NCBI GenBank assembly: GCA_945861885.1
Contig: CAMAVR010000005.1
Coordinates: 48,019-112,018 of the forward strand
DNA length: 64,000 nt
Origin: Nannocystis exedens
GTDB lineage: Bacteria > Myxococcota_A > Polyangia > Polyangiales > Polyangiaceae
Reading direction: 5' to 3'
Below the pieces are notes generated by a model that had not been told where the DNA came from, ran no database searches, and saw nothing but the letters and a program-made list of their open reading frames with translations. The position numbers were made by a program, and so were the translations under genes. Positions within the stretch are counted from its first letter, which is position 1. Every line of letters starts with the position of its first letter. Positions 1 through 64,000 of this stretch are shown one piece after another.

Positions 1-498
1 GTCGTCCGCGAAATTCTCGGGCACGAGCCGCGCAATCGCGAGATCGAGCCGCGCCCACCATCGAGAGCGCCGCAGCTCGGGGCGGCAACCGATCTGAAAG
101 TCGCTCTCGAAGCGCTCGTGCGAATTTCGCGAAGGCGGAGCATCGCGTTTTTGATCAGCGATTTTTTTGCGCAAGGCTACGAGCGAACGCTCGCGCTCGC
201 ATCGGCCAAACACGACGTGATTCCTGTGGTGCTTCGCGATCCACGAGAGCGTGAGCTCCCCGATGTTGGGCTCGCAACGTTTGAAGATGCCGAGAGCGGC
301 GAAGTGATAGCGGTCGATACGTCAGACGCGCGCGTACGCGCAAATTATGCCTTATTTATGCGAAAATTGGACGATTCGAGGAGTCAGCTGTTCACCAAGC
401 TCGGTCTCGATTCGGTCGACGTATCGACGAACACGCCGTACGTAAGGCCATTCAGGGAGCTGTTCACGCGCCGCGCGCGGAGGATGCGAACGCGATGA
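1..498 (+). CDS. DUF58 domain protein, C-terminal part (5' end outside window)
   Basis: The frame is open from the first base of the window to the stop at 496-498, so this is the last ~165 codons of a longer gene. The segment around residues 40-110 (RRRSIAFLISDFF, then a strand-turn pattern ending in ESGEVIAVDT) looks like the C-terminal half of DUF58, a VWA-like domain found next to MoxR ATPases and Bat proteins. The stop overlaps the next ATG (ATGA), so it is translationally coupled to the downstream Bat genes. The usual upstream partner, a MoxR-type AAA+ ATPase, would lie outside the window. The family call rests on a partial sequence plus context. Confidence 0.75.
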   Translation, partial: VVREILGHEPRNREIEPRPPSRAPQLGAATDLKVALEALVRISRRRSIAFLISDFFAQGYERTLALASAKHDVIPVVLRDPRERELPDVGLATFEDAESGEVIAVDTSDARVRANYALFMRKLDDSRSQLFTKLGLDSVDVSTNTPYVRPFRELFTRRARRMRTR

Positions 499-1592
499 TC
501 TCCCGCTCTCCCGCTGTCCATGCGATGCTTTTGTTTGTTGCGGTCTATCCGCGCGTGGCTTTCGCTGATGTCGACGCGTCCGCTCCGCTAGTGGGAAGCT
601 GCATCGAAAACATCCCGGAAGGGGGCGCGCGCCCAGAAATTCGCGACACATTCCCTACGCGGGGAACAACTGGCTACGCGGCTACGCTCGTTGTCGTCGT
701 CGAGCACGGTAAAGGCGAGCGCGTTCTACCGAACGGATTTGAGCTTCAGAGCGCAAGCGAAGCGTCAAAAGAGCTGCGAGCCGCAGGGTTCGTCGTGCCG
801 GATCAAAACGGTCCTGCGAAAGTGCGCCTCGCAACCGCGACCAACCCGGCGAAGCCCGAAAAAGTAACGACAACGTTTGAGTTCCGGCTCGTCCCGCTCC
901 CCCCCGAGCCGGGCCGCCATACACTGACGCTCCCGTCGATGCCGATCGCCGTCGCACGCGCACGCGGCGAAATTGCCACCGTGTGCACCGGCGCACATCG
1001 CATCATGATCGACGATGCTACCGCCTCGACACCCGAAGCTTCACCGCGCCCCAATCCGGCGCCGCGAATGCAGCGCGAAGACTGGGCGACGCTTCGCACT
1101 GCGCTAACTTGGATCGGTGTCGGTCTGCTCGTCGGTATAATCGTCGCGTACGCCGCGTGGAAATGGCTGAAGCGCCCAAGGCCGCTCCCGCCGCCGCCAC
1201 CACCGCGCCCGCCATGGGATGTCGCGCTCGAGCGGCTCGATGAAGTAAGGCACGCGGGGCTGCTCGACGTCGGGCGATTCGGCGAGTATTTCGATCGCGT
1301 CAACGATGCAATTCGCTCGTATTTAGGCGCCCGATTTGGCTTCGACGGCCTCGAGTCAACGTCGGACGAAATTTTGCAGAAAATGCAGCGTTCGGCGGCG
1401 CCCCCGTGGGTTACGTCGGAGGTCCATACCTTTTTGCAAGAGTGTGATCTGGTGAAGTTCGCGAACGTGATGCCGACGATCGAAGCGTGTACGAACGTCT
1501 TGGCGATCGGCGAAAAAGTTGTCCACGGTACAATGCCGGTCGCTAAGCCACAGTCAGCTGATGGCGCGTCGAAACCGGAGGGGCGGCCATGA
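495..1592 (+). CDS. Bat-operon membrane-anchored protein (DUF4381-like layout)
   Basis: This 365-residue protein has a signal peptide (about 1-24), a periplasmic beta-rich domain (about 25-185), one membrane segment (about 202-224), a proline-rich linker (228-240) and a cytosolic helical tail (241-345). That is the layout of the small membrane proteins (DUF4381-like) sitting between the DUF58 and VWA genes of Bat operons. The periplasmic part resembles BatD in composition but no catalytic motif is visible. ATGA overlaps join it to the genes on both sides. A structural role in assembling the VWA complex at the inner membrane is inferred from position only. Confidence 0.6.
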   Translation: MISRSPAVHAMLLFVAVYPRVAFADVDASAPLVGSCIENIPEGGARPEIRDTFPTRGTTGYAATLVVVVEHGKGERVLPNGFELQSASEASKELRAAGFVVPDQNGPAKVRLATATNPAKPEKVTTTFEFRLVPLPPEPGRHTLTLPSMPIAVARARGEIATVCTGAHRIMIDDATASTPEASPRPNPAPRMQREDWATLRTALTWIGVGLLVGIIVAYAAWKWLKRPRPLPPPPPPRPPWDVALERLDEVRHAGLLDVGRFGEYFDRVNDAIRSYLGARFGFDGLESTSDEILQKMQRSAAPPWVTSEVHTFLQECDLVKFANVMPTIEACTNVLAIGEKVVHGTMPVAKPQSADGASKPEGRP

Positions 1593-2725
1593 CGCGTACG
1601 ATGCGCACGTTGGTCGTTTTCGGGGCGTTTGTGCTCGTCCTCGCCGCCGGATCCGCCTACGCGTTTATCGCGCGCGGCGCGGCATGGACATCGGCAAGCT
1701 GGACGAATCGAGAATGGCTTCTCGCGCTTGTGATCGTTCCGTTCGTCCTGTGGAAAATGACACTCGCGGTTGACGCTCGCGTACCACGCCTGCGTCTCGG
1801 CGCCGCCGCACCGCTCATTCTCGGGCCGCGCGGTGTGCGCGGTCGGCTTCGCGATTTGCCAGGTATTTTTCGCGCCGCGGCGATCGTTATGATGATTCTC
1901 GCGCTCGCCCGACCGCAAAATGTGCTTCGTGCCGAGCAGTCGGATGACCGGGGAATCGACATCGTTCTTGTGCTCGACCTCTCCGGTTCGATGCGCGCGA
2001 TTATGGACAATTCGTCGTCGCTGCGTCAGGCGCCAGGGGCAGCGCATCGCGCGACGCGGCTCGACATTGCCAAAGAAGTCATAAGCGACTTCATCTCGCG
2101 CCGAAAAACAGATCGCATCGGCGTCGTCGTGTTCGGCCGCGCGGCGTTCGTTCTCTCGCCGCCAACGCTTGATTACGCGCTCCTCACCGGCCTCGTCCAA
2201 AAGATGGATCTCGACATCATCGACGGCAACGGCACCGCGATCGGCGATGCGGTCGGCGTCGGTGCGGCGCGGCTAAGGCGGAGCACGTCGCGCTCAAAAG
2301 CGGTCATCTTGCTTACCGACGGCGACTCAAACGCGGGAACGATCGCCCCTGAGTACGCGACGCATCTCGCGCAGACGCAAGGGGTGCGCATCTACACAGT
2401 GCAAATTGGAAACGGCGACGACGTTGATGTGCAAGACGGCGTCGACCTCTTCGGTCAGCCGCACTACACGCGCGCGCACTTCCCCGTAAATCCTGAGCTG
2501 CTCAAAAAAATGGCGCAAGACACCGGCGCCGAATCATTTGTCGCCACCGACCGAAAAGGGCTCGAGCAGAGCATGCACGCAATTCTCGATCGCCTTGAAA
2601 AGACGCGATTTTTAGCGCAATCGGCGTCGATGGAGGACCTTTTTCCGTTTCTTCTATTCCCCGCCGTGTTGTTCATCGTTCTCGAAGCTCTCGTGCGCGT
2701 CGTTCTAGTGCGGAGGTTCCCATGA
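1589..2725 (+). CDS. batA: VWA domain membrane protein, BatA-like
   Basis: 378 residues. Two N-terminal membrane segments (about 7-27 and 42-60) and one further hydrophobic stretch near 95-108 precede a von Willebrand factor A domain (about 123-310). A C-terminal membrane segment follows (about 350-374). The metal-ion-dependent adhesion site is intact: DLSGSM at 130-135, the threonine of GNGTAIGD, and LLTDGD. BatA proteins of the Bacteroides aerotolerance operon carry this architecture and probably present the VWA domain in the periplasm for protein interactions. Start and stop overlap both neighbours by 4 nt. Substrate and partner proteins are unknown. Confidence 0.85.
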   Translation: MTRTMRTLVVFGAFVLVLAAGSAYAFIARGAAWTSASWTNREWLLALVIVPFVLWKMTLAVDARVPRLRLGAAAPLILGPRGVRGRLRDLPGIFRAAAIVMMILALARPQNVLRAEQSDDRGIDIVLVLDLSGSMRAIMDNSSSLRQAPGAAHRATRLDIAKEVISDFISRRKTDRIGVVVFGRAAFVLSPPTLDYALLTGLVQKMDLDIIDGNGTAIGDAVGVGAARLRRSTSRSKAVILLTDGDSNAGTIAPEYATHLAQTQGVRIYTVQIGNGDDVDVQDGVDLFGQPHYTRAHFPVNPELLKKMAQDTGAESFVATDRKGLEQSMHAILDRLEKTRFLAQSASMEDLFPFLLFPAVLFIVLEALVRVVLVRRFP

Positions 2726-3792
2726 GGTTCGCGTACGATTTTGCATCGCCGGTGATTCTGCTGATCGCCGCCATGTGTATCCTCGTGCTGCTCGGCTACG
2801 CGGCGATTTTGATCGCCGGCTCGTTCGCACGAACGCGCGCGATTGCTCGCTTTGGCGATCCCAAACTTGTAGCGAAGCTTGAGTCGTTCGATTCAACCGC
2901 GCGGCGGACGGTCAAAGGGGTAATCGTCATCGTCGCGATGGCAGCCTCGTTCGCAGCGCTCGCAAGGCCGCAGTTCGGCAAAGGTACGCGGCTCGTTCCA
3001 GCGACAAATCTCGATGTCGTCATCGTTCTCGACTACTCGAAGAGCATGTACGCGCGCGACGTAACGCCAAGCCGCATTGCGCGCGCGAAAGCGGAGGTTG
3101 CGCGGCTCATTCACGATTTGCCAGGGGCGCGCTTCGCGGCGGTGGCGTTTGCAGGCGAGCCGATGAGCTTCCCGCTGACGAGTGACGGCGGCGCGATTGC
3201 GCAGTTCTTTAGGCAGCTTGAGCCCAACGATATGCCGATTGGCGGCACGGCGACGGCGCGCGCTCTTGTTCGCGCCCACGAGCTGCTCGAGCGCGACCCA
3301 AAATCACGCGAACACGTTCGTGTCATCGTGCTTGTCACAGACGGCGAAGATCTCGAAGGCGATCCTGTCAAAGTGGCCGAAGAGTGCGCGCGCGACAACA
3401 CGCGGATCGATGTCGTGCAAATCGGCGGCCGCGCGCCCGAAGTGATCCCCGAAGTGAGCGAAGACGGTAAATCAACCGGCATTCGTCGCGACGAGGCGGG
3501 CAAACCGATGATGACTGAGCTGTCGGCCGAAGGGGAGGCGCAGCTCGCAAAGATTGCAGAGACAACAGGGGGGAGCATCGTGCGGGCAGAGCACGGCGAG
3601 ACAGGAATCGACAAGATTGCAAGAGGGCTTGCGAAAATGATGCGCGAAGAGCTGTCAGAGAAGGTCGAGACAGTTTACGGCGAGGAGTACATGTGGCCGC
3701 TCGGAGCGGCGCTCGTGCTGTTCGCGGTCGATGTGGCAATCAGTGAAGCGCCGGCGCGACGCAAAAAGAAGAGGGCTCGTGATGCCTCGTAA
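2722..3792 (+). CDS. batB: VWA domain membrane protein, BatB-like
   Basis: 356 residues with two N-terminal membrane segments (about 10-33 and 64-80), a VWA domain (about 98-300) and a C-terminal membrane segment (about 325-345) followed by a basic tail (RRKKKRA). The adhesion-site residues are present: DYSKSM at 104-109, the threonine of GGTATARA, and LVTDGED. It is the second VWA protein of the operon, as in BatA/BatB pairs. It overlaps the BatA-like gene (ATGA) and the following lipoprotein gene by 11 nt. The tail ends in the overlap, suggesting translational coupling. Confidence 0.85.
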   Translation: MRFAYDFASPVILLIAAMCILVLLGYAAILIAGSFARTRAIARFGDPKLVAKLESFDSTARRTVKGVIVIVAMAASFAALARPQFGKGTRLVPATNLDVVIVLDYSKSMYARDVTPSRIARAKAEVARLIHDLPGARFAAVAFAGEPMSFPLTSDGGAIAQFFRQLEPNDMPIGGTATARALVRAHELLERDPKSREHVRVIVLVTDGEDLEGDPVKVAEECARDNTRIDVVQIGGRAPEVIPEVSEDGKSTGIRRDEAGKPMMTELSAEGEAQLAKIAETTGGSIVRAEHGETGIDKIARGLAKMMREELSEKVETVYGEEYMWPLGAALVLFAVDVAISEAPARRKKKRARDAS

Positions 3793-4717
3793 AGCAACTT
3801 TGGCGCGTATCGGCGTTGTTTCATTTGCAATTGTGGCGTCTATTTCTTGCGGGTGGAAGCCGTCTCGGCCGTTCGAGCGCGATGCCCCCGCGGTAAAAAA
3901 AGCGATCGCGGCGCTCGACGCAGGCAATGCGCGCGCTGCGGCCGAAGCGCTTCAGGAGTACCTGTCGACCGGTCCGTGCAAAGACGGAAATATCGGGACG
4001 CCGCAGCGCCTCCGTCAGCTGCCGAACGGCACATTCGATTTGGGGCTGTCGCACTTTAAACTCGCCGAAAAATACGGTGGGCGATTTGGCGACGAAGAGG
4101 GCGACGCCGGGGACGAAACGCTCCGCGCAAAACGAGGCGCCGAGGTCGATTGCGCGCTTCATGTGCTCGCGCTGATCGCTACCGACGAAGGGCACGACAT
4201 CGCGCTGAGAGCGCACGCCCGTTACGTCGAAGGGAACCTCAATTTTCTCGATTCGCACTACGAAGAGGCTGTAAAAGCATACGACGCCGCGCTCACACTT
4301 CTCCCCGCCGAAATTGATGGCGGCGACTCGGTAGCCCAAGACATCGCGTGGAACCGCGCGATTGCACTCCGCCGCATCGAAGACAAAAAAAACAACGATG
4401 CCGGGTCGGATGCGGGCGAGCCGCCGTCTGACGGGGGCAAGCCGGACGATTCGCAAAACGACGGCGGGAAAAAATCGCCAAGCGATGGCGGAGACAACAA
4501 GCCAAATCCGGATGGCGGAAACGACGAAGACACTCCCGACGCCGCGCCGCCACCCCCCGAACCGAACGATGCATCGACCGAGGCGCCACCGCCTCCGCCT
4601 CGCGCCAATCAAGACGAGCGGATGCTCGATCAGCTCGAAAGTGCGCCAACGCTGCAGCAAGAGGCGGCAAAGAAGCAGGCGCAAAAGAGGCGCGTTCGGG
4701 GTATGGCTGACAAATGA
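3782..4717 (+). CDS. TPR lipoprotein of Bat operon (BatC-like) with Asp/Gly-rich tail
   Basis: The ATG at 3782 is chosen because it gives a clean lipoprotein signal (basic MPRK start, hydrophobic stretch, lipobox ASISC); an upstream in-frame ATG at 3731 would lie deep in the BatB-like gene. The mature protein has TPR-like helices (about 35-200), then a low-complexity linker (about 205-280) rich in D, G, S and P with repeated SDGG-type units, then a charged helical end. BatC proteins are TPR proteins encoded between BatB and BatD. The lipid anchor and acidic linker suggest a tethered scaffold in the periplasm. The linker is typical of myxobacterial lipoproteins. Confidence 0.75.
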   Translation: MPRKATLARIGVVSFAIVASISCGWKPSRPFERDAPAVKKAIAALDAGNARAAAEALQEYLSTGPCKDGNIGTPQRLRQLPNGTFDLGLSHFKLAEKYGGRFGDEEGDAGDETLRAKRGAEVDCALHVLALIATDEGHDIALRAHARYVEGNLNFLDSHYEEAVKAYDAALTLLPAEIDGGDSVAQDIAWNRAIALRRIEDKKNNDAGSDAGEPPSDGGKPDDSQNDGGKKSPSDGGDNKPNPDGGNDEDTPDAAPPPPEPNDASTEAPPPPPRANQDERMLDQLESAPTLQQEAAKKQAQKRRVRGMADK

Positions 4718-6513
4718 CTCGGGTTGTCGCGGCGTTTTGGCTCATTTTTGCGGTCGTCGGCATTTTGCCGTCGAGAGCGATCGCCGCCGACGTGCCGACA
4801 ATGCGCGTATCGGTAAGCAACGACACCGTGGGCGTCGGGTCGATGTTTCGTGTCACCGCCAACGTCGAATCGTCCGATGAAGCGCCTGAAGCGCCGAGCC
4901 TCGGGAATATTCGAGGGTTTGAGCTGCGCGGAACGAGCGCGTCGCCTTCGCAGATGACAACAATCATTAACGGTGTTCGCACCGATCGGCGCGGACTGAA
5001 CGTCGTATGGACGCTTCAAGCAGAGCGCGTCGGCACATTCAGAATCGGTCCGCCGGTCGTCACCGTGGGCGGCAAGCGCTATGCGGGGCAGACGATTTCC
5101 GTGACCGTGGTACCCGCCGGAAAAGCGCCCTCTTCGCCAGCGCCGCCGACGGTGAATCGGTTTGATCCGTTCGCAGGCCTTTTTCCGCACATCGACGACG
5201 ACGTGTTTGGATCGAACGAGCCGCAATTCCAGCTCAATCCGCAGCTCGCTCTCGAGCGCCCGCGCGGCCAAGTCGTCTTTTTGCACGCGCTTGCCGACAA
5301 AACTTCGGCGGTCGTCGGTGAGCAGGTCACCGTGTCGGTCCTTCTCTATGCCGATGTTACAGCAGGGCAGATACCGATAGGCGATGTGCACGAAGCTGCG
5401 GCGACCGAGTTCATCAAGCGTCCGCTCATCGCCGACGATGCGGCGACGGTGATCGGCAACACGCGCATTGGCGATCGCATCTACACAGTGCGCCTCATTC
5501 GGAAATGGGCGTTATTCCCGCTAAAAACAGGCGAGTTAGAAGTGGGAGCGATGTCGCTGTCGATCGGAAATCGAGGCGGCGCGCCCGCTGTACGCGAGAG
5601 CGAACGGCTACGCGTCCATGTCACCGAGCCGCCGCCTCTCGGGCGCCCGGCTGGCTACGCTTCGGGTGACGTCGGGCGATTCGATCTATCGTCAAAAGTG
5701 GCGCCGCGTGATGTGCAACAAGGGGGCGTGCTATCGGTCACGATCGAACTGTCCGGCGTGGGGAACTTGCCGGGCGCGATAACGCCGCCAGCGCGCGCAG
5801 GGGTCGAGTGGCTCGAGCCGCAAATTCGCGACAAAGTCGGGATTGTCGAAGGCGACAAGTTTGGCGGTCGGCGCACGTTCGAATACGTCGTTCGAATGAA
5901 AGCCGCAGGCGAGATTGATCTCGGCGCTATTGTCATTCCGTATTGGTCTCCCGATTTGCGTCGCTACGGCATCGCTCGCACCGACCTCGGGCGCGTCCTT
6001 GTAAAGCCGAACGCAGCTGCCGACGAAGCGGCCGCGAACGACAAGAAGGCCGAAATTTTTACCGACTTGCCGCCTGCGAAGGCATCGCTCATCGGTGCGA
6101 AGCGCGCTCCACGCGGGCTGGTCAATACGCCGCTCTACTGGTTCGGCCTTGTCGCGGCGCCGGCGCTCTATCTTCTAACGATGCTCGCTCTTGCGATCGC
6201 GCGGGCGGTGCGGAGGCGACGAGCGGCGCGTGCTGAGTCGCCAGAGCAGGCATTCGCGCAGCGCATTCGCGACGCCGAGACGCAAGCCAAGAGTGCCGAT
6301 GCGCGCGGCATCGATGGCGCGACATTGCGCGCACTGAGAGCCGCCACGGTTCAAGCGAAAGATGTCGAGTCAGCGGTAAAAGAGCAGGTTCAGCGCTTGA
6401 TCGAAGAGTGTGACTCGGCCCGTTTTTCGCCCGAACTGATCGATCCAGAGCAGGCACGCGTTCGCTGGCGGCAGGCCCGAAAGTTGATCGACGCGATGAA
6501 GGTGAAGCGATGA
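4714..6513 (+). CDS. batD: BatD family protein
   Basis: 599 residues: a signal peptide (about 1-24), several immunoglobulin-like beta domains (about 28-440), one membrane segment near 472-494, and a charged cytosolic helical tail (about 500-599). Length and layout match the BatD/oxygen-tolerance family. The N-terminal VSVSNDTVGVGSMFRVTANV pattern is typical of the first domain. Overlaps of 4 nt link it to the lipoprotein gene before and the TPR gene after. In Bat operons this protein is thought to be the large extracytoplasmic component; its biochemical role is not established. Confidence 0.85.
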   Translation: MTRVVAAFWLIFAVVGILPSRAIAADVPTMRVSVSNDTVGVGSMFRVTANVESSDEAPEAPSLGNIRGFELRGTSASPSQMTTIINGVRTDRRGLNVVWTLQAERVGTFRIGPPVVTVGGKRYAGQTISVTVVPAGKAPSSPAPPTVNRFDPFAGLFPHIDDDVFGSNEPQFQLNPQLALERPRGQVVFLHALADKTSAVVGEQVTVSVLLYADVTAGQIPIGDVHEAAATEFIKRPLIADDAATVIGNTRIGDRIYTVRLIRKWALFPLKTGELEVGAMSLSIGNRGGAPAVRESERLRVHVTEPPPLGRPAGYASGDVGRFDLSSKVAPRDVQQGGVLSVTIELSGVGNLPGAITPPARAGVEWLEPQIRDKVGIVEGDKFGGRRTFEYVVRMKAAGEIDLGAIVIPYWSPDLRRYGIARTDLGRVLVKPNAAADEAAANDKKAEIFTDLPPAKASLIGAKRAPRGLVNTPLYWFGLVAAPALYLLTMLALAIARAVRRRRAARAESPEQAFAQRIRDAETQAKSADARGIDGATLRALRAATVQAKDVESAVKEQVQRLIEECDSARFSPELIDPEQARVRWRQARKLIDAMKVKR

Positions 6514-7364
6514 GCCGATCGTTACGACGGGGGCTAGCACTGTGTGCGCTGCTGGTGGCTTCGGTAGCCCCGGGCGAGGGTGTCGCGTCAGCGAGCGAAG
6601 AGACCGACGCGATTTTTCAGCGCGGCGTCGTCGCTCTTAAAGAGGGGCGTGCGGGCGAAGCGATCGGGCAGTTCGAAGCGCTAGCCGATCATGGCGTCGT
6701 CGATGCTGCGGCGAGCTTTAATCGTGGGCTTGCATATGCGATGCGTGTCCGTGAGCATGCCGAGGCATCGGGCGATCTCGGTCAAGCGGCGTGCGCATTC
6801 GAAGAGGCGCGAGAGCTGGCGCCCGACGATGCAATTGAGCGAGAAGCGACGCGCGCGGTCGACGCCGTTCGGTCGGAAGTCGCGAGGCGCCGCCTTCGGG
6901 TCGGTGAGCCCGCGAACGTCGAAAAACGTGGCTCGCTCGGTCGATCGGTCATGCTAGCCACTTCCGAAGACGCCTGGGCGGCTATCGCGTGGTCGGCGTC
7001 GGTCTTGTTTGCGATTTCGCTTTTCGTGCGATCGATGACAAACGGGCGCCGTTTGAGGGTCGCATCGACAATCTCGTCTCTTATCAGCGGTTTGGCGCTT
7101 ATTGTCTGCGCATCGCTTGCCACCGGAGCGCGGATGGCCCGTAATGAAGCGCGAGCGGGGGTGATTGTGACGTCGTCGGCCCGCCTTTCCGATGAGCGTG
7201 GCGTTGCACTTGTGAATGCCGATCCGCTTCCGGAAGGGGCACGTATTGAGGTCGATTTGGCCCATGCGCCCAATGCAAAACCTGAGCTCGTGTTTGTCCG
7301 CTGGGGTGATGCAAATGGCTATATTGTCGAGGCGGCCGCGCGTCTGCTAGCACGGGTCGAGTGA
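6510..7364 (+). CDS. TPR/SH3-like membrane protein ending the Bat operon (BatE-like)
   Basis: 284 residues: a signal peptide (about 1-28), TPR-type helices (about 30-130), two membrane segments (about 155-175 and 184-206), and a small C-terminal beta domain (about 212-284) with the ARLSDERGVAL...LPEGARIEV pattern of bacterial SH3-like folds. This is the BatE architecture. It is the last gene of the overlapping run, and 27 nt of spacer separate it from the next gene. The SH3-like end might contact cell wall or another Bat protein; that is inference from the fold pattern. Confidence 0.75.
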   Translation: MSRSLRRGLALCALLVASVAPGEGVASASEETDAIFQRGVVALKEGRAGEAIGQFEALADHGVVDAAASFNRGLAYAMRVREHAEASGDLGQAACAFEEARELAPDDAIEREATRAVDAVRSEVARRRLRVGEPANVEKRGSLGRSVMLATSEDAWAAIAWSASVLFAISLFVRSMTNGRRLRVASTISSLISGLALIVCASLATGARMARNEARAGVIVTSSARLSDERGVALVNADPLPEGARIEVDLAHAPNAKPELVFVRWGDANGYIVEAAARLLARVE

Positions 7365-7391
7365 TTCAGTTTCAAGAAGAGGGATAACGTC

Positions 7392-9059
7392 ATGGTCCGT
7401 CTAAGTGTGGACAGCAGCTCGCGCGTGAACGACCTATCAGAACGTTACGCGACATCGCTGCCAGCACGGGTGTCCCGTCTCCGTCAGGCGTGGGCAAATT
7501 TTCGAGCAGGCGATAAAAAAGCGCTACAGACGGCACACGACGAGGCGCACACGTTGGCCGGATCCGCGGCGACATTCGGTTTCGCCGAGCTGGGCGAGCA
7601 AGCGCGCCGCGTCATGCGCGACATCGAAGTATCGATGATGACAAGCGAAGCCAAGCGAGGCGACCAGCTCACGGCGATCGAAGGGCTCTTATCGCAATTT
7701 GACCGGCTGCTTGGCGAGTCACGCGCCCCTCGGCCGCTCGCAATTGCGTCGGCAGAGCCATCGTCGGAGCCCTTTCGGGTCGACGGGCCGAAGGATCTTC
7801 CGCTCGTTTACGTTCTCGACGACGACGTTGTGCACGGCGAATTTGTAGCGCTCCAGCTGACACAGTTTGGCTATCGAGCGCGGCAATTTTCGTCAACCGA
7901 CGAAACGAAATGCGCCATCGTCGAGCAGCGTCCAGACGCTCTCGTCATCGATGCGGTGATGCCAGGGGGTGAGCTTGATGGCCTTCAAATGCTGCACGAG
8001 TTGCGGCGATTGGGGTACGGCGGCATCCCGTCGATCGTGATCACCGTTCGGAGCGACATGATCGCGAGGCTCGAAGCGGTGCGCGCCGGCACGAGCGCCT
8101 ATTTGACAAAGCCGATCGACGTCATCGCCCTCGTCGATCGCCTCGACGAACTCACTTCGACCGAGCCGTCAACGCCCTATCGCGTCGTCGTGATCGACGA
8201 CGAGTCCGAAGTCGCATCGTATCACGCGCTCATCTTGCAGCAGGCGGGGATGCAGACGGCTGTAACGACGGAGCCGCTCGAAGCGATGGCGCTGGTGACC
8301 GAGTTTCGCCCCGATTTGGTCCTGATGGACATCGCGATGCCCGAGTGCACTGGCCTCGAGTTGGCCACGCTCTTTCGCCAGCAAGAGCTGTTTGCGAGCG
8401 TCCCAATCGTCTTTTTGTCGCAAGATCAAAATGCCGATCGCAGGCTCGCAGCGCTTGCACACGGAGGCGATGATTTTTTGCTAAAGCCGATAGCCCCCGA
8501 GCATCTCGTGACGGCAGTGACGGCAAGGGCGCGTCGATCGCGCTGGCTGCGCAACCGAATTGCGCGCGACAGTCTGACAGGGCTTCTCAATCACGCGTCG
8601 CTTCGTCAAGAGTTTGAATTTGAGCTCTCGCGCGCGCGCCGGCAGCGAACGCCGGTGGCATTCGCGATGCTCGACGTTGACCACTTTAAGTTGGTCAACG
8701 ACACCTACGGCCACGCCGCGGGCGACCGAGTTCTCGAAGGGCTCGCGCGCCTTTTGAAGCAAGGGCTACGAAGCACTGATATTTTAGGGCGCTACGGAGG
8801 CGAAGAGTTCGCGATTATTTTGCCAAACACCGACGAGCAAGAAGCGGTGCATGTGCTCGAGCGTCTCCGCGAGAGCTTTTCGCAAATTCGCTTTTCGCAG
8901 GGGCATCCGGCGTTTAGTTCAAGTTTTAGTTGCGGCGTTGCCGCTTATCCGGCAATCAACGACGCGTCGCTGCTCAGGTCGGCCGCCGATGCGGCCCTCT
9001 ATCGCGCAAAAGCGCTCGGGCGCAACAGAATCGAGCGGGCCGAACAGGCAGCGCATTAG
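7392..9059 (+). CDS. HPt-REC-REC-GGDEF diguanylate cyclase
   Basis: 555 residues in four parts. A histidine phosphotransfer domain comes first (about 1-110, phospho-accepting His in AHTLAGSAATFGF). Two receiver domains follow (about 136-252 and 262-380), each with acidic pocket, phospho-Asp (LVIDAVMP and LVLMDIAMP) and conserved Lys (LTKPID and LLKPIA). Last is a GGDEF domain (about 390-552) with an intact GGEEF active site. An RxxD product-inhibition site (RSTD) stands five residues before GGEEF. It should make cyclic di-GMP from two GTP under phosphorelay control. No histidine kinase is adjacent, so the phosphodonor is encoded elsewhere. A separate short spacer suggests readthrough from, or a promoter at the end of, the Bat operon. 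Confidence 0.9.
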   Translation: MVRLSVDSSSRVNDLSERYATSLPARVSRLRQAWANFRAGDKKALQTAHDEAHTLAGSAATFGFAELGEQARRVMRDIEVSMMTSEAKRGDQLTAIEGLLSQFDRLLGESRAPRPLAIASAEPSSEPFRVDGPKDLPLVYVLDDDVVHGEFVALQLTQFGYRARQFSSTDETKCAIVEQRPDALVIDAVMPGGELDGLQMLHELRRLGYGGIPSIVITVRSDMIARLEAVRAGTSAYLTKPIDVIALVDRLDELTSTEPSTPYRVVVIDDESEVASYHALILQQAGMQTAVTTEPLEAMALVTEFRPDLVLMDIAMPECTGLELATLFRQQELFASVPIVFLSQDQNADRRLAALAHGGDDFLLKPIAPEHLVTAVTARARRSRWLRNRIARDSLTGLLNHASLRQEFEFELSRARRQRTPVAFAMLDVDHFKLVNDTYGHAAGDRVLEGLARLLKQGLRSTDILGRYGGEEFAIILPNTDEQEAVHVLERLRESFSQIRFSQGHPAFSSSFSCGVAAYPAINDASLLRSAADAALYRAKALGRNRIERAEQAAH

Positions 9060-9078
9060 TATTAAAGGGCAATTGGTT

Positions 9079-10089
9079 ATGCGCGCGTTTGAAATTGAGG
9101 CGTTTGGGTTAGAGCGGCTCCGGCGTGTCGAGCGCGCGCCGCCGCGCCCTTCAGCTACGCAAATGCTGGTTCGTGTAGGGGCCGCATCGCTGAATTTTCG
9201 CGATTTGCTGATGATCGGCGGCGACTACAATCCAAAGCAGCCGCTCCCGCTCATCCCCGGTTCCGATGGCGTCGGTGAAGTGGTCGATGTCGGCGCGCAA
9301 GTATCGCGCTTTAAAAAAGGCGATCGGGTTATCACATCGTTTTTTCAAGCATGGGAAAGCGGCGAGGCGACACGTCAAAAACTGCTATCGACGCTGGGCG
9401 GGCCCATCGACGGCACGTTTGCCGAGATGATGCTTGTCGAAGAGCAAGGCGCGGTATTGGCGCCGGCCTACTTGAGCGACGAAGAGGCGGCAACACTTCC
9501 ATGCGCGGCGCTCACCGCGTGGAATGCGCTCGTGCATCAAGGGGCGATTCGGGCTGGCGAAACAGTTCTTGTGCAGGGGACAGGCGGCGTCTCGCTGTTC
9601 GCGCTTCAATTCGCGCGGATGCACGGCGCCCGCGTCATCGTGACATCGAGCAGCGACGAGAAATTGCAGCGCGCCAAAGAGCTCGGCGCATGGGCGTGCA
9701 TCAACTACAAGAGCACGCCAGATTGGTCGAAAATCGCCCGTGAGATCACAGGCGGCAACGGCGTCGATCACATCGTCGAAGTCGGCGGAGCCGCGACCCT
9801 AGAGCAGTCGATTCGATGCGTGCGCCACGGCGGCGTGATTAGCCTCATCGGCATATTGTCAGGCGTAGCAACGCCGGTCCTGCTGACGCCGCTGCTCATG
9901 CAAAGCATAAGAATTCAAGGGGTCTACGTAGGGCCACGCGAGCTGTTCGAAGAGATGAACAAAGCGCTCGAAGTGAATAATTTGCACCCAGTAGTCGACA
10001 AAGTATTCGCTTTCGACGAGCTACCAACCGCGCTAGCGCGAATGAAACAAGCAGCCCATTTCGGCAAAATCGTAGTGCGAATGCGCTAA
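9079..10089 (+). CDS. Zinc-type alcohol dehydrogenase / quinone oxidoreductase family protein
   Basis: 336 residues from the ATG at 9079; the longer reading frame from 8851 lies inside the upstream gene and is rejected. It has the GroES-like N-terminal fold (SLNFRDLLMIGGDY, GSDGVGEVVDVG, FKKGDRVI) and a Rossmann domain (VLVQGTGGVSLFALQFAR, VIVTSSSDEK). The usual zinc-binding Cys/His set is largely missing, which places it near the zinc-independent NAD(P)H:quinone reductase-like branch. Substrate cannot be told from sequence. The last nine codons and stop are part of a 46-bp tandem duplication. Confidence 0.85.
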   Translation: MRAFEIEAFGLERLRRVERAPPRPSATQMLVRVGAASLNFRDLLMIGGDYNPKQPLPLIPGSDGVGEVVDVGAQVSRFKKGDRVITSFFQAWESGEATRQKLLSTLGGPIDGTFAEMMLVEEQGAVLAPAYLSDEEAATLPCAALTAWNALVHQGAIRAGETVLVQGTGGVSLFALQFARMHGARVIVTSSSDEKLQRAKELGAWACINYKSTPDWSKIAREITGGNGVDHIVEVGGAATLEQSIRCVRHGGVISLIGILSGVATPVLLTPLLMQSIRIQGVYVGPRELFEEMNKALEVNNLHPVVDKVFAFDELPTALARMKQAAHFGKIVVRMR

Positions 10090-10152
10090 GCCCTGTGATC
10101 CTGAGCTCGGCAAAATCGTAGTGCGAATGCGCTAAGCCCTGTGATCCTGAGC
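10061..10152. repeat. 46-bp perfect tandem duplication across a stop codon
   Basis: Bases 10061-10106 are repeated exactly at 10107-10152. The first copy contains the last nine codons and TAA of the dehydrogenase gene plus 17 nt of 3' flank; the second copy is untranslated. Perfect identity suggests a recent event. Confidence 0.95.
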
Positions 10153-10165
10153 GAAGCGAAGGATC
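10143..10165. terminator. Palindrome between convergent genes, possible terminator
   Basis: GATCCT at 10143-10148 pairs with AGGATC at 10160-10165 around a GAGCGAAGCGA loop. It lies between two convergent genes (stops at 10089 and 10187). There is no T-run, so it could be a bidirectional terminator or an intergenic palindromic repeat; short GATCCT...AGGATC palindromes with GAAGCGAAG cores are common dispersed repeats in bacteria. Confidence 0.4.
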
Positions 10166-10186
10166 CAGGTGCGGCATAGGCGGCGT

Positions 10187-11530
10187 TCAGTCAGCGACCG
10201 CTCGCGCCAAAATGGCGAACGCGTGGGCTGTCTTAGCTAAAGCCGCGGCGTCAATTTTATCAAACGTATCGTTCGCGGTGTGATGCACGTCGAAGTAGAG
10301 CGTCGCGTCTTGCATCACGTCGATCACCGGCATACCGAGATCAAACATCGGTCCGAGGTCTGTCCCCCCGCTGGTGTCGCCGGTGTCCGCCGCGATTCCA
10401 AGATGCGCCACCGCCTGCGCAAGTTCGTTTAAACGCGCTTTCATCGCATCGCCATGCACACGAATCGCGTATGGCGCGCCGCTCCCGAGGTCGGCTTCGA
10501 TCCCAACGACGTGCGGCTCACGACCGTGCGCTTCGGCGTACGCCTTCGCTCCCCGCGCGCCCGTCTCTTCGTCGGCGAAAAGCACGACACGAACTGTGCG
10601 CTTCGGTGGCGGCTTTTGCAGCGCAATTTCTCGAATCGCGGCGAGAACAATCGCCACGCCGGCGCCGTCGTCGAGCGCCCCGTCGCCCAAATCCCATGAA
10701 TCGAGATGGGCGCCAATTAGGACAATCTCATTCGGCTTCTCGCCGCCAACTACTTCGCCGATCACGTTTGCAGACTGCTCATCCTCAAGCAATTGCGGCG
10801 TGAGCGTCAGATGCATACGGACTGGCTTTCCGTCAGCAATCAGGCGATGTACCAAATCGGCGTCGGGGTTTGACATCGCGGCCGCCGGAATCGCCTTCGG
10901 TTGGCCGTAAGTACGAGTAATTCCAGTATGCGGGAGGCGATTGTTGTCGGTTCCAATCGAACGAATCACGACGGCAGCCGCCCCGCGACGCGCGCACTCA
11001 ATCGGCCCGCGCGTGCGCGTGGAGATCGCGGCGCCGTAGCCCGCACCGTCGCGCGCACGCGCCGTAGCCTTGTTTATAAACACGATTTTGCCGTCGAATG
11101 CGGCGGGGGTGCACGATTGAATCGCATCGAGCGACGCAACCTCAATCACTTCGGCCTCAATACCGGCATCAGGCGTCGCGCCGCTTCCGCCGAGCGCCGT
11201 CAAACTGAGTCGATGGGGCGATGGCGCGACAATCTCACCCACTTCAACGCCGCGCTGCCAATGCCGCACCATGACGGGCTCAGCGCGCACATTGCTTAGC
11301 TCTAAGCGCTTCATCGTGCGGAGCCCCCACGCCACGGCCGCCCGATCGCCGGGCGACCCGGCAGAACGCGGCCCAACCTCGTCGGTCAGACTCCGAACAA
11401 TGGCAACCGCTTCATTCGGCGGAACGACTGCAATTGCAGGCGAAGTTGGAGCGGTAGTTGAATGCTTCACGCAGGCGGCGTTAAGAATCGACAATATCGA
11501 AGCCGCGAATAAAAACCGGTCGAAACGCAT
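10187..11530 (-). CDS. M28 family metallopeptidase lipoprotein with PA domain
   Basis: 447 residues. A lipoprotein signal (lipobox ILNAAC, Cys about 20) precedes a protease-associated domain (about 130-240) and a zinc peptidase domain. Zinc-ligand segments of the M28 aminopeptidase family are visible: GAHLDSWD, GALDDGAGV, ADEETGARG, an Asp in the GTDLGP segment, and HHTAND near the end. It should remove N-terminal residues from peptides in the periplasm or at the outer membrane. It stands alone, convergent to the dehydrogenase and 9 nt upstream of nothing in an operon; the kinase-like pair upstream ends 9 nt before its start codon on the same strand, so co-transcription is likely. Confidence 0.88.
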   Translation of the reverse strand: MRFDRFLFAASILSILNAACVKHSTTAPTSPAIAVVPPNEAVAIVRSLTDEVGPRSAGSPGDRAAVAWGLRTMKRLELSNVRAEPVMVRHWQRGVEVGEIVAPSPHRLSLTALGGSGATPDAGIEAEVIEVASLDAIQSCTPAAFDGKIVFINKATARARDGAGYGAAISTRTRGPIECARRGAAAVVIRSIGTDNNRLPHTGITRTYGQPKAIPAAAMSNPDADLVHRLIADGKPVRMHLTLTPQLLEDEQSANVIGEVVGGEKPNEIVLIGAHLDSWDLGDGALDDGAGVAIVLAAIREIALQKPPPKRTVRVVLFADEETGARGAKAYAEAHGREPHVVGIEADLGSGAPYAIRVHGDAMKARLNELAQAVAHLGIAADTGDTSGGTDLGPMFDLGMPVIDVMQDATLYFDVHHTANDTFDKIDAAALAKTAHAFAILARAVAD

Positions 11531-11539
11531 GCTGCATGC

Positions 11540-12289
11540 CTAGTCTAACGACCGAGTTCCGCAAAGGACGACTCCAAGAAGACGTTCTGTGCCGATCGTG
11601 TCGACCGCCTGGTGTAGCGCGCTTTTTCGCGATACGCCGGCGCGCGCAGCCAAAATCACACCGTCCGACGACCGTGCGATCGCACGCGCGTTCGCGGGGT
11701 GCATCCCGGTTGCAGGCCCGTCGATCAGCACGATGTCGTAAATCGCCCGAAGCGATGCAATAGCCGCGGGGAGCTGGCGCGAACGGCATACGAGCGAATC
11801 GTCTGCGTCAGGACTCGCGTTGGCGATCACGTGAAGCGTCGCTCCAAGAGCTGCAATTCGTAGCGGTTCGCGTGAGCCGTGCTGCTGACGCGCGACATGC
11901 GCCAAAAAACCGGCCTGCTTAGGCTCAAAACCGAGCAATCTCCCCAGCGATGGGTGCGACGCTCCCGCTTCGATCACGAGAACGCGCATCCGCTGCGATT
12001 CCGACAGCGCGATTGCGAGCTGCACCGTCAACGTACTCTTCCCCTCGTCACGCGATGAGCTCATGACCGACACGACGCCGCGCCGCGCTTCATCGCGCTG
12101 CTCAAGACGCCGCGCGATTTCACGAACAGCAGCCGATTGAGGCGTCGACGCATCGCCAAACATCGCGAGCACAAGCGGTTCAAGCGGAGCGCCCCACGCT
12201 GGAGCAACTTCGACCGCAAATTCGCCATGATCGCCGATAAACTCGGCCCGACGCGCGAATCGCGGCAGACTCGCTCGCTCACTAACCAT
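11540..12289 (-). CDS. BY-kinase/ParA-type P-loop ATPase without tyrosine tail
   Basis: 249 residues from the ATG at 12289, which overlaps the upstream gene's stop by 8 nt (ATGGTTAG). The core matches the cytosolic domain of bacterial tyrosine kinases (CpsD/Wzc): Walker A SSSRDEGKSTLT, Walker A' VLVIEAG (Glu where Asp is usual), and Walker B IVLIDGPA. The C-terminus ends LGVVLCGTRSLD with no tyrosine cluster, so normal autophosphorylation is doubtful. The likely role is control of polysaccharide export together with the membrane protein encoded just upstream, as in split CpsC/CpsD systems. Whether it is an active kinase is unknown. Confidence 0.7.
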   Translation of the reverse strand: MVSERASLPRFARRAEFIGDHGEFAVEVAPAWGAPLEPLVLAMFGDASTPQSAAVREIARRLEQRDEARRGVVSVMSSSRDEGKSTLTVQLAIALSESQRMRVLVIEAGASHPSLGRLLGFEPKQAGFLAHVARQQHGSREPLRIAALGATLHVIANASPDADDSLVCRSRQLPAAIASLRAIYDIVLIDGPATGMHPANARAIARSSDGVILAARAGVSRKSALHQAVDTIGTERLLGVVLCGTRSLD

Positions 12290-12587
12290 TCGGCATCTCC
12301 GGAATTGAACCGAGCATCGGCGCAATATTGAGCGCAACGACGTCGCTGGCATCGACCACTGTGTCGCTCAGCACCACGCGACCGAGCGCCGTCAGAATCG
12401 ACACCAGAGCGGCAATGCCGATCGCTGCTTTGAGGTAGGCGCCGTGGATATCACCGGCAATCACCGGCGCCGCCGCAAGAATCGTGAACATAAGCGTCGT
12501 GGACTGCCAGAGCCCCAGCGCGCGACGCGACAGAATTAGCAGTCGTTCCTTGCCTCGATTGGTCTTCACGTCGAACATAACGTACAA
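12282..12587 (-). CDS. Small membrane protein resembling the C-terminal part of a Wzz/Wzc adaptor
   Basis: 101 residues with two membrane segments (about 30-47 and 51-69), followed by VVDASDVVALNIAPMLGSIP. That motif resembles the linker just before the kinase domain in Wzc-type proteins (pattern: ...DV..LLGLPVLGSIP). The large periplasmic polysaccharide-length domain of true Wzz proteins is missing. Stop overlaps the start of the kinase-like gene. Together the two genes look like a minimal adaptor plus ATPase unit. An alternative is a decayed remnant of a longer Wzc gene. Confidence 0.55.
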   Translation of the reverse strand: MYVMFDVKTNRGKERLLILSRRALGLWQSTTLMFTILAAAPVIAGDIHGAYLKAAIGIAALVSILTALGRVVLSDTVVDASDVVALNIAPMLGSIPEMPNG

Positions 12588-12658
12588 CAGCGATCGACGA
12601 ACTGCGTCGATTTTTCGAATTGGCCTGAGCGCGCTCTGAGCGCGTCAATGGAGAGGCA

Positions 12659-13618
12659 ATGGCGATTTGTTTGGTGACGGGAGGGGCAGGGTTTATCGGG
12701 TCGTCGCTCGCCGAAGAGCTGTTAAAAAAGGGCGAAACCGTCAGAATTGTTGATGATTTTTCGTCGGGCCTCCGCGCAAACATCGAGAACCTACCCGGCA
12801 AGGTCGAAGTTGTTGAAGGGGATACAGGCGACACCGAGCTGCTCGGGCGTCTCATGCGAGGGGTCGAGGTCGTTTTTCACGAAGCTGCGATCCCTTCGGT
12901 CGCACTGTCGATCGAAAATCCAGCGGCGACGATGCGCGTTGGGGTTCAAGGTGTCGCCGCGGTGCTCGATTGCGCGCGGCACGCCGGCGTAAAAAGGGTC
13001 ATTTTTGCCGCAAGTTCAGCGGCGTACGGCGACACAGCGACAATGCCGCTCGTTGAAACGATGGCGCCGCGCCCGCTCTCGCCCTACGCGATATCAAAGA
13101 TCACAGGCGAGCAGCTCCTTCGCGTTTTTTCGTCGCTCTATCAAATTGAAACGCTCAGTCTCCGCTACTTTAATGTCTTCGGGCCCCGGCAAGATCCAAA
13201 AAGCGAATATGCGGCGGTCATCCCGAAGTTTATTACCGCCGCAATTCGCGGCCAAAAGCCGACCGTGTTTGGTGATGGCGAGCAGACACGCGATTTTTGT
13301 TTTATCGACGACACGGTGAATGCCAATCTTTTAGCCGCAACCACGTCGCAAAAATTGTCCGGCGAAGTCGTGAACATCGGACGAGGCGAATGCGTCTCCC
13401 TAAACAGACTCTTGCAAGAGATCAACGAAGAAGCCGTAGCGCTCGGTGTGCGAGATAAGAACAAACCGTTCGACGCGACCTACGCGGACGAACGGGCAGG
13501 CGACGTGCGCCACTCTCGAGCGAACATCGACGCGGCGCGCGCCCTTATCGGGTACGAACCGCGAGTAACGCTGCGCGAGGGGATACGAAAAACAATGACC
13601 GCGCTAAAAAATCGCTAA
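12659..13618 (+). CDS. NAD-dependent nucleotide-sugar epimerase (GalE/WbpP-like SDR)
   Basis: 319 residues, extended short-chain dehydrogenase fold: VTGGAGFIGSSLAEELL binds NAD, the catalytic YAISK follows a serine stretch (FAASSAAYGD), and the RYFNVFGPRQDP and GDGEQTRDF segments are typical of UDP-glucose or UDP-GlcNAc 4-epimerases. It starts at an ATG preceded by GGAGAGG. It is divergent from the kinase-like pair, which fits a small polysaccharide locus. Its stop overlaps that of rlmE by 4 nt on the opposite strand. Exact sugar is not determinable. Confidence 0.85.
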   Translation: MAICLVTGGAGFIGSSLAEELLKKGETVRIVDDFSSGLRANIENLPGKVEVVEGDTGDTELLGRLMRGVEVVFHEAAIPSVALSIENPAATMRVGVQGVAAVLDCARHAGVKRVIFAASSAAYGDTATMPLVETMAPRPLSPYAISKITGEQLLRVFSSLYQIETLSLRYFNVFGPRQDPKSEYAAVIPKFITAAIRGQKPTVFGDGEQTRDFCFIDDTVNANLLAATTSQKLSGEVVNIGRGECVSLNRLLQEINEEAVALGVRDKNKPFDATYADERAGDVRHSRANIDAARALIGYEPRVTLREGIRKTMTALKNR

Positions 13619-14211
13619 GCGCGGCGATTGAATCCCGCGATAAAAATTTCGTAGCTAACGCTGCGCGTCCCCTCAGGCCGAAAGAGCTTCTCTTGCTCGA
13701 AATATTTTCGCACTTCGGCGCGCGCTAAAGGGAACTCGGCCCCCATAAAAATCTTCCCGACAAATGCGCCCCCGGGCCGCGTAAGCGCTGCCGCAACCGC
13801 GAGCGCGCGCATAAACAGCTCAAAACTGCGCGCCTGATCGCCGCTGCGATTGCCAGACGTGTTCGGCGCCATGTCGCTCAGCACAACATCGTATGGCGCG
13901 AACATCGACAGGGCGTCGTTATCAAGCGACAGCGCATCGCCTTGAACAAAAACGGATGGGCTCGCAAGTGTCACTTCGAGTGGCTTCAAATCGACGGCAA
14001 GAAGCTTCCCTTTAGGGCCGATCTTCTGCGCGGCGTAAAGGCTCCAGCTCCCGGGCGATGCCCCAAGGTCGAGCACCCGCTGCCCTGAATGCAGAAGGCG
14101 CGCCCGCTGATCAATCTCTTCGAGCTTGAACACGCTGCGCGCCGGAAACCCTGCGCTCTTCGCTTTTTTAGTGAAGGAATCGACCTTCTTGTACGGATTC
14201 TGCCGGCTCAC
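13615..14211 (-). CDS. rlmE: 23S rRNA 2'-O-ribose methyltransferase RlmE (FtsJ)
   Basis: 198 residues with the RrmJ/FtsJ fold: RSVFKLEEIDQ near 25, the SAM-binding VLDLGASPGSWSLYAAQ, VVLSDMAPNTSGNRSGD, and a late KIFMGAEF lysine. The K-D-K-E catalytic set appears complete. It should methylate U2552 of 23S rRNA late in 50S assembly. It starts inside the rplC stop (4-nt overlap), so it is coupled to a ribosomal protein gene, unusual company for this enzyme but consistent with a role in 50S biogenesis. Confidence 0.92.
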   Translation of the reverse strand: MSRQNPYKKVDSFTKKAKSAGFPARSVFKLEEIDQRARLLHSGQRVLDLGASPGSWSLYAAQKIGPKGKLLAVDLKPLEVTLASPSVFVQGDALSLDNDALSMFAPYDVVLSDMAPNTSGNRSGDQARSFELFMRALAVAAALTRPGGAFVGKIFMGAEFPLARAEVRKYFEQEKLFRPEGTRSVSYEIFIAGFNRRA

Positions 14212-14888
14212 TTCGTGCGAAGCTTACCGCCCTTTGCGCGCGGCGCCTTGATGCCGTGACGCACCAAAACAAGGCCGTTTTTCGACCCTGGAATTCCGCC
14301 TTCGAGCATGATCAAGTGCTTTTCGGAATCGATGCGCGCGACTTTGAGATTCAAAACCGACACGGTTTCATCGCCGTACTGCCCGCCCATCTTCAAGTTT
14401 GGCAGCGTGCGTCCTGGCGTCATGTTCGTACCGATCGAACCGCCGTGACGCTTGTATTCGTGCGTACCGTGCGTGCGAACGAACCCTTTGAAGTTCCATC
14501 GCCTCATAACGCCGGTGAACCCACGGCCGCGCGTTGTCCCGCGGACATCGACCTTTTGGCCGATTGTGAAGAGGTCTTCAAGCTTCATCACCTGACCGGG
14601 CTCGTAGCCGGCGGCGAATTCGGCGCTGCAGCGTAGCTCTTTCACGATCCGCTTCGGCGTCATGTTCGCTTTCGCGAAAATGCCCGCGACTGGCTTCGTG
14701 GTGTGCTTCGCTTTGCGCTCCTCGAACCCGAGGATCAGCGCGCTATAGCCGTCCTTCTCTTGGGTGCGCTTTGACACAACGACGACGGGGCCGGCTTCAA
14801 TCACGCTCACGCGCTGAATTGTGCCGTCCGGCGTGAAGAGTTGTGTGCAGCCGAGTTTGCGGCCAATAATCCCTGGATTCGTATTCAT
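14208..14888 (-). CDS. rplC: 50S ribosomal protein L3, outside the S10 operon
   Basis: 226 residues, full length for L3. It has the IGRKLGCTQLF start, the RGTTRGRGFTGVMRRWNFKG and MTPGRTLPNLKMGGQYG central loop that reaches the peptidyl transferase centre, and the VARIDSEKHLIMLEGGIPG end. A strong GGAG ribosome-binding site precedes the ATG. In most bacteria L3 lies in the S10 operon between S10 and L4; here neither is present, and it is followed by rlmE. It is either a relocated single gene or an additional copy. Confidence 0.95.
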   Translation of the reverse strand: MNTNPGIIGRKLGCTQLFTPDGTIQRVSVIEAGPVVVVSKRTQEKDGYSALILGFEERKAKHTTKPVAGIFAKANMTPKRIVKELRCSAEFAAGYEPGQVMKLEDLFTIGQKVDVRGTTRGRGFTGVMRRWNFKGFVRTHGTHEYKRHGGSIGTNMTPGRTLPNLKMGGQYGDETVSVLNLKVARIDSEKHLIMLEGGIPGSKNGLVLVRHGIKAPRAKGGKLRTK

Positions 14889-14963
14889 CTGCAGCTCCTT
14901 CGTATCGCCTCAGGAAAAACCGTCGCAGTCTTAATCGGTTCCGTGTCGCGCTGCCCGAGGGCG

Positions 14964-15000
14964 ATGGTCCAAGGCGAAGGACCATGGGCAACAAGTGCCC
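14964..15000. terminator. Two adjacent hairpins between thiO and rplC
   Basis: ATGGTCC (14964-14970) pairs with GGACCAT (14979-14985), and GGGCA (14986-14990) with TGCCC (14996-15000). They lie just after the thiO stop on the minus strand and about 75 nt before rplC. They could end the rplS-thiO transcript or form part of an rplC leader. No T-run follows either, so the function is uncertain. Confidence 0.4.
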
Positions 15001-15013
15001 GGCGCTAGCAGAA

Positions 15014-16123
15014 TCAACTGCGAAGGGGCGCGTATGGTAGGATATCGGGGCGATTCGTCAAGACCGCATCCGCGATCGCGAGTGCGGTGTGGCGCGCCAG
15101 GAGAATGCCGTTGCGATGGTGGCCAGCGGCTAGGTAGAGCCGCGGGACTGACGAAACGCCGATGACGGGCCCGCCGGGGCCACAGAATGGCCTAAAATTC
15201 GACCATGTGGCGACCGTGCGGGCTCTTGACAGCGCCGGCACCAGTGTGATCGCGTTTTTTCGGATCGACTCAATCGCGTTGGGGGTCACCTCGCGGCTAA
15301 AGCCGACCGATTCCATCGTCGAACCGCAGACCACGCGCCCGGTTCCGCGCGGGACGACGTATCCGTCGCAATTGTAGACAATCGGACTGCCGCTATCGGA
15401 TGGCGTCTCGCACTCGAGTTCGAGCATCTGCCCGCGTATCGGCTCGACCTGCGGCCAATCGCATGGGAGCCCGGCAAGGCGCGACGACCAGCTTCCGCCA
15501 GCCACTACGACCGCATCGGCGTATGCGACGCCGCGATTCGGCCCCGGCTGCTTGAACTCGACGCCGATGCATCGCCCGCTTTCAGTCAGCACGCCCGTAA
15601 CTTCGCAGTCGCGCCGGACCTCGATATTAATCCTCGAAACGGCTGAAATCAGCGCGCGCATCAACTTTCGTGGGTCGACCTGCGCGTCGTCTTCAAACCA
15701 GACGGCCCCGTGCAGCCCACCTGAAATCGCGGGCGCGAGACGACGCGCCTCGGCCGCGCCCAGCACATCGGAGCGCACGCCCTCTGCTCGTTGCCAAGCC
15801 GCTTGTCGCTGAATCGCCGTAAAATCAGCCGAATCGCGAGCCACGCGGAGAACGCCGCTGGCGCGATACCCGACGTCGTCCCCGGTTCGCTGCTCGAGTT
15901 CGCTCGCCCACTCGCGCATCAGCGCGCGCGCGCGAACGAACCTTTTCAGCAGCGGAGAAGGCTCTTTCAGTTCGACTTGTGCGCCCAAGATCCCGGCGGC
16001 TGCCGATGAAGCCTCCGCGCCGAGCTCCCCGCGCTCGAACAAAAGGACCTCGGCCCCGCGGTCAGCTAGCTCAAGCGCCGCACCGCAGCCAACAACCCCG
16101 CCGCCAATAATAATGATTTTCAC
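15014..16123 (-). CDS. thiO: Glycine oxidase ThiO-like FAD oxidoreductase
   Basis: 369 residues. The DAO-type fold begins with IIIIGGGVVGCGAALELADRG (FAD-binding) and has SSAAAGILGAQ, typical of ThiO. The C-terminal GHHRNGILLA segment closes the FAD site. ThiO oxidises glycine to the imine used for the thiamine thiazole ring. The thiamine-phosphate synthase gene thiE is elsewhere in the window (35001), so the pathway is dispersed. It follows rplS by 17 nt on the same strand, an odd pairing that suggests co-transcription with a ribosomal protein gene. Confidence 0.82.
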   Translation of the reverse strand: MKIIIIGGGVVGCGAALELADRGAEVLLFERGELGAEASSAAAGILGAQVELKEPSPLLKRFVRARALMREWASELEQRTGDDVGYRASGVLRVARDSADFTAIQRQAAWQRAEGVRSDVLGAAEARRLAPAISGGLHGAVWFEDDAQVDPRKLMRALISAVSRINIEVRRDCEVTGVLTESGRCIGVEFKQPGPNRGVAYADAVVVAGGSWSSRLAGLPCDWPQVEPIRGQMLELECETPSDSGSPIVYNCDGYVVPRGTGRVVCGSTMESVGFSREVTPNAIESIRKNAITLVPALSRARTVATWSNFRPFCGPGGPVIGVSSVPRLYLAAGHHRNGILLARHTALAIADAVLTNRPDILPYAPLRS

Positions 16124-16140
16124 AAAACCCCTAAAGGGGA

Positions 16141-16497
16141 TTATGCGTCTTTGCGGTCGCGAACGCGCGCCTTCTTCCCCTTTAGATCGCGGAGATAGAA
16201 GAGCTTTGCGCGGCGGACTACGCCGTGAGAAACGACTTCAATCTTATCGATTCGGGGAGAATGCTGCACGAATGTGCGTTCGACGCCGATGTTGAAGCTC
16301 AATTTGCGCACGGTGAACGTGCTGCGTGAGCCTGCTCGGCGCCGCTTCAAAACGATCCCCTGGAAGACCTGAATGCGGTCTTTGTCGCCTTCGACGATTT
16401 TATAGTGGATGCGAACGGTATCGCCGACGCGAAACTCCGGAAGCTCCGAGCGGAGCTGGGCAGATTCAATTTCCGCGAGCTTTAGGGAGGTATTCAT
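16141..16497 (-). CDS. rplS: 50S ribosomal protein L19
   Basis: 118 residues from the ATG at 16497 ([11 protein letters not shown]), preceded by a GGAGG site; a frame extension upstream to 16557 is not needed. Conserved L19 segments are present: [40 protein letters not shown], and [17 protein letters not shown]. It sits at the 30S-50S interface. The usual rpsP-rimM-trmD neighbours are absent here; a NUDIX gene lies 91 nt upstream and thiO directly downstream. Confidence 0.95.
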
Positions 16498-16588
16498 GAA
16501 ATTATCCGAAATCCGGTTGTGCAAAATACGAAAATAGGGCCGGCTTGTTAAGCACACGGCGCTCGGTGTGTCAATGCCGGAGCCGAAA

Positions 16589-17062
16589 TCAGCCGTCCCC
16601 GTTTGAAATTACGCCCCCGTCGGAAATGCGCTCGATCGCACGAAGACGGCGGAGCACTTTTCGTAGCACACCGGCGTCTGCAGGTGGGAATCGTTCTTCG
16701 GCAAGGTCGGCGCTCCGTGCCCACCGAAATGCGGCGACATCGAGCGCTTGGGGGGGCGGGGAGCCTTGGCGCATCGTCGCTTCGAAAAAAAGAAGCAGAA
16801 CTACCCGGTTCGCCTCGGCGTATTCGTGGAACGCGACGTCGATAATTTCACCGATATCGGTCTCGAGTCCAAGCTCTTCTTGGAGCTCGCGCCGCAGCGC
16901 TTCTCGCGGGTCTTCGCCGCTTTCGACCTTCCCCCCGGGGAATTCCCACATGCCGCCGAGATGGCTGCCGCTCTTTCGCTGAGAAATGAGCACGCGCGCG
17001 CCGTCGAATATCACCCCCGCCGATACGATCACCGTGTCCATCGTTGGCCGATTGTAGCTCAA
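16589..17062 (-). CDS. mutT: NUDIX hydrolase, MutT-like
   Basis: 157 residues with a complete Nudix box, [18 protein letters not shown] followed by QEELGL (matches Gx5Ex7REUxEExGU). The MWEFPGGK context is typical of MutT enzymes that remove 8-oxo-dGTP from the nucleotide pool. The start may be the ATG at 17062 or the in-frame ATG at 17041. It is divergent from the HEAT-repeat gene with 64 nt between starts, which must hold both promoters. Confidence 0.82.
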
Positions 17063-17126
17063 AAACGTGAAGTCCGAGTCGATCGAACTGTAGAAATAGA
17101 GGTCGAAAGGCGACTAAGAAGGCGCC

Positions 17127-19688
17127 ATGAGCTTGTCGCCGGAATCGAAGCGCCCAAAATCCTCCCAATCGTCAAAAGACGAACTTTTCGAAAACGACGC
17201 GCAAGCCTTTCGCCGCGGGCGGTTAAGCCCTGTAGCGATCGTTATCAGCACGTCGATTGCGCTCGGCGCGGCAGGCCTATTTGCGCTCGCGCTTCGCACC
17301 GAAGCCGAGGTCGTCTCGCCGGAGCAAATCGCCCGTTTACGAAGCGACATGGCGAAGAGTGAGCCGTCCGAAAAGCTAAAAAAAGCAAGGCTATGGGCCG
17401 CGCGAACCGACGTTCCAGCGATGCAGCAAGAGGCCTTCGCCGAGCTCGCATGGGCCAAAGAAAAAGATGGGATCGCCCTGATGATCGCGGGGCTTTCGTC
17501 GAGCGATCATCGCGTGCGTGGCGCGGCCGCTCAAGCACTTATCGAATACGATGCGGCGGCGAGGCTCGCCGTGCCGCACCTACAGCCTGCGCTTCGCCAA
17601 GCAAAGAGCGGCGACCGGCCGCAGATCGCATGGGCCCTCGTGGTGATGAAAGACGCGTCGTCGGTCGACGCGATCATCGAGGAGTACAAGCTCGGCCATC
17701 TAGCAAGGGTCGAGCGAATCGACGGCCGGCCGGCGTTCGATCCAGAGCTGCTAGCCGCGATGCTGCCGACCGAAAAGCTCCCCGCGCTGATCGCAAGCGA
17801 CAGCGAAAGCGTGCGTCAGCTCGCCGCAACCGCGCTCAACGCGCGAGTGAGCGACGGCGCCGATAGCGAAGCCGTCTCTTCACTGATCCGCCTAGTTCAA
17901 GATAGGTCGGTCGACGTAGCGCGCGAAGCGGCCGTCGGTCTAGGCAAAGCCGGCAGCGAAAGGGCGGTCACACCGCTGCTCGCCGCGCTTGAGAGATCCG
18001 ATCGCGATTCGCGCGCGAGGTTCATCGATGCGCTGCGCGATGGCGTCGGCGCAAAAGGTCTTATTTTGGCGCTAAAATTGGCAAAAAACGCCCCTGCAGA
18101 GCGGGTGAAGTTTCAGACAAAACAAATTTTCGACCAGCTACGTGACTTGGCCGATCCGCGAGGCGCCGATCTTTTGGCGCAGTACATCGACGTTGAAACG
18201 TCGCCTCACTGGAAGACAGAGGCGGCGTTTCGCCTTGCGGAAATCGGCGACGTGCGAGCCATTCCAACGCTCGCATGGCGCCTCACACAAGACCCAGTCG
18301 CGCTGTACGACAAAGCGGTCGATCCGGAGTACACGCAAGACGACAACGAGCGGGTCGTAGCCGCGCGAATGATCGCCGACCTAGCGATTCTTTATCCGGA
18401 TCTGCGCGAAGAGATCAGGGGGCTAACTGAACGGCCAGCCCTTCATTGGGCAAACGATCGGCCGGAGCCGCACGCCAACGTAATGCGTGTTCTCGCCGCA
18501 ACACACGCGACAAGCGGCCTGCCAAAATTGCGTGAATGGGCCAATCCAAAAATGCCGCTGCCCAAAGAGGGCGATCAGGTTTTTTCGGCGAAGTGGGGCA
18601 CCGCGCAGAGCGCGTTACGGTATCTCGGTTGGATGCAAGACGGCGCATCATGGTCGCTCTTGGAGCGGCAGCTCAATCGACGACCCGCCAAGATCGATAC
18701 GACAACCGAGGCGCTAAGTGGCGGTGGCCTTGCCGTGCTGGGGATGACGCTTCGCGGGCTTGCTGTTGGAGCGTCCGATGGTTTTGCTCAGTGGGGCGAT
18801 TCAAAAGCGTTTGCGGTGCTAACAAAGTTTATTGACGAGCCGCTCAATAACGAGCAGGCGCGAATGCAGGCGTGTGCGGCGCTTTCATGGGTCGCAAGCG
18901 ACGAACAGATGCAAGATGTCGTCAAGCAGGTGCGGGCGCTTGGGCGTGATGCCAAGAGTGCGGCGAGACGCAGCTGCTATCTAGAAACGTTAATCCGCCG
19001 GCCAGCACCATCAGCGACGCAGCCGCTCGTCGATTTACTTCAAGCCGACGTTGAAATGGACGTACGCCATCAGGCTGCGCGAGCGATCGGCATGGGTGGG
19101 GTGACGGCGGAGGTTTCTGCGGCGCTGGTGCAGCGGCTGTCAGATGTCAATCTGCGCGCCGACGTAACTTTGGCGCTTCTGTTAGGCGGCGATGAAGAGC
19201 ACGCGACCGGCGCTCTTGCATCTTACAACGACGCGAATCCAGAAGCGCTTGAGGAGCTCAAGTCGATTTACCAGAGCTCGTTTGGCTATTGGAGCGATCG
19301 CAACTATGCGTCAGGCGACTTGTCGCGATGGGTTCGGAACGCCGAAGCGTGCAGGCACGTTCGTGTCAACGGCGCGCTTCAAGAATGGCCGAGTCGGCTG
19401 CTGTCACGGGCGCTTCAAGGGGTCGAGTTTGACAACGGCCCGCATTCTCTCACACGCGTGCAGCTCCGGGCGTGGCTCACGAGAGCTGCGAGGTCAAGCG
19501 ACAGACAAGCAAGCGCCGCGGCGGTCGAGCTGCTCAAATTTATTCGCGAAAAAGGGGTATTAATGGCCCTCCGCACCGAGCGAGGGCATCTCGGCGACAG
19601 CGCGCGAGCAGCCCTGTTTGACGTGATGAATCCAAAGGTGGTCAGCGAGGAGGCGGGTGAAGTGGGGCGGGCGACTCGCACGAGGTAA
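17127..19688 (+). CDS. HEAT-repeat membrane-anchored protein
   Basis: 853 residues. A short cytosolic N-terminus is followed by one membrane segment (about 36-57), then a long array of alpha-helical HEAT-like repeats. Many units show the A.A...L......A...L pattern, for example the segments starting DHRVRGAAAQAL, SVDVAREAAVGLG, and DVRHQAARAIGMGG. Such solenoids act as scaffolds for protein binding; no enzymatic motif is seen. The gene stands alone, divergent from mutT and followed by a 35-bp-arm palindrome. Partner unknown. Confidence 0.8.
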   Translation: MSLSPESKRPKSSQSSKDELFENDAQAFRRGRLSPVAIVISTSIALGAAGLFALALRTEAEVVSPEQIARLRSDMAKSEPSEKLKKARLWAARTDVPAMQQEAFAELAWAKEKDGIALMIAGLSSSDHRVRGAAAQALIEYDAAARLAVPHLQPALRQAKSGDRPQIAWALVVMKDASSVDAIIEEYKLGHLARVERIDGRPAFDPELLAAMLPTEKLPALIASDSESVRQLAATALNARVSDGADSEAVSSLIRLVQDRSVDVAREAAVGLGKAGSERAVTPLLAALERSDRDSRARFIDALRDGVGAKGLILALKLAKNAPAERVKFQTKQIFDQLRDLADPRGADLLAQYIDVETSPHWKTEAAFRLAEIGDVRAIPTLAWRLTQDPVALYDKAVDPEYTQDDNERVVAARMIADLAILYPDLREEIRGLTERPALHWANDRPEPHANVMRVLAATHATSGLPKLREWANPKMPLPKEGDQVFSAKWGTAQSALRYLGWMQDGASWSLLERQLNRRPAKIDTTTEALSGGGLAVLGMTLRGLAVGASDGFAQWGDSKAFAVLTKFIDEPLNNEQARMQACAALSWVASDEQMQDVVKQVRALGRDAKSAARRSCYLETLIRRPAPSATQPLVDLLQADVEMDVRHQAARAIGMGGVTAEVSAALVQRLSDVNLRADVTLALLLGGDEEHATGALASYNDANPEALEELKSIYQSSFGYWSDRNYASGDLSRWVRNAEACRHVRVNGALQEWPSRLLSRALQGVEFDNGPHSLTRVQLRAWLTRAARSSDRQASAAAVELLKFIREKGVLMALRTERGHLGDSARAALFDVMNPKVVSEEAGEVGRATRTR

Positions 19689-19703
19689 ACCTGCGATCTG
19701 CCC

Positions 19704-19790
19704 CGTACACGTGCCCGTGCCCGTAAACGTGCCCGGTTTTTCTTCCGCGATGGAGAGAAAAACCGGGCACGTTTACGGGCACGGGCACGT
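19704..19790. repeat. CGTAAACGTGCCC-family repeat, copy 1: perfect 35-bp-arm palindrome
   Basis: Bases 19709-19743 are the exact reverse complement of 19756-19790, with a 12-nt loop. The left arm contains the repeat core (CGTACACG...ACGTGCCCGG) seen also at 52314 and 63868; it is preceded by GATCTGCCC as at 63868. It lies 15 nt after the HEAT gene stop. T5 and A5 runs sit inside the stem, so it could act as a bidirectional terminator, but the repetition suggests a dispersed element. Confidence 0.9.
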
Positions 19791-19861
19791 TCACGGGAGC
19801 AGAGAGGCGGGCGACGTGCCATAATGCGGCGCCGCAGTTTTGTTGAAGGAGACGAGCGCGA

Positions 19862-22036
19862 ATGAGCCCCGTGGCAATGTTTTTATTGATTGTGGTGGCG
19901 CTAGGTATCTTCGGTCGCTCTGCCTGGCGCCGAGTGAAGTTGATGGAGATCGGCAGGCCGGTCAATCGGTTTGACCGCATCGGCGACCGCATCAACGCCG
20001 TGCTGCGATACGCCTTTTGGCAGCAGAAGATGGACTATTACCAGCCCGCTGGTTCTGCCCATAAGCTCATTTTTGTTGGCTTTATCGTCCTTCTGCTTCG
20101 CACTCTTGTTCTGTGGGGGCGCGGGTTTGTTCCGTCGTTCAATCTTTTTATATTGGCGCCGTGGATGCCGCTCGGCATCGCATACGAATTCGCAAAAGAT
20201 ATCGTCGCAATGCTGGTTGTTGCGGGCGTTTCAGTCTTTTTTTACTACCGATTGATCAAGCCGCAGCGCCGTATGACGCTGTCGATGGAGGGGCTCTTCA
20301 TTCTCGGAATCATCACGACGATGATGATCGCCGACATGGCGTACGACGGCGCGGCAATGGCGCTGCTCGACCGCGACGCCTACTTGTGCCACGCCCAACA
20401 TCTCGTGGCGACGGCGAGTCAGTGCGATTCGATCGCAAAAATCATCGCGCCGTTGACGCCGCCCGGGCAAGTCGGAGTCGCGCATTCATACGCCGGCTAT
20501 TCGTTCTTCCCGTCGCCGGCGGCATCGTTTTTTACGATGCTTTTTCACGATTATTCGGCCGGCGCTCTGATCTTTTTGTCGCACCTAGGCTTCTGGGTGC
20601 ACTCATCGCTCGTTCTACTTTTCCTGAATTTGCTGCCGCATTCGAAGCATTTTCACATTATTACGGCGATTCCAAATGTTTATACGCGTGATCTGACACC
20701 GGCCGGTCGGTTGAAACCGATGGCCGAAAACTCCGAGAAGCTGATGGAGATCGTCGGAGCTGCCGGTGAGCTCGAAGATCCAGCTTCGGCCCCCGTCGGC
20801 ATCGCGCGGATGGAACATTTTACGTGGAAAGCGATTTTAGATTTCTACACATGCACCGAGTGCGGCCGCTGCTCTGACAATTGCCCCGCGCACCGAACCG
20901 GGAAAATTTTGTCCCCAAAGCACTACCTGCTGTCGCTTCGCGATAACCTTTACAGTCGAGAAGATGCCGTGATGGCGGGCGATATGGTGGCGGCGCTCCC
21001 GCCGCTGAATCTCGTTCCCGATCTGATTCACCCCGACGTGATTTGGGCCTGTACAACATGCCGCGCTTGCGAAGAGCAGTGTCCGGTGATGATTTCGTAC
21101 GTCGACAAGATTGTCGATATGCGGCGCAACGTGGTGATGGTGCGCGGTGAGTTCCCGCACGAACTTCAGAAGCCGTTTCAGGGGATGGAGGTCAACGGCA
21201 ACCCGTGGAACTTGTCGCGAATGGATCGCGCAAACTGGGCCGACGGGCTCGATATCCCGCGCTTTTCGCAAAATCCAACCGCAGAAGTGCTCTATTGGGT
21301 AGGCTGCGCCGCGAGCTACGACGATCGCGCGAAAAAGATCGCGCGCGCAACGGCGAAGCTGCTCAAATCGGCCGGGGTCGATTTTGCGATTTTGGGCGAC
21401 GAAGAGAACTGTACAGGCGACCCAGCGCGCCGGGCAGGCAATGAGTTTTTGTTCTCAATGCTCGCGGAGGGGAACGCGGCGGTTCTAAACGGCTACAAAG
21501 AGCAAGGCGGCGCGAAGACGGTCGTGACAGCCTGTCCGCACTGTTTTAATTCGCTAAAGAACGAATATCCCGATTTCGGAGCGACACTCGAAGTGGTGCA
21601 CCACACCGATTTTCTCCTAGGCCTTCTGGCGGAAAAGAGGCTGACGCCAACCGGGCGCGTCGAGGGGAAGGTCGTCTATCACGACAGCTGTTATCTCGGT
21701 CGCTACAACGGCGTTTACGATTCGCCGCGAGATATTTTGAAAGCGATTCCAGGTGTCGAGCTGGTTGAAGTTGACCACTGGACAAAGCAGCGTGGGCTCT
21801 GTTGCGGCGCTGGCGGCGCGCAAATGTTTATGGAGGAGCAGAATCAGGATCGCGTAAACGTGAAGCGAACGCTGCAGCTCGTGGAGACGCAGGCAAAGAC
21901 GATCGCGAGCGGCTGTCCGTTTTGCATGACGATGCTGACCGATGGGCTGAAGAGTCAGAGTCTTGAAGACGAGATCGCTCAGCTCGATGTCGCGGAGATT
22001 TTGGAGCGGAGCTGTTCGGTAACGGCGGGGGCATGA
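19862..22036 (+). CDS. Membrane Fe-S/heme oxidoreductase, ETF:menaquinone oxidoreductase type
   Basis: 724 residues. The N-terminal ~280 residues carry about six membrane segments in a NarI-like arrangement with conserved His residues. Next is a ferredoxin domain with two [4Fe-4S] sites (CTECGRCSDNCP and CTTCRACEEQCP), then two CCG domains of the HdrD/GlpC type (NCTGDPARR..., CPHC, CYLGRYNG, GLCCGAGGAQMF). This is the layout of the membrane-bound oxidoreductases (EtfD/EMO) that pass electrons from electron-transfer flavoprotein to menaquinone during acyl-CoA oxidation. etfAB are not in the window. It overlaps yacG by 4 nt. Confidence 0.85.
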   Translation: MSPVAMFLLIVVALGIFGRSAWRRVKLMEIGRPVNRFDRIGDRINAVLRYAFWQQKMDYYQPAGSAHKLIFVGFIVLLLRTLVLWGRGFVPSFNLFILAPWMPLGIAYEFAKDIVAMLVVAGVSVFFYYRLIKPQRRMTLSMEGLFILGIITTMMIADMAYDGAAMALLDRDAYLCHAQHLVATASQCDSIAKIIAPLTPPGQVGVAHSYAGYSFFPSPAASFFTMLFHDYSAGALIFLSHLGFWVHSSLVLLFLNLLPHSKHFHIITAIPNVYTRDLTPAGRLKPMAENSEKLMEIVGAAGELEDPASAPVGIARMEHFTWKAILDFYTCTECGRCSDNCPAHRTGKILSPKHYLLSLRDNLYSREDAVMAGDMVAALPPLNLVPDLIHPDVIWACTTCRACEEQCPVMISYVDKIVDMRRNVVMVRGEFPHELQKPFQGMEVNGNPWNLSRMDRANWADGLDIPRFSQNPTAEVLYWVGCAASYDDRAKKIARATAKLLKSAGVDFAILGDEENCTGDPARRAGNEFLFSMLAEGNAAVLNGYKEQGGAKTVVTACPHCFNSLKNEYPDFGATLEVVHHTDFLLGLLAEKRLTPTGRVEGKVVYHDSCYLGRYNGVYDSPRDILKAIPGVELVEVDHWTKQRGLCCGAGGAQMFMEEQNQDRVNVKRTLQLVETQAKTIASGCPFCMTMLTDGLKSQSLEDEIAQLDVAEILERSCSVTAGA

Positions 22037-22257
22037 TGGAAAAAAAAGAGATCTGTCCGATTTGCAAAAAAGAGATCGGCGCCATGGGGGAGGCCGGACG
22101 GGGGCGATTTTGCTCGGTGCGCTGCCGTCAGGTCGATTTGGGCAAGTGGCTCGAAGGCGGATATCGAGTTCCAGTGAGCGACGCTGACAACGACTCCGAA
22201 GGCGGCGGCGGCGGTAGTGAGGGGGGCGGAGACGACGGCGGCGGCGACGCGGCATAG
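22033..22257 (+). CDS. yacG: DNA gyrase inhibitor YacG, zinc-binding
   Basis: 74 residues with the YacG zinc site (CPICKKEI and FCSVRCRQ) and the diagnostic DLGKWLEGGYRVP motif. The tail is low complexity (S/G/D). YacG binds GyrB and blocks DNA binding by gyrase in E. coli. It is coupled to the upstream oxidoreductase by an ATGATGG overlap; no functional link is known, so this may only reflect packing. Confidence 0.9.
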   Translation: MMEKKEICPICKKEIGAMGEAGRGRFCSVRCRQVDLGKWLEGGYRVPVSDADNDSEGGGGGSEGGGDDGGGDAA

Positions 22258-22335
22258 AAAGGTGAGCCTGTCACGCTCCCAGGTCACGGTGACCGCTATC
22301 CCCCATAGCGATTCGTCGTGTGATATACCGACCGA

Positions 22336-22833
22336 GTGCCTCGCCCTAAGATAGCTCGCCCACGAGCCTTTCCGTCGGTTGAAGAGCTGCGGCGGATTCG
22401 TGAGCTCCTGGTTCGCGGCCCGCGCGGGCTTCGCTGGGGGTGGGTAATTTTCGGCGTTCTCGTAGTTGTTGGCGCTGCGATTGTTGGGTGCGCGGCTTCG
22501 CTCCTCTGCTGCCGCGCCGCGCAGATCGATCTCTCGCGGATCGACTCGCGCACCGGTGCGACGACACTGCCGGTCATTTTGCTGGCCGCTGGGCCGCTCG
22601 TCGGCTTTTTGGTTGCCGGTTTTTTGTTGGCACGCGGGTCGGGTCTCCCAAAAATTAGCGAAATCGCGACGTCGGCGGCGATTGTTATTTGCGCCGGAGT
22701 GGTCGGTTTTGGCGCATTTTCCCCGATTGCGATGGTTTTTTCCGCGGTTATCGGCCCTCTCGCGTTTTTTCTGGCCTGTTTTGGCGGGTGGCTAGGTCGA
22801 GTGCGTCGGTGGGGTAACCATTTGACAAACTGA
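22336..22833 (+). CDS. Hypothetical membrane protein with four TM segments
   Basis: 165 residues starting at a GTG. A basic N-terminus precedes four hydrophobic segments (about 36-56, 77-98, 106-124, 128-148). No motif was recognised. Codon use is normal for the region and the next gene, rpsT, follows by about 70 nt. A small perfect palindrome GGTCACGGTGACC (around 22282) lies upstream and might be an operator; that is speculative. Confidence 0.5.
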   Translation: MPRPKIARPRAFPSVEELRRIRELLVRGPRGLRWGWVIFGVLVVVGAAIVGCAASLLCCRAAQIDLSRIDSRTGATTLPVILLAAGPLVGFLVAGFLLARGSGLPKISEIATSAAIVICAGVVGFGAFSPIAMVFSAVIGPLAFFLACFGGWLGRVRRWGNHLTN

Positions 22834-22905
22834 GGAGAACCAGTAAATTGCCGCGTCCCGCTCATGGAGCCATTTGCGGGGCTATTTCTGAAAGGTTTTC
22901 TGAAC

Positions 22906-23175
22906 GTGGCAAATCATCCTTCCGCCGCAAAGCGAGATCGTCAGCGGATCAAACGCACGGCGCGCAATCGATCGATCACAAGCGCGGTTAAAACATTGGT
23001 GAAGAAGGTCCACACGGCTCTTCAGACCAACGACAAAGAAGCTGCGCAAACGGCACTCAAGAGCGCGATTGTTGCTCTTGATAAGGCTGCGAGCAAAGGC
23101 GTTTACCACGTGAAGGCAGCTTCCCGCACCGTATCGCGTCTGTCGGCGCAGGTGCACAAGCTCGCTCTCAAGTAG
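22906..23175 (+). CDS. rpsT: 30S ribosomal protein S20
   Basis: 89 residues from GTG at 22906. This start is chosen because family members begin (M)ANHPSAAKR and a GAAAGG site lies 10 nt upstream; a longer ATG frame at 22864 adds a non-family extension. The basic helical sequence RDRQRIKRTARNRS and the KAASKGVYHVKAASRTVSRL end are diagnostic. S20 is a primary 16S-binding protein. A non-ATG start is common for rpsT, where it takes part in autoregulation. tRNA-Glu follows 95 nt downstream. Confidence 0.93.
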   Translation: MANHPSAAKRDRQRIKRTARNRSITSAVKTLVKKVHTALQTNDKEAAQTALKSAIVALDKAASKGVYHVKAASRTVSRLSAQVHKLALK

Positions 23176-23270
23176 TTCGAGTAGGTCGAGTAATCGCTGC
23201 TGCCGGCTTTCGTTTGCAGGCTATCGGTTGCTGACTGTAGTTTATAGATGTGCCATAGGGTGCATCGTTA

Positions 23271-23343
23271 GTCCCCATCATCTAGAGGCCTAGGATCGCG
23301 GCTTTTCACGTCGCTAACAGGGGTTCGAATCCCCTTGGGGACG
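23271..23343 (+). tRNA. tRNA-Glu (anticodon TTC)
   Basis: A 73-nt cloverleaf: acceptor GTCCCCA pairs with TGGGGAC, discriminator G at 23343, anticodon stem GCGGC/GTCGC with loop TTTTCAC (anticodon TTC), T-arm GGGG-TTCGAAT-CCCC. CCA is not encoded. A TATAGA sequence at 23243-23248 could be the -10 box. A 132-bp palindrome begins 4 nt after the tRNA. Confidence 0.95.
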
Positions 23344-23347
23344 CCTC

Positions 23348-23479
23348 GGAAACCCGGCGGTTTTCCGCCGGGACCTTCGCGTTAACGACTTTTTGGGGTC
23401 CGGAACGTACGCGGAGTACGCCCCGGACCCCAAAAAGCCGTTAGCGCTCGGTCTCGGCGGAAACCCGTCGGGTTTCTCC
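23348..23479. repeat. 132-bp near-perfect palindrome directly after tRNA-Glu
   Basis: The left arm (23348-23403) and right arm (23423-23479) are about 57 nt each and differ at only a few positions and one single-base gap. The centre (23404-23422) contains GTAC...GTAC. Smaller hairpins are nested in each arm (CCCGGCGG-TTTT-CCGCCGGG at 23353-23372; AAACCCG/CGGGTTT at 23461-23475). It could terminate tRNA transcription, or be a palindromic insertion using the tRNA 3' end. Confidence 0.85.
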
Positions 23480-23496
23480 CATTTCGGGGTTTACTG

Positions 23497-23549
23497 GCTC
23501 TGCCTTCGGCATCGCATTTAGCTTGGTTGCTCTGCCTTCGGCATCGCAT
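23497..23549. repeat. Direct repeat of 21 bp, spacing 32
   Basis: GCTCTGCCTTCGGCATCGCA(T) occurs at 23497-23517 and 23529-23549. Each unit holds a small hairpin (TGCC-TTC-GGCA). Both lie between the palindrome and the next gene start. Confidence 0.85.
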
Positions 23550-23591
23550 CCATTGTTCTCTCTTTGCTTTGACAGAGTTGGTTTTTTTGCC

Positions 23592-24893
23592 ATGCGTTCT
23601 GCTTCCTCATTTTTGGGAGCGCTTGCTGTGATTAAATTTCCTTCTTTTGCTTTGTTTGGGCTTGTTGCTGCTTTTGCTGGTTGTGGCGGTGCTGACTTTG
23701 AGCCTTTGGACCAGGCGGGTTTGGCTGCTGTTGGCGATCGGGTTGATGACGCTACTTATCCCGCTGCCGCTCCTACTTTGCCTGCTGAGGGTGGGCTTGG
23801 TTGCTCGGTGGCTTTTCGTGATTTTGCTGGGAAGACTGCTGTTTCTGGCCGATTTAAGACGGCTCGGGTTCAACGTTGGAAGTCTATCTTTCCTCAGCTG
23901 CATCGCGTTCATGACACTGTGATTGGCGTTGATTACGATGGGCTTAACGTGGCGGTTTCGGGCGATGCTGGGATTGTTGCTAAGCTGAAATACAACACCC
24001 ATTTCACCACTCTTCGGCAGGCGGTTTCTGGTGAAGTTGCTGAGCTCTGGGTGCGTACTTGCAGCGCCGATGCGCCTTGGGAGCGCTTTGGTAGCGAGAC
24101 TAGCGATGACGATGGTCTTGTTCGCTTTTCAATCGCTGCGGGCCAGCTTGCTCCTGGCGACTATGCGGTTGCAGTGCGCGTTGATGGCGACGGTTCGTTT
24201 GCTACCGGTGAGCTTGGTGTTTGGCCGCGGGGAACCGAGGCGGTTGTTATCGATGTCGATGGAACGATCAACCAAAGTATGATTCAAGGAGCTAAGGAGG
24301 CTGTCGGTCTGCGCGCGCGCCCGATTCCGACGGCGGCTCAGCTTTTTCGGATGTATGCGGAGCATGGCTACAAGATTGTGTACCTGTCGGGTCGCGCTCC
24401 GAGCATGACCGGGTCGCAGCGTGAATTTATGGATTTTGCCGATTTTCCTCGTGGAATATCGATATTTTCTCGTGAGAAGTTCAGCGATTTATTGCAGGAC
24501 AATGCTCCCTTTAAGCAGATCCCTGGTCCGCTTGTTAACTTCAGCATCGTGAACCACAAGCGTGACACGATGGATCGCTTGCGCGATTCGTTCGGTATCA
24601 AGTGGAGCGCGGGCTACGGCGATATGCCTACCGATGCCATCGCTTATTTCCTCGCCGGAGTTCCGCGCGAGCAAGTCTGGCTCCGTGGTAAGCATCATGA
24701 AGCTAGCGTTCCTGTTTTCGACCATCGGCCCGGGAAGTCGACACCAGACATGATCGACGGCAAGCCGCAGAAATGGAAAGTTCAAAGCTCCGGTGGCGAA
24801 GAGCTGAGCTACGCGAACCATATCGATGCGATTCGCCGCACGCTCCCGTACGTTAACGGTTTTAGCGCCGACCACCCGCACCAACTTTTTTAG
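23592..24893 (+). CDS. Lipoprotein with LNS2/HAD-type phosphatase-like domain
   Basis: 433 residues from the ATG at 23592, which gives a good lipoprotein signal (lipobox AFAGC); an upstream frame start at 23523 adds no signal. Residues about 60-210 form a beta-rich domain. From about 218 a HAD-type domain begins with VVIDVDGTI, followed by YKIVYLSGRAP, HKRDTMDRL and YGDMPTDAIAYFLAG, the layout of the LNS2 domain of lipins and related phosphatidate phosphatases. A phosphatase acting on lipid or phosphorylated substrates outside the inner membrane is plausible. The first half uses T-ending codons far more than its neighbours, suggesting transfer or different selection. Confidence 0.7.
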   Translation: MRSASSFLGALAVIKFPSFALFGLVAAFAGCGGADFEPLDQAGLAAVGDRVDDATYPAAAPTLPAEGGLGCSVAFRDFAGKTAVSGRFKTARVQRWKSIFPQLHRVHDTVIGVDYDGLNVAVSGDAGIVAKLKYNTHFTTLRQAVSGEVAELWVRTCSADAPWERFGSETSDDDGLVRFSIAAGQLAPGDYAVAVRVDGDGSFATGELGVWPRGTEAVVIDVDGTINQSMIQGAKEAVGLRARPIPTAAQLFRMYAEHGYKIVYLSGRAPSMTGSQREFMDFADFPRGISIFSREKFSDLLQDNAPFKQIPGPLVNFSIVNHKRDTMDRLRDSFGIKWSAGYGDMPTDAIAYFLAGVPREQVWLRGKHHEASVPVFDHRPGKSTPDMIDGKPQKWKVQSSGGEELSYANHIDAIRRTLPYVNGFSADHPHQLF

Positions 24894-24957
24894 GCGCGGG
24901 TGCACTCCATTTGGGCGCTCACTCCACTAAGGTGCCGCCCATCGGAGGACCATCACA

Positions 24958-26124
24958 ATGAAGACTACCTTATTCAATTTAGCGGCAAATTCCGCGAAAA
25001 TTGCCTTTTTTTCACTTGCAATCGCGTCATGTTCGTCAGCGTCGGACACGCCCGTGCCCCCCGCTCCCAATCCAGCAGTTACGCCGACGCTTCCAGGGGC
25101 ACCAGTTACACCGCCGCTCCCAGTGCGCGGCGAAGCAGCAACTCCGGCGACGGAATCGTTCTTGCCGACAAGTCAAGCGATCGCCGAAGTCGCAGTCGAT
25201 GCCGTTTATGTTGCGAACGGGGGCGACGCGACAATCTCGGTCGTCGATCCAAACGCCAAAAAGCTAATCGGAACAATCGTTCTAGAGAACGTAAAATACC
25301 CGCATCACGTCAACATTAGTCCAGACGGGTCAAAGCTCGCCGTAGCCTCCCCGGGGATGGACATGAGCGGCGGCCATCATGGCGGCATGGCGGGGATGCG
25401 CGGGGCCGTCATCGTGCTCGACGCAAAAACCGGGAAGACGCTCGTATCGCGCCGCATGGACGCGATGAATCACAACGCAATATTCACAAAAGACGGGAGC
25501 GAACTGTGGACGGCGGCGATGGCAACACTCGGCCAGGTCCTCCGTCTTGATGCTCTCACCCTGGAGCCAAAAGGGGCGATCGATGTCGGCTCAATGCCGG
25601 CCGAAATCACGTTTTCCAACGACGGAAAGCGAGCATTCGTGGCAAACGGCGGCTCAGACAGCGTGAGTGTGATCGACGTCGCAACGGCAAAAGTCGAACA
25701 GACAATCGCCGTTGACAAAGGTCCAGTCGGCGCATGGCCGGGGAGCGACGGCGTCATGTACGTCGATTGCGAAGCGAGCAAGTCGCTCGTAGCAATCGAC
25801 TCGAAAACGCTCGCAGTCGTGCGCAAGTACAACTTAGGGTTCACACCGGGGATGGTGCGCGCTGCCCCGAACGATTCGCTCTGGGTCACCGACGGCGACA
25901 ACGGCAAAGTTCAATTCAACATGCTGTCGGAAGACATGGGGATGGGCGATGTCGATACCGGCGCCGGCGCGCACGGCCTCGTCTTTTCAAACGACGGGAA
26001 GACAGCATTCGTCACCAATCAAAAAGACGATTCGCTGTCGATCCTCGACGTCGAATCGATGCAAGTGATCGGCAAAGTAGCCGTAGGGAAAAAGCCCAAC
26101 GGCCTCACATTCCGCGGAAAATAG
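24958..26124 (+). CDS. YncE-like beta-propeller lipoprotein
   Basis: 388 residues with a GGAGG ribosome-binding site and lipobox AIASC. After a proline-rich linker (about 35-65) come repeated blades with the YVANGGDATISVVD / FVANGGSDSVSVIDVAT / FVTNQKDDSLSILD pattern of YVTN/YncE seven-bladed propellers. One blade contains a Met/His-rich loop (MDMSGGHHGGMAGM, about 134-147), a possible metal site. It probably binds a ligand at the cell surface or periplasm. Its 3' end overlaps the convergent PHP gene by 20 bp. Confidence 0.85.
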   Translation: MKTTLFNLAANSAKIAFFSLAIASCSSASDTPVPPAPNPAVTPTLPGAPVTPPLPVRGEAATPATESFLPTSQAIAEVAVDAVYVANGGDATISVVDPNAKKLIGTIVLENVKYPHHVNISPDGSKLAVASPGMDMSGGHHGGMAGMRGAVIVLDAKTGKTLVSRRMDAMNHNAIFTKDGSELWTAAMATLGQVLRLDALTLEPKGAIDVGSMPAEITFSNDGKRAFVANGGSDSVSVIDVATAKVEQTIAVDKGPVGAWPGSDGVMYVDCEASKSLVAIDSKTLAVVRKYNLGFTPGMVRAAPNDSLWVTDGDNGKVQFNMLSEDMGMGDVDTGAGAHGLVFSNDGKTAFVTNQKDDSLSILDVESMQVIGKVAVGKKPNGLTFRGK

Positions 26125-27124
26125 CTAGTGCCGGGGTCCAGGCGTGTTTGTCGCCTGCGTCGACCCGCGCGCGTACGTACTGCTCGTTGCCGACAATGCG
26201 GTATTCAATCGCTCCTGTCAGCTCATGAGACTCGAGCAGTACGCGCCCGCCCCCGCCTATGAACGTCACGCGGTCGGCCGGTTGGTCGAGCGTTATAGTG
26301 TAGCTCTCGGGCGTTACGCGTAGCCGTTTTATCCGTGGGCCGGTCGATGCGATCAGCCGCCCGTGTTTTAGCGCATCGCAAATCGCCTCTTCAGTTGTCA
26401 AATCACCAAAGAGATCGACCCATCCGCTCGCGGCGAAAGCGGGCGGTTCCGCCGACAATCGCACATGATGCTCGTCGTCGACGGCAACGCCGGCAACATT
26501 GAAACCGGCGGTAAGAACCGCATCCCACAGCGCTTCGTGCGACAACTTCGCCCCGTCACCGCGTTCGTGCACGTAAGGGTGCCCGCTCGCGATTTCGATC
26601 AGTTGAATGCTTGGCGCGACTGCTATCACATCGCTTCGTCGTAGAGCCCAATCGAAATTCGGGTGGTTAACCAGCCCAACGCCGCGCTGCGCGTTGACTT
26701 CAGAAGCGGCAGCCTGCAGTGCATCGAACGGCCTATCGAACGCGCCGCCGAGGATCGGAACGGTTGTGCACAGCGCGTTGACATGGACCTGTTTGCCCCC
26801 GCCCGTCATCGTCACTTCTTCACCGGGCACGACGATAAATCGTGGCGAACTGTGCGCTGCCGCTCGCTTGACGCCATAGAGCTTGTTGTGGTCCGTCAGC
26901 GCGATAAAGCGGTAGCCGAGAGCGCGGTATGTCGCGATGACATCGTCGGCAGGGGCGTCTCCGTCGCTCGCGATTGTATGCGCATGGAGGTTCCCCCGGC
27001 TAAACGTATCGATGTCAAATGTGTCGGCAAAATGCGCTCGTAGAGGCGCATTATCGATTTTGCCACGGGAATAGCCACCCAATAGCGTAAGTGAACCAAG
27101 CGCAACCACTGCCATGCGCCGCAT
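26105..27124 (-). CDS. Exported PHP-domain metal-dependent hydrolase
   Basis: 339 residues. A short hydrophobic N-terminus (about 3-18) may be an export signal. The PHP domain shows the metal-ligand motifs NLHAHTIASDGDAP, ALTDHNKLYG, VVPGEEVT, VNHPNFDWA and a late DDEHH. A C-terminal beta region (about 250-339) follows, the CehA/McbA-like arrangement of stand-alone PHP esterases. It probably hydrolyses a phosphoester or ester; substrate unknown. It is downstream of a response regulator gene on the same strand (6 nt gap), so the two may be co-transcribed. Confidence 0.8.
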   Translation of the reverse strand: MRRMAVVALGSLTLLGGYSRGKIDNAPLRAHFADTFDIDTFSRGNLHAHTIASDGDAPADDVIATYRALGYRFIALTDHNKLYGVKRAAAHSSPRFIVVPGEEVTMTGGGKQVHVNALCTTVPILGGAFDRPFDALQAAASEVNAQRGVGLVNHPNFDWALRRSDVIAVAPSIQLIEIASGHPYVHERGDGAKLSHEALWDAVLTAGFNVAGVAVDDEHHVRLSAEPPAFAASGWVDLFGDLTTEEAICDALKHGRLIASTGPRIKRLRVTPESYTITLDQPADRVTFIGGGGRVLLESHELTGAIEYRIVGNEQYVRARVDAGDKHAWTPALAIFRGM

Positions 27125-27130
27125 CGGCGG

Positions 27131-27691
27131 CTACAGCTGCTCGGTGCGCGCTTTGTTAAATTGGCGTTGGCAATCGTCACGAAGCGAGGCATTTTGCGCT
27201 TCGAGGCGCCTGTGGAGGCCGATCACCCGTGCGGCCGCGGTAAGGCGCACATCAATCTCTTGGATTGAGCACGGTTTGGCCAAAACATCGTCGGCTCCCG
27301 CGCGCATCGCCTCGATAAAGTGCTCTTTGTCTCCAAAGCAGGTGAGAAAAATAAAATAGGTATACGTTTTATACCCGCCGGCTCGAGCGATGCGGCAAAG
27401 ATCGACGCCGGAAACATACGGCATCTGCCAATCACTCAGCACGACATCAAACGATCGAACGCTGAGGAGCGCGCGCGCCTCAACTCCGCCTCTAGCGAGC
27501 GTGATGCCGTGCCCGTGCGACTGAAGGAGACAGCCTAACCCTTCGAGCGTGTCGCGATTGTCCTGGACGATAAGAACATCGAGAACGAACCGTCGGCCGG
27601 GCTCTTTTTCACCGAATTCACGCGATCGTCTTGGCGACGATTGAGATGAGCGATGGGTCGTTTCTAATCTGGTGGCTTGTTCTGCGCCCAT
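27131..27691 (-). CDS. Single-domain response regulator with altered acidic pocket
   Basis: 186 residues: a 35-residue variable start, a receiver domain (about 36-155) and a short helical end that may be a coiled coil. The phospho-acceptor Asp (VVLSDWQMP), Thr (FLTCFG) and Lys (VLAKPC) are present. The first acidic-pocket residue is Gln (LIVQDNRD) instead of Asp/Glu, which may weaken magnesium binding. It has no output domain. The start ATG is preceded by GAGGAA. Confidence 0.8.
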   Translation of the reverse strand: MGAEQATRLETTHRSSQSSPRRSREFGEKEPGRRFVLDVLIVQDNRDTLEGLGCLLQSHGHGITLARGGVEARALLSVRSFDVVLSDWQMPYVSGVDLCRIARAGGYKTYTYFIFLTCFGDKEHFIEAMRAGADDVLAKPCSIQEIDVRLTAAARVIGLHRRLEAQNASLRDDCQRQFNKARTEQL

Positions 27692-27849
27692 CGGCTCGTT
27701 CCTCGTTGGACGGTGCTAGGATGTGCGCACCGTTCGCTGGCGCGCGACTTTATGTTGTAAGAGCGCGAACTTCAATGGCTTTTTGGCACCACAGAAGCGC
27801 GGTTGAGCACGACTTCGCAGCGGCAGTATGGTAAAGGAACAGGAGGAGG

Positions 27850-29190
27850 ATGCCGGAGCCGAAACAAATAGAGGAGCCGATGCTCTCGGGGTGGGGCCGT
27901 CTTCCCGTTGAAGGGTCCGAACAGATTTCCGAGGATCTCGAGAAGATCACGCGGGGCGCCGTTTTAACGCGCGGACTAGGGCGTTCTTACGGAGACTCGT
28001 CGCTTCCAGCGTCGCCTAACGATTCCGTTGCATGCTCGCGCCTCGCCAATCGAATTCTCTCGTTCGACGAAAAAACAGGTGTTTTGCGAGCTGAAGCGGG
28101 GCTTAGCCTCGCCGACCTGCTTGCCGTCTTTATGCCGCGAGGTTGGTTTCCCCCCGTCACGCCCGGCACAAAGTTCGTGACGCTGGGTGGGATGGTCGCA
28201 AGCGATGTGCACGGAAAAAATCATCATCGCGAAGGGTGTTTTGGCGCGCACGTTCGGAGCCTTCGCGTGCGATTGGCAGACGGCAGCATCGTCGAGTGTA
28301 GTCGAGCCGATCATAGCGACCTTTTTTATGGAACCATGGGGGGGATGGGGCTCCTCGGTCATATTCTCGAGGTTGAGTTTACGATGCAGCCGATCCCAAG
28401 CTCGTGGATCGTCATGGAGAGCGAGCGGGTCGCCAACATCGACGAATTTTTATCGGCGCTATCGCAATCGGCTCCAACCTGGCCAATGACAATGGGGTGG
28501 ATCGATTGCCTCAGCAGCGGCCGCGCGATGGGGCGGGGGATACTAATGGCGGGGCGCTGGGCCGAGCCATCCGAAGCGCCTCCAGCAATGCCGAAAGCGC
28601 CGCATCCGCACACGATGCCGGTCGACTTACCGAATTGGGCAATCAACGGCGCAACAACAAGGCTCTTCAACACCGCCTATTATTGGCGGCATCTGCGTCG
28701 CCGAGCGCACACGGTTCTGGCGCCTGATCCGTTTTTTTATCCGCTTGATGCTATTTTGCAGTGGAATCGCGTCTACGGTTCGCGGGGCTTCACACAGTAT
28801 CAGTGCGTCCTCCCGCGCGAGGCCGGCCCGGAGGCGGTGCGTGAGTTTATGGCTCGCCTCACGAAACTCGGCGGCGCATCACCGCTCTGCGTGATCAAAG
28901 ATTGCGGAGCCGAAGGGCGCGGCACTCTCTCATTTCCGATGGAGGGGACATCGATTGCGGTCGATATGGCCGTTTCACCCCAAATTCAACGAATTGTCGA
29001 CAACTTGAACGAATTTGTCATAGCAGCGGGTGGGCGAATCTACTTGACGAAAGATCGGTTCACTACAGCGGCACATTTTCGCGCGATGGAGCCGCGTCTC
29101 GATGCGTTTCAGGCGTTGCGCGAAAAGTGGGATCCCGGGCGTCGTCTGAAGAGCGCCCAATCGGTTCGTATTTTTGGAGATCGTGAATGA
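27850..29190 (+). CDS. DprE1-like FAD-binding oxidoreductase
   Basis: 446 residues. An FAD-binding (PCMH/VAO-type) N-terminal domain with RGLGRSYGDSSLP, PPVTPGTKFVTLGGMVASDV and HGKNHH is followed by an ALO-like C-terminal domain. This is the DprE1 pattern, the flavoenzyme that oxidises decaprenyl-phosphoryl-ribose to its 2-keto form. The next gene is a DprE2-like reductase overlapping by 4 nt, so the pair probably performs 2'-epimerisation of a polyprenyl-linked ribose, making an arabinose donor. In a Gram-negative host the final glycan is unknown. Confidence 0.8.
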   Translation: MPEPKQIEEPMLSGWGRLPVEGSEQISEDLEKITRGAVLTRGLGRSYGDSSLPASPNDSVACSRLANRILSFDEKTGVLRAEAGLSLADLLAVFMPRGWFPPVTPGTKFVTLGGMVASDVHGKNHHREGCFGAHVRSLRVRLADGSIVECSRADHSDLFYGTMGGMGLLGHILEVEFTMQPIPSSWIVMESERVANIDEFLSALSQSAPTWPMTMGWIDCLSSGRAMGRGILMAGRWAEPSEAPPAMPKAPHPHTMPVDLPNWAINGATTRLFNTAYYWRHLRRRAHTVLAPDPFFYPLDAILQWNRVYGSRGFTQYQCVLPREAGPEAVREFMARLTKLGGASPLCVIKDCGAEGRGTLSFPMEGTSIAVDMAVSPQIQRIVDNLNEFVIAAGGRIYLTKDRFTTAAHFRAMEPRLDAFQALREKWDPGRRLKSAQSVRIFGDRE

Positions 29191-29927
29191 AGGTTGCAAT
29201 GTTGGGCGCGACATCGGGAATGGGGCGCGCGATCGCGCAGCGTCTTGCGGCGCGCGGCGAATCGCTGTTTCTACTTGGCGCGCACGAAGATTTGCTCGCG
29301 AAGAGCGCCGCGGATCTAAAAGCGCGGCACCCGCAGCAGCGCGACTGTCGGTATGCCCAATGCGACCTCGAGCATCCTGAGCAGTTTGCCGCCGCGCTCG
29401 ATGCGGCCGATCGCGCGCTTCATCAGTTTGACTGCGTGATTGTGACCGCCGGCATGTTCGCGACGCAAGCTGCGCTCGAGGCCGACATTGAGCTCACAAG
29501 GCGGCTTTTAACGGTAAATTTCGCGAATACGATCGTTTTTTGCGAGCATGTGCGAAAGCGGCTTTTGGCGCGCGGCGGCGGGCGATTGGTGGTTTTTTCA
29601 TCGGTCGCAGGCGACCGCGGGCGCAAACCCGTCGCGCTCTACGGCCCGAGCAAAGCAGGCTTGGCAACTTACCTCGAGGCGATCGATCACAAGTTTCACG
29701 CCGAAGGGCTTTCAGTCCTCTGCGTAAAGCCCGGATTCGTGAAAACCTCGATGACAGCAGGGCTCAAAGTGCCGCCGTTCGCCGGTGAACCAGGAGCAGT
29801 CGCCGATCAAGTCATCGGAGCAATCGATCGAAGGCGAGCCGTAGTGTACGCCCCACCAATCTGGCGGCTAATTATGTTCATCATCCGCCAGCTACCACGA
29901 GCCATCATGCGCCGAATCGGCATCTAA
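29187..29927 (+). CDS. DprE2-like short-chain dehydrogenase
   Basis: 246 residues. The Rossmann motif is MLGATSGMGRAIAQRLAARG, with catalytic Ser (VVFSSVAGD) and YGPSK (Tyr/Lys). A hydrophobic C-terminal segment (about 225-240) may hold it at the membrane, as in DprE2. It overlaps the DprE1-like gene by 4 nt and would reduce the 2-keto intermediate with NADH. Its stop overlaps that of the convergent outer-membrane protein gene by 4 nt. Confidence 0.8.
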   Translation: MKVAMLGATSGMGRAIAQRLAARGESLFLLGAHEDLLAKSAADLKARHPQQRDCRYAQCDLEHPEQFAAALDAADRALHQFDCVIVTAGMFATQAALEADIELTRRLLTVNFANTIVFCEHVRKRLLARGGGRLVVFSSVAGDRGRKPVALYGPSKAGLATYLEAIDHKFHAEGLSVLCVKPGFVKTSMTAGLKVPPFAGEPGAVADQVIGAIDRRRAVVYAPPIWRLIMFIIRQLPRAIMRRIGI

Positions 29928-30514
29928 AACGTAAGAGCAACATGAGCGCCGACATCGATCCATGTGACCGGTCGATAATTGTGGCTAGAGCCGCCAGTTG
30001 CGTACTGGCTGTGAACACCAAAACTGACAAAACGAAAACCGGTGAAATCAAATGCGAGGCCGGCATCGAGCGTGAGGCCGGGGTAGCGAACGTCGACCGC
30101 GGGCGCGCCCAAGATCGCGGGGTCGGAAATCCGCGTGCTGGTACGCGCATACCCGATATGCGCGTAGACCGACGGAACCCAAATCGTGCCGACCGAGACG
30201 CGAAGCCCCCCAATCGCGCGCCATACATTTGATGTCGGGTCGCTGAGCTTGAGCGCTCCAAAAGAGCGATAATCGGCCCCGATTTCAGGGGTAAAAGCGA
30301 TCAACGGGAGACTAAACTTCTGCCCGAGGCGAAGACCGACATGCGCGCCGATCCCTTTTTGATCGGCCCTTACGGGGATGGTCGCGCCACCATCGACGGC
30401 GATCGATATCGCCTGCGCATCGCGTGACCATCCAAGCGTGCCAAGCGTGCCAACCGCGAATGCGACCCATGCGGACCGAGCGACGCGCGGCGAACAGAAA
30501 TGCAATCTCGACAT
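29924..30514 (-). CDS. Outer-membrane beta-barrel protein
   Basis: 196 residues from the ATG at 30514, preceded by AAGGGG. A signal peptide ending near DAQA is followed by alternating beta-strand sequence (GIGAHVGLRLGQ, AIGGLRVSVGTI, GLTLDAGLAFDF) and a final phenylalanine (VALTF), the signature recognised by the Bam complex. No specific family was recognised. A small porin-like or adhesin-type barrel is likely. Confidence 0.65.
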   Translation of the reverse strand: MSRLHFCSPRVARSAWVAFAVGTLGTLGWSRDAQAISIAVDGGATIPVRADQKGIGAHVGLRLGQKFSLPLIAFTPEIGADYRSFGALKLSDPTSNVWRAIGGLRVSVGTIWVPSVYAHIGYARTSTRISDPAILGAPAVDVRYPGLTLDAGLAFDFTGFRFVSFGVHSQYATGGSSHNYRPVTWIDVGAHVALTF

Positions 30515-30630
30515 GTCGAACCCCTTGAGCAAATGGCGCACGCCCCCTCAGCGGTCGCCGTTTTGAGCCATATCACAACGATTCATAAATTTCTGATTCG
30601 CCCGCCGCTGAACTGTTGCGAGCCCGATAT

Positions 30631-31026
30631 TTACGGGGACTTAGTCTCTTTGCCTTGCGCGCTATCGTGCGTACAGGCGTCATCGCCCTCTTTCTTGGCG
30701 CTCTTCGTGCCAATAGCCTCTTCGACTCGATGGGTAACTTTTTGGCCTGCCTCGTCGGCGCGATGGGTAACTTTGTCGGTCGCCTCATCTGCCGTGTGAA
30801 AGACTTTTAGTGCGAGCTCTTTCACGGCGTGACCGGCTTTGTCGGCCGTTTCTTGGACGCGGTGCTCCCCTTTTTTGGCGAGCTCTTCAACTTTGTGACC
30901 TGCCTCGGCAGCAGCAGCGCCCGCTTTTGAGGCAACTTCGCCAACTTTGGCGCTCGCTTTTGACACGAGGATTTTTGCTTTATCAGCCACTTCGTCGATT
31001 TTGGCGTTGATGTCTGTGGTGTTCAT
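30631..31026 (-). CDS. LEA-like / apolipoprotein-like amphipathic helix protein
   Basis: 131 residues from the ATG at 31026, which has an AAGGAG site 9 nt upstream. The sequence is made of repeated amphipathic 11-residue-type helices rich in K, E, A, T and D (ADKAKILVSKASAKVGEVA, ADKAGHAVKELA, ADEATDKVTHRADEAGQ). This composition is typical of group 3 LEA proteins, which protect membranes and proteins during desiccation. No signal peptide is seen, so it is probably cytosolic. The C-terminus is charged and unstructured. Confidence 0.65.
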   Translation of the reverse strand: MNTTDINAKIDEVADKAKILVSKASAKVGEVASKAGAAAAEAGHKVEELAKKGEHRVQETADKAGHAVKELALKVFHTADEATDKVTHRADEAGQKVTHRVEEAIGTKSAKKEGDDACTHDSAQGKETKSP

Positions 31027-31265
31027 AGTGATGTGCTCCTTCAAAATGACAGAGGCCGAAACGCGGCTGCTCGGTAACTGCCCGATAAATCGTCTCACGC
31101 GTAGAACTCGTGAGCTGATGAGTTAAAGGTTAAGCATCATTCGTGCCTGTGTCGCGCTCGCGTCAGGCCTATCTCGCGATCGTGAGTCGATTGTTTTGTT
31201 TGAGGCAGAGCATGACGGCTTCTTCGCGGCGAGCAGATCGGTGCTGTCATGTTACAGTCGCCCCG

Positions 31266-32948
31266 ATGAGTACGGCTCGAACTGTGCGTGCGTCGCGTGG
31301 CGCCCAATTGTCATGCAAAGGGTGGGTTCAAGAGGCTGCGCTGCGAATGCTGCAGAACAATCTCGACCCCGATGTCGCCGAACGGCCCGACGATCTTGTC
31401 GTCTATGGCGGCACCGGCCGCGCCGCGCGATCGTGGGATGCGTTTGATGTGATCGTTCGCGAGCTGCGCGACCTTGGTGACGACGAAACGCTGCTGATTC
31501 AGTCCGGAAAAGCGGTCGGGCGATTTCGAACTACGAGCGATGCGCCTCGCGTCTTGATTGCAAACTCTAACTTGGTGCCGAAGTGGGCGACATGGGATGA
31601 GTTTCGCAGGCTCGAAGCGCTTGGCCTAACAATGTACGGGCAGATGACCGCCGGCTCATGGATCTACATCGGGACGCAGGGGATTTTGCAGGGGACATAC
31701 GAAACGTTCGTAGCGGCGCGCAAGCGGTACATAGAGCGGGCGTCGAGCGCGAAAAGCGCGCAAAAAAGTGGCAATTCGTTGTGGGTTCTGACAGCAGGCC
31801 TCGGCGGCATGGGCGGCGCGCAGCCGCTCGCTGCAACGATGGCCGGTCTTTCATGCCTTGCCGTCGAAATCGATCCGGCACGCATCGCTAAGCGCATCGA
31901 AACTCGTTACCTCGATGAAGTTGCCTCGTCGCTCGACGATGCGCTCGCGCGAATCGCAAAAGCGGGGCGTGAGGATCGCGCAGTCAGTATCGGTCTCTGC
32001 GCGAATGCAGCCGATGTTTACCCTGAGCTCGTGCGGCGTAACATCGTCCCCGACCTTGTGACCGAGCAGACGAGCGCGCACGACCCGCTCAACGGTTATG
32101 TGCCGCGAGGGCTCACGCTCGAAGCGGCAGAGCAGCTGCGGCGCAAAAATCCAGACGATTACGTCGCCCGAGCCAAGAAGGGGATGGCCGATGAAGTCGA
32201 AGCGATGCTGGCGTTTCAAGCCGCCGGCGCCGAAGTGTTTGACTACGGAAACAACATCCGCGCCGGTGCGCTCGAGGCTGGATGTGGCCGCGCGTTTGAT
32301 GTGATTGGGTTTGTTCCACTCTACATTCGCCCGCTTTTTTGCGAGGGAAAAGGGCCTTTTCGGTGGGTAGCGCTTTCGGGCGACCCAGCCGATATCGCCG
32401 TGACCGACGAAACGGTTCTATCGATTGTGGCCGACCCCGATTTGCATCGGTGGGTTGAGCTAGCTCGCGAAAGAGTGAAATTTCAGGGGCTTCCCGCACG
32501 CATTTGCTGGCTTGGCTATGGTGACCGAGCCAAAGTTGGCCTCGCGTTTAACGAGCTTGTGCGCACTGGGCGTGTCAAAGCGCCGATTGTTATCGGGCGC
32601 GATCACCTCGATTGCGGTTCGGTAGCATCGCCAAATCGGGAGACCGAAGCGATGAAAGACGGGTCGGACGCGATCGCCGATTTTGCCATTCTTAACGCCC
32701 TAGTAAACACGGCGGCCGGTGCGAGCTGGGTGAGCTTTCATCACGGAGGCGGCGTCGGAATCGGAAATTCGCTCCACGCAGGGATGGTCATCGTCGCCGA
32801 CGGGACGGCTGCTGCCGCCGCGCGCCTTGAGCGAGTGCTCACGAGCGACCCTGGAATGGGGGTCGTTCGGCATGCCGATGCCGGATACGAAGCGGCCATC
32901 CGCTGCGCGAACGAGCGGGGGGTACATATCCCTCATTTGGTTATTTAA
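31266..32948 (+). CDS. hutU: Urocanate hydratase
   Basis: 560 residues from the ATG at 31266, matching the usual length; the frame upstream to 31143 is not family sequence. HutU converts urocanate to imidazolonepropionate with bound NAD as electrophile. Diagnostic segments include [86 protein letters not shown] and the [15 protein letters not shown] end. The rest of the histidine-use pathway (hutH, hutI) is not in the window. Confidence 0.97.
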
Positions 32949-33017
32949 GCTGTTCGCAAAGGCCGAGCTATAGTAAGAAATCTATAGATCGAGTAATTTT
33001 TGTAATCGCGGAGAGAA

Positions 33018-34040
33018 ATGCCCCCCGACGCAGGTTCATCACCCCTAAAAACTTTGGATGAAAGACATATAGTTGTTGTTACGCACGGGCACTGCCTCGA
33101 TGGCCTCTGCTCGGCAGCGATGTACACGCGCCTCATGCGGCACGTGTATGCCGGGCAGGCGCTGAAATTCACCTACCACGGTGCCGGATACGGCCCCGGT
33201 CAAAATGGCGTCGACACAAACCTACTCCGCGGCGACGAAAACGCGATTCTCGATTTCCGATTTAGCGCGTCACCGAAACTTACGTGGTACTTCGACCATC
33301 ACGTGTCGGCGTTCGTGACGCCGGATGAGAAGCGCGTCTACGAAGAGCACGCGACTCCGGCTGATGCCCCCGGCAGGCAGATGTTTCATGATGGCACTTA
33401 CAGCTCATGCACGAAGCTGATTGCCGATATCGGCGAGCGTCGCTTCGGTCTCGATTCGTCACCGATGCGCGACATTATCCACTGGGCCGACATGATCGAT
33501 TCGGCCGCATTTCCGAATCCGCAAATGCCGGTCGAAAAGCTGCATCCCGAGCTTCAAGTGATGACCGTGGTCGAGAGCTTTTGCGACGACGCGTTTCTGA
33601 CAAAATACGTTCCTCGAGTGCTCAGCGAGACGCTCGGCGCGATCGCCGGGAGCGATGATATTCAGGCGGCTTTTGCACCGCTGAGAGAGCAACACGCGCA
33701 ATTTGTCACGTTGGTGCGGGGCAATTCGGTCGTGATGGGGCCGGTCGTCCTCGTCGACCTCCTCGCCGTAATGAACGAGGTGGGCGGAAAATTCGTGACG
33801 TATGCGCTCTATCCCCAGAGCGTCTACTCGGTCATCATCACGCGGTCGAAGTCGAAGTGTAAAATTTCGATCGGCTACAATCCGTGGTCGCATGTCGAGC
33901 GTCGGCACAACATTGCTGCAATTTGCGAGCGTTACGGCGGGGGAGGGCACCCGGTCGTCGGCTCGATCGCGCTACCGGTCGATCAAGTCGACCGCGCGCG
34001 CGAGATCGCAGCCGATGTGGTTCGCGAGCTGATGAGTTAA
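33018..34040 (+). CDS. DHH-family phosphoesterase
   Basis: 340 residues. The DHH domain shows THGHCLDGLCSAAMY (motif I), ILDFRF (II), YFDHHVS (the DHH triad) and IIHWADMIDSA; the DHHA1 domain ends with ERYGGGGHPVVGS. Enzymes of this family use Mn ions to cleave phosphodiesters in short RNAs, pAp or cyclic dinucleotides. Sequence alone does not choose among these. A GGAGAG site precedes the ATG. Its stop overlaps that of the next, convergent gene. Confidence 0.83.
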   Translation: MPPDAGSSPLKTLDERHIVVVTHGHCLDGLCSAAMYTRLMRHVYAGQALKFTYHGAGYGPGQNGVDTNLLRGDENAILDFRFSASPKLTWYFDHHVSAFVTPDEKRVYEEHATPADAPGRQMFHDGTYSSCTKLIADIGERRFGLDSSPMRDIIHWADMIDSAAFPNPQMPVEKLHPELQVMTVVESFCDDAFLTKYVPRVLSETLGAIAGSDDIQAAFAPLREQHAQFVTLVRGNSVVMGPVVLVDLLAVMNEVGGKFVTYALYPQSVYSVIITRSKSKCKISIGYNPWSHVERRHNIAAICERYGGGGHPVVGSIALPVDQVDRAREIAADVVRELMS

Positions 34041-34945
34041 CGACAGAATACCGTTTCTGAGGTCATCTCTGGCGTTGCTACTAGCTGAAATGCGTCTGCC
34101 GGGATCGGCGGGTTCCAGGTTACGTGTTCGTAACGAACTTGCAGATCGGCCTCTTCGTCTGGGACTTCTACGCGCACTTTGTGCGCCACGTCGGCCGTGC
34201 AGGCTGGCCCGCTCGGTTCGATCGGCGCGTCGATGCCATCGGGATCGACGCGCGCGGTTGATGCCAAACCTGGGGAAAAATCGCCAAATTCGGCGCTGTA
34301 GAGCTTTCTTCCCCCGCGCGTGGTGTAAATCCCCACGAGCCGCAGGCGCTGCAGCTCCCAGGGTCTCGCGATGTCGTTTGGGTCGACGCCAAGGTGGAGC
34401 TCGTAGTTGTCGCCATGCGCTCCGGTCGCCCGAATCACGTAGTAGCCGCGGCCGCTCCACTTCAGCTTCGTCCCATTGGCCACGACGGCGTTTTGCGGAA
34501 GTTTGCCGACAAGAAGATCGATCACCGTCGCCGGCTCAAGCGAAATGCCAACAAACTGAGCCATGCTGCAAGCCGATGCCGCGCCAGAAAAAAAGTGCCG
34601 CTCCCGAATGTCGACGAGCGAAAACAGATTGTCGTTCGATGCCAAACTTGCGAGCGCCACGCCAAACGGGCTCACGACATCGATTCGCAATTTCGTCGGT
34701 GGGGCGACAAACATCATCACGCTTCCGCGAAAACGCCCGCTTTTGCCAAAGTGATCGATTTTGCCGTTCGCCTCGATCGAGCTTCCGCACGCATGGGTCT
34801 TGCGAGCTTGCGCGACCGCTTCGGCGGCACCAGGTGGCTGAAAACGGGGCGGCGGAATCGTGTGGCAAGCGGCGGCCGACAGCGCAAAAAATAGCGTAAA
34901 AGCGAGCCTAATTCGCGATTTTTTGGCGATTATGGAGTTTTGCAT
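34037..34945 (-). CDS. LolB/DUF4292-like outer-membrane lipoprotein
   Basis: 302 residues with lipobox SAAAC. The following region (GKIDHFGKSGRFRGSVMMFVAPPTKLRIDVVSPFGVALASLASN) matches the LolA/LolB-type open barrel pattern, in which the sheet binds a lipid acyl chain. An extra C-terminal beta region is present. It may help insert lipoproteins into the outer membrane; many lipoproteins are encoded nearby, so this is consistent but not proof. Confidence 0.65.
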   Translation of the reverse strand: MQNSIIAKKSRIRLAFTLFFALSAAACHTIPPPRFQPPGAAEAVAQARKTHACGSSIEANGKIDHFGKSGRFRGSVMMFVAPPTKLRIDVVSPFGVALASLASNDNLFSLVDIRERHFFSGAASACSMAQFVGISLEPATVIDLLVGKLPQNAVVANGTKLKWSGRGYYVIRATGAHGDNYELHLGVDPNDIARPWELQRLRLVGIYTTRGGRKLYSAEFGDFSPGLASTARVDPDGIDAPIEPSGPACTADVAHKVRVEVPDEEADLQVRYEHVTWNPPIPADAFQLVATPEMTSETVFCR

Positions 34946-35000
34946 CGTTTGATTGGCCGCGACGGTTGACGAGTGAATTATTGCTCACTAAGCCGAATAG

Positions 35001-35648
35001 ATGCGCGGATTGTATGCGATCGTGGATGCGGCGACTCTCGAAAAGGCTCAAATTAAGCCGTTACTCTTTGCTAGCGCGCTCGTCAGCGTGAAGCCAGCAG
35101 CCTTGCAGCTCAGGGCAAAAGCGCTCCCGCCGAGCGAAATTTTAGCGCTCTTAAAAGCGCTCGTTCCAATTTGTCGCGAAGCGGGCGTCCCGCTCATCGC
35201 GAACGATCATGCCGACTTAGCAAAAAAAGCCGGCTGCTGGGGCGTGCACATTGGGCAGGATATGACGGTCGAGCAAGTGCGCCGAGTCGATCCACATTTG
35301 CACGTCGGGATGTCGACCCACACGACAGAACAGCTCACCAAAGCGCTCGCGTTGCGCCCATCGTACGTCGCGTACGGCCCCGTTTTCCCCACCGTATCAA
35401 AGCACGATGCGGCGCCGGTCGTAGGCATTGATGGCCTCAAAGCCGCCTCGCTTCTCGCCAAAGCAGCGTCAATTCCGCTCGTCGCAATCGGCGGTATTCG
35501 CGAACAAAACGTCGATGAAATCGCCAAATACGCCGACGCATGCGCCCTCATCGGCGGCCTCGTTCCAGCCCCGCATATCAACGATCACGACCGGCTTCCT
35601 GAAGTGATTCGCCGCGCCACCGCGTATCAGCGCGCGTTCGGCGGGTGA
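35001..35648 (+). CDS. thiE: Thiamine-phosphate synthase
   Basis: 215 residues in a TIM barrel: LQLRAKALP, IANDHADLAKKAGCWGVHIGQ, GMSTHT, AYGPVFPTVSKH (pyrophosphate loop) and PLVAIGGI. ThiE joins the pyrimidine and thiazole phosphates to give thiamine phosphate. It stands alone on the plus strand, 22 bp overlapping the convergent ricT gene. The partner thiazole gene thiO is at 15014. Confidence 0.92.
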   Translation: MRGLYAIVDAATLEKAQIKPLLFASALVSVKPAALQLRAKALPPSEILALLKALVPICREAGVPLIANDHADLAKKAGCWGVHIGQDMTVEQVRRVDPHLHVGMSTHTTEQLTKALALRPSYVAYGPVFPTVSKHDAAPVVGIDGLKAASLLAKAASIPLVAIGGIREQNVDEIAKYADACALIGGLVPAPHINDHDRLPEVIRRATAYQRAFGG

Positions 35649-36847
35649 GATTTTTTCATCGGCGCGAGGTCGCCGACGGGGCTTGTCATAAACTCGCCCG
35701 AGTCGAGCACCACGCGCACTTGCATCGCGAGTACGTCGACGTCTCGCACACGGCCCCCCCCTTGCGGCGTCATCACCATGTCGCCGATGCGCGGCACGAG
35801 CTTCCGCTGCGCGCGATAGAACGCCTCTTCGTACACGAGGCAGCACAAAAGGCGGCCGCAGACGCCGGAGATTTTTTGCGGGTTCAGTGCAAGCCCCTGA
35901 TCTTTTGCCATGCGTATGCCGACCGGCGCAAAATCAGACAAAAACGTATTGCAACAGAGTTGAAGTCCGCAGGGGCCGACGCCGCCGATCACTTTGGCCG
36001 CGTCGCGGGCGCCTATGTGCCTAAGCTCGATGCGCTCGCGTGTCCCTCGTCCGAGCGCTTGGAGAAAGCGTCGGTAGTCGGGTTTTTCGTCCATCGAAAA
36101 ATACAAGATAAATCGCTGGCCGCCATTCGTCGCCTCGGCGCGAACGACTTTCGCTTGAAGGCCGAGCGAGTCGACCACTTTGCGCGCGTGGGCCGCCACT
36201 GCATGCTCGCGCGCGCGCAGCTGCGCTTCGACCGCTTGGTCGCCCGGTGTGGCGCGACGAACGATGCGCGGTGGCCGATTGCGAATCAGCGTGCGGCGCG
36301 GCGCGATGGCAACCGTTCCAAAAACAAGCGATTGGCCGTTTTCGCAAAGGACATGATCGCCTCGCACATAGTTCGTTTCTCCGACGTCAAGTTCGACTGT
36401 TCGTCCGGATGCCAAACGGACGCGCGCCGTTGCGTAGAGGGCGTCGCCGGCTGACCATGCCTCGGGCGGGTCTTCGGGAAGCTCGAGCGTTTGTCTAAGA
36501 AATGGGTCGAGATCGAGCGGGATATTCGACGCATCGGGCGGCGCCATCGGGAGCCGTCGCTGTGTCGGCGGAACGTTGCCGCGACCGCGCTCTGTGGAGC
36601 CGCCATCGCGGGCGGATCGCCCTTGCTGCGAACGTGCGCTGCGCGGCCCATCGGGCTGCTCCGAACGAACGCTGCGCGGGCCGTCTGTTTTTTGCGGTGG
36701 GCGAGGAACGCGGCGCGATGCTGGTGCCGCATCGGACGGCGCACTTTCCGCGCGTCGCCCACGACGTCGTCGCCTTTTTTGACGTGACGGATCGCCGCCC
36801 CCTTCAGGCGACAGCGTTTTAACTTCCCCATTAGAGCCGTCGCTCAT
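35627..36847 (-). CDS. ricT: PSP1-domain protein, RicT (YaaT)-like
   Basis: 406 residues. The N-terminal ~130 residues are disordered and basic (runs of R, S, Q). The rest holds the PSP1 domain with the Cys motifs GPCGLQLCCNTFL and GVCGRLLCCLVYE that bind an iron-sulphur cluster in RicT. RicT with RicA and RicF supports RNA processing by RNase Y in Bacillus. It overlaps the end of holB by 4 nt, the same gene order as in B. subtilis (holB-yaaT). The disordered extension is unusual. Confidence 0.85.
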   Translation of the reverse strand: MSDGSNGEVKTLSPEGGGDPSRQKRRRRRGRRAESAPSDAAPASRRVPRPPQKTDGPRSVRSEQPDGPRSARSQQGRSARDGGSTERGRGNVPPTQRRLPMAPPDASNIPLDLDPFLRQTLELPEDPPEAWSAGDALYATARVRLASGRTVELDVGETNYVRGDHVLCENGQSLVFGTVAIAPRRTLIRNRPPRIVRRATPGDQAVEAQLRAREHAVAAHARKVVDSLGLQAKVVRAEATNGGQRFILYFSMDEKPDYRRFLQALGRGTRERIELRHIGARDAAKVIGGVGPCGLQLCCNTFLSDFAPVGIRMAKDQGLALNPQKISGVCGRLLCCLVYEEAFYRAQRKLVPRIGDMVMTPQGGGRVRDVDVLAMQVRVVLDSGEFMTSPVGDLAPMKKSHPPNAR

Positions 36848-37860
36848 CTCGCGGTGCCTCGCATGCGAGTAAACAGCGCTTCGAGCGCAAGCTGAGGCGA
36901 CCCATTCGCATCGATGGCGCGCACGGCGCCGAACACAAACGACACTTGCCGCGCGGCGGCTACCGCAGCGCCGAAGTCACCGCTCGCAATTTCTTTGCGC
37001 GCGGCGGCGGCAAGGCTCACGGCGAACGCTTCGAGCATCGACCCGAGATCAGCTTTGCTCTTTTTTTCGGCTTCGGCGAGCTCGAGCGCTCCGCTCATGC
37101 TCGCACCTTTGAGCGCCGCGTGCGCGCGCTGCACAAACTGATCGTGCGCTGCAGCCGCGCCCGATTCGGCGAGTGCGATCGCCGCGCCGATGCTGCCGCC
37201 CGCAATGGACGCCACGTCAGCGGCTCGCTCGCGAGCGATGCCGCGATCGATGAGCAGCGACTCGACGACCGATGTCCCAAGTTGCGCGAACCGCACCCGC
37301 TGCGTGCGCGACCGGATGGTCGACAGAAGCAAATTGGGTGTTGACGTGACGAGCACAAAATAAGTGCGCGAGATTGGCTCTTCGAGCGTTTTTAAAAGGC
37401 TATTGGCAGCCGAGGTGCTCAACTCTTCGGCACGCCGCACGATAAACACGCGAGCGCGCCCTTCGTGAGGCGGAAACGCGGCATGTTCAAGCACCAGCTT
37501 ACGAACCTGGTCGACCGAAATTTCTTGCGTCTCTGCAGTGCGCCGACCCAGTTGCGCCGGTTCGTATAGCCCGCGTTCGAGGACGACAACGTCGGGGTGC
37601 GTCGGCACCCGGTCGCCCGGTCGCACAATGGCCCGTTGGCACGCACCGCACTCGCCGCACGCATTGTCCCCCGCCTGCGCCCCAAGGCCGCGCACTTCGC
37701 ACACAAGCGCCTGGGCGAGCCCAAACGCCGCGAGCTCTTTGCCGACACCGTCTGGCCCGTCAAACAGATAGGCATGATGCACGCGATCGCTCTTCAACGC
37801 ATTTCGAAGCGTCGTCACTGCAGACTGCTGGCCTACGAGGGTCGATAGTACCGATTTCAA
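36844..37860 (-). CDS. holB: DNA polymerase III delta-prime subunit
   Basis: 338 residues of the clamp-loader AAA+ family. Features: HAYLFDGPDGVGKE (P-loop with Glu in place of Ser/Thr, as in delta-prime proteins that do not need ATP), the zinc-binding ACGECGACQRA, ARVFIVRRAEELSTSAANSLLKTLEEP, and an SRT sensor (IRSRTQRVRF). It is a stator of the clamp loader in DNA replication. It is coupled to ricT by an ATGA overlap. Confidence 0.9.
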   Translation of the reverse strand: MKSVLSTLVGQQSAVTTLRNALKSDRVHHAYLFDGPDGVGKELAAFGLAQALVCEVRGLGAQAGDNACGECGACQRAIVRPGDRVPTHPDVVVLERGLYEPAQLGRRTAETQEISVDQVRKLVLEHAAFPPHEGRARVFIVRRAEELSTSAANSLLKTLEEPISRTYFVLVTSTPNLLLSTIRSRTQRVRFAQLGTSVVESLLIDRGIARERAADVASIAGGSIGAAIALAESGAAAAHDQFVQRAHAALKGASMSGALELAEAEKKSKADLGSMLEAFAVSLAAAARKEIASGDFGAAVAAARQVSFVFGAVRAIDANGSPQLALEALFTRMRGTAR

Positions 37861-37968
37861 TGGGGTAGCCGTAAGGGTTAGCGTTGCTTATGCCTGCGGG
37901 CAAGGGCGCCCGCTTAGGTAAAAATGGGGGGCGCGGTCGCCGTGCCGATGTGGCACGATAGAAGAGTC

Positions 37969-39207
37969 ATGGCGGTATCCGATAAAAAGTTAGAGCTGCT
38001 CTTTCGCCGCGCCGAAGGGCTGCTTCTCGACGAATCGGGCTTTTCAGCCGATATTTCGCGCCTGGCGAGTGATGAAGCGCTTCAGAATCTCCGCGAATTG
38101 CAGGGGGATTTAGAGCGTTCAGGCAAAAGCGAGCGGCTAAAGCGGCTGGAGCGGGCAGCCGGCGCGCACCGGGCCGAAGCGGAAGAGTATATCGAAAAAC
38201 ACGGCATTTGTGGCGTCATGCGCCACCCAGCCGGCGATGCGACCGTCTTTATGCTCCCGATTGAGACGCTCCCAAACCACGTCAACAACATCTACGCCAT
38301 CGTCCGAGAAAAGAGCCATGTGCTGTTCGATTGCGGCTCCGGTATCGGCGTTTCCAAGCGAGACATCGAGTTTACGCTCTCGATCGTCCGCTCCGTTTTT
38401 AAGACCGAAGTGCATCTAGAGCGCTTCGATTGGTGCGTGATTTCGCACGCGCACGTCGACCATTTTGGCGGCGCGAACGAGCTAAAGCAGCACTCAAACG
38501 CCAAAATTGCGGTGCACGAGCTTGATGCGCGCGTACTCGAGCAATTCGAAGAGCGCCTCGTCGTGACGGCGAAAGATATCGATATTTACTGGCGCCGCGC
38601 CGGCGTAAGCGATGAAGAGTGCGCGGTTTTGAGAGAGCTCTACTCGTCGACGAAGCTCTACGTTAAATCGGAGCCGGTCCAGCTCAAACTCGAAGACGGC
38701 GATCGGGTCGAAGGATATCAAGCGCACCACGTGCCAGGCCACTGCCCCGGCCTCATCTGCTTGCAAGTGAACGACGTGCTTCTAACAAGCGATCACGTCC
38801 TCGCACGAATCACGCCGCACCAGTTCCCCCAAGCGTTAACGCCGTTCGGCGGCATCGCGCACTACTTTCGAAGCCTGAAAAAAGTGCGCGAATTGCCGGG
38901 GATTCGTCTGGCGCTCGGCGGTCACGAAGAGCCAATTTTAGATCTGGCGAGGCGCACGCTCGAAATCGAAGAGTTTCATCGCCACCGCCTCGAGCAGGTG
39001 ATGGACCTATGCAAAACGCCAAAAACAATCGCCGGTGTCACCGAGCAGCTCTTCGGCGTGCAAGAGCGTTACGGGCGCATCCTAGCGATCGAAGAGGCAG
39101 GCGCGCACGTCGAGTATTTGCATCAAAAAGGGCGACTCAAAATTGCCAATCTCGACGAAGTAGCCCGCGCACGCGACCCGGTGATCGAATACGTCAGCGT
39201 GAGTTGA
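37969..39207 (+). CDS. Metallo-beta-lactamase-fold hydrolase with C-terminal winged helix
   Basis: 412 residues from the ATG at 37969. An N-terminal helical region (about 1-75) precedes the MBL domain, with zinc ligands SHAHVDHFGG (HxHxDH), then HVPGHCPGL, LLTSDHVL and LGGHEEP. The end (about 330-412) is a winged-helix-like region. The layout is close to LACTB2-like/BVU hydrolases. Substrate not determinable. It is divergent from holB and ends 7 nt before the convergent topA. Confidence 0.8.
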   Translation: MAVSDKKLELLFRRAEGLLLDESGFSADISRLASDEALQNLRELQGDLERSGKSERLKRLERAAGAHRAEAEEYIEKHGICGVMRHPAGDATVFMLPIETLPNHVNNIYAIVREKSHVLFDCGSGIGVSKRDIEFTLSIVRSVFKTEVHLERFDWCVISHAHVDHFGGANELKQHSNAKIAVHELDARVLEQFEERLVVTAKDIDIYWRRAGVSDEECAVLRELYSSTKLYVKSEPVQLKLEDGDRVEGYQAHHVPGHCPGLICLQVNDVLLTSDHVLARITPHQFPQALTPFGGIAHYFRSLKKVRELPGIRLALGGHEEPILDLARRTLEIEEFHRHRLEQVMDLCKTPKTIAGVTEQLFGVQERYGRILAIEEAGAHVEYLHQKGRLKIANLDEVARARDPVIEYVSVS

Positions 39208-39214
39208 GCGGCAG

Positions 39215-41638
39215 CTACTCGCTGTCGCCAGCTTCGCCTTCGCCATCGGCGGGGGGCGGTTGGCTTGGGATTGCCCGCTTGTAGCCGCACTCTTTTTTCG
39301 CGCAGGTGATCATCGGTTTTACTTTTGTTCCGCCTTGCACGAGGAACGTTGCGCCGCATGCTGGACACGGCTCTTGGATCGGTTTTTGCCAGACTTTGAA
39401 GTCGCATTTGACCGTTTCAACATTCCACTGCGAGCAGCCGTAGAACGTGCGCCCGCCTTTTTTCTTCGGGCGAATTTCGATGATATCGCCGCCGCATTTT
39501 GGGCACGCGACTCCGAGGGGGACGGGCTTCGCGTTTTTGCATTTCGGGTAGCCCGAACAGGCTAAAAACTCGCCGTATCGCCCGCCGCGAATCATCATCG
39601 CTAGGCCGCACTTGTCGCATGCGACGCCGGCATCGCGCGGCTGACCTGCTGCGCTCGCGCCCGTCCCGTCGGGGCCAAGGTCGCGCGTTGTTTTGCACTT
39701 TGGATAGTTTGAGCAGCCCAAGAACCAACCGTTCTTGCTCCACCGTTTCATCATCGTGCCTTCGCCGCACGTCGCGCATTTTTCGTCCGTAGCTTCCGGT
39801 TCCGGATTCCATCGCTTGCCGGCTTTGCCGTGATCGAGCTGCTCTCGAAAACGCTTGTAAAAGCGGGTTAAAAGCGCGACGCGATCTTCTTTGCCGGCTT
39901 CAACCGCATCAAGCTCTTCTTCCATCCGCGACGTGAACGCCGGGTCGATAAAATCGAGCGAGCTGCTGACGAGACCATCGACAACAAACTTTCCAAGTGT
40001 TGTCGGGCGGAATGTTCGGCCGTCGTTTTTGTCGACGTAATCGCGCGCCTGCACTTTGCTGATGATGTCGGCGTATGTGCTGGGGCGGCCAATCCCGCGA
40101 TCTTCAAGCTCGCGCACAAGCGACCCTTCAGAATAGCGAGGTGGCGGTTGCGTGAACTTCTGCTCGGTGATCACGCCAGGTGGCGTCACGATGGCGAGCG
40201 CTTCGCCCTCTTTTAGTTCGGGGATCGTCGCTTCTTCGTTCTCATCGGCGAGCGCTGACTTTCCTTTCGTCCCTTTGGCGGCCGCTTTTTCGGCGTCGCC
40301 CTCATCGTCGCTGGCCTCTTCGCCTGCGAGCGGCGCTTTTTCGCGAACCTCTTTCACGCCGATCGCTTCAAGCCAGCCTGAGAACTTGAGCACGCGGCCA
40401 CCTGCGCGAAGGCCGTATGATGTTCCGTTCGGCGCTTTCGCTTCGATGTCGACGCTCGTCTGATCGTAGACGGCGTCTTTCATCTGCGACGCGAGAAAGC
40501 GTTCCCAAATTAGCTTGTAGAGTTTGTACTGCTCGTCTTTTAGATGCTTGCGAACGATGTCGGGCGGCAGCTCGAGCGACGCGGGGCGAATCGCTTCGTG
40601 CGCATCTTGCGCCCCTTTTTTCGCTTTGAATATGTTTGGCGTCGGCGGCACAAATTGCGCGCCATACTTCGCGTCGATAAACACACGAGCGTCGTTGATC
40701 GCATCGGGCGATACGCGCGTTGAGTCGGTACGCATGTAGGTGATGAGACCAACCGAGCCGCCCTCTTTGCCGAGGTCGATCCCTTCGTAAAGCCCCTGCG
40801 CGACTTGCATCGTCCGCTTTGCCGTAAATCCAAGCCGATTCACCGCATCTTGCTGCAGCTTGCTCGTCGTGTACGGCGCCGGCGCGCGCCTTCTGCGCTC
40901 TGTCTTTGCGATCTTGTTGACGCGGTAACCGGCCCCTTCAAGATCGCTTCGCACACCAGCGGCTGTCTCGCCGTCGTGCACCGAAAATTTTTCGCCGCCC
41001 CTCTGAGCGAGTCGCGCTGTAAACGGGATCGCCTTCCCCTCTTTTTGCGCGAGACCGACTCCGCAATTCCAATATTCTTCAGGGACAAACGCTTCAATCT
41101 CGCGTTCACGCTCGACGATGAGCCGGAGCGCCACGCTCTGCACGCGGCCGGCTGAAAGCCCGAACGCGAGTTTCGACCAGACGAGCGCCGACACGTCGTA
41201 CCCGACGATTCGGTCGAGCACGCGCCGCGCGCGCTGCGCGTCGTAGAGCCCTTTGTCGAGCTCGCGTGGGTGGGTCATCCCGTGCTCGACCCCCTTCTTC
41301 GTCATCTCGTGAAACTCGACCCGCTTCATCGGTTTTTTCGCCGGTCGAAGCTCGTCGGCAATGTGCCAAGCGATCGCCTCACCCTCGCGATCGGGGTCGG
41401 TTGCTAGGAGAATTTCATCTGAAGTTTTCGCCGCTCCTTTGAGCTCGGCGATGACTTTTTCTTTCCCGGCAATAGGCTCGTACGTCTCTTGAAAGCCGTT
41501 GGCGATGTCGATCCCCATTTTCTTGGGGAGGTCTTTAATATGGCCTTTGGACGCTAAAACTTCGTAGTTCGCCCCGAGGTACTTCTTAATAGTCTTCGCT
41601 TTTGTCGGTGATTCTACGATTACGAGCGTCTTGCCCAT
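39215..41638 (-). CDS. topA: DNA topoisomerase I with four zinc ribbons
   Basis: 807 residues. Toprim domain (VIVESPTKAKTIKKYLG, ATDPDREGEAIAWH), type IA core with active-site Tyr in TYMRTDSTRVS, and four C-terminal zinc ribbons starting near CATCGEG, CDKCGLA, CPKCGGD and CPACGAT. It relaxes negative supercoils. An acidic/Lys-rich insert (about 438-475) is present. Full length, ATG start. Confidence 0.97.
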   Translation of the reverse strand: MGKTLVIVESPTKAKTIKKYLGANYEVLASKGHIKDLPKKMGIDIANGFQETYEPIAGKEKVIAELKGAAKTSDEILLATDPDREGEAIAWHIADELRPAKKPMKRVEFHEMTKKGVEHGMTHPRELDKGLYDAQRARRVLDRIVGYDVSALVWSKLAFGLSAGRVQSVALRLIVEREREIEAFVPEEYWNCGVGLAQKEGKAIPFTARLAQRGGEKFSVHDGETAAGVRSDLEGAGYRVNKIAKTERRRRAPAPYTTSKLQQDAVNRLGFTAKRTMQVAQGLYEGIDLGKEGGSVGLITYMRTDSTRVSPDAINDARVFIDAKYGAQFVPPTPNIFKAKKGAQDAHEAIRPASLELPPDIVRKHLKDEQYKLYKLIWERFLASQMKDAVYDQTSVDIEAKAPNGTSYGLRAGGRVLKFSGWLEAIGVKEVREKAPLAGEEASDDEGDAEKAAAKGTKGKSALADENEEATIPELKEGEALAIVTPPGVITEQKFTQPPPRYSEGSLVRELEDRGIGRPSTYADIISKVQARDYVDKNDGRTFRPTTLGKFVVDGLVSSSLDFIDPAFTSRMEEELDAVEAGKEDRVALLTRFYKRFREQLDHGKAGKRWNPEPEATDEKCATCGEGTMMKRWSKNGWFLGCSNYPKCKTTRDLGPDGTGASAAGQPRDAGVACDKCGLAMMIRGGRYGEFLACSGYPKCKNAKPVPLGVACPKCGGDIIEIRPKKKGGRTFYGCSQWNVETVKCDFKVWQKPIQEPCPACGATFLVQGGTKVKPMITCAKKECGYKRAIPSQPPPADGEGEAGDSE

Positions 41639-41816
41639 TCGGGGTATGCCTCAATCAGTTGGGACGGAGTCACAGGTACTGCCGGGGGGTAGTACGGACA
41701 ATCTGGGCGCCGTCAAGAGGAGGTGAGCGTCCAAATGGGCCCCGCGGCCAAGTTTGTGTTGATGGATCGACGGGAAAGTATCGCGGGCGGGAGGCGATAA
41801 GGGGTAGACTGTTTAA

Positions 41817-42776
41817 ATGGGGACCGCGGCGATTTATCGGGTGATCGGCGCTATCGGCGTCGTTGTCGGCGCATATGCGTGCACCGTCCTCAGCCAGCCC
41901 ACCCCCCTTGACGTTGAGGACGGGCTGCCTAATTTCCCGGGGGTGAAGGGGTGTCAGGCCGGTCAGCCCGGGTGTGGATGTTCGGCAGAAGGCGTTAGCA
42001 TGGCATGCGGTGAGGTCACGCAGAAGAGCGGCGATTACCTTACATGCTCGGAAGGCCACTCGATCTGCCAAGGCGGAATATGGCAGAAGTGCGATGGGGC
42101 TCGCGATTTAACCGGGGGCGCGCGGTTCGTAAAAAGCGAAGCCGACCTCATTCGTGTGCCGCTCACGGTTGACGACTCGGCGATTTGTGACTGCGCGTCA
42201 AAAGAAAGCCAATGCAGCGCATGCAACCGAGATGAATGCACCGAATACGTCACCGAACTCACCGATGCATCGGCGCCAGCGCGATTGCCCGACGGATTCG
42301 ACCTCGGCCCGGGCGGAGGGCTGACGCTTGAGCCGATCAACGCCGGGGTCGACGCATCGACCAGGCGCCACTACGAGCGAAAAACATTTGTCGAGGACTT
42401 CGTTGCCGATTGCGAAGTGGGCTTCGAGCCGAGATGGCGCAAGTTCGCTTTCGTCGCCGATATCCCTAGGAGTGACGCCGGGGCTGCGTCGGTGTCGATC
42501 GCGGTGCAGTCTGGGGGCGACTTATCGTCGTTGCAGTCGAGTCGGGCACTGCTACTTGGTGAGTCAACAACGAGCACACCGGTCTATGGGGGCGAGCGCA
42601 CTTGGGACAGCTTTTTGATCGACACAAGCTCACCCGAAGCAAATCTTCAATCGGGAATACTTCTCCGCGCTTTCGTCGCGCTAGCGCCAACGCCCGACAT
42701 CGACGAGAACACAGGTTTTGAGTCGCCCACAGTTCTAAAATGGGAAGTGGAGAGCGAGTGCTTGAGGAGCAACTGA
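41817..42776 (+). CDS. Cys-rich hypothetical lipoprotein
   Basis: 319 residues with a lipoprotein-type start (lipobox GAYAC). Residues 45-150 contain many Cys (for example CQAGQPGCGCS, CDCASKESQCSACNRDEC), probably disulphide-linked outside the cytoplasm. The C-terminal half is a beta-rich domain. No known family recognised. The stop overlaps the start of the NtrC-type regulator gene (TGATG), so the two are probably co-transcribed, possibly as sensor-associated surface protein and regulator. Confidence 0.6.
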   Translation: MGTAAIYRVIGAIGVVVGAYACTVLSQPTPLDVEDGLPNFPGVKGCQAGQPGCGCSAEGVSMACGEVTQKSGDYLTCSEGHSICQGGIWQKCDGARDLTGGARFVKSEADLIRVPLTVDDSAICDCASKESQCSACNRDECTEYVTELTDASAPARLPDGFDLGPGGGLTLEPINAGVDASTRRHYERKTFVEDFVADCEVGFEPRWRKFAFVADIPRSDAGAASVSIAVQSGGDLSSLQSSRALLLGESTTSTPVYGGERTWDSFLIDTSSPEANLQSGILLRAFVALAPTPDIDENTGFESPTVLKWEVESECLRSN

Positions 42777-44122
42777 TGTCCAAAGTTCTTATCGTTGACG
42801 ACCAAAAAAATATGCGCACGACCCTCGGCATGATGCTGAGAGGAGCCGGCTACGAAGTCGACGAAGCGGGCGATGGCGAGCAGGGGACCGAGCGCGGAGC
42901 GACCGGCGCGTTCGACCTCGTGCTCACCGATTTACGAATGGGGAACAAAGACGGGATGGACGTTTTGCGCGCCACGCGAGAGGCGCACCCATCGACCGAA
43001 GTGATCGTGATGACGGCGTTCGGGACGATCGAAGGGGCCGTGCAAGCGATGCGGCTCGGCGCGTTCGATTTTATTCAAAAGCCGTTCACCGAAGAAGAGC
43101 TGCTCGTCAAAGTCGCGAAAGCGCTAGAAAATAGGCGTATTTCGCGTGAAATCGAGTTTCTCGCGAACGAGTTTAAAGACCGCTACAAGTTCGAAAATAT
43201 CATCGGGCGATCGCCGGCGGTGCGCGAAGTGCTCGGCCGCATTGTGCGCATTGCGCCGACCGACGCGATTGTTCTCATCACCGGCGAGAGCGGCACAGGT
43301 AAAGAGCTCGTTGCCAAAGCGATTCACGCCAACTCAAAAAGGGCCGACAGGCCATTCATCCCGGTCAACTGCGCCGCAATCACCGAAACGCTGCTCGAGA
43401 GCGAGCTGTTTGGGCACGCACGAGGGTCATTCACCGGCGCAGTGAGCGCGCGCAAAGGGCTCTTCGAAGAGGCCGACGGTGGCACATTTTTTTTCGACGA
43501 GATCGGCGAGACGCCGATAGCGTTTCAAGCAAAGCTGCTCCGCGCAATTCAAGAGAATGAAATTCGGCGCGTCGGTGAAAACAAAGCGATTCGCGTGAAC
43601 GTTCGGATTATTGCGGCAACCAATCAAGATTTGATGACAGCGGTCAGCGAAAAGCGCTTCCGCCAAGATTTGTACTATCGCCTAAACGTCGCGCGCTTTC
43701 AGCTCCCCGCGCTACGCGATCGCCGCGAAGATATCCCCGAGCTCGTCGGTTACTTTCTAAAAAAGTTCAACCGCAAAATGGGCGTCACATCGCGCATCGA
43801 CGATCGAGTGATCGACGCGCTGTCGCGTTTTGATTTCCCGGGGAACATCCGCGAACTTGAGCACATGATCGAGCAGGCGGTCGCCCTCGCGCAGGACGGC
43901 GTCATTTCAATCGACGACCTCACGCAGGCGACATCAACATCGCATTTGCCGGCAAGAGGCGATGCGCACACGCTGGCCGACGTCGTCGACGCAGCAGAGC
44001 GAGAAGCGATTGTGGCGGCGCTGCGGGAATGCGAGGGGAATCGCGAAAAAGCGGCCGACGTCTTGGCAATATCGCCGACCACTCTATGGCGGAAAATGAC
44101 ACGGCTGGCGGTTACATTTTGA
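42776..44122 (+). CDS. Sigma-54-dependent NtrC/AtoC-type response regulator
   Basis: 448 residues from the ATG at 42776. Receiver domain (about 1-120) with Asp in LVLTDLRMG and Lys in FIQKPF; AAA+ domain (about 145-375) with GESGTGKE, the sigma-54 contact loop in its GSFTGA variant, Walker B FFFDEIGE; and a Fis-type HTH (EGNREKAADVLAISPTTLW). It should activate sigma-54 promoters when phosphorylated. The kinase is not adjacent. The upstream lipoprotein overlaps it. Confidence 0.93.
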   Translation: MSKVLIVDDQKNMRTTLGMMLRGAGYEVDEAGDGEQGTERGATGAFDLVLTDLRMGNKDGMDVLRATREAHPSTEVIVMTAFGTIEGAVQAMRLGAFDFIQKPFTEEELLVKVAKALENRRISREIEFLANEFKDRYKFENIIGRSPAVREVLGRIVRIAPTDAIVLITGESGTGKELVAKAIHANSKRADRPFIPVNCAAITETLLESELFGHARGSFTGAVSARKGLFEEADGGTFFFDEIGETPIAFQAKLLRAIQENEIRRVGENKAIRVNVRIIAATNQDLMTAVSEKRFRQDLYYRLNVARFQLPALRDRREDIPELVGYFLKKFNRKMGVTSRIDDRVIDALSRFDFPGNIRELEHMIEQAVALAQDGVISIDDLTQATSTSHLPARGDAHTLADVVDAAEREAIVAALRECEGNREKAADVLAISPTTLWRKMTRLAVTF

Positions 44123-44148
44123 ACGCTGCGTGGGGGCAATCACGACCT

Positions 44149-44388
44149 CTCAGAATCTGTCGAAAAAAGCGTTTCGCCAGATTCTTCACTTACCATCACG
44201 GGGAGGCACGCGCCTCCCCGCCCCAAAAAACGAGGTTTTTTGGAGGTCCCCACCCCGTCAACCATCACGGGGAGGCGCGCGCCTCCCCGCCCCAAAAAAC
44301 GAGGTTTTTTGGAGGTACCCACCCCACGCGGGCATGCCTCCGGCATGCAATTCGGATTTGTCGAAAAAGAAACTGCTTTTTTCGACAA
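44149..44388. mobile_element. MITE-like multi-hairpin element, copy 1 (240 bp)
   Basis: Perfect 13-bp terminal inverted repeats TGTCGAAAAAAGC (44158-44170) and GCTTTTTTCGACA (44375-44387) enclose a chain of hairpins: a CGGGGAGGC/GCCTCCCCG stem, a CCAAAAAA/TTTTTTGG stem, and a GCATGCC/GGCATGC stem. The first two are duplicated here as a 69-bp tandem unit (44193-44261 and 44262 on). Copy 2 lies at 48749-48919. Length 240 is divisible by 3, and a frame of 142 codons runs through it from GTG 44130 to 44558, in the same phase as copy 2. No transposase. Confidence 0.85.
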
Positions 44389-44734
44389 GTCTTCAGCCAA
44401 AGCGCATGTTTTTGTTTTATTGGGATCAGGTAGCCGACTCGCGGCGATACCAAATAGGCTCTCACCGAACTGCTATCTTTCCACCGTCGAGGGTGGTTGA
44501 GGTTGCTCAGCCTCGGGGTCATTGCTGCAAGAATGAGATTTCATTACTTCATTTCTGAAAGGGGCCGTGGCCCTAGAGTTTGTGAAAGAGGCCTTTTTTG
44601 TCGCTTACAGTGAATGGCCTAGGACTTGCTTAGCTTCCAAGTAGGCGCGGAGCGGTCCTAGTACCCGGCTCCCCGCCGAAATCTTTCGCTGCGGGAGGGC
44701 CAGCTGCCATTTGCGCGCTACCTTTCTGCAGCCG
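44389..44734. other. Non-coding stretch before queA
   Basis: About 345 nt between the repeat element and queA. It has short inverted stretches (for example GAGGTTGCTCAGCCTC around 44499-44514 and a GGCC...T6 around 44591-44600) but no gene or known RNA was recognised. The queA promoter is probably here. Confidence 0.4.
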
Positions 44735-45910
44735 ATGCGCGTAGACCTATTTGCATACGAACTCCCAGCCGATCGCATCGCGCAGCATCCGCTCGCCGAT
44801 CGTGAAGCGTCAAAGCTGCTCGTGGTGGGGGCCAATCCGTCGCGCTACCAAGCGCTACCCGGCGACTCAGCGTTGGATGATACGGACGGTGCTGCGACCC
44901 ACGTTCACAAAACGGTGGCCGATCTGGCAGCGCTCATCCCGTCGGGCGCGGTCGTCGTTATTAACGACACGCGAGTCATCCCGGCGAGACTACTGGGGCA
45001 TAAAATATCAACCGGGGGCAAAGCTGAAATATTTTTGGTGCGATGCCTTGGCACGCGAACGCTCGTCGATCCGGGCGGTGCATCACGCGAATGCGCCATC
45101 TGGAGCGCGCTGGGGAAGGCTTCCAAGCCTTTTCGTGTCGACGGCGGCGATATTGCTGTCGGGCCAATCCGAATTCGCCTCCTCGCACGAAACGACGCCA
45201 TGCTCGAAGTTGCCCTTTGGACGACGACCGATGAGTCGATCGATGACGCGATTGCGGCGCACGGTCACGTCCCGCTTCCGCCGTACATCCATCGAAGCGA
45301 TGAGCCTGCCGATCGCGATCGCTATCAAACAGTCTTCGCGCGCGCGAAAGGGGCCGTTGCCGCGCCGACCGCAGGGCTTCACCTGACGCACGACCTGCTT
45401 TCCGCTCTTGAAAAGAGAGGTTGTATCGTCGCGCCGATCACGCTTCACGTCGGATTGGGGACGTTTCAGCCGGTCACCGTTACTGACCTCGACGATCATC
45501 CGATGCACTCCGAGCGATACGAAATTCCTGAAAAAACAGCCGATGCTATCAATCGCGCGCGGAGCGTCGGCGCGCCCATCGTTGCGATTGGAACGACGGT
45601 TGTGCGCGCGCTGGAGAGCGCGGCTTTGGTGCATGCCTCTGCGATCGTTTACGGGGCGGAGAAGGCTGATGAGCTATGCTTGATTTCAGCCGGTTCTGGC
45701 GAGACTCGGCTTCTCATTCAGCCTGGATTTCGCTTTCGCGTTGTCGACGCGCTCTTTACCAATTTTCATCTTTCGGAGTCGACGCTTCTGGCGCTCGTTT
45801 CTGCGTTCGCTGGGCGCGATGTCATCTTTAACGCGTACGCCGAAGCGATTCGCTCCAGCTATCGCTTTTTTTCATACGGTGATGCGATGTTTGTCTGGAG
45901 GGCAGAGTGA
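44735..45910 (+). CDS. queA: tRNA preQ1 ribosyltransferase-isomerase QueA
   Basis: 391 residues from the ATG at 44735; a TTG at 44711 in frame is not needed. Family segments include FAYELPADRIAQHP, VVVINDTRVIPARLLG, PLPPYIHR, AAPTAGLHLT, LHVGLGTFQPV and HSERYEIPE. QueA transfers the ribose part of SAM to 7-aminomethyl-deazaguanine in tRNA to make epoxyqueuosine. The next gene, tgt, overlaps by 4 nt, so two consecutive queuosine steps are coupled. Confidence 0.96.
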   Translation: MRVDLFAYELPADRIAQHPLADREASKLLVVGANPSRYQALPGDSALDDTDGAATHVHKTVADLAALIPSGAVVVINDTRVIPARLLGHKISTGGKAEIFLVRCLGTRTLVDPGGASRECAIWSALGKASKPFRVDGGDIAVGPIRIRLLARNDAMLEVALWTTTDESIDDAIAAHGHVPLPPYIHRSDEPADRDRYQTVFARAKGAVAAPTAGLHLTHDLLSALEKRGCIVAPITLHVGLGTFQPVTVTDLDDHPMHSERYEIPEKTADAINRARSVGAPIVAIGTTVVRALESAALVHASAIVYGAEKADELCLISAGSGETRLLIQPGFRFRVVDALFTNFHLSESTLLALVSAFAGRDVIFNAYAEAIRSSYRFFSYGDAMFVWRAE

Positions 45911-47106
45911 CCGCACTTCCATCTAAAGGGTTTGCGTTTCGCACGATTGCGACCGATGGCAACGCGCGTCGCAGCGTTTTGACCACGCCGCATGGCGACG
46001 TCGACCTGCCGACGTTTATGCCGGTGGGGACACAAGGGAGCGTGAAGACGCTCACACCGACCGAAGTTGCGTCGACCGGCGCGCGAATCGTGCTTGGAAA
46101 CACATATCATTTGTGGCTTCGCCCAGGCGCCGAGCTCATCGCCGAGTTTGGTGGGCTTCACAAGTTCACGCGTTGGCCTCATGCAATGCTTACCGATTCA
46201 GGGGGATTTCAGGCGTTTTCGCTCTCCGGGCCGATGCCGACGTCGCGCGGGCGCCAGGCTGAAGCGACCGAAAAAGCGCCCGCTCGCTCGCTTGTTAAAG
46301 CGACTGAAGAAGGGTTTTCGTTCAGATCGTTTCTCGATGGATCGAAGCGTCATCTCTCGCCCGAAGAAGCGGTACGCGTGCAAGGGCTCATCGGCGCCGA
46401 CATTCAGATGCAGCTCGATGTCTGCCCGCCCGGCGATTCACCGCGCGACATCGTTGAAGCGGCTGTCGCACGAACAACGCGCTGGGCAGCCCGCGCACTC
46501 GCGACGCCGCGCCCGGTGGGGCAAGCTCTGTTCGGGATCGTGCAAGGGGGCTGCTTCGCCGATTTACGAAAAATGCACGCCGACGAATTGGCGGCGCTTG
46601 AACCACGGTTCGATGGGCTCGCGCTCGGCGGGTTTTCGGTCGGCGAGCCGATTGAAAAAATGTACGAAACGCTCGCGGAAGTGGCGCACTACGTCGACCC
46701 TGCGCGCCCACGCTACCTGATGGGCGTCGGTACGCCGTTCGATCTTCTTGAAGGTGTTGAGCACGGCGTCGATATGTTCGATTGTGTGCTGCCGACACGA
46801 AATGCGCGCAACGGGCAGGCGCTCACGCGATTTGGGCGGGTCATAGTTAAGCAGGCTCGCTACAAAGACGATCGGTTGCCAATCGACCCGGAGTGTTCGT
46901 GCGAATGCTGCACCGGAGGCTATTCGCGCGCCTATTTGCGGCATCTTTACTTGGCCGGCGAGATCCTCGTTCTTCGCCTGATTTCGCTTCACAATTTGCA
47001 TTTCTATGGCGAGTTGATGAAGCAGTCGCGCGATGCCATCGAACGCGGCGAATTTCATGTATTTAAGCGCGCGGCGGTCGACCGGATGCGCCGAGGCGAA
47101 CCCTAA
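45907..47106 (+). CDS. tgt: Queuine/preQ1 tRNA-guanine transglycosylase
   Basis: 399 residues from a GTG overlapping the queA stop. It has the TIM-barrel active site MLTDSGGFQAF, the second Asp in the LGGFSVGEP region, and the zinc site CSCECCTGGYSRAYLRH. It swaps G34 for preQ1 in Asp, Asn, His and Tyr tRNAs. A segment near 110-125 (SRGRQAEATEKAP) is an extra loop compared with the shorter typical form. Confidence 0.95.
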   Translation: MTALPSKGFAFRTIATDGNARRSVLTTPHGDVDLPTFMPVGTQGSVKTLTPTEVASTGARIVLGNTYHLWLRPGAELIAEFGGLHKFTRWPHAMLTDSGGFQAFSLSGPMPTSRGRQAEATEKAPARSLVKATEEGFSFRSFLDGSKRHLSPEEAVRVQGLIGADIQMQLDVCPPGDSPRDIVEAAVARTTRWAARALATPRPVGQALFGIVQGGCFADLRKMHADELAALEPRFDGLALGGFSVGEPIEKMYETLAEVAHYVDPARPRYLMGVGTPFDLLEGVEHGVDMFDCVLPTRNARNGQALTRFGRVIVKQARYKDDRLPIDPECSCECCTGGYSRAYLRHLYLAGEILVLRLISLHNLHFYGELMKQSRDAIERGEFHVFKRAAVDRMRRGEP

Positions 47107-47108
47107 CC

Positions 47109-47720
47109 GTGCTCTGTTGGCCAGCGGTCTGCACACAAATATACTGCTATACCGGTGCTCTATTGGAACCTCGAATTTCCCAGCTTTGCCAGCTCGTGGC
47201 CGCATGTGTCGCCATAGCGTTTCCTTTGTCGGCCGCATCGTGCCAGCAGCAGCGCGACGTCGAATCAGCCGCGAACGTCCCCAAGGTTGAAGTTAATTCG
47301 GCCGACGTGGGCGAGCAGCCGTCATCTCGCAAAGGGCGCGCTAGCCCGGTCGATGGCGCGGTCGAAGCATTCAAGTCACTCGGCGCAAAGTACGCGAAAG
47401 GCCTGACGGCCGACGGCGACGTAACGACGCTCGACAGCGAACACCCGCTCCTCGTATCGATGTTTCCGGGGCGCTGCTATGCCGTTGTCGCGCTCGAAAA
47501 AGAGGGCGATCCGGCGGTCACGCTAACTTCTCCGCCGCTCTATGCGCAAAGCGCAGGGCCGGCCTTAGCGTATAGCGATCCATCAGGTCACGTCTCGGCA
47601 ATCGGCGCGAAACCAGCGCGACCGATCTGCCCCAATGCACCGATTCCGCTGGTGTATCGCTTGTCAACATCGCGAACCTCGCCGGTGAGCGTTCAGATTT
47701 TTTCTACGAAGAAGCGATAG
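47109..47720 (+). CDS. Hypothetical lipoprotein after tgt
   Basis: Up to 203 residues from the GTG at 47109; the signal sequence (VAACVAIAFPLSAASC) could also be reached from a later TTG at 47162. Lipobox SAASC predicts a membrane-anchored protein with a small beta-rich domain (LLVSMFPGRCYAVVALE...). No family recognised. It starts 2 nt after tgt, so it is co-transcribed. Confidence 0.55.
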   Translation: MLCWPAVCTQIYCYTGALLEPRISQLCQLVAACVAIAFPLSAASCQQQRDVESAANVPKVEVNSADVGEQPSSRKGRASPVDGAVEAFKSLGAKYAKGLTADGDVTTLDSEHPLLVSMFPGRCYAVVALEKEGDPAVTLTSPPLYAQSAGPALAYSDPSGHVSAIGAKPARPICPNAPIPLVYRLSTSRTSPVSVQIFSTKKR

Positions 47721-47787
47721 AAGTAATTCGACAATGCGATGACGATTGTCGGAAACTTTGGCCGGCTCGGGTCGATATCGATCCAAC

Positions 47788-48663
47788 GTGAAAACGACCG
47801 TCAAATTCGCAATCGGCGATAGCGCGTACCCAGCCAGGCTAAAAGAGCTAGCAAGCCCCCCCGCCGCCATTTGGGCGACCGGCGATTTACGAGCCAACGT
47901 CGTCGTAGCGATCGTCGGTTCGCGCAAAGCGACAGGCGAGGGCGCGGAGTTCGCCTATCAGCTTGCATTCGAGGTGGCGGCCCGAGGCGGAGTCGTCGTG
48001 TCGGGCGGCGCCCGCGGGATTGACGCGGCGGCACACCGCGGCGCGTTGGCGGCCGGGGGGCGAACATGGGCGGTTGCGCCAAACGGGAGCGGGAGGTTCT
48101 ATCCGCCCCAGCACAAAACGCTGTTCGACGAGATAGCGCATTCAAGCGGCGCGATGATCTGGCCATTTCCCCCAGGAACCCCGCCCACGCAGGGCAATTT
48201 TTTGAGGCGAAATCGCGTTCTGGCCGCTCTGGCGCATGCGGTGGTGGTTCCGCAAGCGGCGTTCCCATCGGGCGCGCTTGGGGCCGTGGCGCAAGCGCGC
48301 GCGATCGGCAGGGCGGTCTGGGCGGCCGTCGGTGCGCCATGGATGGCGGAGTTTGAAGGCGGGAGAATGGCGGTTCGCCAGGGGGCGCAGGTGCTTGTGT
48401 CAAAAGAGCAGGTGCTCCGTGGCGTTGGCTTGCGGCTCGCGCAAGGTGAGGGGGGGCCGGCGGGGCAAGGCGCGCGCGAAGCGGCGATTCAACAAAAGAT
48501 TTTGGCAATTTTGGCCGACGGCGCGGCGTTCCACCCCGATGAAATTTGCGCGCTCACCCAAATCGCCGCCGGTGACGCCGGTGAACTGATGGCTGCGTTG
48601 ATGCTGCTCGTGCTAGGCGGTCATGTCGTCGCTGCCGCCGACGGATCGTTTCAAATTCGATGA
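47788..48663 (+). CDS. dprA: DNA-processing protein DprA
   Basis: 291 residues from GTG 47788; a TTG at 47746 would add 14 residues. Rossmann-like DprA motifs: VAIVGSRKATGEG, VVSGGARGIDAAAHRGAL, FYPPQHKTLFDEI, FLRRNRVLAALAHAVVV and a C-terminal winged-helix-like region (about 230-290). DprA binds incoming single-stranded DNA and loads RecA in natural transformation. No other competence genes are near. Confidence 0.88.
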   Translation: MKTTVKFAIGDSAYPARLKELASPPAAIWATGDLRANVVVAIVGSRKATGEGAEFAYQLAFEVAARGGVVVSGGARGIDAAAHRGALAAGGRTWAVAPNGSGRFYPPQHKTLFDEIAHSSGAMIWPFPPGTPPTQGNFLRRNRVLAALAHAVVVPQAAFPSGALGAVAQARAIGRAVWAAVGAPWMAEFEGGRMAVRQGAQVLVSKEQVLRGVGLRLAQGEGGPAGQGAREAAIQQKILAILADGAAFHPDEICALTQIAAGDAGELMAALMLLVLGGHVVAAADGSFQIR

Positions 48664-48720
48664 TCGCCGCTTGCAAAATCGCACGCGCGAAATTAACCGT
48701 TTAAGGCTAGCGTCTCCGTT

Positions 48721-49785
48721 ATGAACTTTCTTAATTCCAAGCAAACCACTCAGAATCTGCCGAAAAAAGCGTTTCGACAGATTCTTGACTTGCCATCACG
48801 GGGAGGCACGCGCCTCCCCGCCCCAAAAAACAAGGTTTTTTGGAGGTCCCCACCCCACGCGGGCATGCCTCCGGCATGCAATTCGGAGTTGTCGAAAAAG
48901 AAACTGCTTTTTTCGACAACGCTTTATTGCGCGTTTTTTGTCGCCGCCGTGCTTACAGCGTGCAGCGGAGTGGGGAGCAACGCGTCGAATCGGGAGCAGG
49001 GGCGCCCTGCCGTCCGTTCGCCCGACGCAGGGGGCGAGGTCACTCCATCCGCTGACGGCGGCAGTGCCGGAGAGCCCGACGCAGGCGGCTTTGTGGTTGC
49101 GGAGTCAACGTGCCGACCGATCGACCTATCGAGCTACACACCGGCCGCGGGGCACAAAAATAAGCCATTTCATTCAGGCGACTGTTCGGTCGATGACCTT
49201 CAAAACTTTTCAGATCGCTGCCTTGGTCGGGAGACAGCGGTATTGTCCGCGGCCTGCGTGTCGTGGCGCGCGGCAAATCAGCGTTGCGAAAAGTGCCTTC
49301 TCGCGCCCGAAGCGTCGGGTTCCGACCCAGCGGTCGAGCAAGGGCCGATCGTCGCAAACGCTCTTGGCGAGCTCGATGTAAATTTGCAAGGCTGCATCGA
49401 CAGCGTGGGAGCAGGTTGCGGTGCGCTTCAGCTCGCGTGGGATCAGTGCTCAGAGGTTTCATGCAGCACCGAGCCAGCGGGCAATTGTGCCGGCCTGCGC
49501 GAAACATCGCCGAAGTACCAGGCGTGTATGTCGGCGGCAAAAAGCGGCGGATGCGCCAAATATCGCACGGTTCTTCAATCGACATGCGCTTCAGATAGCG
49601 CATCCGAAGAGTCGTATATGGCGGGGATTAGCCGGTGCTATATCAAGTCGTTCGCCTGGCCAGATCAACGGGCGACGTACATGGTCTACGCCGAGCTATT
49701 CTGTGGCGCAGAGGCGGCGCTCCCAGTCGCGGTTCCGCCAGATGCGGACGGCGGAATTGTCGACGGCGGCGCCACAGCGGAGTGA
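48721..49785 (+). CDS. Cys-rich lipoprotein whose N-terminus is encoded by the repeat element
   Basis: 354 residues in the frame from ATG 48721; an alternative start at ATG 48865 (inside the repeat) gives a clean lipoprotein signal: MPPACNSELSKKK, a hydrophobic stretch, and lipobox VLTAC. Residues about 10-67 (TQNLPKKAF...SKKKLLFST) come entirely from the 171-bp element at 48749-48919. The mature part has a DAGG/DGG linker and a Cys pattern (GCIDSVGAGCGALQLAW, CMSAAKSGGCAKYR) shared with the next gene, a tandem paralogue. Function unknown; surface role likely. Confidence 0.7.
   Translation: MNFLNSKQTTQNLPKKAFRQILDLPSRGGTRLPAPKNKVFWRSPPHAGMPPACNSELSKKKLLFSTTLYCAFFVAAVLTACSGVGSNASNREQGRPAVRSPDAGGEVTPSADGGSAGEPDAGGFVVAESTCRPIDLSSYTPAAGHKNKPFHSGDCSVDDLQNFSDRCLGRETAVLSAACVSWRAANQRCEKCLLAPEASGSDPAVEQGPIVANALGELDVNLQGCIDSVGAGCGALQLAWDQCSEVSCSTEPAGNCAGLRETSPKYQACMSAAKSGGCAKYRTVLQSTCASDSASEESYMAGISRCYIKSFAWPDQRATYMVYAELFCGAEAALPVAVPPDADGGIVDGGATAE
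48749..48919. mobile_element. MITE-like multi-hairpin element, copy 2 (171 bp)
   Basis: Terminal repeats TGCCGAAAAAAGC (48758-48770, one change from copy 1) and GCTTTTTTCGACA (48906-48918). Hairpins: AGAATCTG/CAGATTCT (48752-48785), CGGGGAGGC/GCCTCCCCG (48799-48820), CCAAAAAA/TTTTTTGG (48823-48843), GCATGCC/GGCATGC (48863-48879), TTGTCGAAAAA/TTTTTCGACAA (48889-48919). It has one copy of the 69-bp unit that is doubled in copy 1. Length is 57 codons and it is read through in the lipoprotein gene. Confidence 0.85.
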
Positions 49786-49965
49786 TTGCCGGCACCGGTG
49801 ACCGGTGAGCCGGAAACGGTATGTTTTAGCCGTTCGACATCTACTTCGAATCGCCTCTCGAGTGCGTCTCACACTATTGCTACCGACCAATTTTCTGTCA
49901 CGTTGATCGGTTCGCAGAGGTGCGGAGCTCGGCCGTTAAGACGGGCTTTTATCGCTGGAGGTCTT

Positions 49966-50925
49966 ATGTCGTTTCGCCGATTTGCCGGGGTCGCTTTTAT
50001 TGCTGCATGCACGGCGGTCGCCTGCTCGTCTACGAATGGGACATTTGTCCCCGATCCTTCCGATCGAATTTCAACCCCACCAGGGTCGGGCAATACTTTT
50101 GAGACGGCACGAAACGGAGCGGGTCGCCCGAAAGGTGGCCTCGGTTGGGATCCCCTTCCGGTAGCGTTCAAACCGACCGCCCCAACCGACGAAATCGACT
50201 TCTCGCTGAACGTATGCGAACCGGATGCCGTGGATGAGGCGACCGTTCGAGCCGCCGTTCCAAAACATAAACAGCCGAGCTTCCATCGCAATCTATGCAC
50301 GGCCTACGAGCTTGAAGAAATGGCAGGCGTCTGTTTAAAAACGGTGGAGTCAGCCTTTCGAACGCCGGCCTGCAAAAAATTTCAAAAAGAGCACCCCATC
50401 TGCATGAGCTGCCTCGTCACGAACGGCAACGCTCCTGCAGAGACGCCACGAGGCCCTTTCATCCTGACTGGTGGCGGCGTGGGCCTCAACCACATGGGCT
50501 GTATTGATGCCTTTTTGGAGAAGAATGGCTGCGGTGCTCGGTACCTCGAGCTTCACACCTGCGTACAGTCCGCATGTGAAAAAAGCTGCAAAGGGAAGAG
50601 CGTCGAAGCGATAAGTGAGTGCGCGCAGGTCGCTCATAGCGGGGTTTGCTCATCGTTTCGCCAGGCGTGGAGTAACAACTGTGTAGTTTTCAGCAGCACG
50701 GGGGTCGACATGACAGCCCTTGCAACGCAAGCGTGCCTCTTTCCGCCGCCTGGCGAAGAGGGGTTCATGACTCAAGGGCAACTTTATGCGGGGCTTTCTT
50801 GCGGCTCCGCCACTTCGGATGTAGCCGACGGTGGTGCACCGATTGTGAACGGTGACGGTGTCGCACCGGCCGAACCTCACGATGACGGTGTCGCGCCGGT
50901 TGATTCTGACGCCAGCGTTCCGTAG
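49966..50925 (+). CDS. Cys-rich lipoprotein, paralogue of the upstream gene
   Basis: 319 residues from the ATG at 49966, which has a strong GGAGG site; the frame upstream to 49786 is not needed. Lipobox AVAC. Cys motifs match the upstream protein in order (GCIDAFLEKNGCGARYLEL, CVQSACEKSC, CAQVAHSGVCSSFR). The tail repeats a DGVAP unit. No known family. Tandem duplication of a surface lipoprotein gene is the simplest explanation. Confidence 0.65.
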   Translation: MSFRRFAGVAFIAACTAVACSSTNGTFVPDPSDRISTPPGSGNTFETARNGAGRPKGGLGWDPLPVAFKPTAPTDEIDFSLNVCEPDAVDEATVRAAVPKHKQPSFHRNLCTAYELEEMAGVCLKTVESAFRTPACKKFQKEHPICMSCLVTNGNAPAETPRGPFILTGGGVGLNHMGCIDAFLEKNGCGARYLELHTCVQSACEKSCKGKSVEAISECAQVAHSGVCSSFRQAWSNNCVVFSSTGVDMTALATQACLFPPPGEEGFMTQGQLYAGLSCGSATSDVADGGAPIVNGDGVAPAEPHDDGVAPVDSDASVP

Positions 50926-50945
50926 TTTTGATGGGGAGCGACGAC

Positions 50946-51122
50946 ATGGCAGAATGCAAAGTGTGTGAGTCCGAAGTCGATCAGTTGGTGACCGTAAAAG
51001 TTGCCGGCAAGTCGAAAAAAATGTGCGAAGATTGCGCCGATCGCGCGCGTGAAGCGGCTGAAATCGCCGAAGAGAGCGAGTCGGTCGTCCAAGGGATGAT
51101 GGGGTTTAAGGGGCGCCGGTAG
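50946..51122 (+). CDS. Small zinc-ribbon-like protein
   Basis: 58 residues from ATG 50946 (GGGGAG site 8 nt upstream); in-frame starts exist at 50931 and 50928. Two CxxC pairs (CKVCESEVD and CEDCADRA) about 24 residues apart suggest one zinc site, followed by an acidic helix (AREAAEIAEESESV). No family recognised. The aminotransferase gene begins 2 nt after its stop. Confidence 0.6.
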   Translation: MAECKVCESEVDQLVTVKVAGKSKKMCEDCADRAREAAEIAEESESVVQGMMGFKGRR

Positions 51123-51124
51123 CG

Positions 51125-52318
51125 TTGTCCTCGTCTCGTCAGAGGGCGTATTTTTCGCGCCGAAGTGCGTTTGACGAGCGTCTCAATCGTGTTGCGTTGG
51201 CGATCGCCCGCGCTCACGAGCAGCGTCGACATTACCTCGACCTAACGTTGTCAAATCCTACCGAAGCGCAGCTCCCTTACGCGACCGACGCCATCGTTGA
51301 ATCGCTCGCGTCGCGCGGTGCGCTGAGCTATTCGCCGAACCCGTTCGGAATGTTGAGCGCTCGCGAAGCGATCGCGGGCCATTTTCTCGAGCGCGGGCTA
51401 ACTATTTCACCAGAGTCGTTGATGCTTACGGCGAGCACCAGCGAAGCGTATTCGTTTCTTTTCAAGCTGCTCGCCGACCCGGGCGACGACGTGCTTGTCC
51501 CCGAGCCGAGCTATCCGCTCTTCGAGCATCTCGCCGTGTTTGAATCGATCCGTCTCAGACCCTACAGACTGGCATACGACGGCCGCTGGCACGTCGATCT
51601 CGACTCGGTCAGTCGGGCGATCACACCTGAGACGCGCGCCATTATCGTAGTATCGCCGAACAACCCGACCGGGTCGTACATCAAGCGCGACGAACTCGAT
51701 GCGATTGCGGAGCACGGCATTCCGATCATCGGTGACGAAGTTTTCGCGCGCTATTCGCTTGAGGACGACGACGCGCGAGCCCGAAGCGTTCTCGAGGCGC
51801 GTGGAGTATTGACGTTCGCGCTTTCGGGGTTGTCAAAAGTTGCCGCGATGCCGCAGATGAAGGCGGCGTGGATTGCCGTCGGCGGCCCGCCTGCTGATGT
51901 CACGTCGGCGATGACTCGGCTCGAGCTTATCGGCGATACATTCTTGTCGGTGTCGACACCGATTCAGAATGCGCTCCCAGATTTGCTGCGCCATTCACGA
52001 GCGACAGAGAGCGCAATTGTCGCGCGAAGTTACGCAAATATGGCCGTCGCCCGCGGCCTGTTCGCGCCGCCGTCAGCCGCATCGCTTCTTCACGCAGAAG
52101 GCGGATGGTATGTGACGGTCCGTCTGCCGCGTCTCATTTCTGAAGAAGAGTGGGTGATCAGTCTGTTTGAACAAGATGGCGTTCTCGTTCATCCAGGGCA
52201 TTTTTTCGACATGCACGATGAAGCGTACATCGTCATCAGTCTGCTAACGCCCGAGACTGAATTTGCCGAGGGAATGTCGCGAATTGCAAGGAGAGTAAGC
52301 GACCTATCCGCCCCGTAA
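51125..52318 (+). CDS. PLP-dependent class I/II aminotransferase
   Basis: 397 residues from a TTG. Fold type I with LTLSNPTEAQLP, TASTSEAYSFLFKLLADPGD, VVSPNNPTGSYI, DEVFARY, the PLP-lysine in LSGLSKVAAMPQMK, and an end typical of aspartate-type transaminases. Specific amino acid not determinable. The TAA stop (52316-52318) lies within the CGTAAACG repeat, which also supplies the last residue. Confidence 0.87.
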   Translation: MSSSRQRAYFSRRSAFDERLNRVALAIARAHEQRRHYLDLTLSNPTEAQLPYATDAIVESLASRGALSYSPNPFGMLSAREAIAGHFLERGLTISPESLMLTASTSEAYSFLFKLLADPGDDVLVPEPSYPLFEHLAVFESIRLRPYRLAYDGRWHVDLDSVSRAITPETRAIIVVSPNNPTGSYIKRDELDAIAEHGIPIIGDEVFARYSLEDDDARARSVLEARGVLTFALSGLSKVAAMPQMKAAWIAVGGPPADVTSAMTRLELIGDTFLSVSTPIQNALPDLLRHSRATESAIVARSYANMAVARGLFAPPSAASLLHAEGGWYVTVRLPRLISEEEWVISLFEQDGVLVHPGHFFDMHDEAYIVISLLTPETEFAEGMSRIARRVSDLSAP

Positions 52319-52346
52319 ACGTGCCCGTGCCCGTAAACGTGCCCGG
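52314..52346. repeat. CGTAAACGTGCCC-family repeat, copy 2
   Basis: Two CGTAAACGTGCCC cores joined by GTGCC, in the same orientation as the left arm at 19704 and the copy at 63868. Only one arm is present. It overlaps the aminotransferase stop codon and lies 13 nt before the end of the convergent glycosyltransferase gene, so it may act as shared 3' structure. Confidence 0.9.
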
Positions 52347-52359
52347 CTTTCTTCTGGTA

Positions 52360-53664
52360 TTAAGGCGCGCTAGGCCCCAAGCATCCGATAGCAACCGTAG
52401 GACACTCGCTGGCGTCGCCCTCTGGCTCGACGACTCGCGCCCGTTCCGGCGCGCCAAATCCGGCGATAAAAGCAAAGTGCTCGTAGCGGCAAGGGATAAC
52501 AGTAACGCATTCGGCTTTATCCCGAAGAGCGCGGCCGCGAGCGATTTGAGTAGCACGAACTTCGCTAGCATCCGCGCCAGGAAAGTGATGAATCGCACGC
52601 CACGCGGTGATCGGCAGCGTGGCGGCAATGGCGACCGCGACGAGCCATGCGGACGATCCTCGCCGCGCCAAAAAATCGCATGAAAAGGCCGTTAAAATCC
52701 AGGTAAGCGCGACGAGCGCGCGCTCAGGATGATGCGTCGGCGCTCCATCGCGCACGTCGCCCCAGATCAGAAATAGGAGTATCGCCGCCGACACCGTCAG
52801 AGGCCCCCACCATCGGCGACGCATTTCGGGCGATCGCAGACCGATCAGTGCAAGCGCGATAATGGGCGACATCACTCCGAGTACGCGTACCAGTGCGATC
52901 GGATACTCGGCCACTTTGCTTAAGAGCGGTACAGAGGCTGCGCCAATCGACTGCCGATAGTTCGCAACGCGATCCAAAAAATGGGTCGGACTGCCGTGAG
53001 AAATCGCGTTCCAAGCGATCCAGGCGAACGGTCCTGCAGCCGCAAGAACAGCGCATGCGGCGTTAAAAAATCGGTGCGCGGGGGCGCGGCAGCATCCCGC
53101 GAAGTAGATCGCAATTACCGCGCACGCGGGCCACGCTTCGTAGCGCGATAGCGATGCCACAAGCAGAGCGAGCGCAGCGGCGACGCGCCATCCCGGCTTT
53201 TGAAAAACAAGCGCCGCAAAAGCGACAAGCGCGCCGCACATCGCTTCGGGCACCATCGCCGCATCGAGCCATAGATTCCATGGCAAAAGAGCCGCTATCA
53301 CGATTGTAGCGGCGCTAGCGCGGCGAGAAAGACCGCGCGCAAGCGCTCCTTGAAAACAGAGTGCGATTGCGATCAGCGTCGTTATCATCGTAACGACACG
53401 AGCCGTCGCAAGCGACCTCCCGAATGCCATCATCGCCGACCCGACGATCCAAAAAGGGGCGGGGAGCCAGCTGGTTCCGCTCGGATCGAGAGACGGCGCA
53501 TGCGCGAACGATTCAGCGATCACCACGCGCGAATAGTCGTCGTCCGAAATATGACGAAACCCCGAAGCGAGAACGATCGACGAGCAAGCGCAAACAAATG
53601 CGCAAAGAAGTAGCGTAGCGCGCGCATCCCCCAGCCATTCACTTCGGGGCGGGGCGTGTCGCAC
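52360..53664 (-). CDS. Polytopic membrane glycosyltransferase-like protein (GT39/ArnT-type)
   Basis: 434 residues from GTG 53664, 5 nt after the secG stop; longer frames to 53805 run inside secG and are rejected. About ten hydrophobic segments. The first extracytoplasmic loop has HISDDDYSRVVIAESFAHAP, with the Asp pair typical of GT-C enzymes that use lipid-linked sugars. It is the last gene after gap-pgk-tpiA-secG. Substrate unknown. Confidence 0.65.
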   Translation of the reverse strand: MRHAPPRSEWLGDARATLLLCAFVCACSSIVLASGFRHISDDDYSRVVIAESFAHAPSLDPSGTSWLPAPFWIVGSAMMAFGRSLATARVVTMITTLIAIALCFQGALARGLSRRASAATIVIAALLPWNLWLDAAMVPEAMCGALVAFAALVFQKPGWRVAAALALLVASLSRYEAWPACAVIAIYFAGCCRAPAHRFFNAACAVLAAAGPFAWIAWNAISHGSPTHFLDRVANYRQSIGAASVPLLSKVAEYPIALVRVLGVMSPIIALALIGLRSPEMRRRWWGPLTVSAAILLFLIWGDVRDGAPTHHPERALVALTWILTAFSCDFLARRGSSAWLVAVAIAATLPITAWRAIHHFPGADASEVRATQIARGRALRDKAECVTVIPCRYEHFAFIAGFGAPERARVVEPEGDASECPTVAIGCLGPSAP

Positions 53665-53668
53665 GCCG

Positions 53669-54094
53669 CTACTTGTCGCCGTTTCCTGCGCCGCCGGTTG
53701 TTGCATCGCCTGCGGGGGCCGCGCCAGTTGCCGGTGCGTCAGTCGGCTTCGCATCTGTCGTTGGCGTCGCCGGTTTCGCGATTGTTGCGCCGTGCTCTTT
53801 CGCAACCTCCTCCGCGTGCCTTTTTTCTTCTTGCGCGACCTTCGCTTTTAGCGCGCGGTCGCCCGACGATGACAAGTACGCCAGCGACACGCTCGTGAGC
53901 ATAAAGATTGTCGCGCAGATTGCCGTCGCGCGCGTCAGCAAATTCCCGGCCCCGCGCCCGCCGAACACTTGCTGGGCCGCACCACCACCGAGCGCTGCCC
54001 CCATGCCGCCGCCGCGCCCTTGCTGAAGAAGCACCACCAACACCAGAAACAGGCAGACGAACACGTGAATTACATTGAGCAGGCTATGGAGCAT
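53669..54094 (-). CDS. secG: Protein translocase subunit SecG
   Basis: 141 residues. Two membrane segments (about 5-25 and 52-74) enclose the SecG loop LQQGRGGGMGAALGGGAAQQVFGGRGAG. The C-terminal ~60 residues are an Ala/Pro/Thr-rich tail longer than in most SecG proteins. It is a small partner of SecYE. It follows tpiA, a widespread arrangement. Confidence 0.93.
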   Translation of the reverse strand: MLHSLLNVIHVFVCLFLVLVVLLQQGRGGGMGAALGGGAAQQVFGGRGAGNLLTRATAICATIFMLTSVSLAYLSSSGDRALKAKVAQEEKRHAEEVAKEHGATIAKPATPTTDAKPTDAPATGAAPAGDATTGGAGNGDK

Positions 54095-54115
54095 CGGAGC
54101 GCTTTCTATCTAAAC

Positions 54116-54937
54116 TCAGCTGGGTCGCGTGGTACGGGGGCTCGCAAGTTCCGCGGAAATTCGGGCAATTTCGCCGAAAGATGCGGCATCCAAACTTGCG
54201 CCGCCGATGAGAGCACCGTCGACGTTGGGGGCGGCGAGCAGTTCAGCGGCGTTACTCGGTTTGACGGAACCACCGTACAATATGCGAATCTGGGCGGCGA
54301 GTTCCGGCGATTTCACTGCTAGCCAATCGCGAATAGCGGCATGAATTTCTTCAGCTTCATCCGGACCGGCATTTTTCCCCGTACCTATAGCCCAGACAGG
54401 TTCGTATGCAATCGCCACGGCGGTCTTGCCGTGCGACAAAAGAGCCGGAAGGACGGCGTCGACTTGCCTTTTTACGACTTCGTGAGTCTTCCCCGATTCG
54501 CGCTCGGCCAATGTCTCGCCCACGCAGACGATCGGCGCGAGCTCAGCTTTTAGCGCTGCCCTCGTTTTTTCGGCTACTTGGGCGTCGGTTTCGCCGAACA
54601 GCTGACGCCGCTCGCTGTGGCCAACGATTACCCATGTGCAGCCGGCATCTCGAAGCATTTGCCCGCTTATTTCACCGGTGAACGCGCCAGAATCGCCCGG
54701 ATGCAAATTCTGCCCGGCGATTGCGACGGCATTTGCCCCCGGTCCGGGCTCCCCGAGTTCAGCCGAGCATTCATGCGCGACGGCGGCGAGAACGGTGAAC
54801 GGTGGGGCGATGACGATATCGACCGCCGGGGCCCGTCGGGCGATCGCCACGCACTTTTCGGCCAATTCGAGCCCCGACGTGCCGCCGTGATTCATCTTCC
54901 AATTTCCGGCGATGAGCTGACGTACCCCGGCTCTCAT
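54116..54937 (-). CDS. tpiA: Triosephosphate isomerase
   Basis: 273 residues. GNWKMN (Lys), VIVGHSERR (electrophile His), [14 protein letters not shown] (Glu base and flexible loop), and [12 protein letters not shown] (phosphate site) are intact. It interconverts dihydroxyacetone phosphate and glyceraldehyde 3-phosphate. ATG overlaps the pgk stop by 4 nt. Confidence 0.96.
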
Positions 54938-56130
54938 TGGCGAAGTACCTCAATCCCCGGCAACTTCTTCCCTTCAATAAGCTCGAGCGAGGCGCCGCCA
55001 CCGGTTGAAATATGCTTGATTTTAGCCGCAATATCGCCGCCTGCTGCGTGCACGGCTGCCGCGCTGTCGCCTCCGCCGATGACCGTAAAGCCGCTCGAGT
55101 TTGCCATCGCCTGTGCGATGCCAAACGTCCCGGCTGCAAATGGCGCTTTTTCAAACAGGCCCATCGGACCGTTCCAAAAAATTGTTTTGGCTCGGCCGAT
55201 ACGAGCCGCGAAATCGGCAACACTCTTCGGCCCGATATCGAGCGCCATCGTGTTTTCTGGCATCGCGCCGACGCTGACAACTTCGCCGCGCTCGGCGGAC
55301 GTCGATGCCGCTACGACGAGGTCGGTTGGAAGCGCGATTTCAACTTTTTTCTCGGCCGCTTTTTCAAGAATCGTCCGAGCAAGTGCGAACTTGTCGGGCT
55401 CGACGAGCGAACGCTGCATGTTTGCACCTTTTGCCGCCAAAAAGGTATTGGCCATCGCTCCGCCGATCACCAGCGCGTCAACGCGGTCGAGCAGCGCTTC
55501 GATCACCGCAAGCTTGTCGGTCACTTTCGCCCCACCGAGCACCGCGACGTAAGGCCGGTCGGGCCCTGACAGCAGCTTGCCGAGCGCATTGATCTCTTTT
55601 TCGAGAAGCAGGCCGCAGCCGCGATCGCGAAAAAGCTTTGGCAGCGCGTAAACGCTCGCGTGTGCGCGATGAACCGCCCCGAAAGCGTCATCCACATAGA
55701 TGTCGGCAAGCTCGGCAAGCTCTCGAGCAAATGCCTCGTCGTTTGCCTCTTCTTCCGGATGAAACCGGAGATTTTCAAGCAGGCAGACTTGCCTGTCGCG
55801 TAGGTCGAAAATGACTTTTCTTGCCGTGCTTCCGATGCAATCTTCGGGCATGTGCACTTCGATCCCGAGCAGCTCAGCGAGCCGCTCGCCGCATGCCATG
55901 AGCGATAGCCCGTCGGTCTTCCCGGGTTTGGGCCTTCCCATGTGGCTCGCCAGAACAACGCGCGCATCGCGCTCAATCGCGTGACGAATCGTTGGAAGCG
56001 CTTCGCGTATGCGCGAATCGTCGGCAATCTTGTCGCCATCCATCGGAACGTTAAAGTCGACGCGCAGAAAGACGCGTTTGTTTTCGATCGGCAATTCTGC
56101 GATCGTTTTGATTCCGTCAAGTAAACTCAT
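54934..56130 (-). CDS. pgk: Phosphoglycerate kinase
   Basis: 398 residues from the ATG at 56130. N-domain RVDFNVPM and SHMGRPKPG bind 3-phosphoglycerate; C-domain [15 protein letters not shown] and GGGDSAAAV bind nucleotide. It makes ATP from 1,3-bisphosphoglycerate. It lies 11 nt after gap and overlaps tpiA. Confidence 0.96.
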
Positions 56131-56141
56131 CGGTCTGTCTT

Positions 56142-57158
56142 TCAGAGCTTTGATGCGACGAGCTGCGTCAGCTCGATCATGCGGTTCGAAAAGCCCCATT
56201 CGTTGTCGTACCAGCTAAACACTTTCGCCATTCGGTCGCCCATTACTTGTGTCATCGTCGCGTCAAAAATCGATGAATGCGGGTCGCCGATGTAGTCGCT
56301 CGAAACGAGCTCTTCGTCCGAGTAGGCCAATATCCCTTTCAGGGGGCCAGCGGCTGCTTTTTGCATTGCCGCGTTGATCGCTTCACGCGTTACCGGTTTT
56401 TCGGTCTCAACCGTCAAATCGACAAGGCTTACGTCCATTGTTGGAACGCGCATCGCGATGCCGTCGAACTTCCCCTTGAGGGAGGGGATCACTTCGCTCA
56501 ACGCTTTTGCCGCGCCCGTCGATGATGGAATAATATTTTGAGCAGCGGCGCGTGAACGACGCAAATCGCCTTTGCGGTGCGGAATATCGAGCAGCGCTTG
56601 GTCGTTTGTGTACGAATGCACCGTCGTCATAAGGCCCCCTTTTAGGCCAAAATTGTCGAGCAAAATTTTGGCGACGGGCGCCAAACAGTTGGTGGTGCAC
56701 GAGCCGTTTGAAATTACGACGTCGGTTTTTGGATTGTACTCGTCGGCGTTTACGCCGAGCACCAATGTCTTGTCGTGCCCTTTTGCTGGGGCGCTGATGA
56801 TCACTTTTTTTGCGCCGGCGTGGATGTGCGCCATGCACGCTTCTTTGGTCGTAAATAGACCTGTGCATTCGAGCACAATGTCGACTCCGAGATCCTTCCA
56901 TGGGAGTTTGCTCGGCTCACGTTCGGCTGTGATTTTGATCGTTCGGCCGTTAATTTCGAACGCGCCGTCGCCGACGGTCGCGCGGTGTTTTGCTCGCCGG
57001 TGGACGGTGTCGTAGTTGTAAAGGTGCGCCAGTGTTTTCGCGTCTGTCAGGTCGTTAATGGCGACGAGTTCGATGTCGGCGATTTTGCGATCGAAGAGCG
57101 ATCGCACGATGCAGCGACCGATGCGGCCGAAGCCGTTGATGGCGATTTTTGTAGGCAT
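56142..57158 (-). CDS. gap: Glyceraldehyde-3-phosphate dehydrogenase
   Basis: 338 residues from the ATG at 57158, preceded by AAGGA. INGFGRIGR binds NAD; catalytic Cys in SNGSCTTNCLAP; KIHTV equivalent replaced by the normal MTTVHSYTNDQ; WYDNEWGFSNRM end. Asp (NDLTD) after the first NAD region suggests NAD preference. It leads the gap-pgk-tpiA-secG run; the promoter is probably within 57159-57274. Confidence 0.96.
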   Translation of the reverse strand: MPTKIAINGFGRIGRCIVRSLFDRKIADIELVAINDLTDAKTLAHLYNYDTVHRRAKHRATVGDGAFEINGRTIKITAEREPSKLPWKDLGVDIVLECTGLFTTKEACMAHIHAGAKKVIISAPAKGHDKTLVLGVNADEYNPKTDVVISNGSCTTNCLAPVAKILLDNFGLKGGLMTTVHSYTNDQALLDIPHRKGDLRRSRAAAQNIIPSSTGAAKALSEVIPSLKGKFDGIAMRVPTMDVSLVDLTVETEKPVTREAINAAMQKAAAGPLKGILAYSDEELVSSDYIGDPHSSIFDATMTQVMGDRMAKVFSWYDNEWGFSNRMIELTQLVASKL

Positions 57159-57274
57159 GACAGGTCCTTGAACGAGGTTCGTGGCGGTCAACGTACCGCC
57201 GCGAATGGGTACGAGCAAGGAGGGCGCGGCATCGGCGCCGGTATAGTGCGCCTATGCCCACTTCGTCGCGCGGT

Positions 57275-58108
57275 CTAGTTGCGCGGCTTAAGAACTAAAA
57301 GTGCCGGCCCCGACCAGACGTATCTGGCGACAGACCCTCTCGCTGGTCTGGCGACAGACCCTCTCGCTGGATCGGCGGACTTAAATCGTGTGCGAATGGA
57401 CATCATCATCTGACCGACATGATTCATGCCTGCCTGGTCTTTGCCGGTGCCCCAGAGGCCATTGTCGGATGAAAAAATCAGGACAGTGGGATCGGTCTTG
57501 ATCAGTTCAGCTCGTGCATCTTCCGAAGTTGCAAACCAGTTCCAAAGACCGGCGAGCATTGCGTCGAGCTGTGACGAAACGTCGGACTCCACCGTTGCGT
57601 TCGCAAAGAACTCATGCGTGGAAGCGCTCGCGAGAATCTTGTTTGCGTCGCCAGGAGCCCCAATAGTGGTCGCTTGCTCAGCCGTGACGTCATTCCAAGT
57701 CTGGCCGTCCATAGCGGGGTAGGTGCCCGCGGCGGTCGATTCTGAACGTCTTGCATTCAGGGCGCTGCTGAGCGGCGGCAGGCCAAAAGGGCCGGCTACT
57801 GGGGAAAGCGGGGCCCCGCCGCCGTCGTGTCCACGGGCAGGTGTTGGCGGACTAAGCGGTGGTGCGGCGTCGCCGTTGTCCGCTACCGGCGGGACGGTGT
57901 CGTCGTCTTCTTCTTCGGTCGACTCGGATCCGGAGGCCGTGTCGGCACGCTCTTTTGGCCTAGTGTTGCTGTCTCGCTCGTGGAACGGGGCGGCCGGTTC
58001 GGCTGCATTCTCGCCGTCGCTGCACCCCTGGGCCAGAACTAGGGTCGTCGCAGTCGTTGCGGTCAACGCAAGCGCGGATAAAAACGGTCGAGTCAATCGA
58101 GCGATCAT
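57275..58108 (-). CDS. Hypothetical lipoprotein with acidic linker
   Basis: 277 residues from ATG 58108 (GGAG upstream). Lipobox LAQGC. A long linker rich in D, E, P and G (about 25-105) is followed by a domain of unknown type (about 110-250). The end has a doubled PARGSVAR unit produced by a 24-bp tandem repeat. No family recognised. Confidence 0.55.
   Translation of the reverse strand: MIARLTRPFLSALALTATTATTLVLAQGCSDGENAAEPAAPFHERDSNTRPKERADTASGSESTEEEDDDTVPPVADNGDAAPPLSPPTPARGHDGGGAPLSPVAGPFGLPPLSSALNARRSESTAAGTYPAMDGQTWNDVTAEQATTIGAPGDANKILASASTHEFFANATVESDVSSQLDAMLAGLWNWFATSEDARAELIKTDPTVLIFSSDNGLWGTGKDQAGMNHVGQMMMSIRTRFKSADPARGSVARPARGSVARYVWSGPALLVLKPRN
57323..57370. repeat. 24-bp tandem repeat (two units) in a coding end
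   Basis: 57323-57346 is repeated exactly at 57347-57370. Being 24 bp, it keeps frame and duplicates eight residues (PARGSVAR type) near the lipoprotein's C-terminus. Confidence 0.92.
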
Positions 58109-58274
58109 GGGCAACTCCGGCGATGAAATGGGGGCGAGCGCGGCCAAGCTGCCCGGCTCGTTGAGATGGCGTGTCCATTGGTATGAGCGAACGGAGAGGT
58201 CGGCGCAAAGCGTTTCGCGTCGAATCCGACCGCGCTCCCTCTATGAGGCCTCGGGGATCGTCAACACTGAGGCA

Positions 58275-59942
58275 TCAGAGTACGAGCGTCTCGATGTGCT
58301 CGCCCCACACGCCTCTTAGGACATTCGAAATTTCACCGACGGTGCCCCCCGCCTTTACTGCATCAATCAGAGCGGGCATGAGATTGCCTGTCCCGTTAGC
58401 TCGGCTTTTTACCTGTTCGAGCGCTGCAGTGTACCGAGAAGCGTCACGGGTCTCACGCAACTTCCGAACTCGCGCGACCTGTTGATGTTCGATTTGAGGG
58501 TCGACCCTCATGACAGGAACGGCCGTCTCGTCGTGCTGCGTATACGCGTTCAGTCCAACAATGATCCGCTTTTTTTGCTCAATCTCGATCTGATATTGAT
58601 ACGCGGAGTTTTGAATTTCGCGCTGCGGGTACCCCTGCTCAATCGCAGCAACCATCCCGCCGAGTTCGTCGATGCGTCGGATGTATTTGAGCGCATCTTT
58701 TTCAATTTGATGCGTGAGTGTTTCGATGGCGTAGCTGCCGCCCAACGCGTCGACGAAATCGGAAATCCCCGATTCGTTTGCGACAATTTGCTGTGTTCGA
58801 AGCGCAATTGTTGCGCTTTCGTTCGTCGGTAGCCCAAGCGCTTCATCAAAACTGTTTGTGTGGAGCGACTGGCACCCGCCAAGAACCGCGGCAAGCGTTT
58901 GAACGGTAACGCGCGCAATGTTGTTGAGCGGCTGCTGCGCCGTCAGCGTCATCCCAGCTGTTTGGCAGTGAAATCGGAGCGCGCGCGCGCGATTTGTTTT
59001 TGCGCCAAATCGCGTGGCCATGATCGTGCTCCACATCCGGCGTGCAGCGCGAAATTTCGCGACTTCTTCGATGAGATTGTTGTGCACATTAAAGAAGAAA
59101 GAAAGCTGCGCGCCGAATTTGTCGACATCGAGCCCCGCCTCAATGGCCGCCTGAACGTACGCAATCCCGTCAGCGAGCGTGAACGCAACTTCTTGGACCG
59201 CATCAGAGCCCGCTTCACGGATGTGGTAGCCGCTGATCGAAATCGTGTTCCATTTTGGAACGTCGGTCGCGCAAAATGCGAAAACGTCGTTAATCAATCG
59301 TAGCGACGGACGGGGCGGGAAAATGTACGTTCCGCGCGCGATGTACTCTTTTAAGATATCGTTCTGAATTGTCCCCCTAATTGCATTGCGCGGGACGCCG
59401 TTTTCTTCGGCAACTGCGACATACAGTGCGAGTAAAATGGCCGCAGTCGCGTTGATTGTCATCGACGTCGAAATTTTGTCGAGCGGGAGCCCGTGAAGAA
59501 GGACGCGCATGTCTTCGATTGAGTCGATCGCAACACCAACGCGACCGACTTCGCCGAGCGATTTTTCGTCGTCTGAATCGCGCCCCATCTGCGTCGGCAA
59601 ATCGAATGCAACGCTGAGCCCTGTCTGCCCCTGCTGCAGGAGATAGCGGTAACGCTCGTTTGATTCGGCCGCCGTTCCGAACCCGGCGTATTGGCGCATT
59701 GTCCAGAGCCGCCCTCGGTACATGTTCGGCTGCACACCTCGCGTGAAAGGTGGCTGCCCGGGAAAGCCGAGATCGCGCGCCGGTTCAAAGTCGATTTCGC
59801 CCAGATTGGGTGGCCCGTAAAGCGGAGCGGTGTCGGCCCCCCCCGCGAGAACGCCGATGCGCGGCCGCGGACACTCTTTCGCTTCCGCTGGCTGAAGCGT
59901 TTGCTCCAGCCAGTCGCGGTATTGGCTGACATAGTCTCGCAT
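58275..59942 (-). CDS. Methylmalonyl-CoA mutase-type large subunit (substrate-binding domain only)
   Basis: 555 residues. The TIM-barrel domain of acyl-CoA mutases is complete: [22 protein letters not shown] (CoA site), [31 protein letters not shown], and [11 protein letters not shown]. No B12-binding DxHxxG domain is fused, so a separate small subunit must provide it. That split form is typical of archaeal-type and some isobutyryl/ethylmalonyl-CoA mutases; the exact substrate is not clear. The partner is not in the window. Confidence 0.88.
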
Positions 59943-59977
59943 TGATAATCGTTCGGTTAGGACTTTAGGTACACGCG

Positions 59978-60319
59978 CTAATGAGCCGCTTTTTTGTCAG
60001 ACGAGCGGCCCTGTGGCTGAGGCGCATCGAATTGAAATACGAGTTCGTTCGGCTGGACAAAGCCGAGCTGGGAGCGGGCAATCTTTTCGACTGCGGAAGG
60101 ATTATCCCGAAGCGCGCGAATTTCGACCCGAAGTTTTGCAATATCGTGTTTTAGCGCGCTATTTTCGCGCTCAACGTCGGCAAGTTCACGGTGTAGTTGC
60201 AGCATGCGGGCGACGCCTTGCGGACGCGCGATTGAAATTGGAACCGCAACCGCGGTGATGGCCAATAGAGCGAGCGGAATGGCGTGTTGTGCTTTTAATT
60301 GCGAGTAAATCACATGCAT
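59978..60319 (-). CDS. ftsB: FtsB/DivIC-like septum formation initiator
   Basis: 113 residues: one membrane segment (about 14-32), a coiled coil (about 37-70, [19 protein letters not shown]) and the conserved end [22 protein letters not shown]. That matches FtsB, which links FtsQ and FtsL in the divisome. It is divergent from gatB. Confidence 0.85.
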
Positions 60320-60423
60320 CCCAGTTTCTGAAACGACGAGGAGGCCCTCGACGGTTGGTCAGCCGCCCGTATTGTACTGACGCGGGCGGACAGAGTGCTC
60401 GCACGATGATACACAGGCAAATG

Positions 60424-61875
60424 ATGAACTCGCAATTTGAAGCAGTTATTGGCTTGGAAGTTCATGCACAACTTCTCACCAAGTCGAAAGCGTTTTGTTC
60501 CTGTTCAACTGCGTTTGGCGCTCAGCCAAACACGCAAGTCTGCCCTGTTTGTTTAGGGCTGCCGGGGGCACTCCCCGTGCTGAACGCCGAGGCGGTCCGG
60601 ATGGCGGTTTCCGCCGCGTTGGCGGTGAATTGTTCAATCCAAAAGAACAGCCGATTTGCGCGGAAGAACTACTTTTACCCCGACTTGCCAAAGGGGTATC
60701 AAATCAGTCAGTTCGACGAGCCGTTCAGCCAAAATGGTCACCTCGATATCGAAGTGCAGAGTGTGCCGGTCGGCTCGCCTAGGCGGCACGTGCGGGCGCG
60801 CATTCAACGCGTTCACATGGAGGAAGATGCCGGCAAAAATTTGCATGATCGCGGCGACGATTCGATCGTAGACCTGAACCGTTCGGGGACGGCGCTGATT
60901 GAAATCGTAGGTGAGCCAGATTTGCGAAGCGGTCTCGAAGCGGCCGAATATTTGCGAACACTTCGAGAGATATTGGTTTTCATCGGCGTGAACGACGGGA
61001 ACCTGGAAGAAGGGTCGTTTCGTTGTGACGCAAACGTATCGATTCGTCCGATCGGCGCGTCGAAATTTGGGACGCGTACAGAGCTGAAGAACATCAATTC
61101 GTTTCGCTTCGTGCAAAAGGCGATCGACTACGAAATAGCGCGTCAAGAATCGGTGATTAAATCGGGCGGTACCATCGTGATGGAGACGCGTGGATGGGAC
61201 GAAAAATCGGGCGAAACATTTTCGATGCGCAGCAAAGAAGAAGCGCACGATTACCGCTATTTTCCTGAGCCAGATCTCCCCGCGCTCGTTCTTGAAGATG
61301 CGTATATTTCGCAGATTCGGGATGCGCTTCCCGAACTTCCGCAAGCAAAGCGTGAACGTTTTGCGAACGATTTAAAATTGCCTGCAAATGCGGCGCAGGT
61401 TTTGACGCAACATCCGGCGATTGCGTCGCTCTTTGAACGCGCGGCGGAGCTACACGGCGATGCGCTACGGGTTGCGAATTTTGTTCAAGGCGAAGTGCTT
61501 CGTGACACCACAACACGTGGGCTCCACGCTGAAATTCCTTTAACTTCGGAGCAGATCGCCGACCTTTTGAAGCTTGTCGATGCCGGTACAATCAGCGGCA
61601 AACAGGCGAAAGAGGTCTATGCGAAGTTACGCGGAACAGATGCACGCGCCGATGAAATTGTACGTAGCTCCGGCATGGCTCAGGTGTCCGATGCGGGGCT
61701 CATCGACGACGTCGTTCGACGTGTTTTGGAAGCGAATCCAAAGCAGGCCGAAGCGGTCAAAAATGGGAAGACAGGCGTGATCGGATTTTTGGTCGGGCAG
61801 GTGATGAAAGAGATGAAAGGGAGCGCAAACCCGGCAATGGTTAACGAAGCGCTACAACGTCTCCTTGGTCTCTAG
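60424..61875 (+). CDS. gatB: Asp-tRNA(Asn)/Glu-tRNA(Gln) amidotransferase subunit B
   Basis: 483 residues from ATG 60424 (AGG site 6 nt upstream); ATGs at 60421 and 60406 are alternatives, and the frame back to 60289 overlaps ftsB. Family motifs: AVIGLEVHAQLLTKSKAFC, VCLGLPGALPVLN, FARKNYFYPDLPKGYQIS, DLNRSGTALIEIVGEPD, FRCDANVSIRP, KNINSFRFVQKAI. The C-terminal YqeY-like tail is present. gatA and gatC are not in the window. A group II intron follows 17 nt after its stop. Confidence 0.96.
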   Translation: MNSQFEAVIGLEVHAQLLTKSKAFCSCSTAFGAQPNTQVCPVCLGLPGALPVLNAEAVRMAVSAALAVNCSIQKNSRFARKNYFYPDLPKGYQISQFDEPFSQNGHLDIEVQSVPVGSPRRHVRARIQRVHMEEDAGKNLHDRGDDSIVDLNRSGTALIEIVGEPDLRSGLEAAEYLRTLREILVFIGVNDGNLEEGSFRCDANVSIRPIGASKFGTRTELKNINSFRFVQKAIDYEIARQESVIKSGGTIVMETRGWDEKSGETFSMRSKEEAHDYRYFPEPDLPALVLEDAYISQIRDALPELPQAKRERFANDLKLPANAAQVLTQHPAIASLFERAAELHGDALRVANFVQGEVLRDTTTRGLHAEIPLTSEQIADLLKLVDAGTISGKQAKEVYAKLRGTDARADEIVRSSGMAQVSDAGLIDDVVRRVLEANPKQAEAVKNGKTGVIGFLVGQVMKEMKGSANPAMVNEALQRLLGL

Positions 61876-62430
61876 CCTAGGGCCCGATCTCAGTGCGCCA
61901 GGCAAAGCCTGGATGAGGGGAACGGAATGTAGCTAAAACAACTGAAACCTCATGTAGCAACCCAGCGGGTTCAAATCCCGACCGGCCAAGTTAGACCAAC
62001 AGCCGGAAGCGAGTCTTGCGTGGTCGTAAAAGAAGCGACGGGAAACCGTGACTGCGAAGCGTAGACAGCGAGTGTGCAGGCCGCGTGATTGAGCCACGAA
62101 ATCAACTTCTTTGTGAGAGCCGACGCCGTTGAGATAGCGGAAGGCAACACCGATGCACAATTACAGGGCGATGCCCGACGGGCCAGAGTGCAGAGGTCTC
62201 ACCGGGGTCGTAGAACGGGGCATGCAAACGAGGGTTGTCCAGGAACCTGGGAGGCCCAGACGTCATCGTCGACGAGACGATAAAACTGCGGAGTGAGCAT
62301 CACGTGAGCGAAGCAGGGGCGCCGGGGCGTCGGAGTGCCGCAGTAGTACCGCCGAAGTTGGGGAACCGATCTACACGGGACCCAATGGAGGGAAGGGCGG
62401 CACCAAATTACGGAATCGTTGAAGGGACAG

Positions 62431-63777
62431 ATGACGTCGACATCGAGCGCGGACAACATCTTAACGAAACAACAACGAATAGCGAAGTTGGCGCGAGAAG
62501 CGCCCAATATGGCGTTCAAAACACTCGCACACCACATCGACATCGAATGGTTGCAGGAGGCGTATCGGCGCACGCGCAAAAGCGGAGCAACTGGCGTGGA
62601 TGGTCAAAGCGCAGTCGAGTATGCGGAAAACCTGGAGAGCAATCTTCAGTCGCTGCTTGATCGCGCAAAGAGCGGCACGTACAGAGCGCCGCCAGTACGA
62701 CGCGTGCATATCCCAAAAGGGTCGGGCTCGGAAACGAGGCCGATTGGCATTCCAACCTTTGAAGATAAGGTGCTTCAGAGAGCTGTGTCGATGGTTCTGC
62801 ACGCCGTATACGAGCAAGATTTTCTCGACTGCTCGTACGGTTTTCGGCCCAAACGATCAGCACATCAAGCACTCGATAAGCTGTGGACTGAAACGACGAA
62901 GGCGGCGGGCGGGTGGATCTTAGAGATCGATCTACGAAAGTTTTTCGACACTCTCGGTCACGAACACCTGAGGAATATCCTGCACCAACGGGTGCTTGAT
63001 GGCGTGATACTGCGTCTGATCGGCAAGTGGTTGAATGCAGGAATCATGGAGGATGGGTGCATCACGCATCCGGATGCCGGAAGTCCGCAGGGCGGCGTAA
63101 TCTCGCCGATACTCGCGAACATTTACCTGCATGAGGTGCTCGACAAGTGGTTTGCCGAAGTTGTCAAACCGCGATTGAAGGGCAATGCACAACTCGTTCG
63201 CTACGCGGACGATGCGGTGCTTTTGTTTACGAACGAAGAAGATGCGCGAAAGGTCATGCAGACGTTGCCCAAGCGAATGGGCAAATTCGGCCTGACTCTG
63301 CATCCGGAGAAAACGAGACTGATCAATTTCCGCCGTCCGGACCAATTCCCGCCCAGCAACGGCGGCAACTCGGAAGGGCCGGGGAGCTTTGATTTGCTCG
63401 GCTTCACCCATTTCTGGATCCGAGCAAGGAACCAAAAGTGGGTGATTCGTCGCAAAACAGCTAGCGATCGCTTTGCCCGAGCGCTCAATCGGATCGTGCA
63501 ATGGTGCCGTGAACACCGTCACGATAAAGTCCGTCTGCAGCGTCAGATGCTTCACCGAAAGTTGATCGGTCACTATCAGTACTATGGGATCATCGGTAAC
63601 TCGAAGGGGCTCGACCGGTTCTACCAAGAAGTGACTGCGACCTGGCGCAAGTGGCTCAGTCGCCGCTCGCAAAAGGCGTACTTCAACTGGCATCGCATGA
63701 CCAAGCTACTGAAGCGTCATCCGCTTCCGTTGCCACTCATGCCGGTGCGCCTACCACGACAAGCAGCGAATCCGTAG
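62431..63777 (+). CDS. Group II intron reverse transcriptase/maturase, no endonuclease domain
   Basis: 448 residues from ATG 62431; an in-frame TTG at 62419 is an alternative. RT blocks: [75 protein letters not shown] (YADD catalytic Asp pair), GFTHFW. Domain X (maturase) follows at about 340-420. The protein ends shortly after (LPRQAANP) without an HNH endonuclease, as in intron classes that use replication forks or single strands as targets. Confidence 0.93.
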
Positions 63778-63783
63778 TTTGAA

Positions 63784-63817
63784 GAGCCGGATGCGTTAAT
63801 TGCGCACGTCCGGATCT
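63784..63817 (+). ncRNA. Group II intron domain V
   Basis: 34-nt hairpin beginning GAGCCGGATGCG and ending ACGTCCGGATCT, with the AGC catalytic triad at 63785-63787 and the bulge before the upper helix. It is the catalytic core of the intron ribozyme. Confidence 0.88.
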
Positions 63818-63867
63818 GTGAGGGCCCTCGGACAACCGAGGGCTACTCGACAAATCTGATCTGCCCA

Positions 63868-63907
63868 CGTAAACGTGCCCGTGCCCGTAAACGTGCCCGG
63901 TTTTTTT
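63868..63907. repeat. CGTAAACGTGCCC-family repeat, copy 3, with T7 run
   Basis: Same 33-bp core as at 52314, preceded by GATCTGCCC like the copy at 19704 and followed by seven T. It begins 17 nt after the intron 3' end and ends about 54 nt before the four-helix-bundle gene. Confidence 0.9.
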
Positions 63908-63960
63908 CGGTGCAATGTCGTTTTCAAGCAACTTTGTCCGTCGGCGGTCGATGATCATTC

Positions 63961-64000
63961 ATGATTCTCGACCACGAAAAACTCGACGTTTATCATCATC
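63961..64000 (+). CDS. Four-helix-bundle (23S rRNA intervening-sequence type) protein, first codons only
   Basis: The frame from ATG 63961 reads MILDHEKLDVYHH to the window end. This start is characteristic of the four-helix-bundle/IVP family in myxobacteria, proteins related to those encoded within 23S rRNA intervening sequences and to Avd of diversity-generating retroelements. Only 13 codons are visible, so the call depends on recognising this N-terminus. It follows the CGTAAACG repeat closely. Confidence 0.55.
   Translation, partial: MILDHEKLDVYHH

Follow-up and report, generated by a model that had tools for sequence, protein, structure and literature searches.

The window, by which we mean the whole 64,000-nucleotide stretch of DNA analyzed here, carries two copies of a short hairpin element 4355 bp apart (Table 1). 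The ORF preceding copy 1 terminates with a TGA 27 nt upstream of the element. Both copies start with TCAGAATCTG and contain a 13-bp inverted repeat, TGTCGAAAAAAGC / GCTTTTTTCGACA, which is perfect in copy 1, as reported in the initial annotation, and has one mismatch in the left repeat of copy 2. That annotation had described a 171-bp structure of five hairpins shared by the two loci; the shared structure is real but its true limits are wider, and five hairpins are found in copy 2 but seven in copy 1 through duplication. The extra 69-bp unit that had been noticed in copy 1 is a tandem core (65-nt match, 97% identity, spacing 69). The order of parts in the element is H1, linker, H2, H3, C-rich linker (CCCCACCCC), H4 and H5, with CGGGGAGG..CCTCCCCG as the arms of H2. 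Pattern searches of the window, with mismatches allowed and palindromes scored on both strands, found H2 six times, the end four times and H3 six times, against dinucleotide-shuffle expectations of 0.08, 0.15 and 0.03. At the right-end TGA of copy 1 the minus frame is open for 7 codons only; the same TCA/TGA position is the stop codon of the neighboring gene in the relative G021 and in one further copy of the window's own genome (L007, on C11).

Table 1. Coordinates of the two element copies, their parts and the adjoining reading frames in the window.
Feature	Position	Strand	Remarks
ORF before copy 1	42740..44122	+	looks like sigma-54-type response regulator; name from appearance
Element copy 1	44150..44395	+	TCA to TCA, 246 bp, core twice in tandem
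H1, copy 1, left terminal hairpin	44152..44185	+	AGAATCTG...CAGATTCT
Left 13-bp inverted repeat, copy 1	44158..44170	+	
H2, copy 1, first unit	44199..44220	+	
H3, copy 1, first unit	44221..44246	+	A6/T6 stem
Second core unit, copy 1	44261..44325	+	97% to 44192-44256
H2, copy 1, second unit	44268..44289	+	
H3, copy 1, second unit	44290..44315	+	
H4, copy 1	44332..44348	+	GCATGCC-TCC-GGCATGC
H5, copy 1, right terminal hairpin	44358..44388	+	
Right 13-bp inverted repeat, copy 1	44375..44387	-	
Right-end TCA of copy 1	44393..44395	-	TGA on minus strand
Element copy 2	48750..48926	+	five hairpins; right end TTA in place of TCA
H1, copy 2	48752..48785	+	
H2, copy 2	48799..48820	+	
H3, copy 2	48821..48846	+	
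H4, copy 2	48863..48879	+	
H5, copy 2	48888..48920	+	also terminator-like in consensus scan
Possible lipoprotein gene	48889..49785	+	would start at TTG inside H5 of copy 2 (inferred start codon)

The genome from which the window was taken (G000, 3.42 Mb) holds seven copies in total, together with one remnant (C14:57929) in which the left end is joined to the right end without a core. The six stretches other than copy 1, copy 2 included, are 91-97% identical to copy 1; one of them (C54) has a broken right end, and copy 1 is the only one of the seven with two core units. The element is thus neither limited to two copies of one segmental duplication nor absent from relatives. Being short (176-246 bp), non-coding and multi-copy (seven in G000 and at least 40 scored in G021), the element is of the MITE type with inverted-repeat ends, in keeping with the first description of it. 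At gathering score no Rfam family matched the element; the window gave only a group II intron and tRNA, the intron being a domain match (RF02005, 125.7 bits) at 61972-62217. The window also contains two perfect tandem duplications, one of 46 bp (10061-10152) and one of 24 bp (57323-57370).

Rickettsia palindromic elements are short palindromic repeats with open frames. They are listed in PMC10969869, and the initial annotation had likened the window element to them on the grounds that both lengths were multiples of 3 and that the same frame was open in both copies. The shared open frame is there but is not diagnostic, because four of the six G000 copies with both ends are open in every plus-strand frame, and open frames accompany a stop-poor palindromic sequence. 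The lengths of these six copies are 246, 177, 177, 176, 178 and 177 bp, so that 176 and 178 depart from the multiple of 3 and the frame is not preserved in 2/6. Moreover, the copies examined are located near gene ends and, unlike the Rickettsia repeats, are not inserted in frame inside genes, with copy 2 as one possible exception. Copy 2 continues in frame into the lipoprotein-like ORF, whose open frame extends back to an ATG at 48721 (48721-49785). In this frame H5 reads TTG TCG AAA AAG AAA CTG; the translation, (M)SKKKLLFSTTLYCAFFVAAVLTAC..., resembles the signal peptide of a lipoprotein, and copy 2 may supply the signal-peptide start in this single case. A GGAG abuts the TTG directly, which is poor spacing. 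Taken together, an in-frame coding palindrome of the Rickettsia kind is extremely improbable.

A covariance model of the core (H2, H3 and the C-rich linker) matched 11 of 378 Myxococcota genomes, G000 included, all of which fall in the window's own family, in 8 genera; the hosts are several related soil-type bacteria. By blastn, 7/59 genomes matched, that is, six relatives besides G000. The filters of the covariance-model search were strict and may miss copies, and two blastn-matched genomes (G001 and G035) are absent from its results, having been either not drawn or lost. Loci were read after this search for 11 of 13 matches in G022, 5 of 9 in G374 and 0 of 3 in G003. Among the genomes discussed below, G374 is a congener of G026, G133 of G004, and G059 of G021. 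A form of the element without H1 was seen in several relatives: a stop codon meets TCATC and the core directly in L394, L404 and L416 (G133), L018 (G004) and L014 (G035), and in G374 (L382, L421, L422) the stop codon precedes the H2 stem by 13-16 nt.

Folding representatives from G000, G004, G021, G026, MAG-89 and the JACPVJ genome gave the same hairpin layout, with H3, H4 or H5 weak or missing in some of them. The core is almost invariant; H1, H4 and H5 vary among genera, and the ends and stem sequences differ from one genus to the next. Covariation was assessed on a core alignment (A3), because RNAalifold, when given the alignment of whole elements (A1), puts the terminal hairpins out of register. 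A3 comprised 15 sequences (14 distinct) of 17 stretches found (L397 and L425 were left out and L014 was not found), and in H3 its G021/G147/G022-type rows are shifted by one column. In this alignment 92.1% of cells were paired and both sides had changed in 7/19 pairs; in H2, for example, A-U became C-G in four rows and C-G became A-U in two. None of 500 shuffles matched the observed cells paired, pairs changed, cells changed or covariation score; the observed value of a fifth measure, pair types, was reached by 71/500, and every measure fell when the partner was slid by one to three columns. The core stems are maintained through paired changes, as the initial annotation had anticipated in naming compensatory changes, and the shuffles, which keep shared ancestry in, support this rather than prove it. 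On the minus strand of the core (for instance at 44217-44256 of the window), conserved paired G-tracts, GGGGNGGGG, flank H3 on both sides and, judged from sequence, might fold into a G-quadruplex whose loop would be H3.

The most informative feature of the element, which the initial annotation could not see, is its position at stop codons in the relatives. In G021 (ACE_MYX3, JAHBVX), 40 copies were scored from 125 first-look candidates. The right end of these copies reads CTTCA or TTTCA, which gives TGA on the opposite strand, and this terminal TGA was in frame with an open frame of more than 100 codons in 38/40 copies (the exceptions being L156 and L223). Since GC-rich DNA has long chance frames, we used the other two frames as the comparison: they were open over this length in 21/40 and 5/40 copies, and at 200 codons or more the TGA frame was open in 34/40 copies, the others in 10/40 and 1/40. 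A stricter gene caller placed the stop exactly at the element in 32/39 copies with a called left neighbor, one copy being without any. Six extra places were found with the H1 pattern, and the four that were read were all in frame over at least 290 codons, although one (L274) was equally open in another frame. TCA was present on both sides in 31/40 copies. Given the left-end triplets (TGA 31, CGA 8, TGC 1), a clean 3-bp duplication is only putative, and no flanking consensus was found in G021 beyond C-TGA-G. Neighboring genes were convergent at 26/39 copies, compared to 258/603 of all genes (p = 0.002).

Stop codons were also met in other genera. The G026 set (CANJCO), a sample of copies among the matches listed that contains one G005 locus (L105), gave 59 left and 56 right distinct ends with a stop triplet at 54 and 38 of them, respectively. 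Among these listed matches, the in-frame reading extended over at least 200 codons at 18/54 left and 15/38 right stop-triplet ends, compared to 4 and 0 in the other two frames on the left and 4 and 1 on the right; 245 control CTAR sites gave 33, 49 and 28 in the three frames. With the stricter gene caller 16/56 left ends among the matches listed were exact. Some G026 end pairs disagree with each other, which counts against the model given below. In G133, TAA or TAG stands immediately before the core in 3/5 loci; in G147, seven matches yielded five located right ends, of which 4/5 were in frame (L387 being equally open in another frame); and TAG was found at several of the 11 loci read in G022. 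Frames of at least 400 codons in G004 have their TAG at a right end of the element (L011) or at a single end (L315, L333), but L024 does not follow this pattern. In the window's own genome the count also runs against the model: 1/6 right ends lies exactly on a stop codon (L007, a frame of 301 codons), and for the remaining copies the distance to the closest gene end is 2-86 nt.

The proteins that end at the element appear to be whole. A Pfam scan of 30 of the 38 G021 proteins gave matches for 23, several of which run almost to the last residue: the KH domain of Der is complete (to residue 491 of 497), the Alpha-E domain runs to residue 304 of 306 and Pirin_C to residue 486 of 490, and the match of a lipoamide-dehydrogenase type protein to 460 of 473. 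A homologue search with 80 proteins ending at an element left 21 rows past the filter, mostly distant. In three informative comparisons with element-free homologues, the pirin L174 was 61% identical to L334 over the last 69 residues with TGA at the identical residue, the M16 peptidase comparison (L222 against L336) came out one residue shorter, and for L114 against L126 the end lay one codon past the aligned part. A preA-like gene, named by its domains, has an element on its stop codon in both G021 (L219) and G026 (L130). The two orthologues are 82% identical over 300 residues, and their elements differ in ends, stop codons and orientation, which is opposite; given the copy number, this double hit may be chance. 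Twenty stretches sampled for empty sites in G059, which has no element match, gave protein matches to G021 of 28-46% identity that were not usable, and no empty site at a shared locus was obtained from a close strain.

A matching insertion sequence was found in one genome. G026 carries a single IS of 1347 bp including both CTAA copies, arranged as CTAA-CAGG...CCTG-CTAA (hyphens mark the junctions), with the ends CTAA-CAGGACGTTGAG and TTTCAACACCCTG-CTAA. Its 385-codon frame matches an IS5-family transposase (273 bits, cut-off 140), and its ends differ from the element ends by 3 and 1 mismatches in 16. This IS does not clearly coincide with a stop codon, a further point against the model. Related plasmid IS have YTAR-CAGG ends in 4/6 cases, with exact duplication in three; in the other two (L358, L360) ends of this type are absent. 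Equal 4-bp flanks were present in 12/34 rows listed, of which some are mis-cut, one is repeated and two are from G004; all five rows with left CTAA have right -TAA, and three rows with right -TAA have a different left flank.

The resemblance to IS5-family MITEs (ISAzs10-like, NF033581) includes, in G026, the CAGG ends, a probable CTAR duplication and the one matching transposase gene, as well as a palindrome arm in G004, TAGCAGGCTGCTGAA, that is identical to the end of a Methylocella IS. The G000 and G021 ends differ, however: those of the window copies read TCAGAATCTGTCG... rather than being of the YTAR-CAGG type, and the five-hairpin core is absent from the IS ends read. A partner of the window's type would be expected to carry TCAAGAGCTGTC or TCAGAATCTGTCG ends. 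The partner search for these types was negative: no transposase with the C-TCA / TGA-G ends of G000 and G021 was found with PF01609 and PF01797 in G000, G004, G021 and G026, none of the seven DDE_Tnp_1 loci of G000 bears the window's ends, and a protein search for the IS5-type transposase in 8 genomes including G000 matched only G026 and G001. The G001 relative (L354) was rejected as a partner for want of matching ends. With up to two mismatches the G000-end pattern occurred at 92 places, compared to 64 in a reversed control, and the four non-element places with 0 or 1 mismatch (on C8, C13, C18 and C46) proved unrelated. We infer that the G000 elements were moved by an enzyme of the IS5/DDE kind, as in G026. 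A second dispersed repeat, GTAAACGTGCCCGTGCCCGTAAACGTGCCCG, lies in the window at 19685-19740, 52295-52350 and 63849-63904; in L345 of G000 an inverted pair of it surrounds a DDE transposase match, and the repeat is probably an IS end.

Hairpins at both ends could instead indicate a REP-type element whose hairpins are the substrate of a Y1 transposase (RAYT/IS200-like). The element shares with REP/BIME sequences that it is a dispersed extragenic palindrome, and the solo palindromes in G004 would suit such an origin. Unlike REP/BIME with RAYT, it has no general Y1 partner in the four genomes searched: the family was detected in 1/4, as a single 26.9-bit match in G021, and not in G000, G004 or G026, and DDE transposition would account for the inverted-repeat ends and the apparent CTAR duplications. 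A Y1-driven origin is therefore very unlikely. The G004 palindromes themselves (L311, L327, L335; 34-36 bp, TAGCAGGCTGCTGAA..TTCAGCAGCCTGCTA) are like core-less joined IS ends.

We consider it likely that the element is a MITE family whose stop-containing target is duplicated at insertion, which mends the stop, and that selection leaves copies at gene 3' ends. According to this model, a non-autonomous DNA transposon family of the window's bacterial family would carry the conserved core between terminal hairpins that serve as transposon ends, these ends being replaced or diverging from genus to genus. A DDE transposase (an IS5-family one where the partner is visible) would insert the element into a short target that holds a stop codon: CTAR (TAG/TAA) or C-TGA-G (TGA). 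Because the target motifs CTGAG and CTAR contain a stop codon, their duplication would regenerate it, and where the target is a real stop codon the protein would be left whole. Insertions into genes and promoters would be removed by selection, so that copies would pile up at gene 3' ends, chiefly between tightly packed convergent genes, where the transcribed hairpins would join the 3' untranslated end.

The alternative that the transposition machinery itself recognizes stop codons or gene 3' ends, for example via translation termination or the transcript end, makes a different prediction for the available target sites. In 800 kb of G021, a rough gene caller with elements left unmasked counted 99 stop codons within CTGAG motifs and 124 CTSAG sites that fall wholly between genes, nine of these 124 between convergent genes. 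Were insertion tolerated at all intergenic sites, stops should hold 44% of copies (99/223), and the observed 38/40 would speak for targeting (p = 1e-11). If only convergent, promoter-free sites are safe, the motif alone predicts 92% (99/108) and the observed fraction is unexceptional (p = 0.34). In G026, by the same rough calling, 18 free CTAR stops face 94 intergenic sites, and among the matches listed roughly a third, or a larger share, of the left and of the right ends is at a stop; the case for targeting is weakened because putting back the 18 CTAG/CTAA stops occupied by elements raises the stops to 36 against 94. For five end types the junction coincides with a stop codon in some copies at least, which would also be expected of a targeting machinery, but the flanks in G021 offer it no consensus beyond C-TGA-G. 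We therefore regard active targeting as unlikely, and similarly improbable is the broader proposal that the core exchanges its transposon ends from one lineage to another and reaches stop codons by active delivery, serving genes as a mobile 3' end. A self-mending target together with purifying selection is the simple account, and motif and selection can suffice.

A further possibility is that the hairpin array is beneficial as a mobile 3' end, acting as a terminator or mRNA stabilizer and positively selected at gene ends. The paired changes that keep the core stems, the excess of copies between convergent genes and the precedent of SPRITE repeats near CDS 3' ends (PMC3049150) would all agree with this, although the paired changes may serve transposition instead and 367/378 genomes have no match. 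Further, a consensus scan for U-tract terminators gave no excess (6 terminator-like sites compared to 7.3 in shuffles), one of the six being H5 of copy 2. The hairpins could plausibly act as terminators or otherwise at 3' ends, but positive selection as the reason for their position is a doubtful, if tenable, explanation.

Repeats with some of these properties are known from other bacteria. BOX of Streptococcus pneumoniae is described as modular and structured, with a variable number of tandem middle units (PMC3049150); the present element is also modular with a tandem middle unit, two of which occur in one of the seven G000 copies. The likeness is one of description, the host is different, and a stop-codon position is not part of the description of BOX consulted. 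SPRITE, from the same species, is a hairpin repeat enriched near CDS 3' ends, but it is described as one duplex with a U-rich tail (PMC3049150), unlike the several hairpins of our element, which show no U-tract excess. One copy of QMITE2 in Coxiella burnetii lies at a gene 3' end, where in one strain a stop codon immediately precedes it (PMC5896051); in contrast to the recurrent position seen here, this is a single case that the report ascribes to an indel. Among the papers listed in a literature search, judged by the openings of their abstracts, there was no report of stop-codon-sited MITEs, of this end sequence or of such repeats in Polyangiaceae.

Returning to the likely explanation of a self-mending target, the element would be a clear case of a mobile element that targets a stop codon itself and repairs by insertion its own damage, which would explain how dozens of copies persist in a genome that rough gene calls put at about 90% coding. 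The retention of the core stems in the face of changing ends points to a selected function of the core, which may act at the 3' ends of transcripts. The family also raises a testable question: whether stop codons are found by these transposons, or are merely the sites at which they survived.
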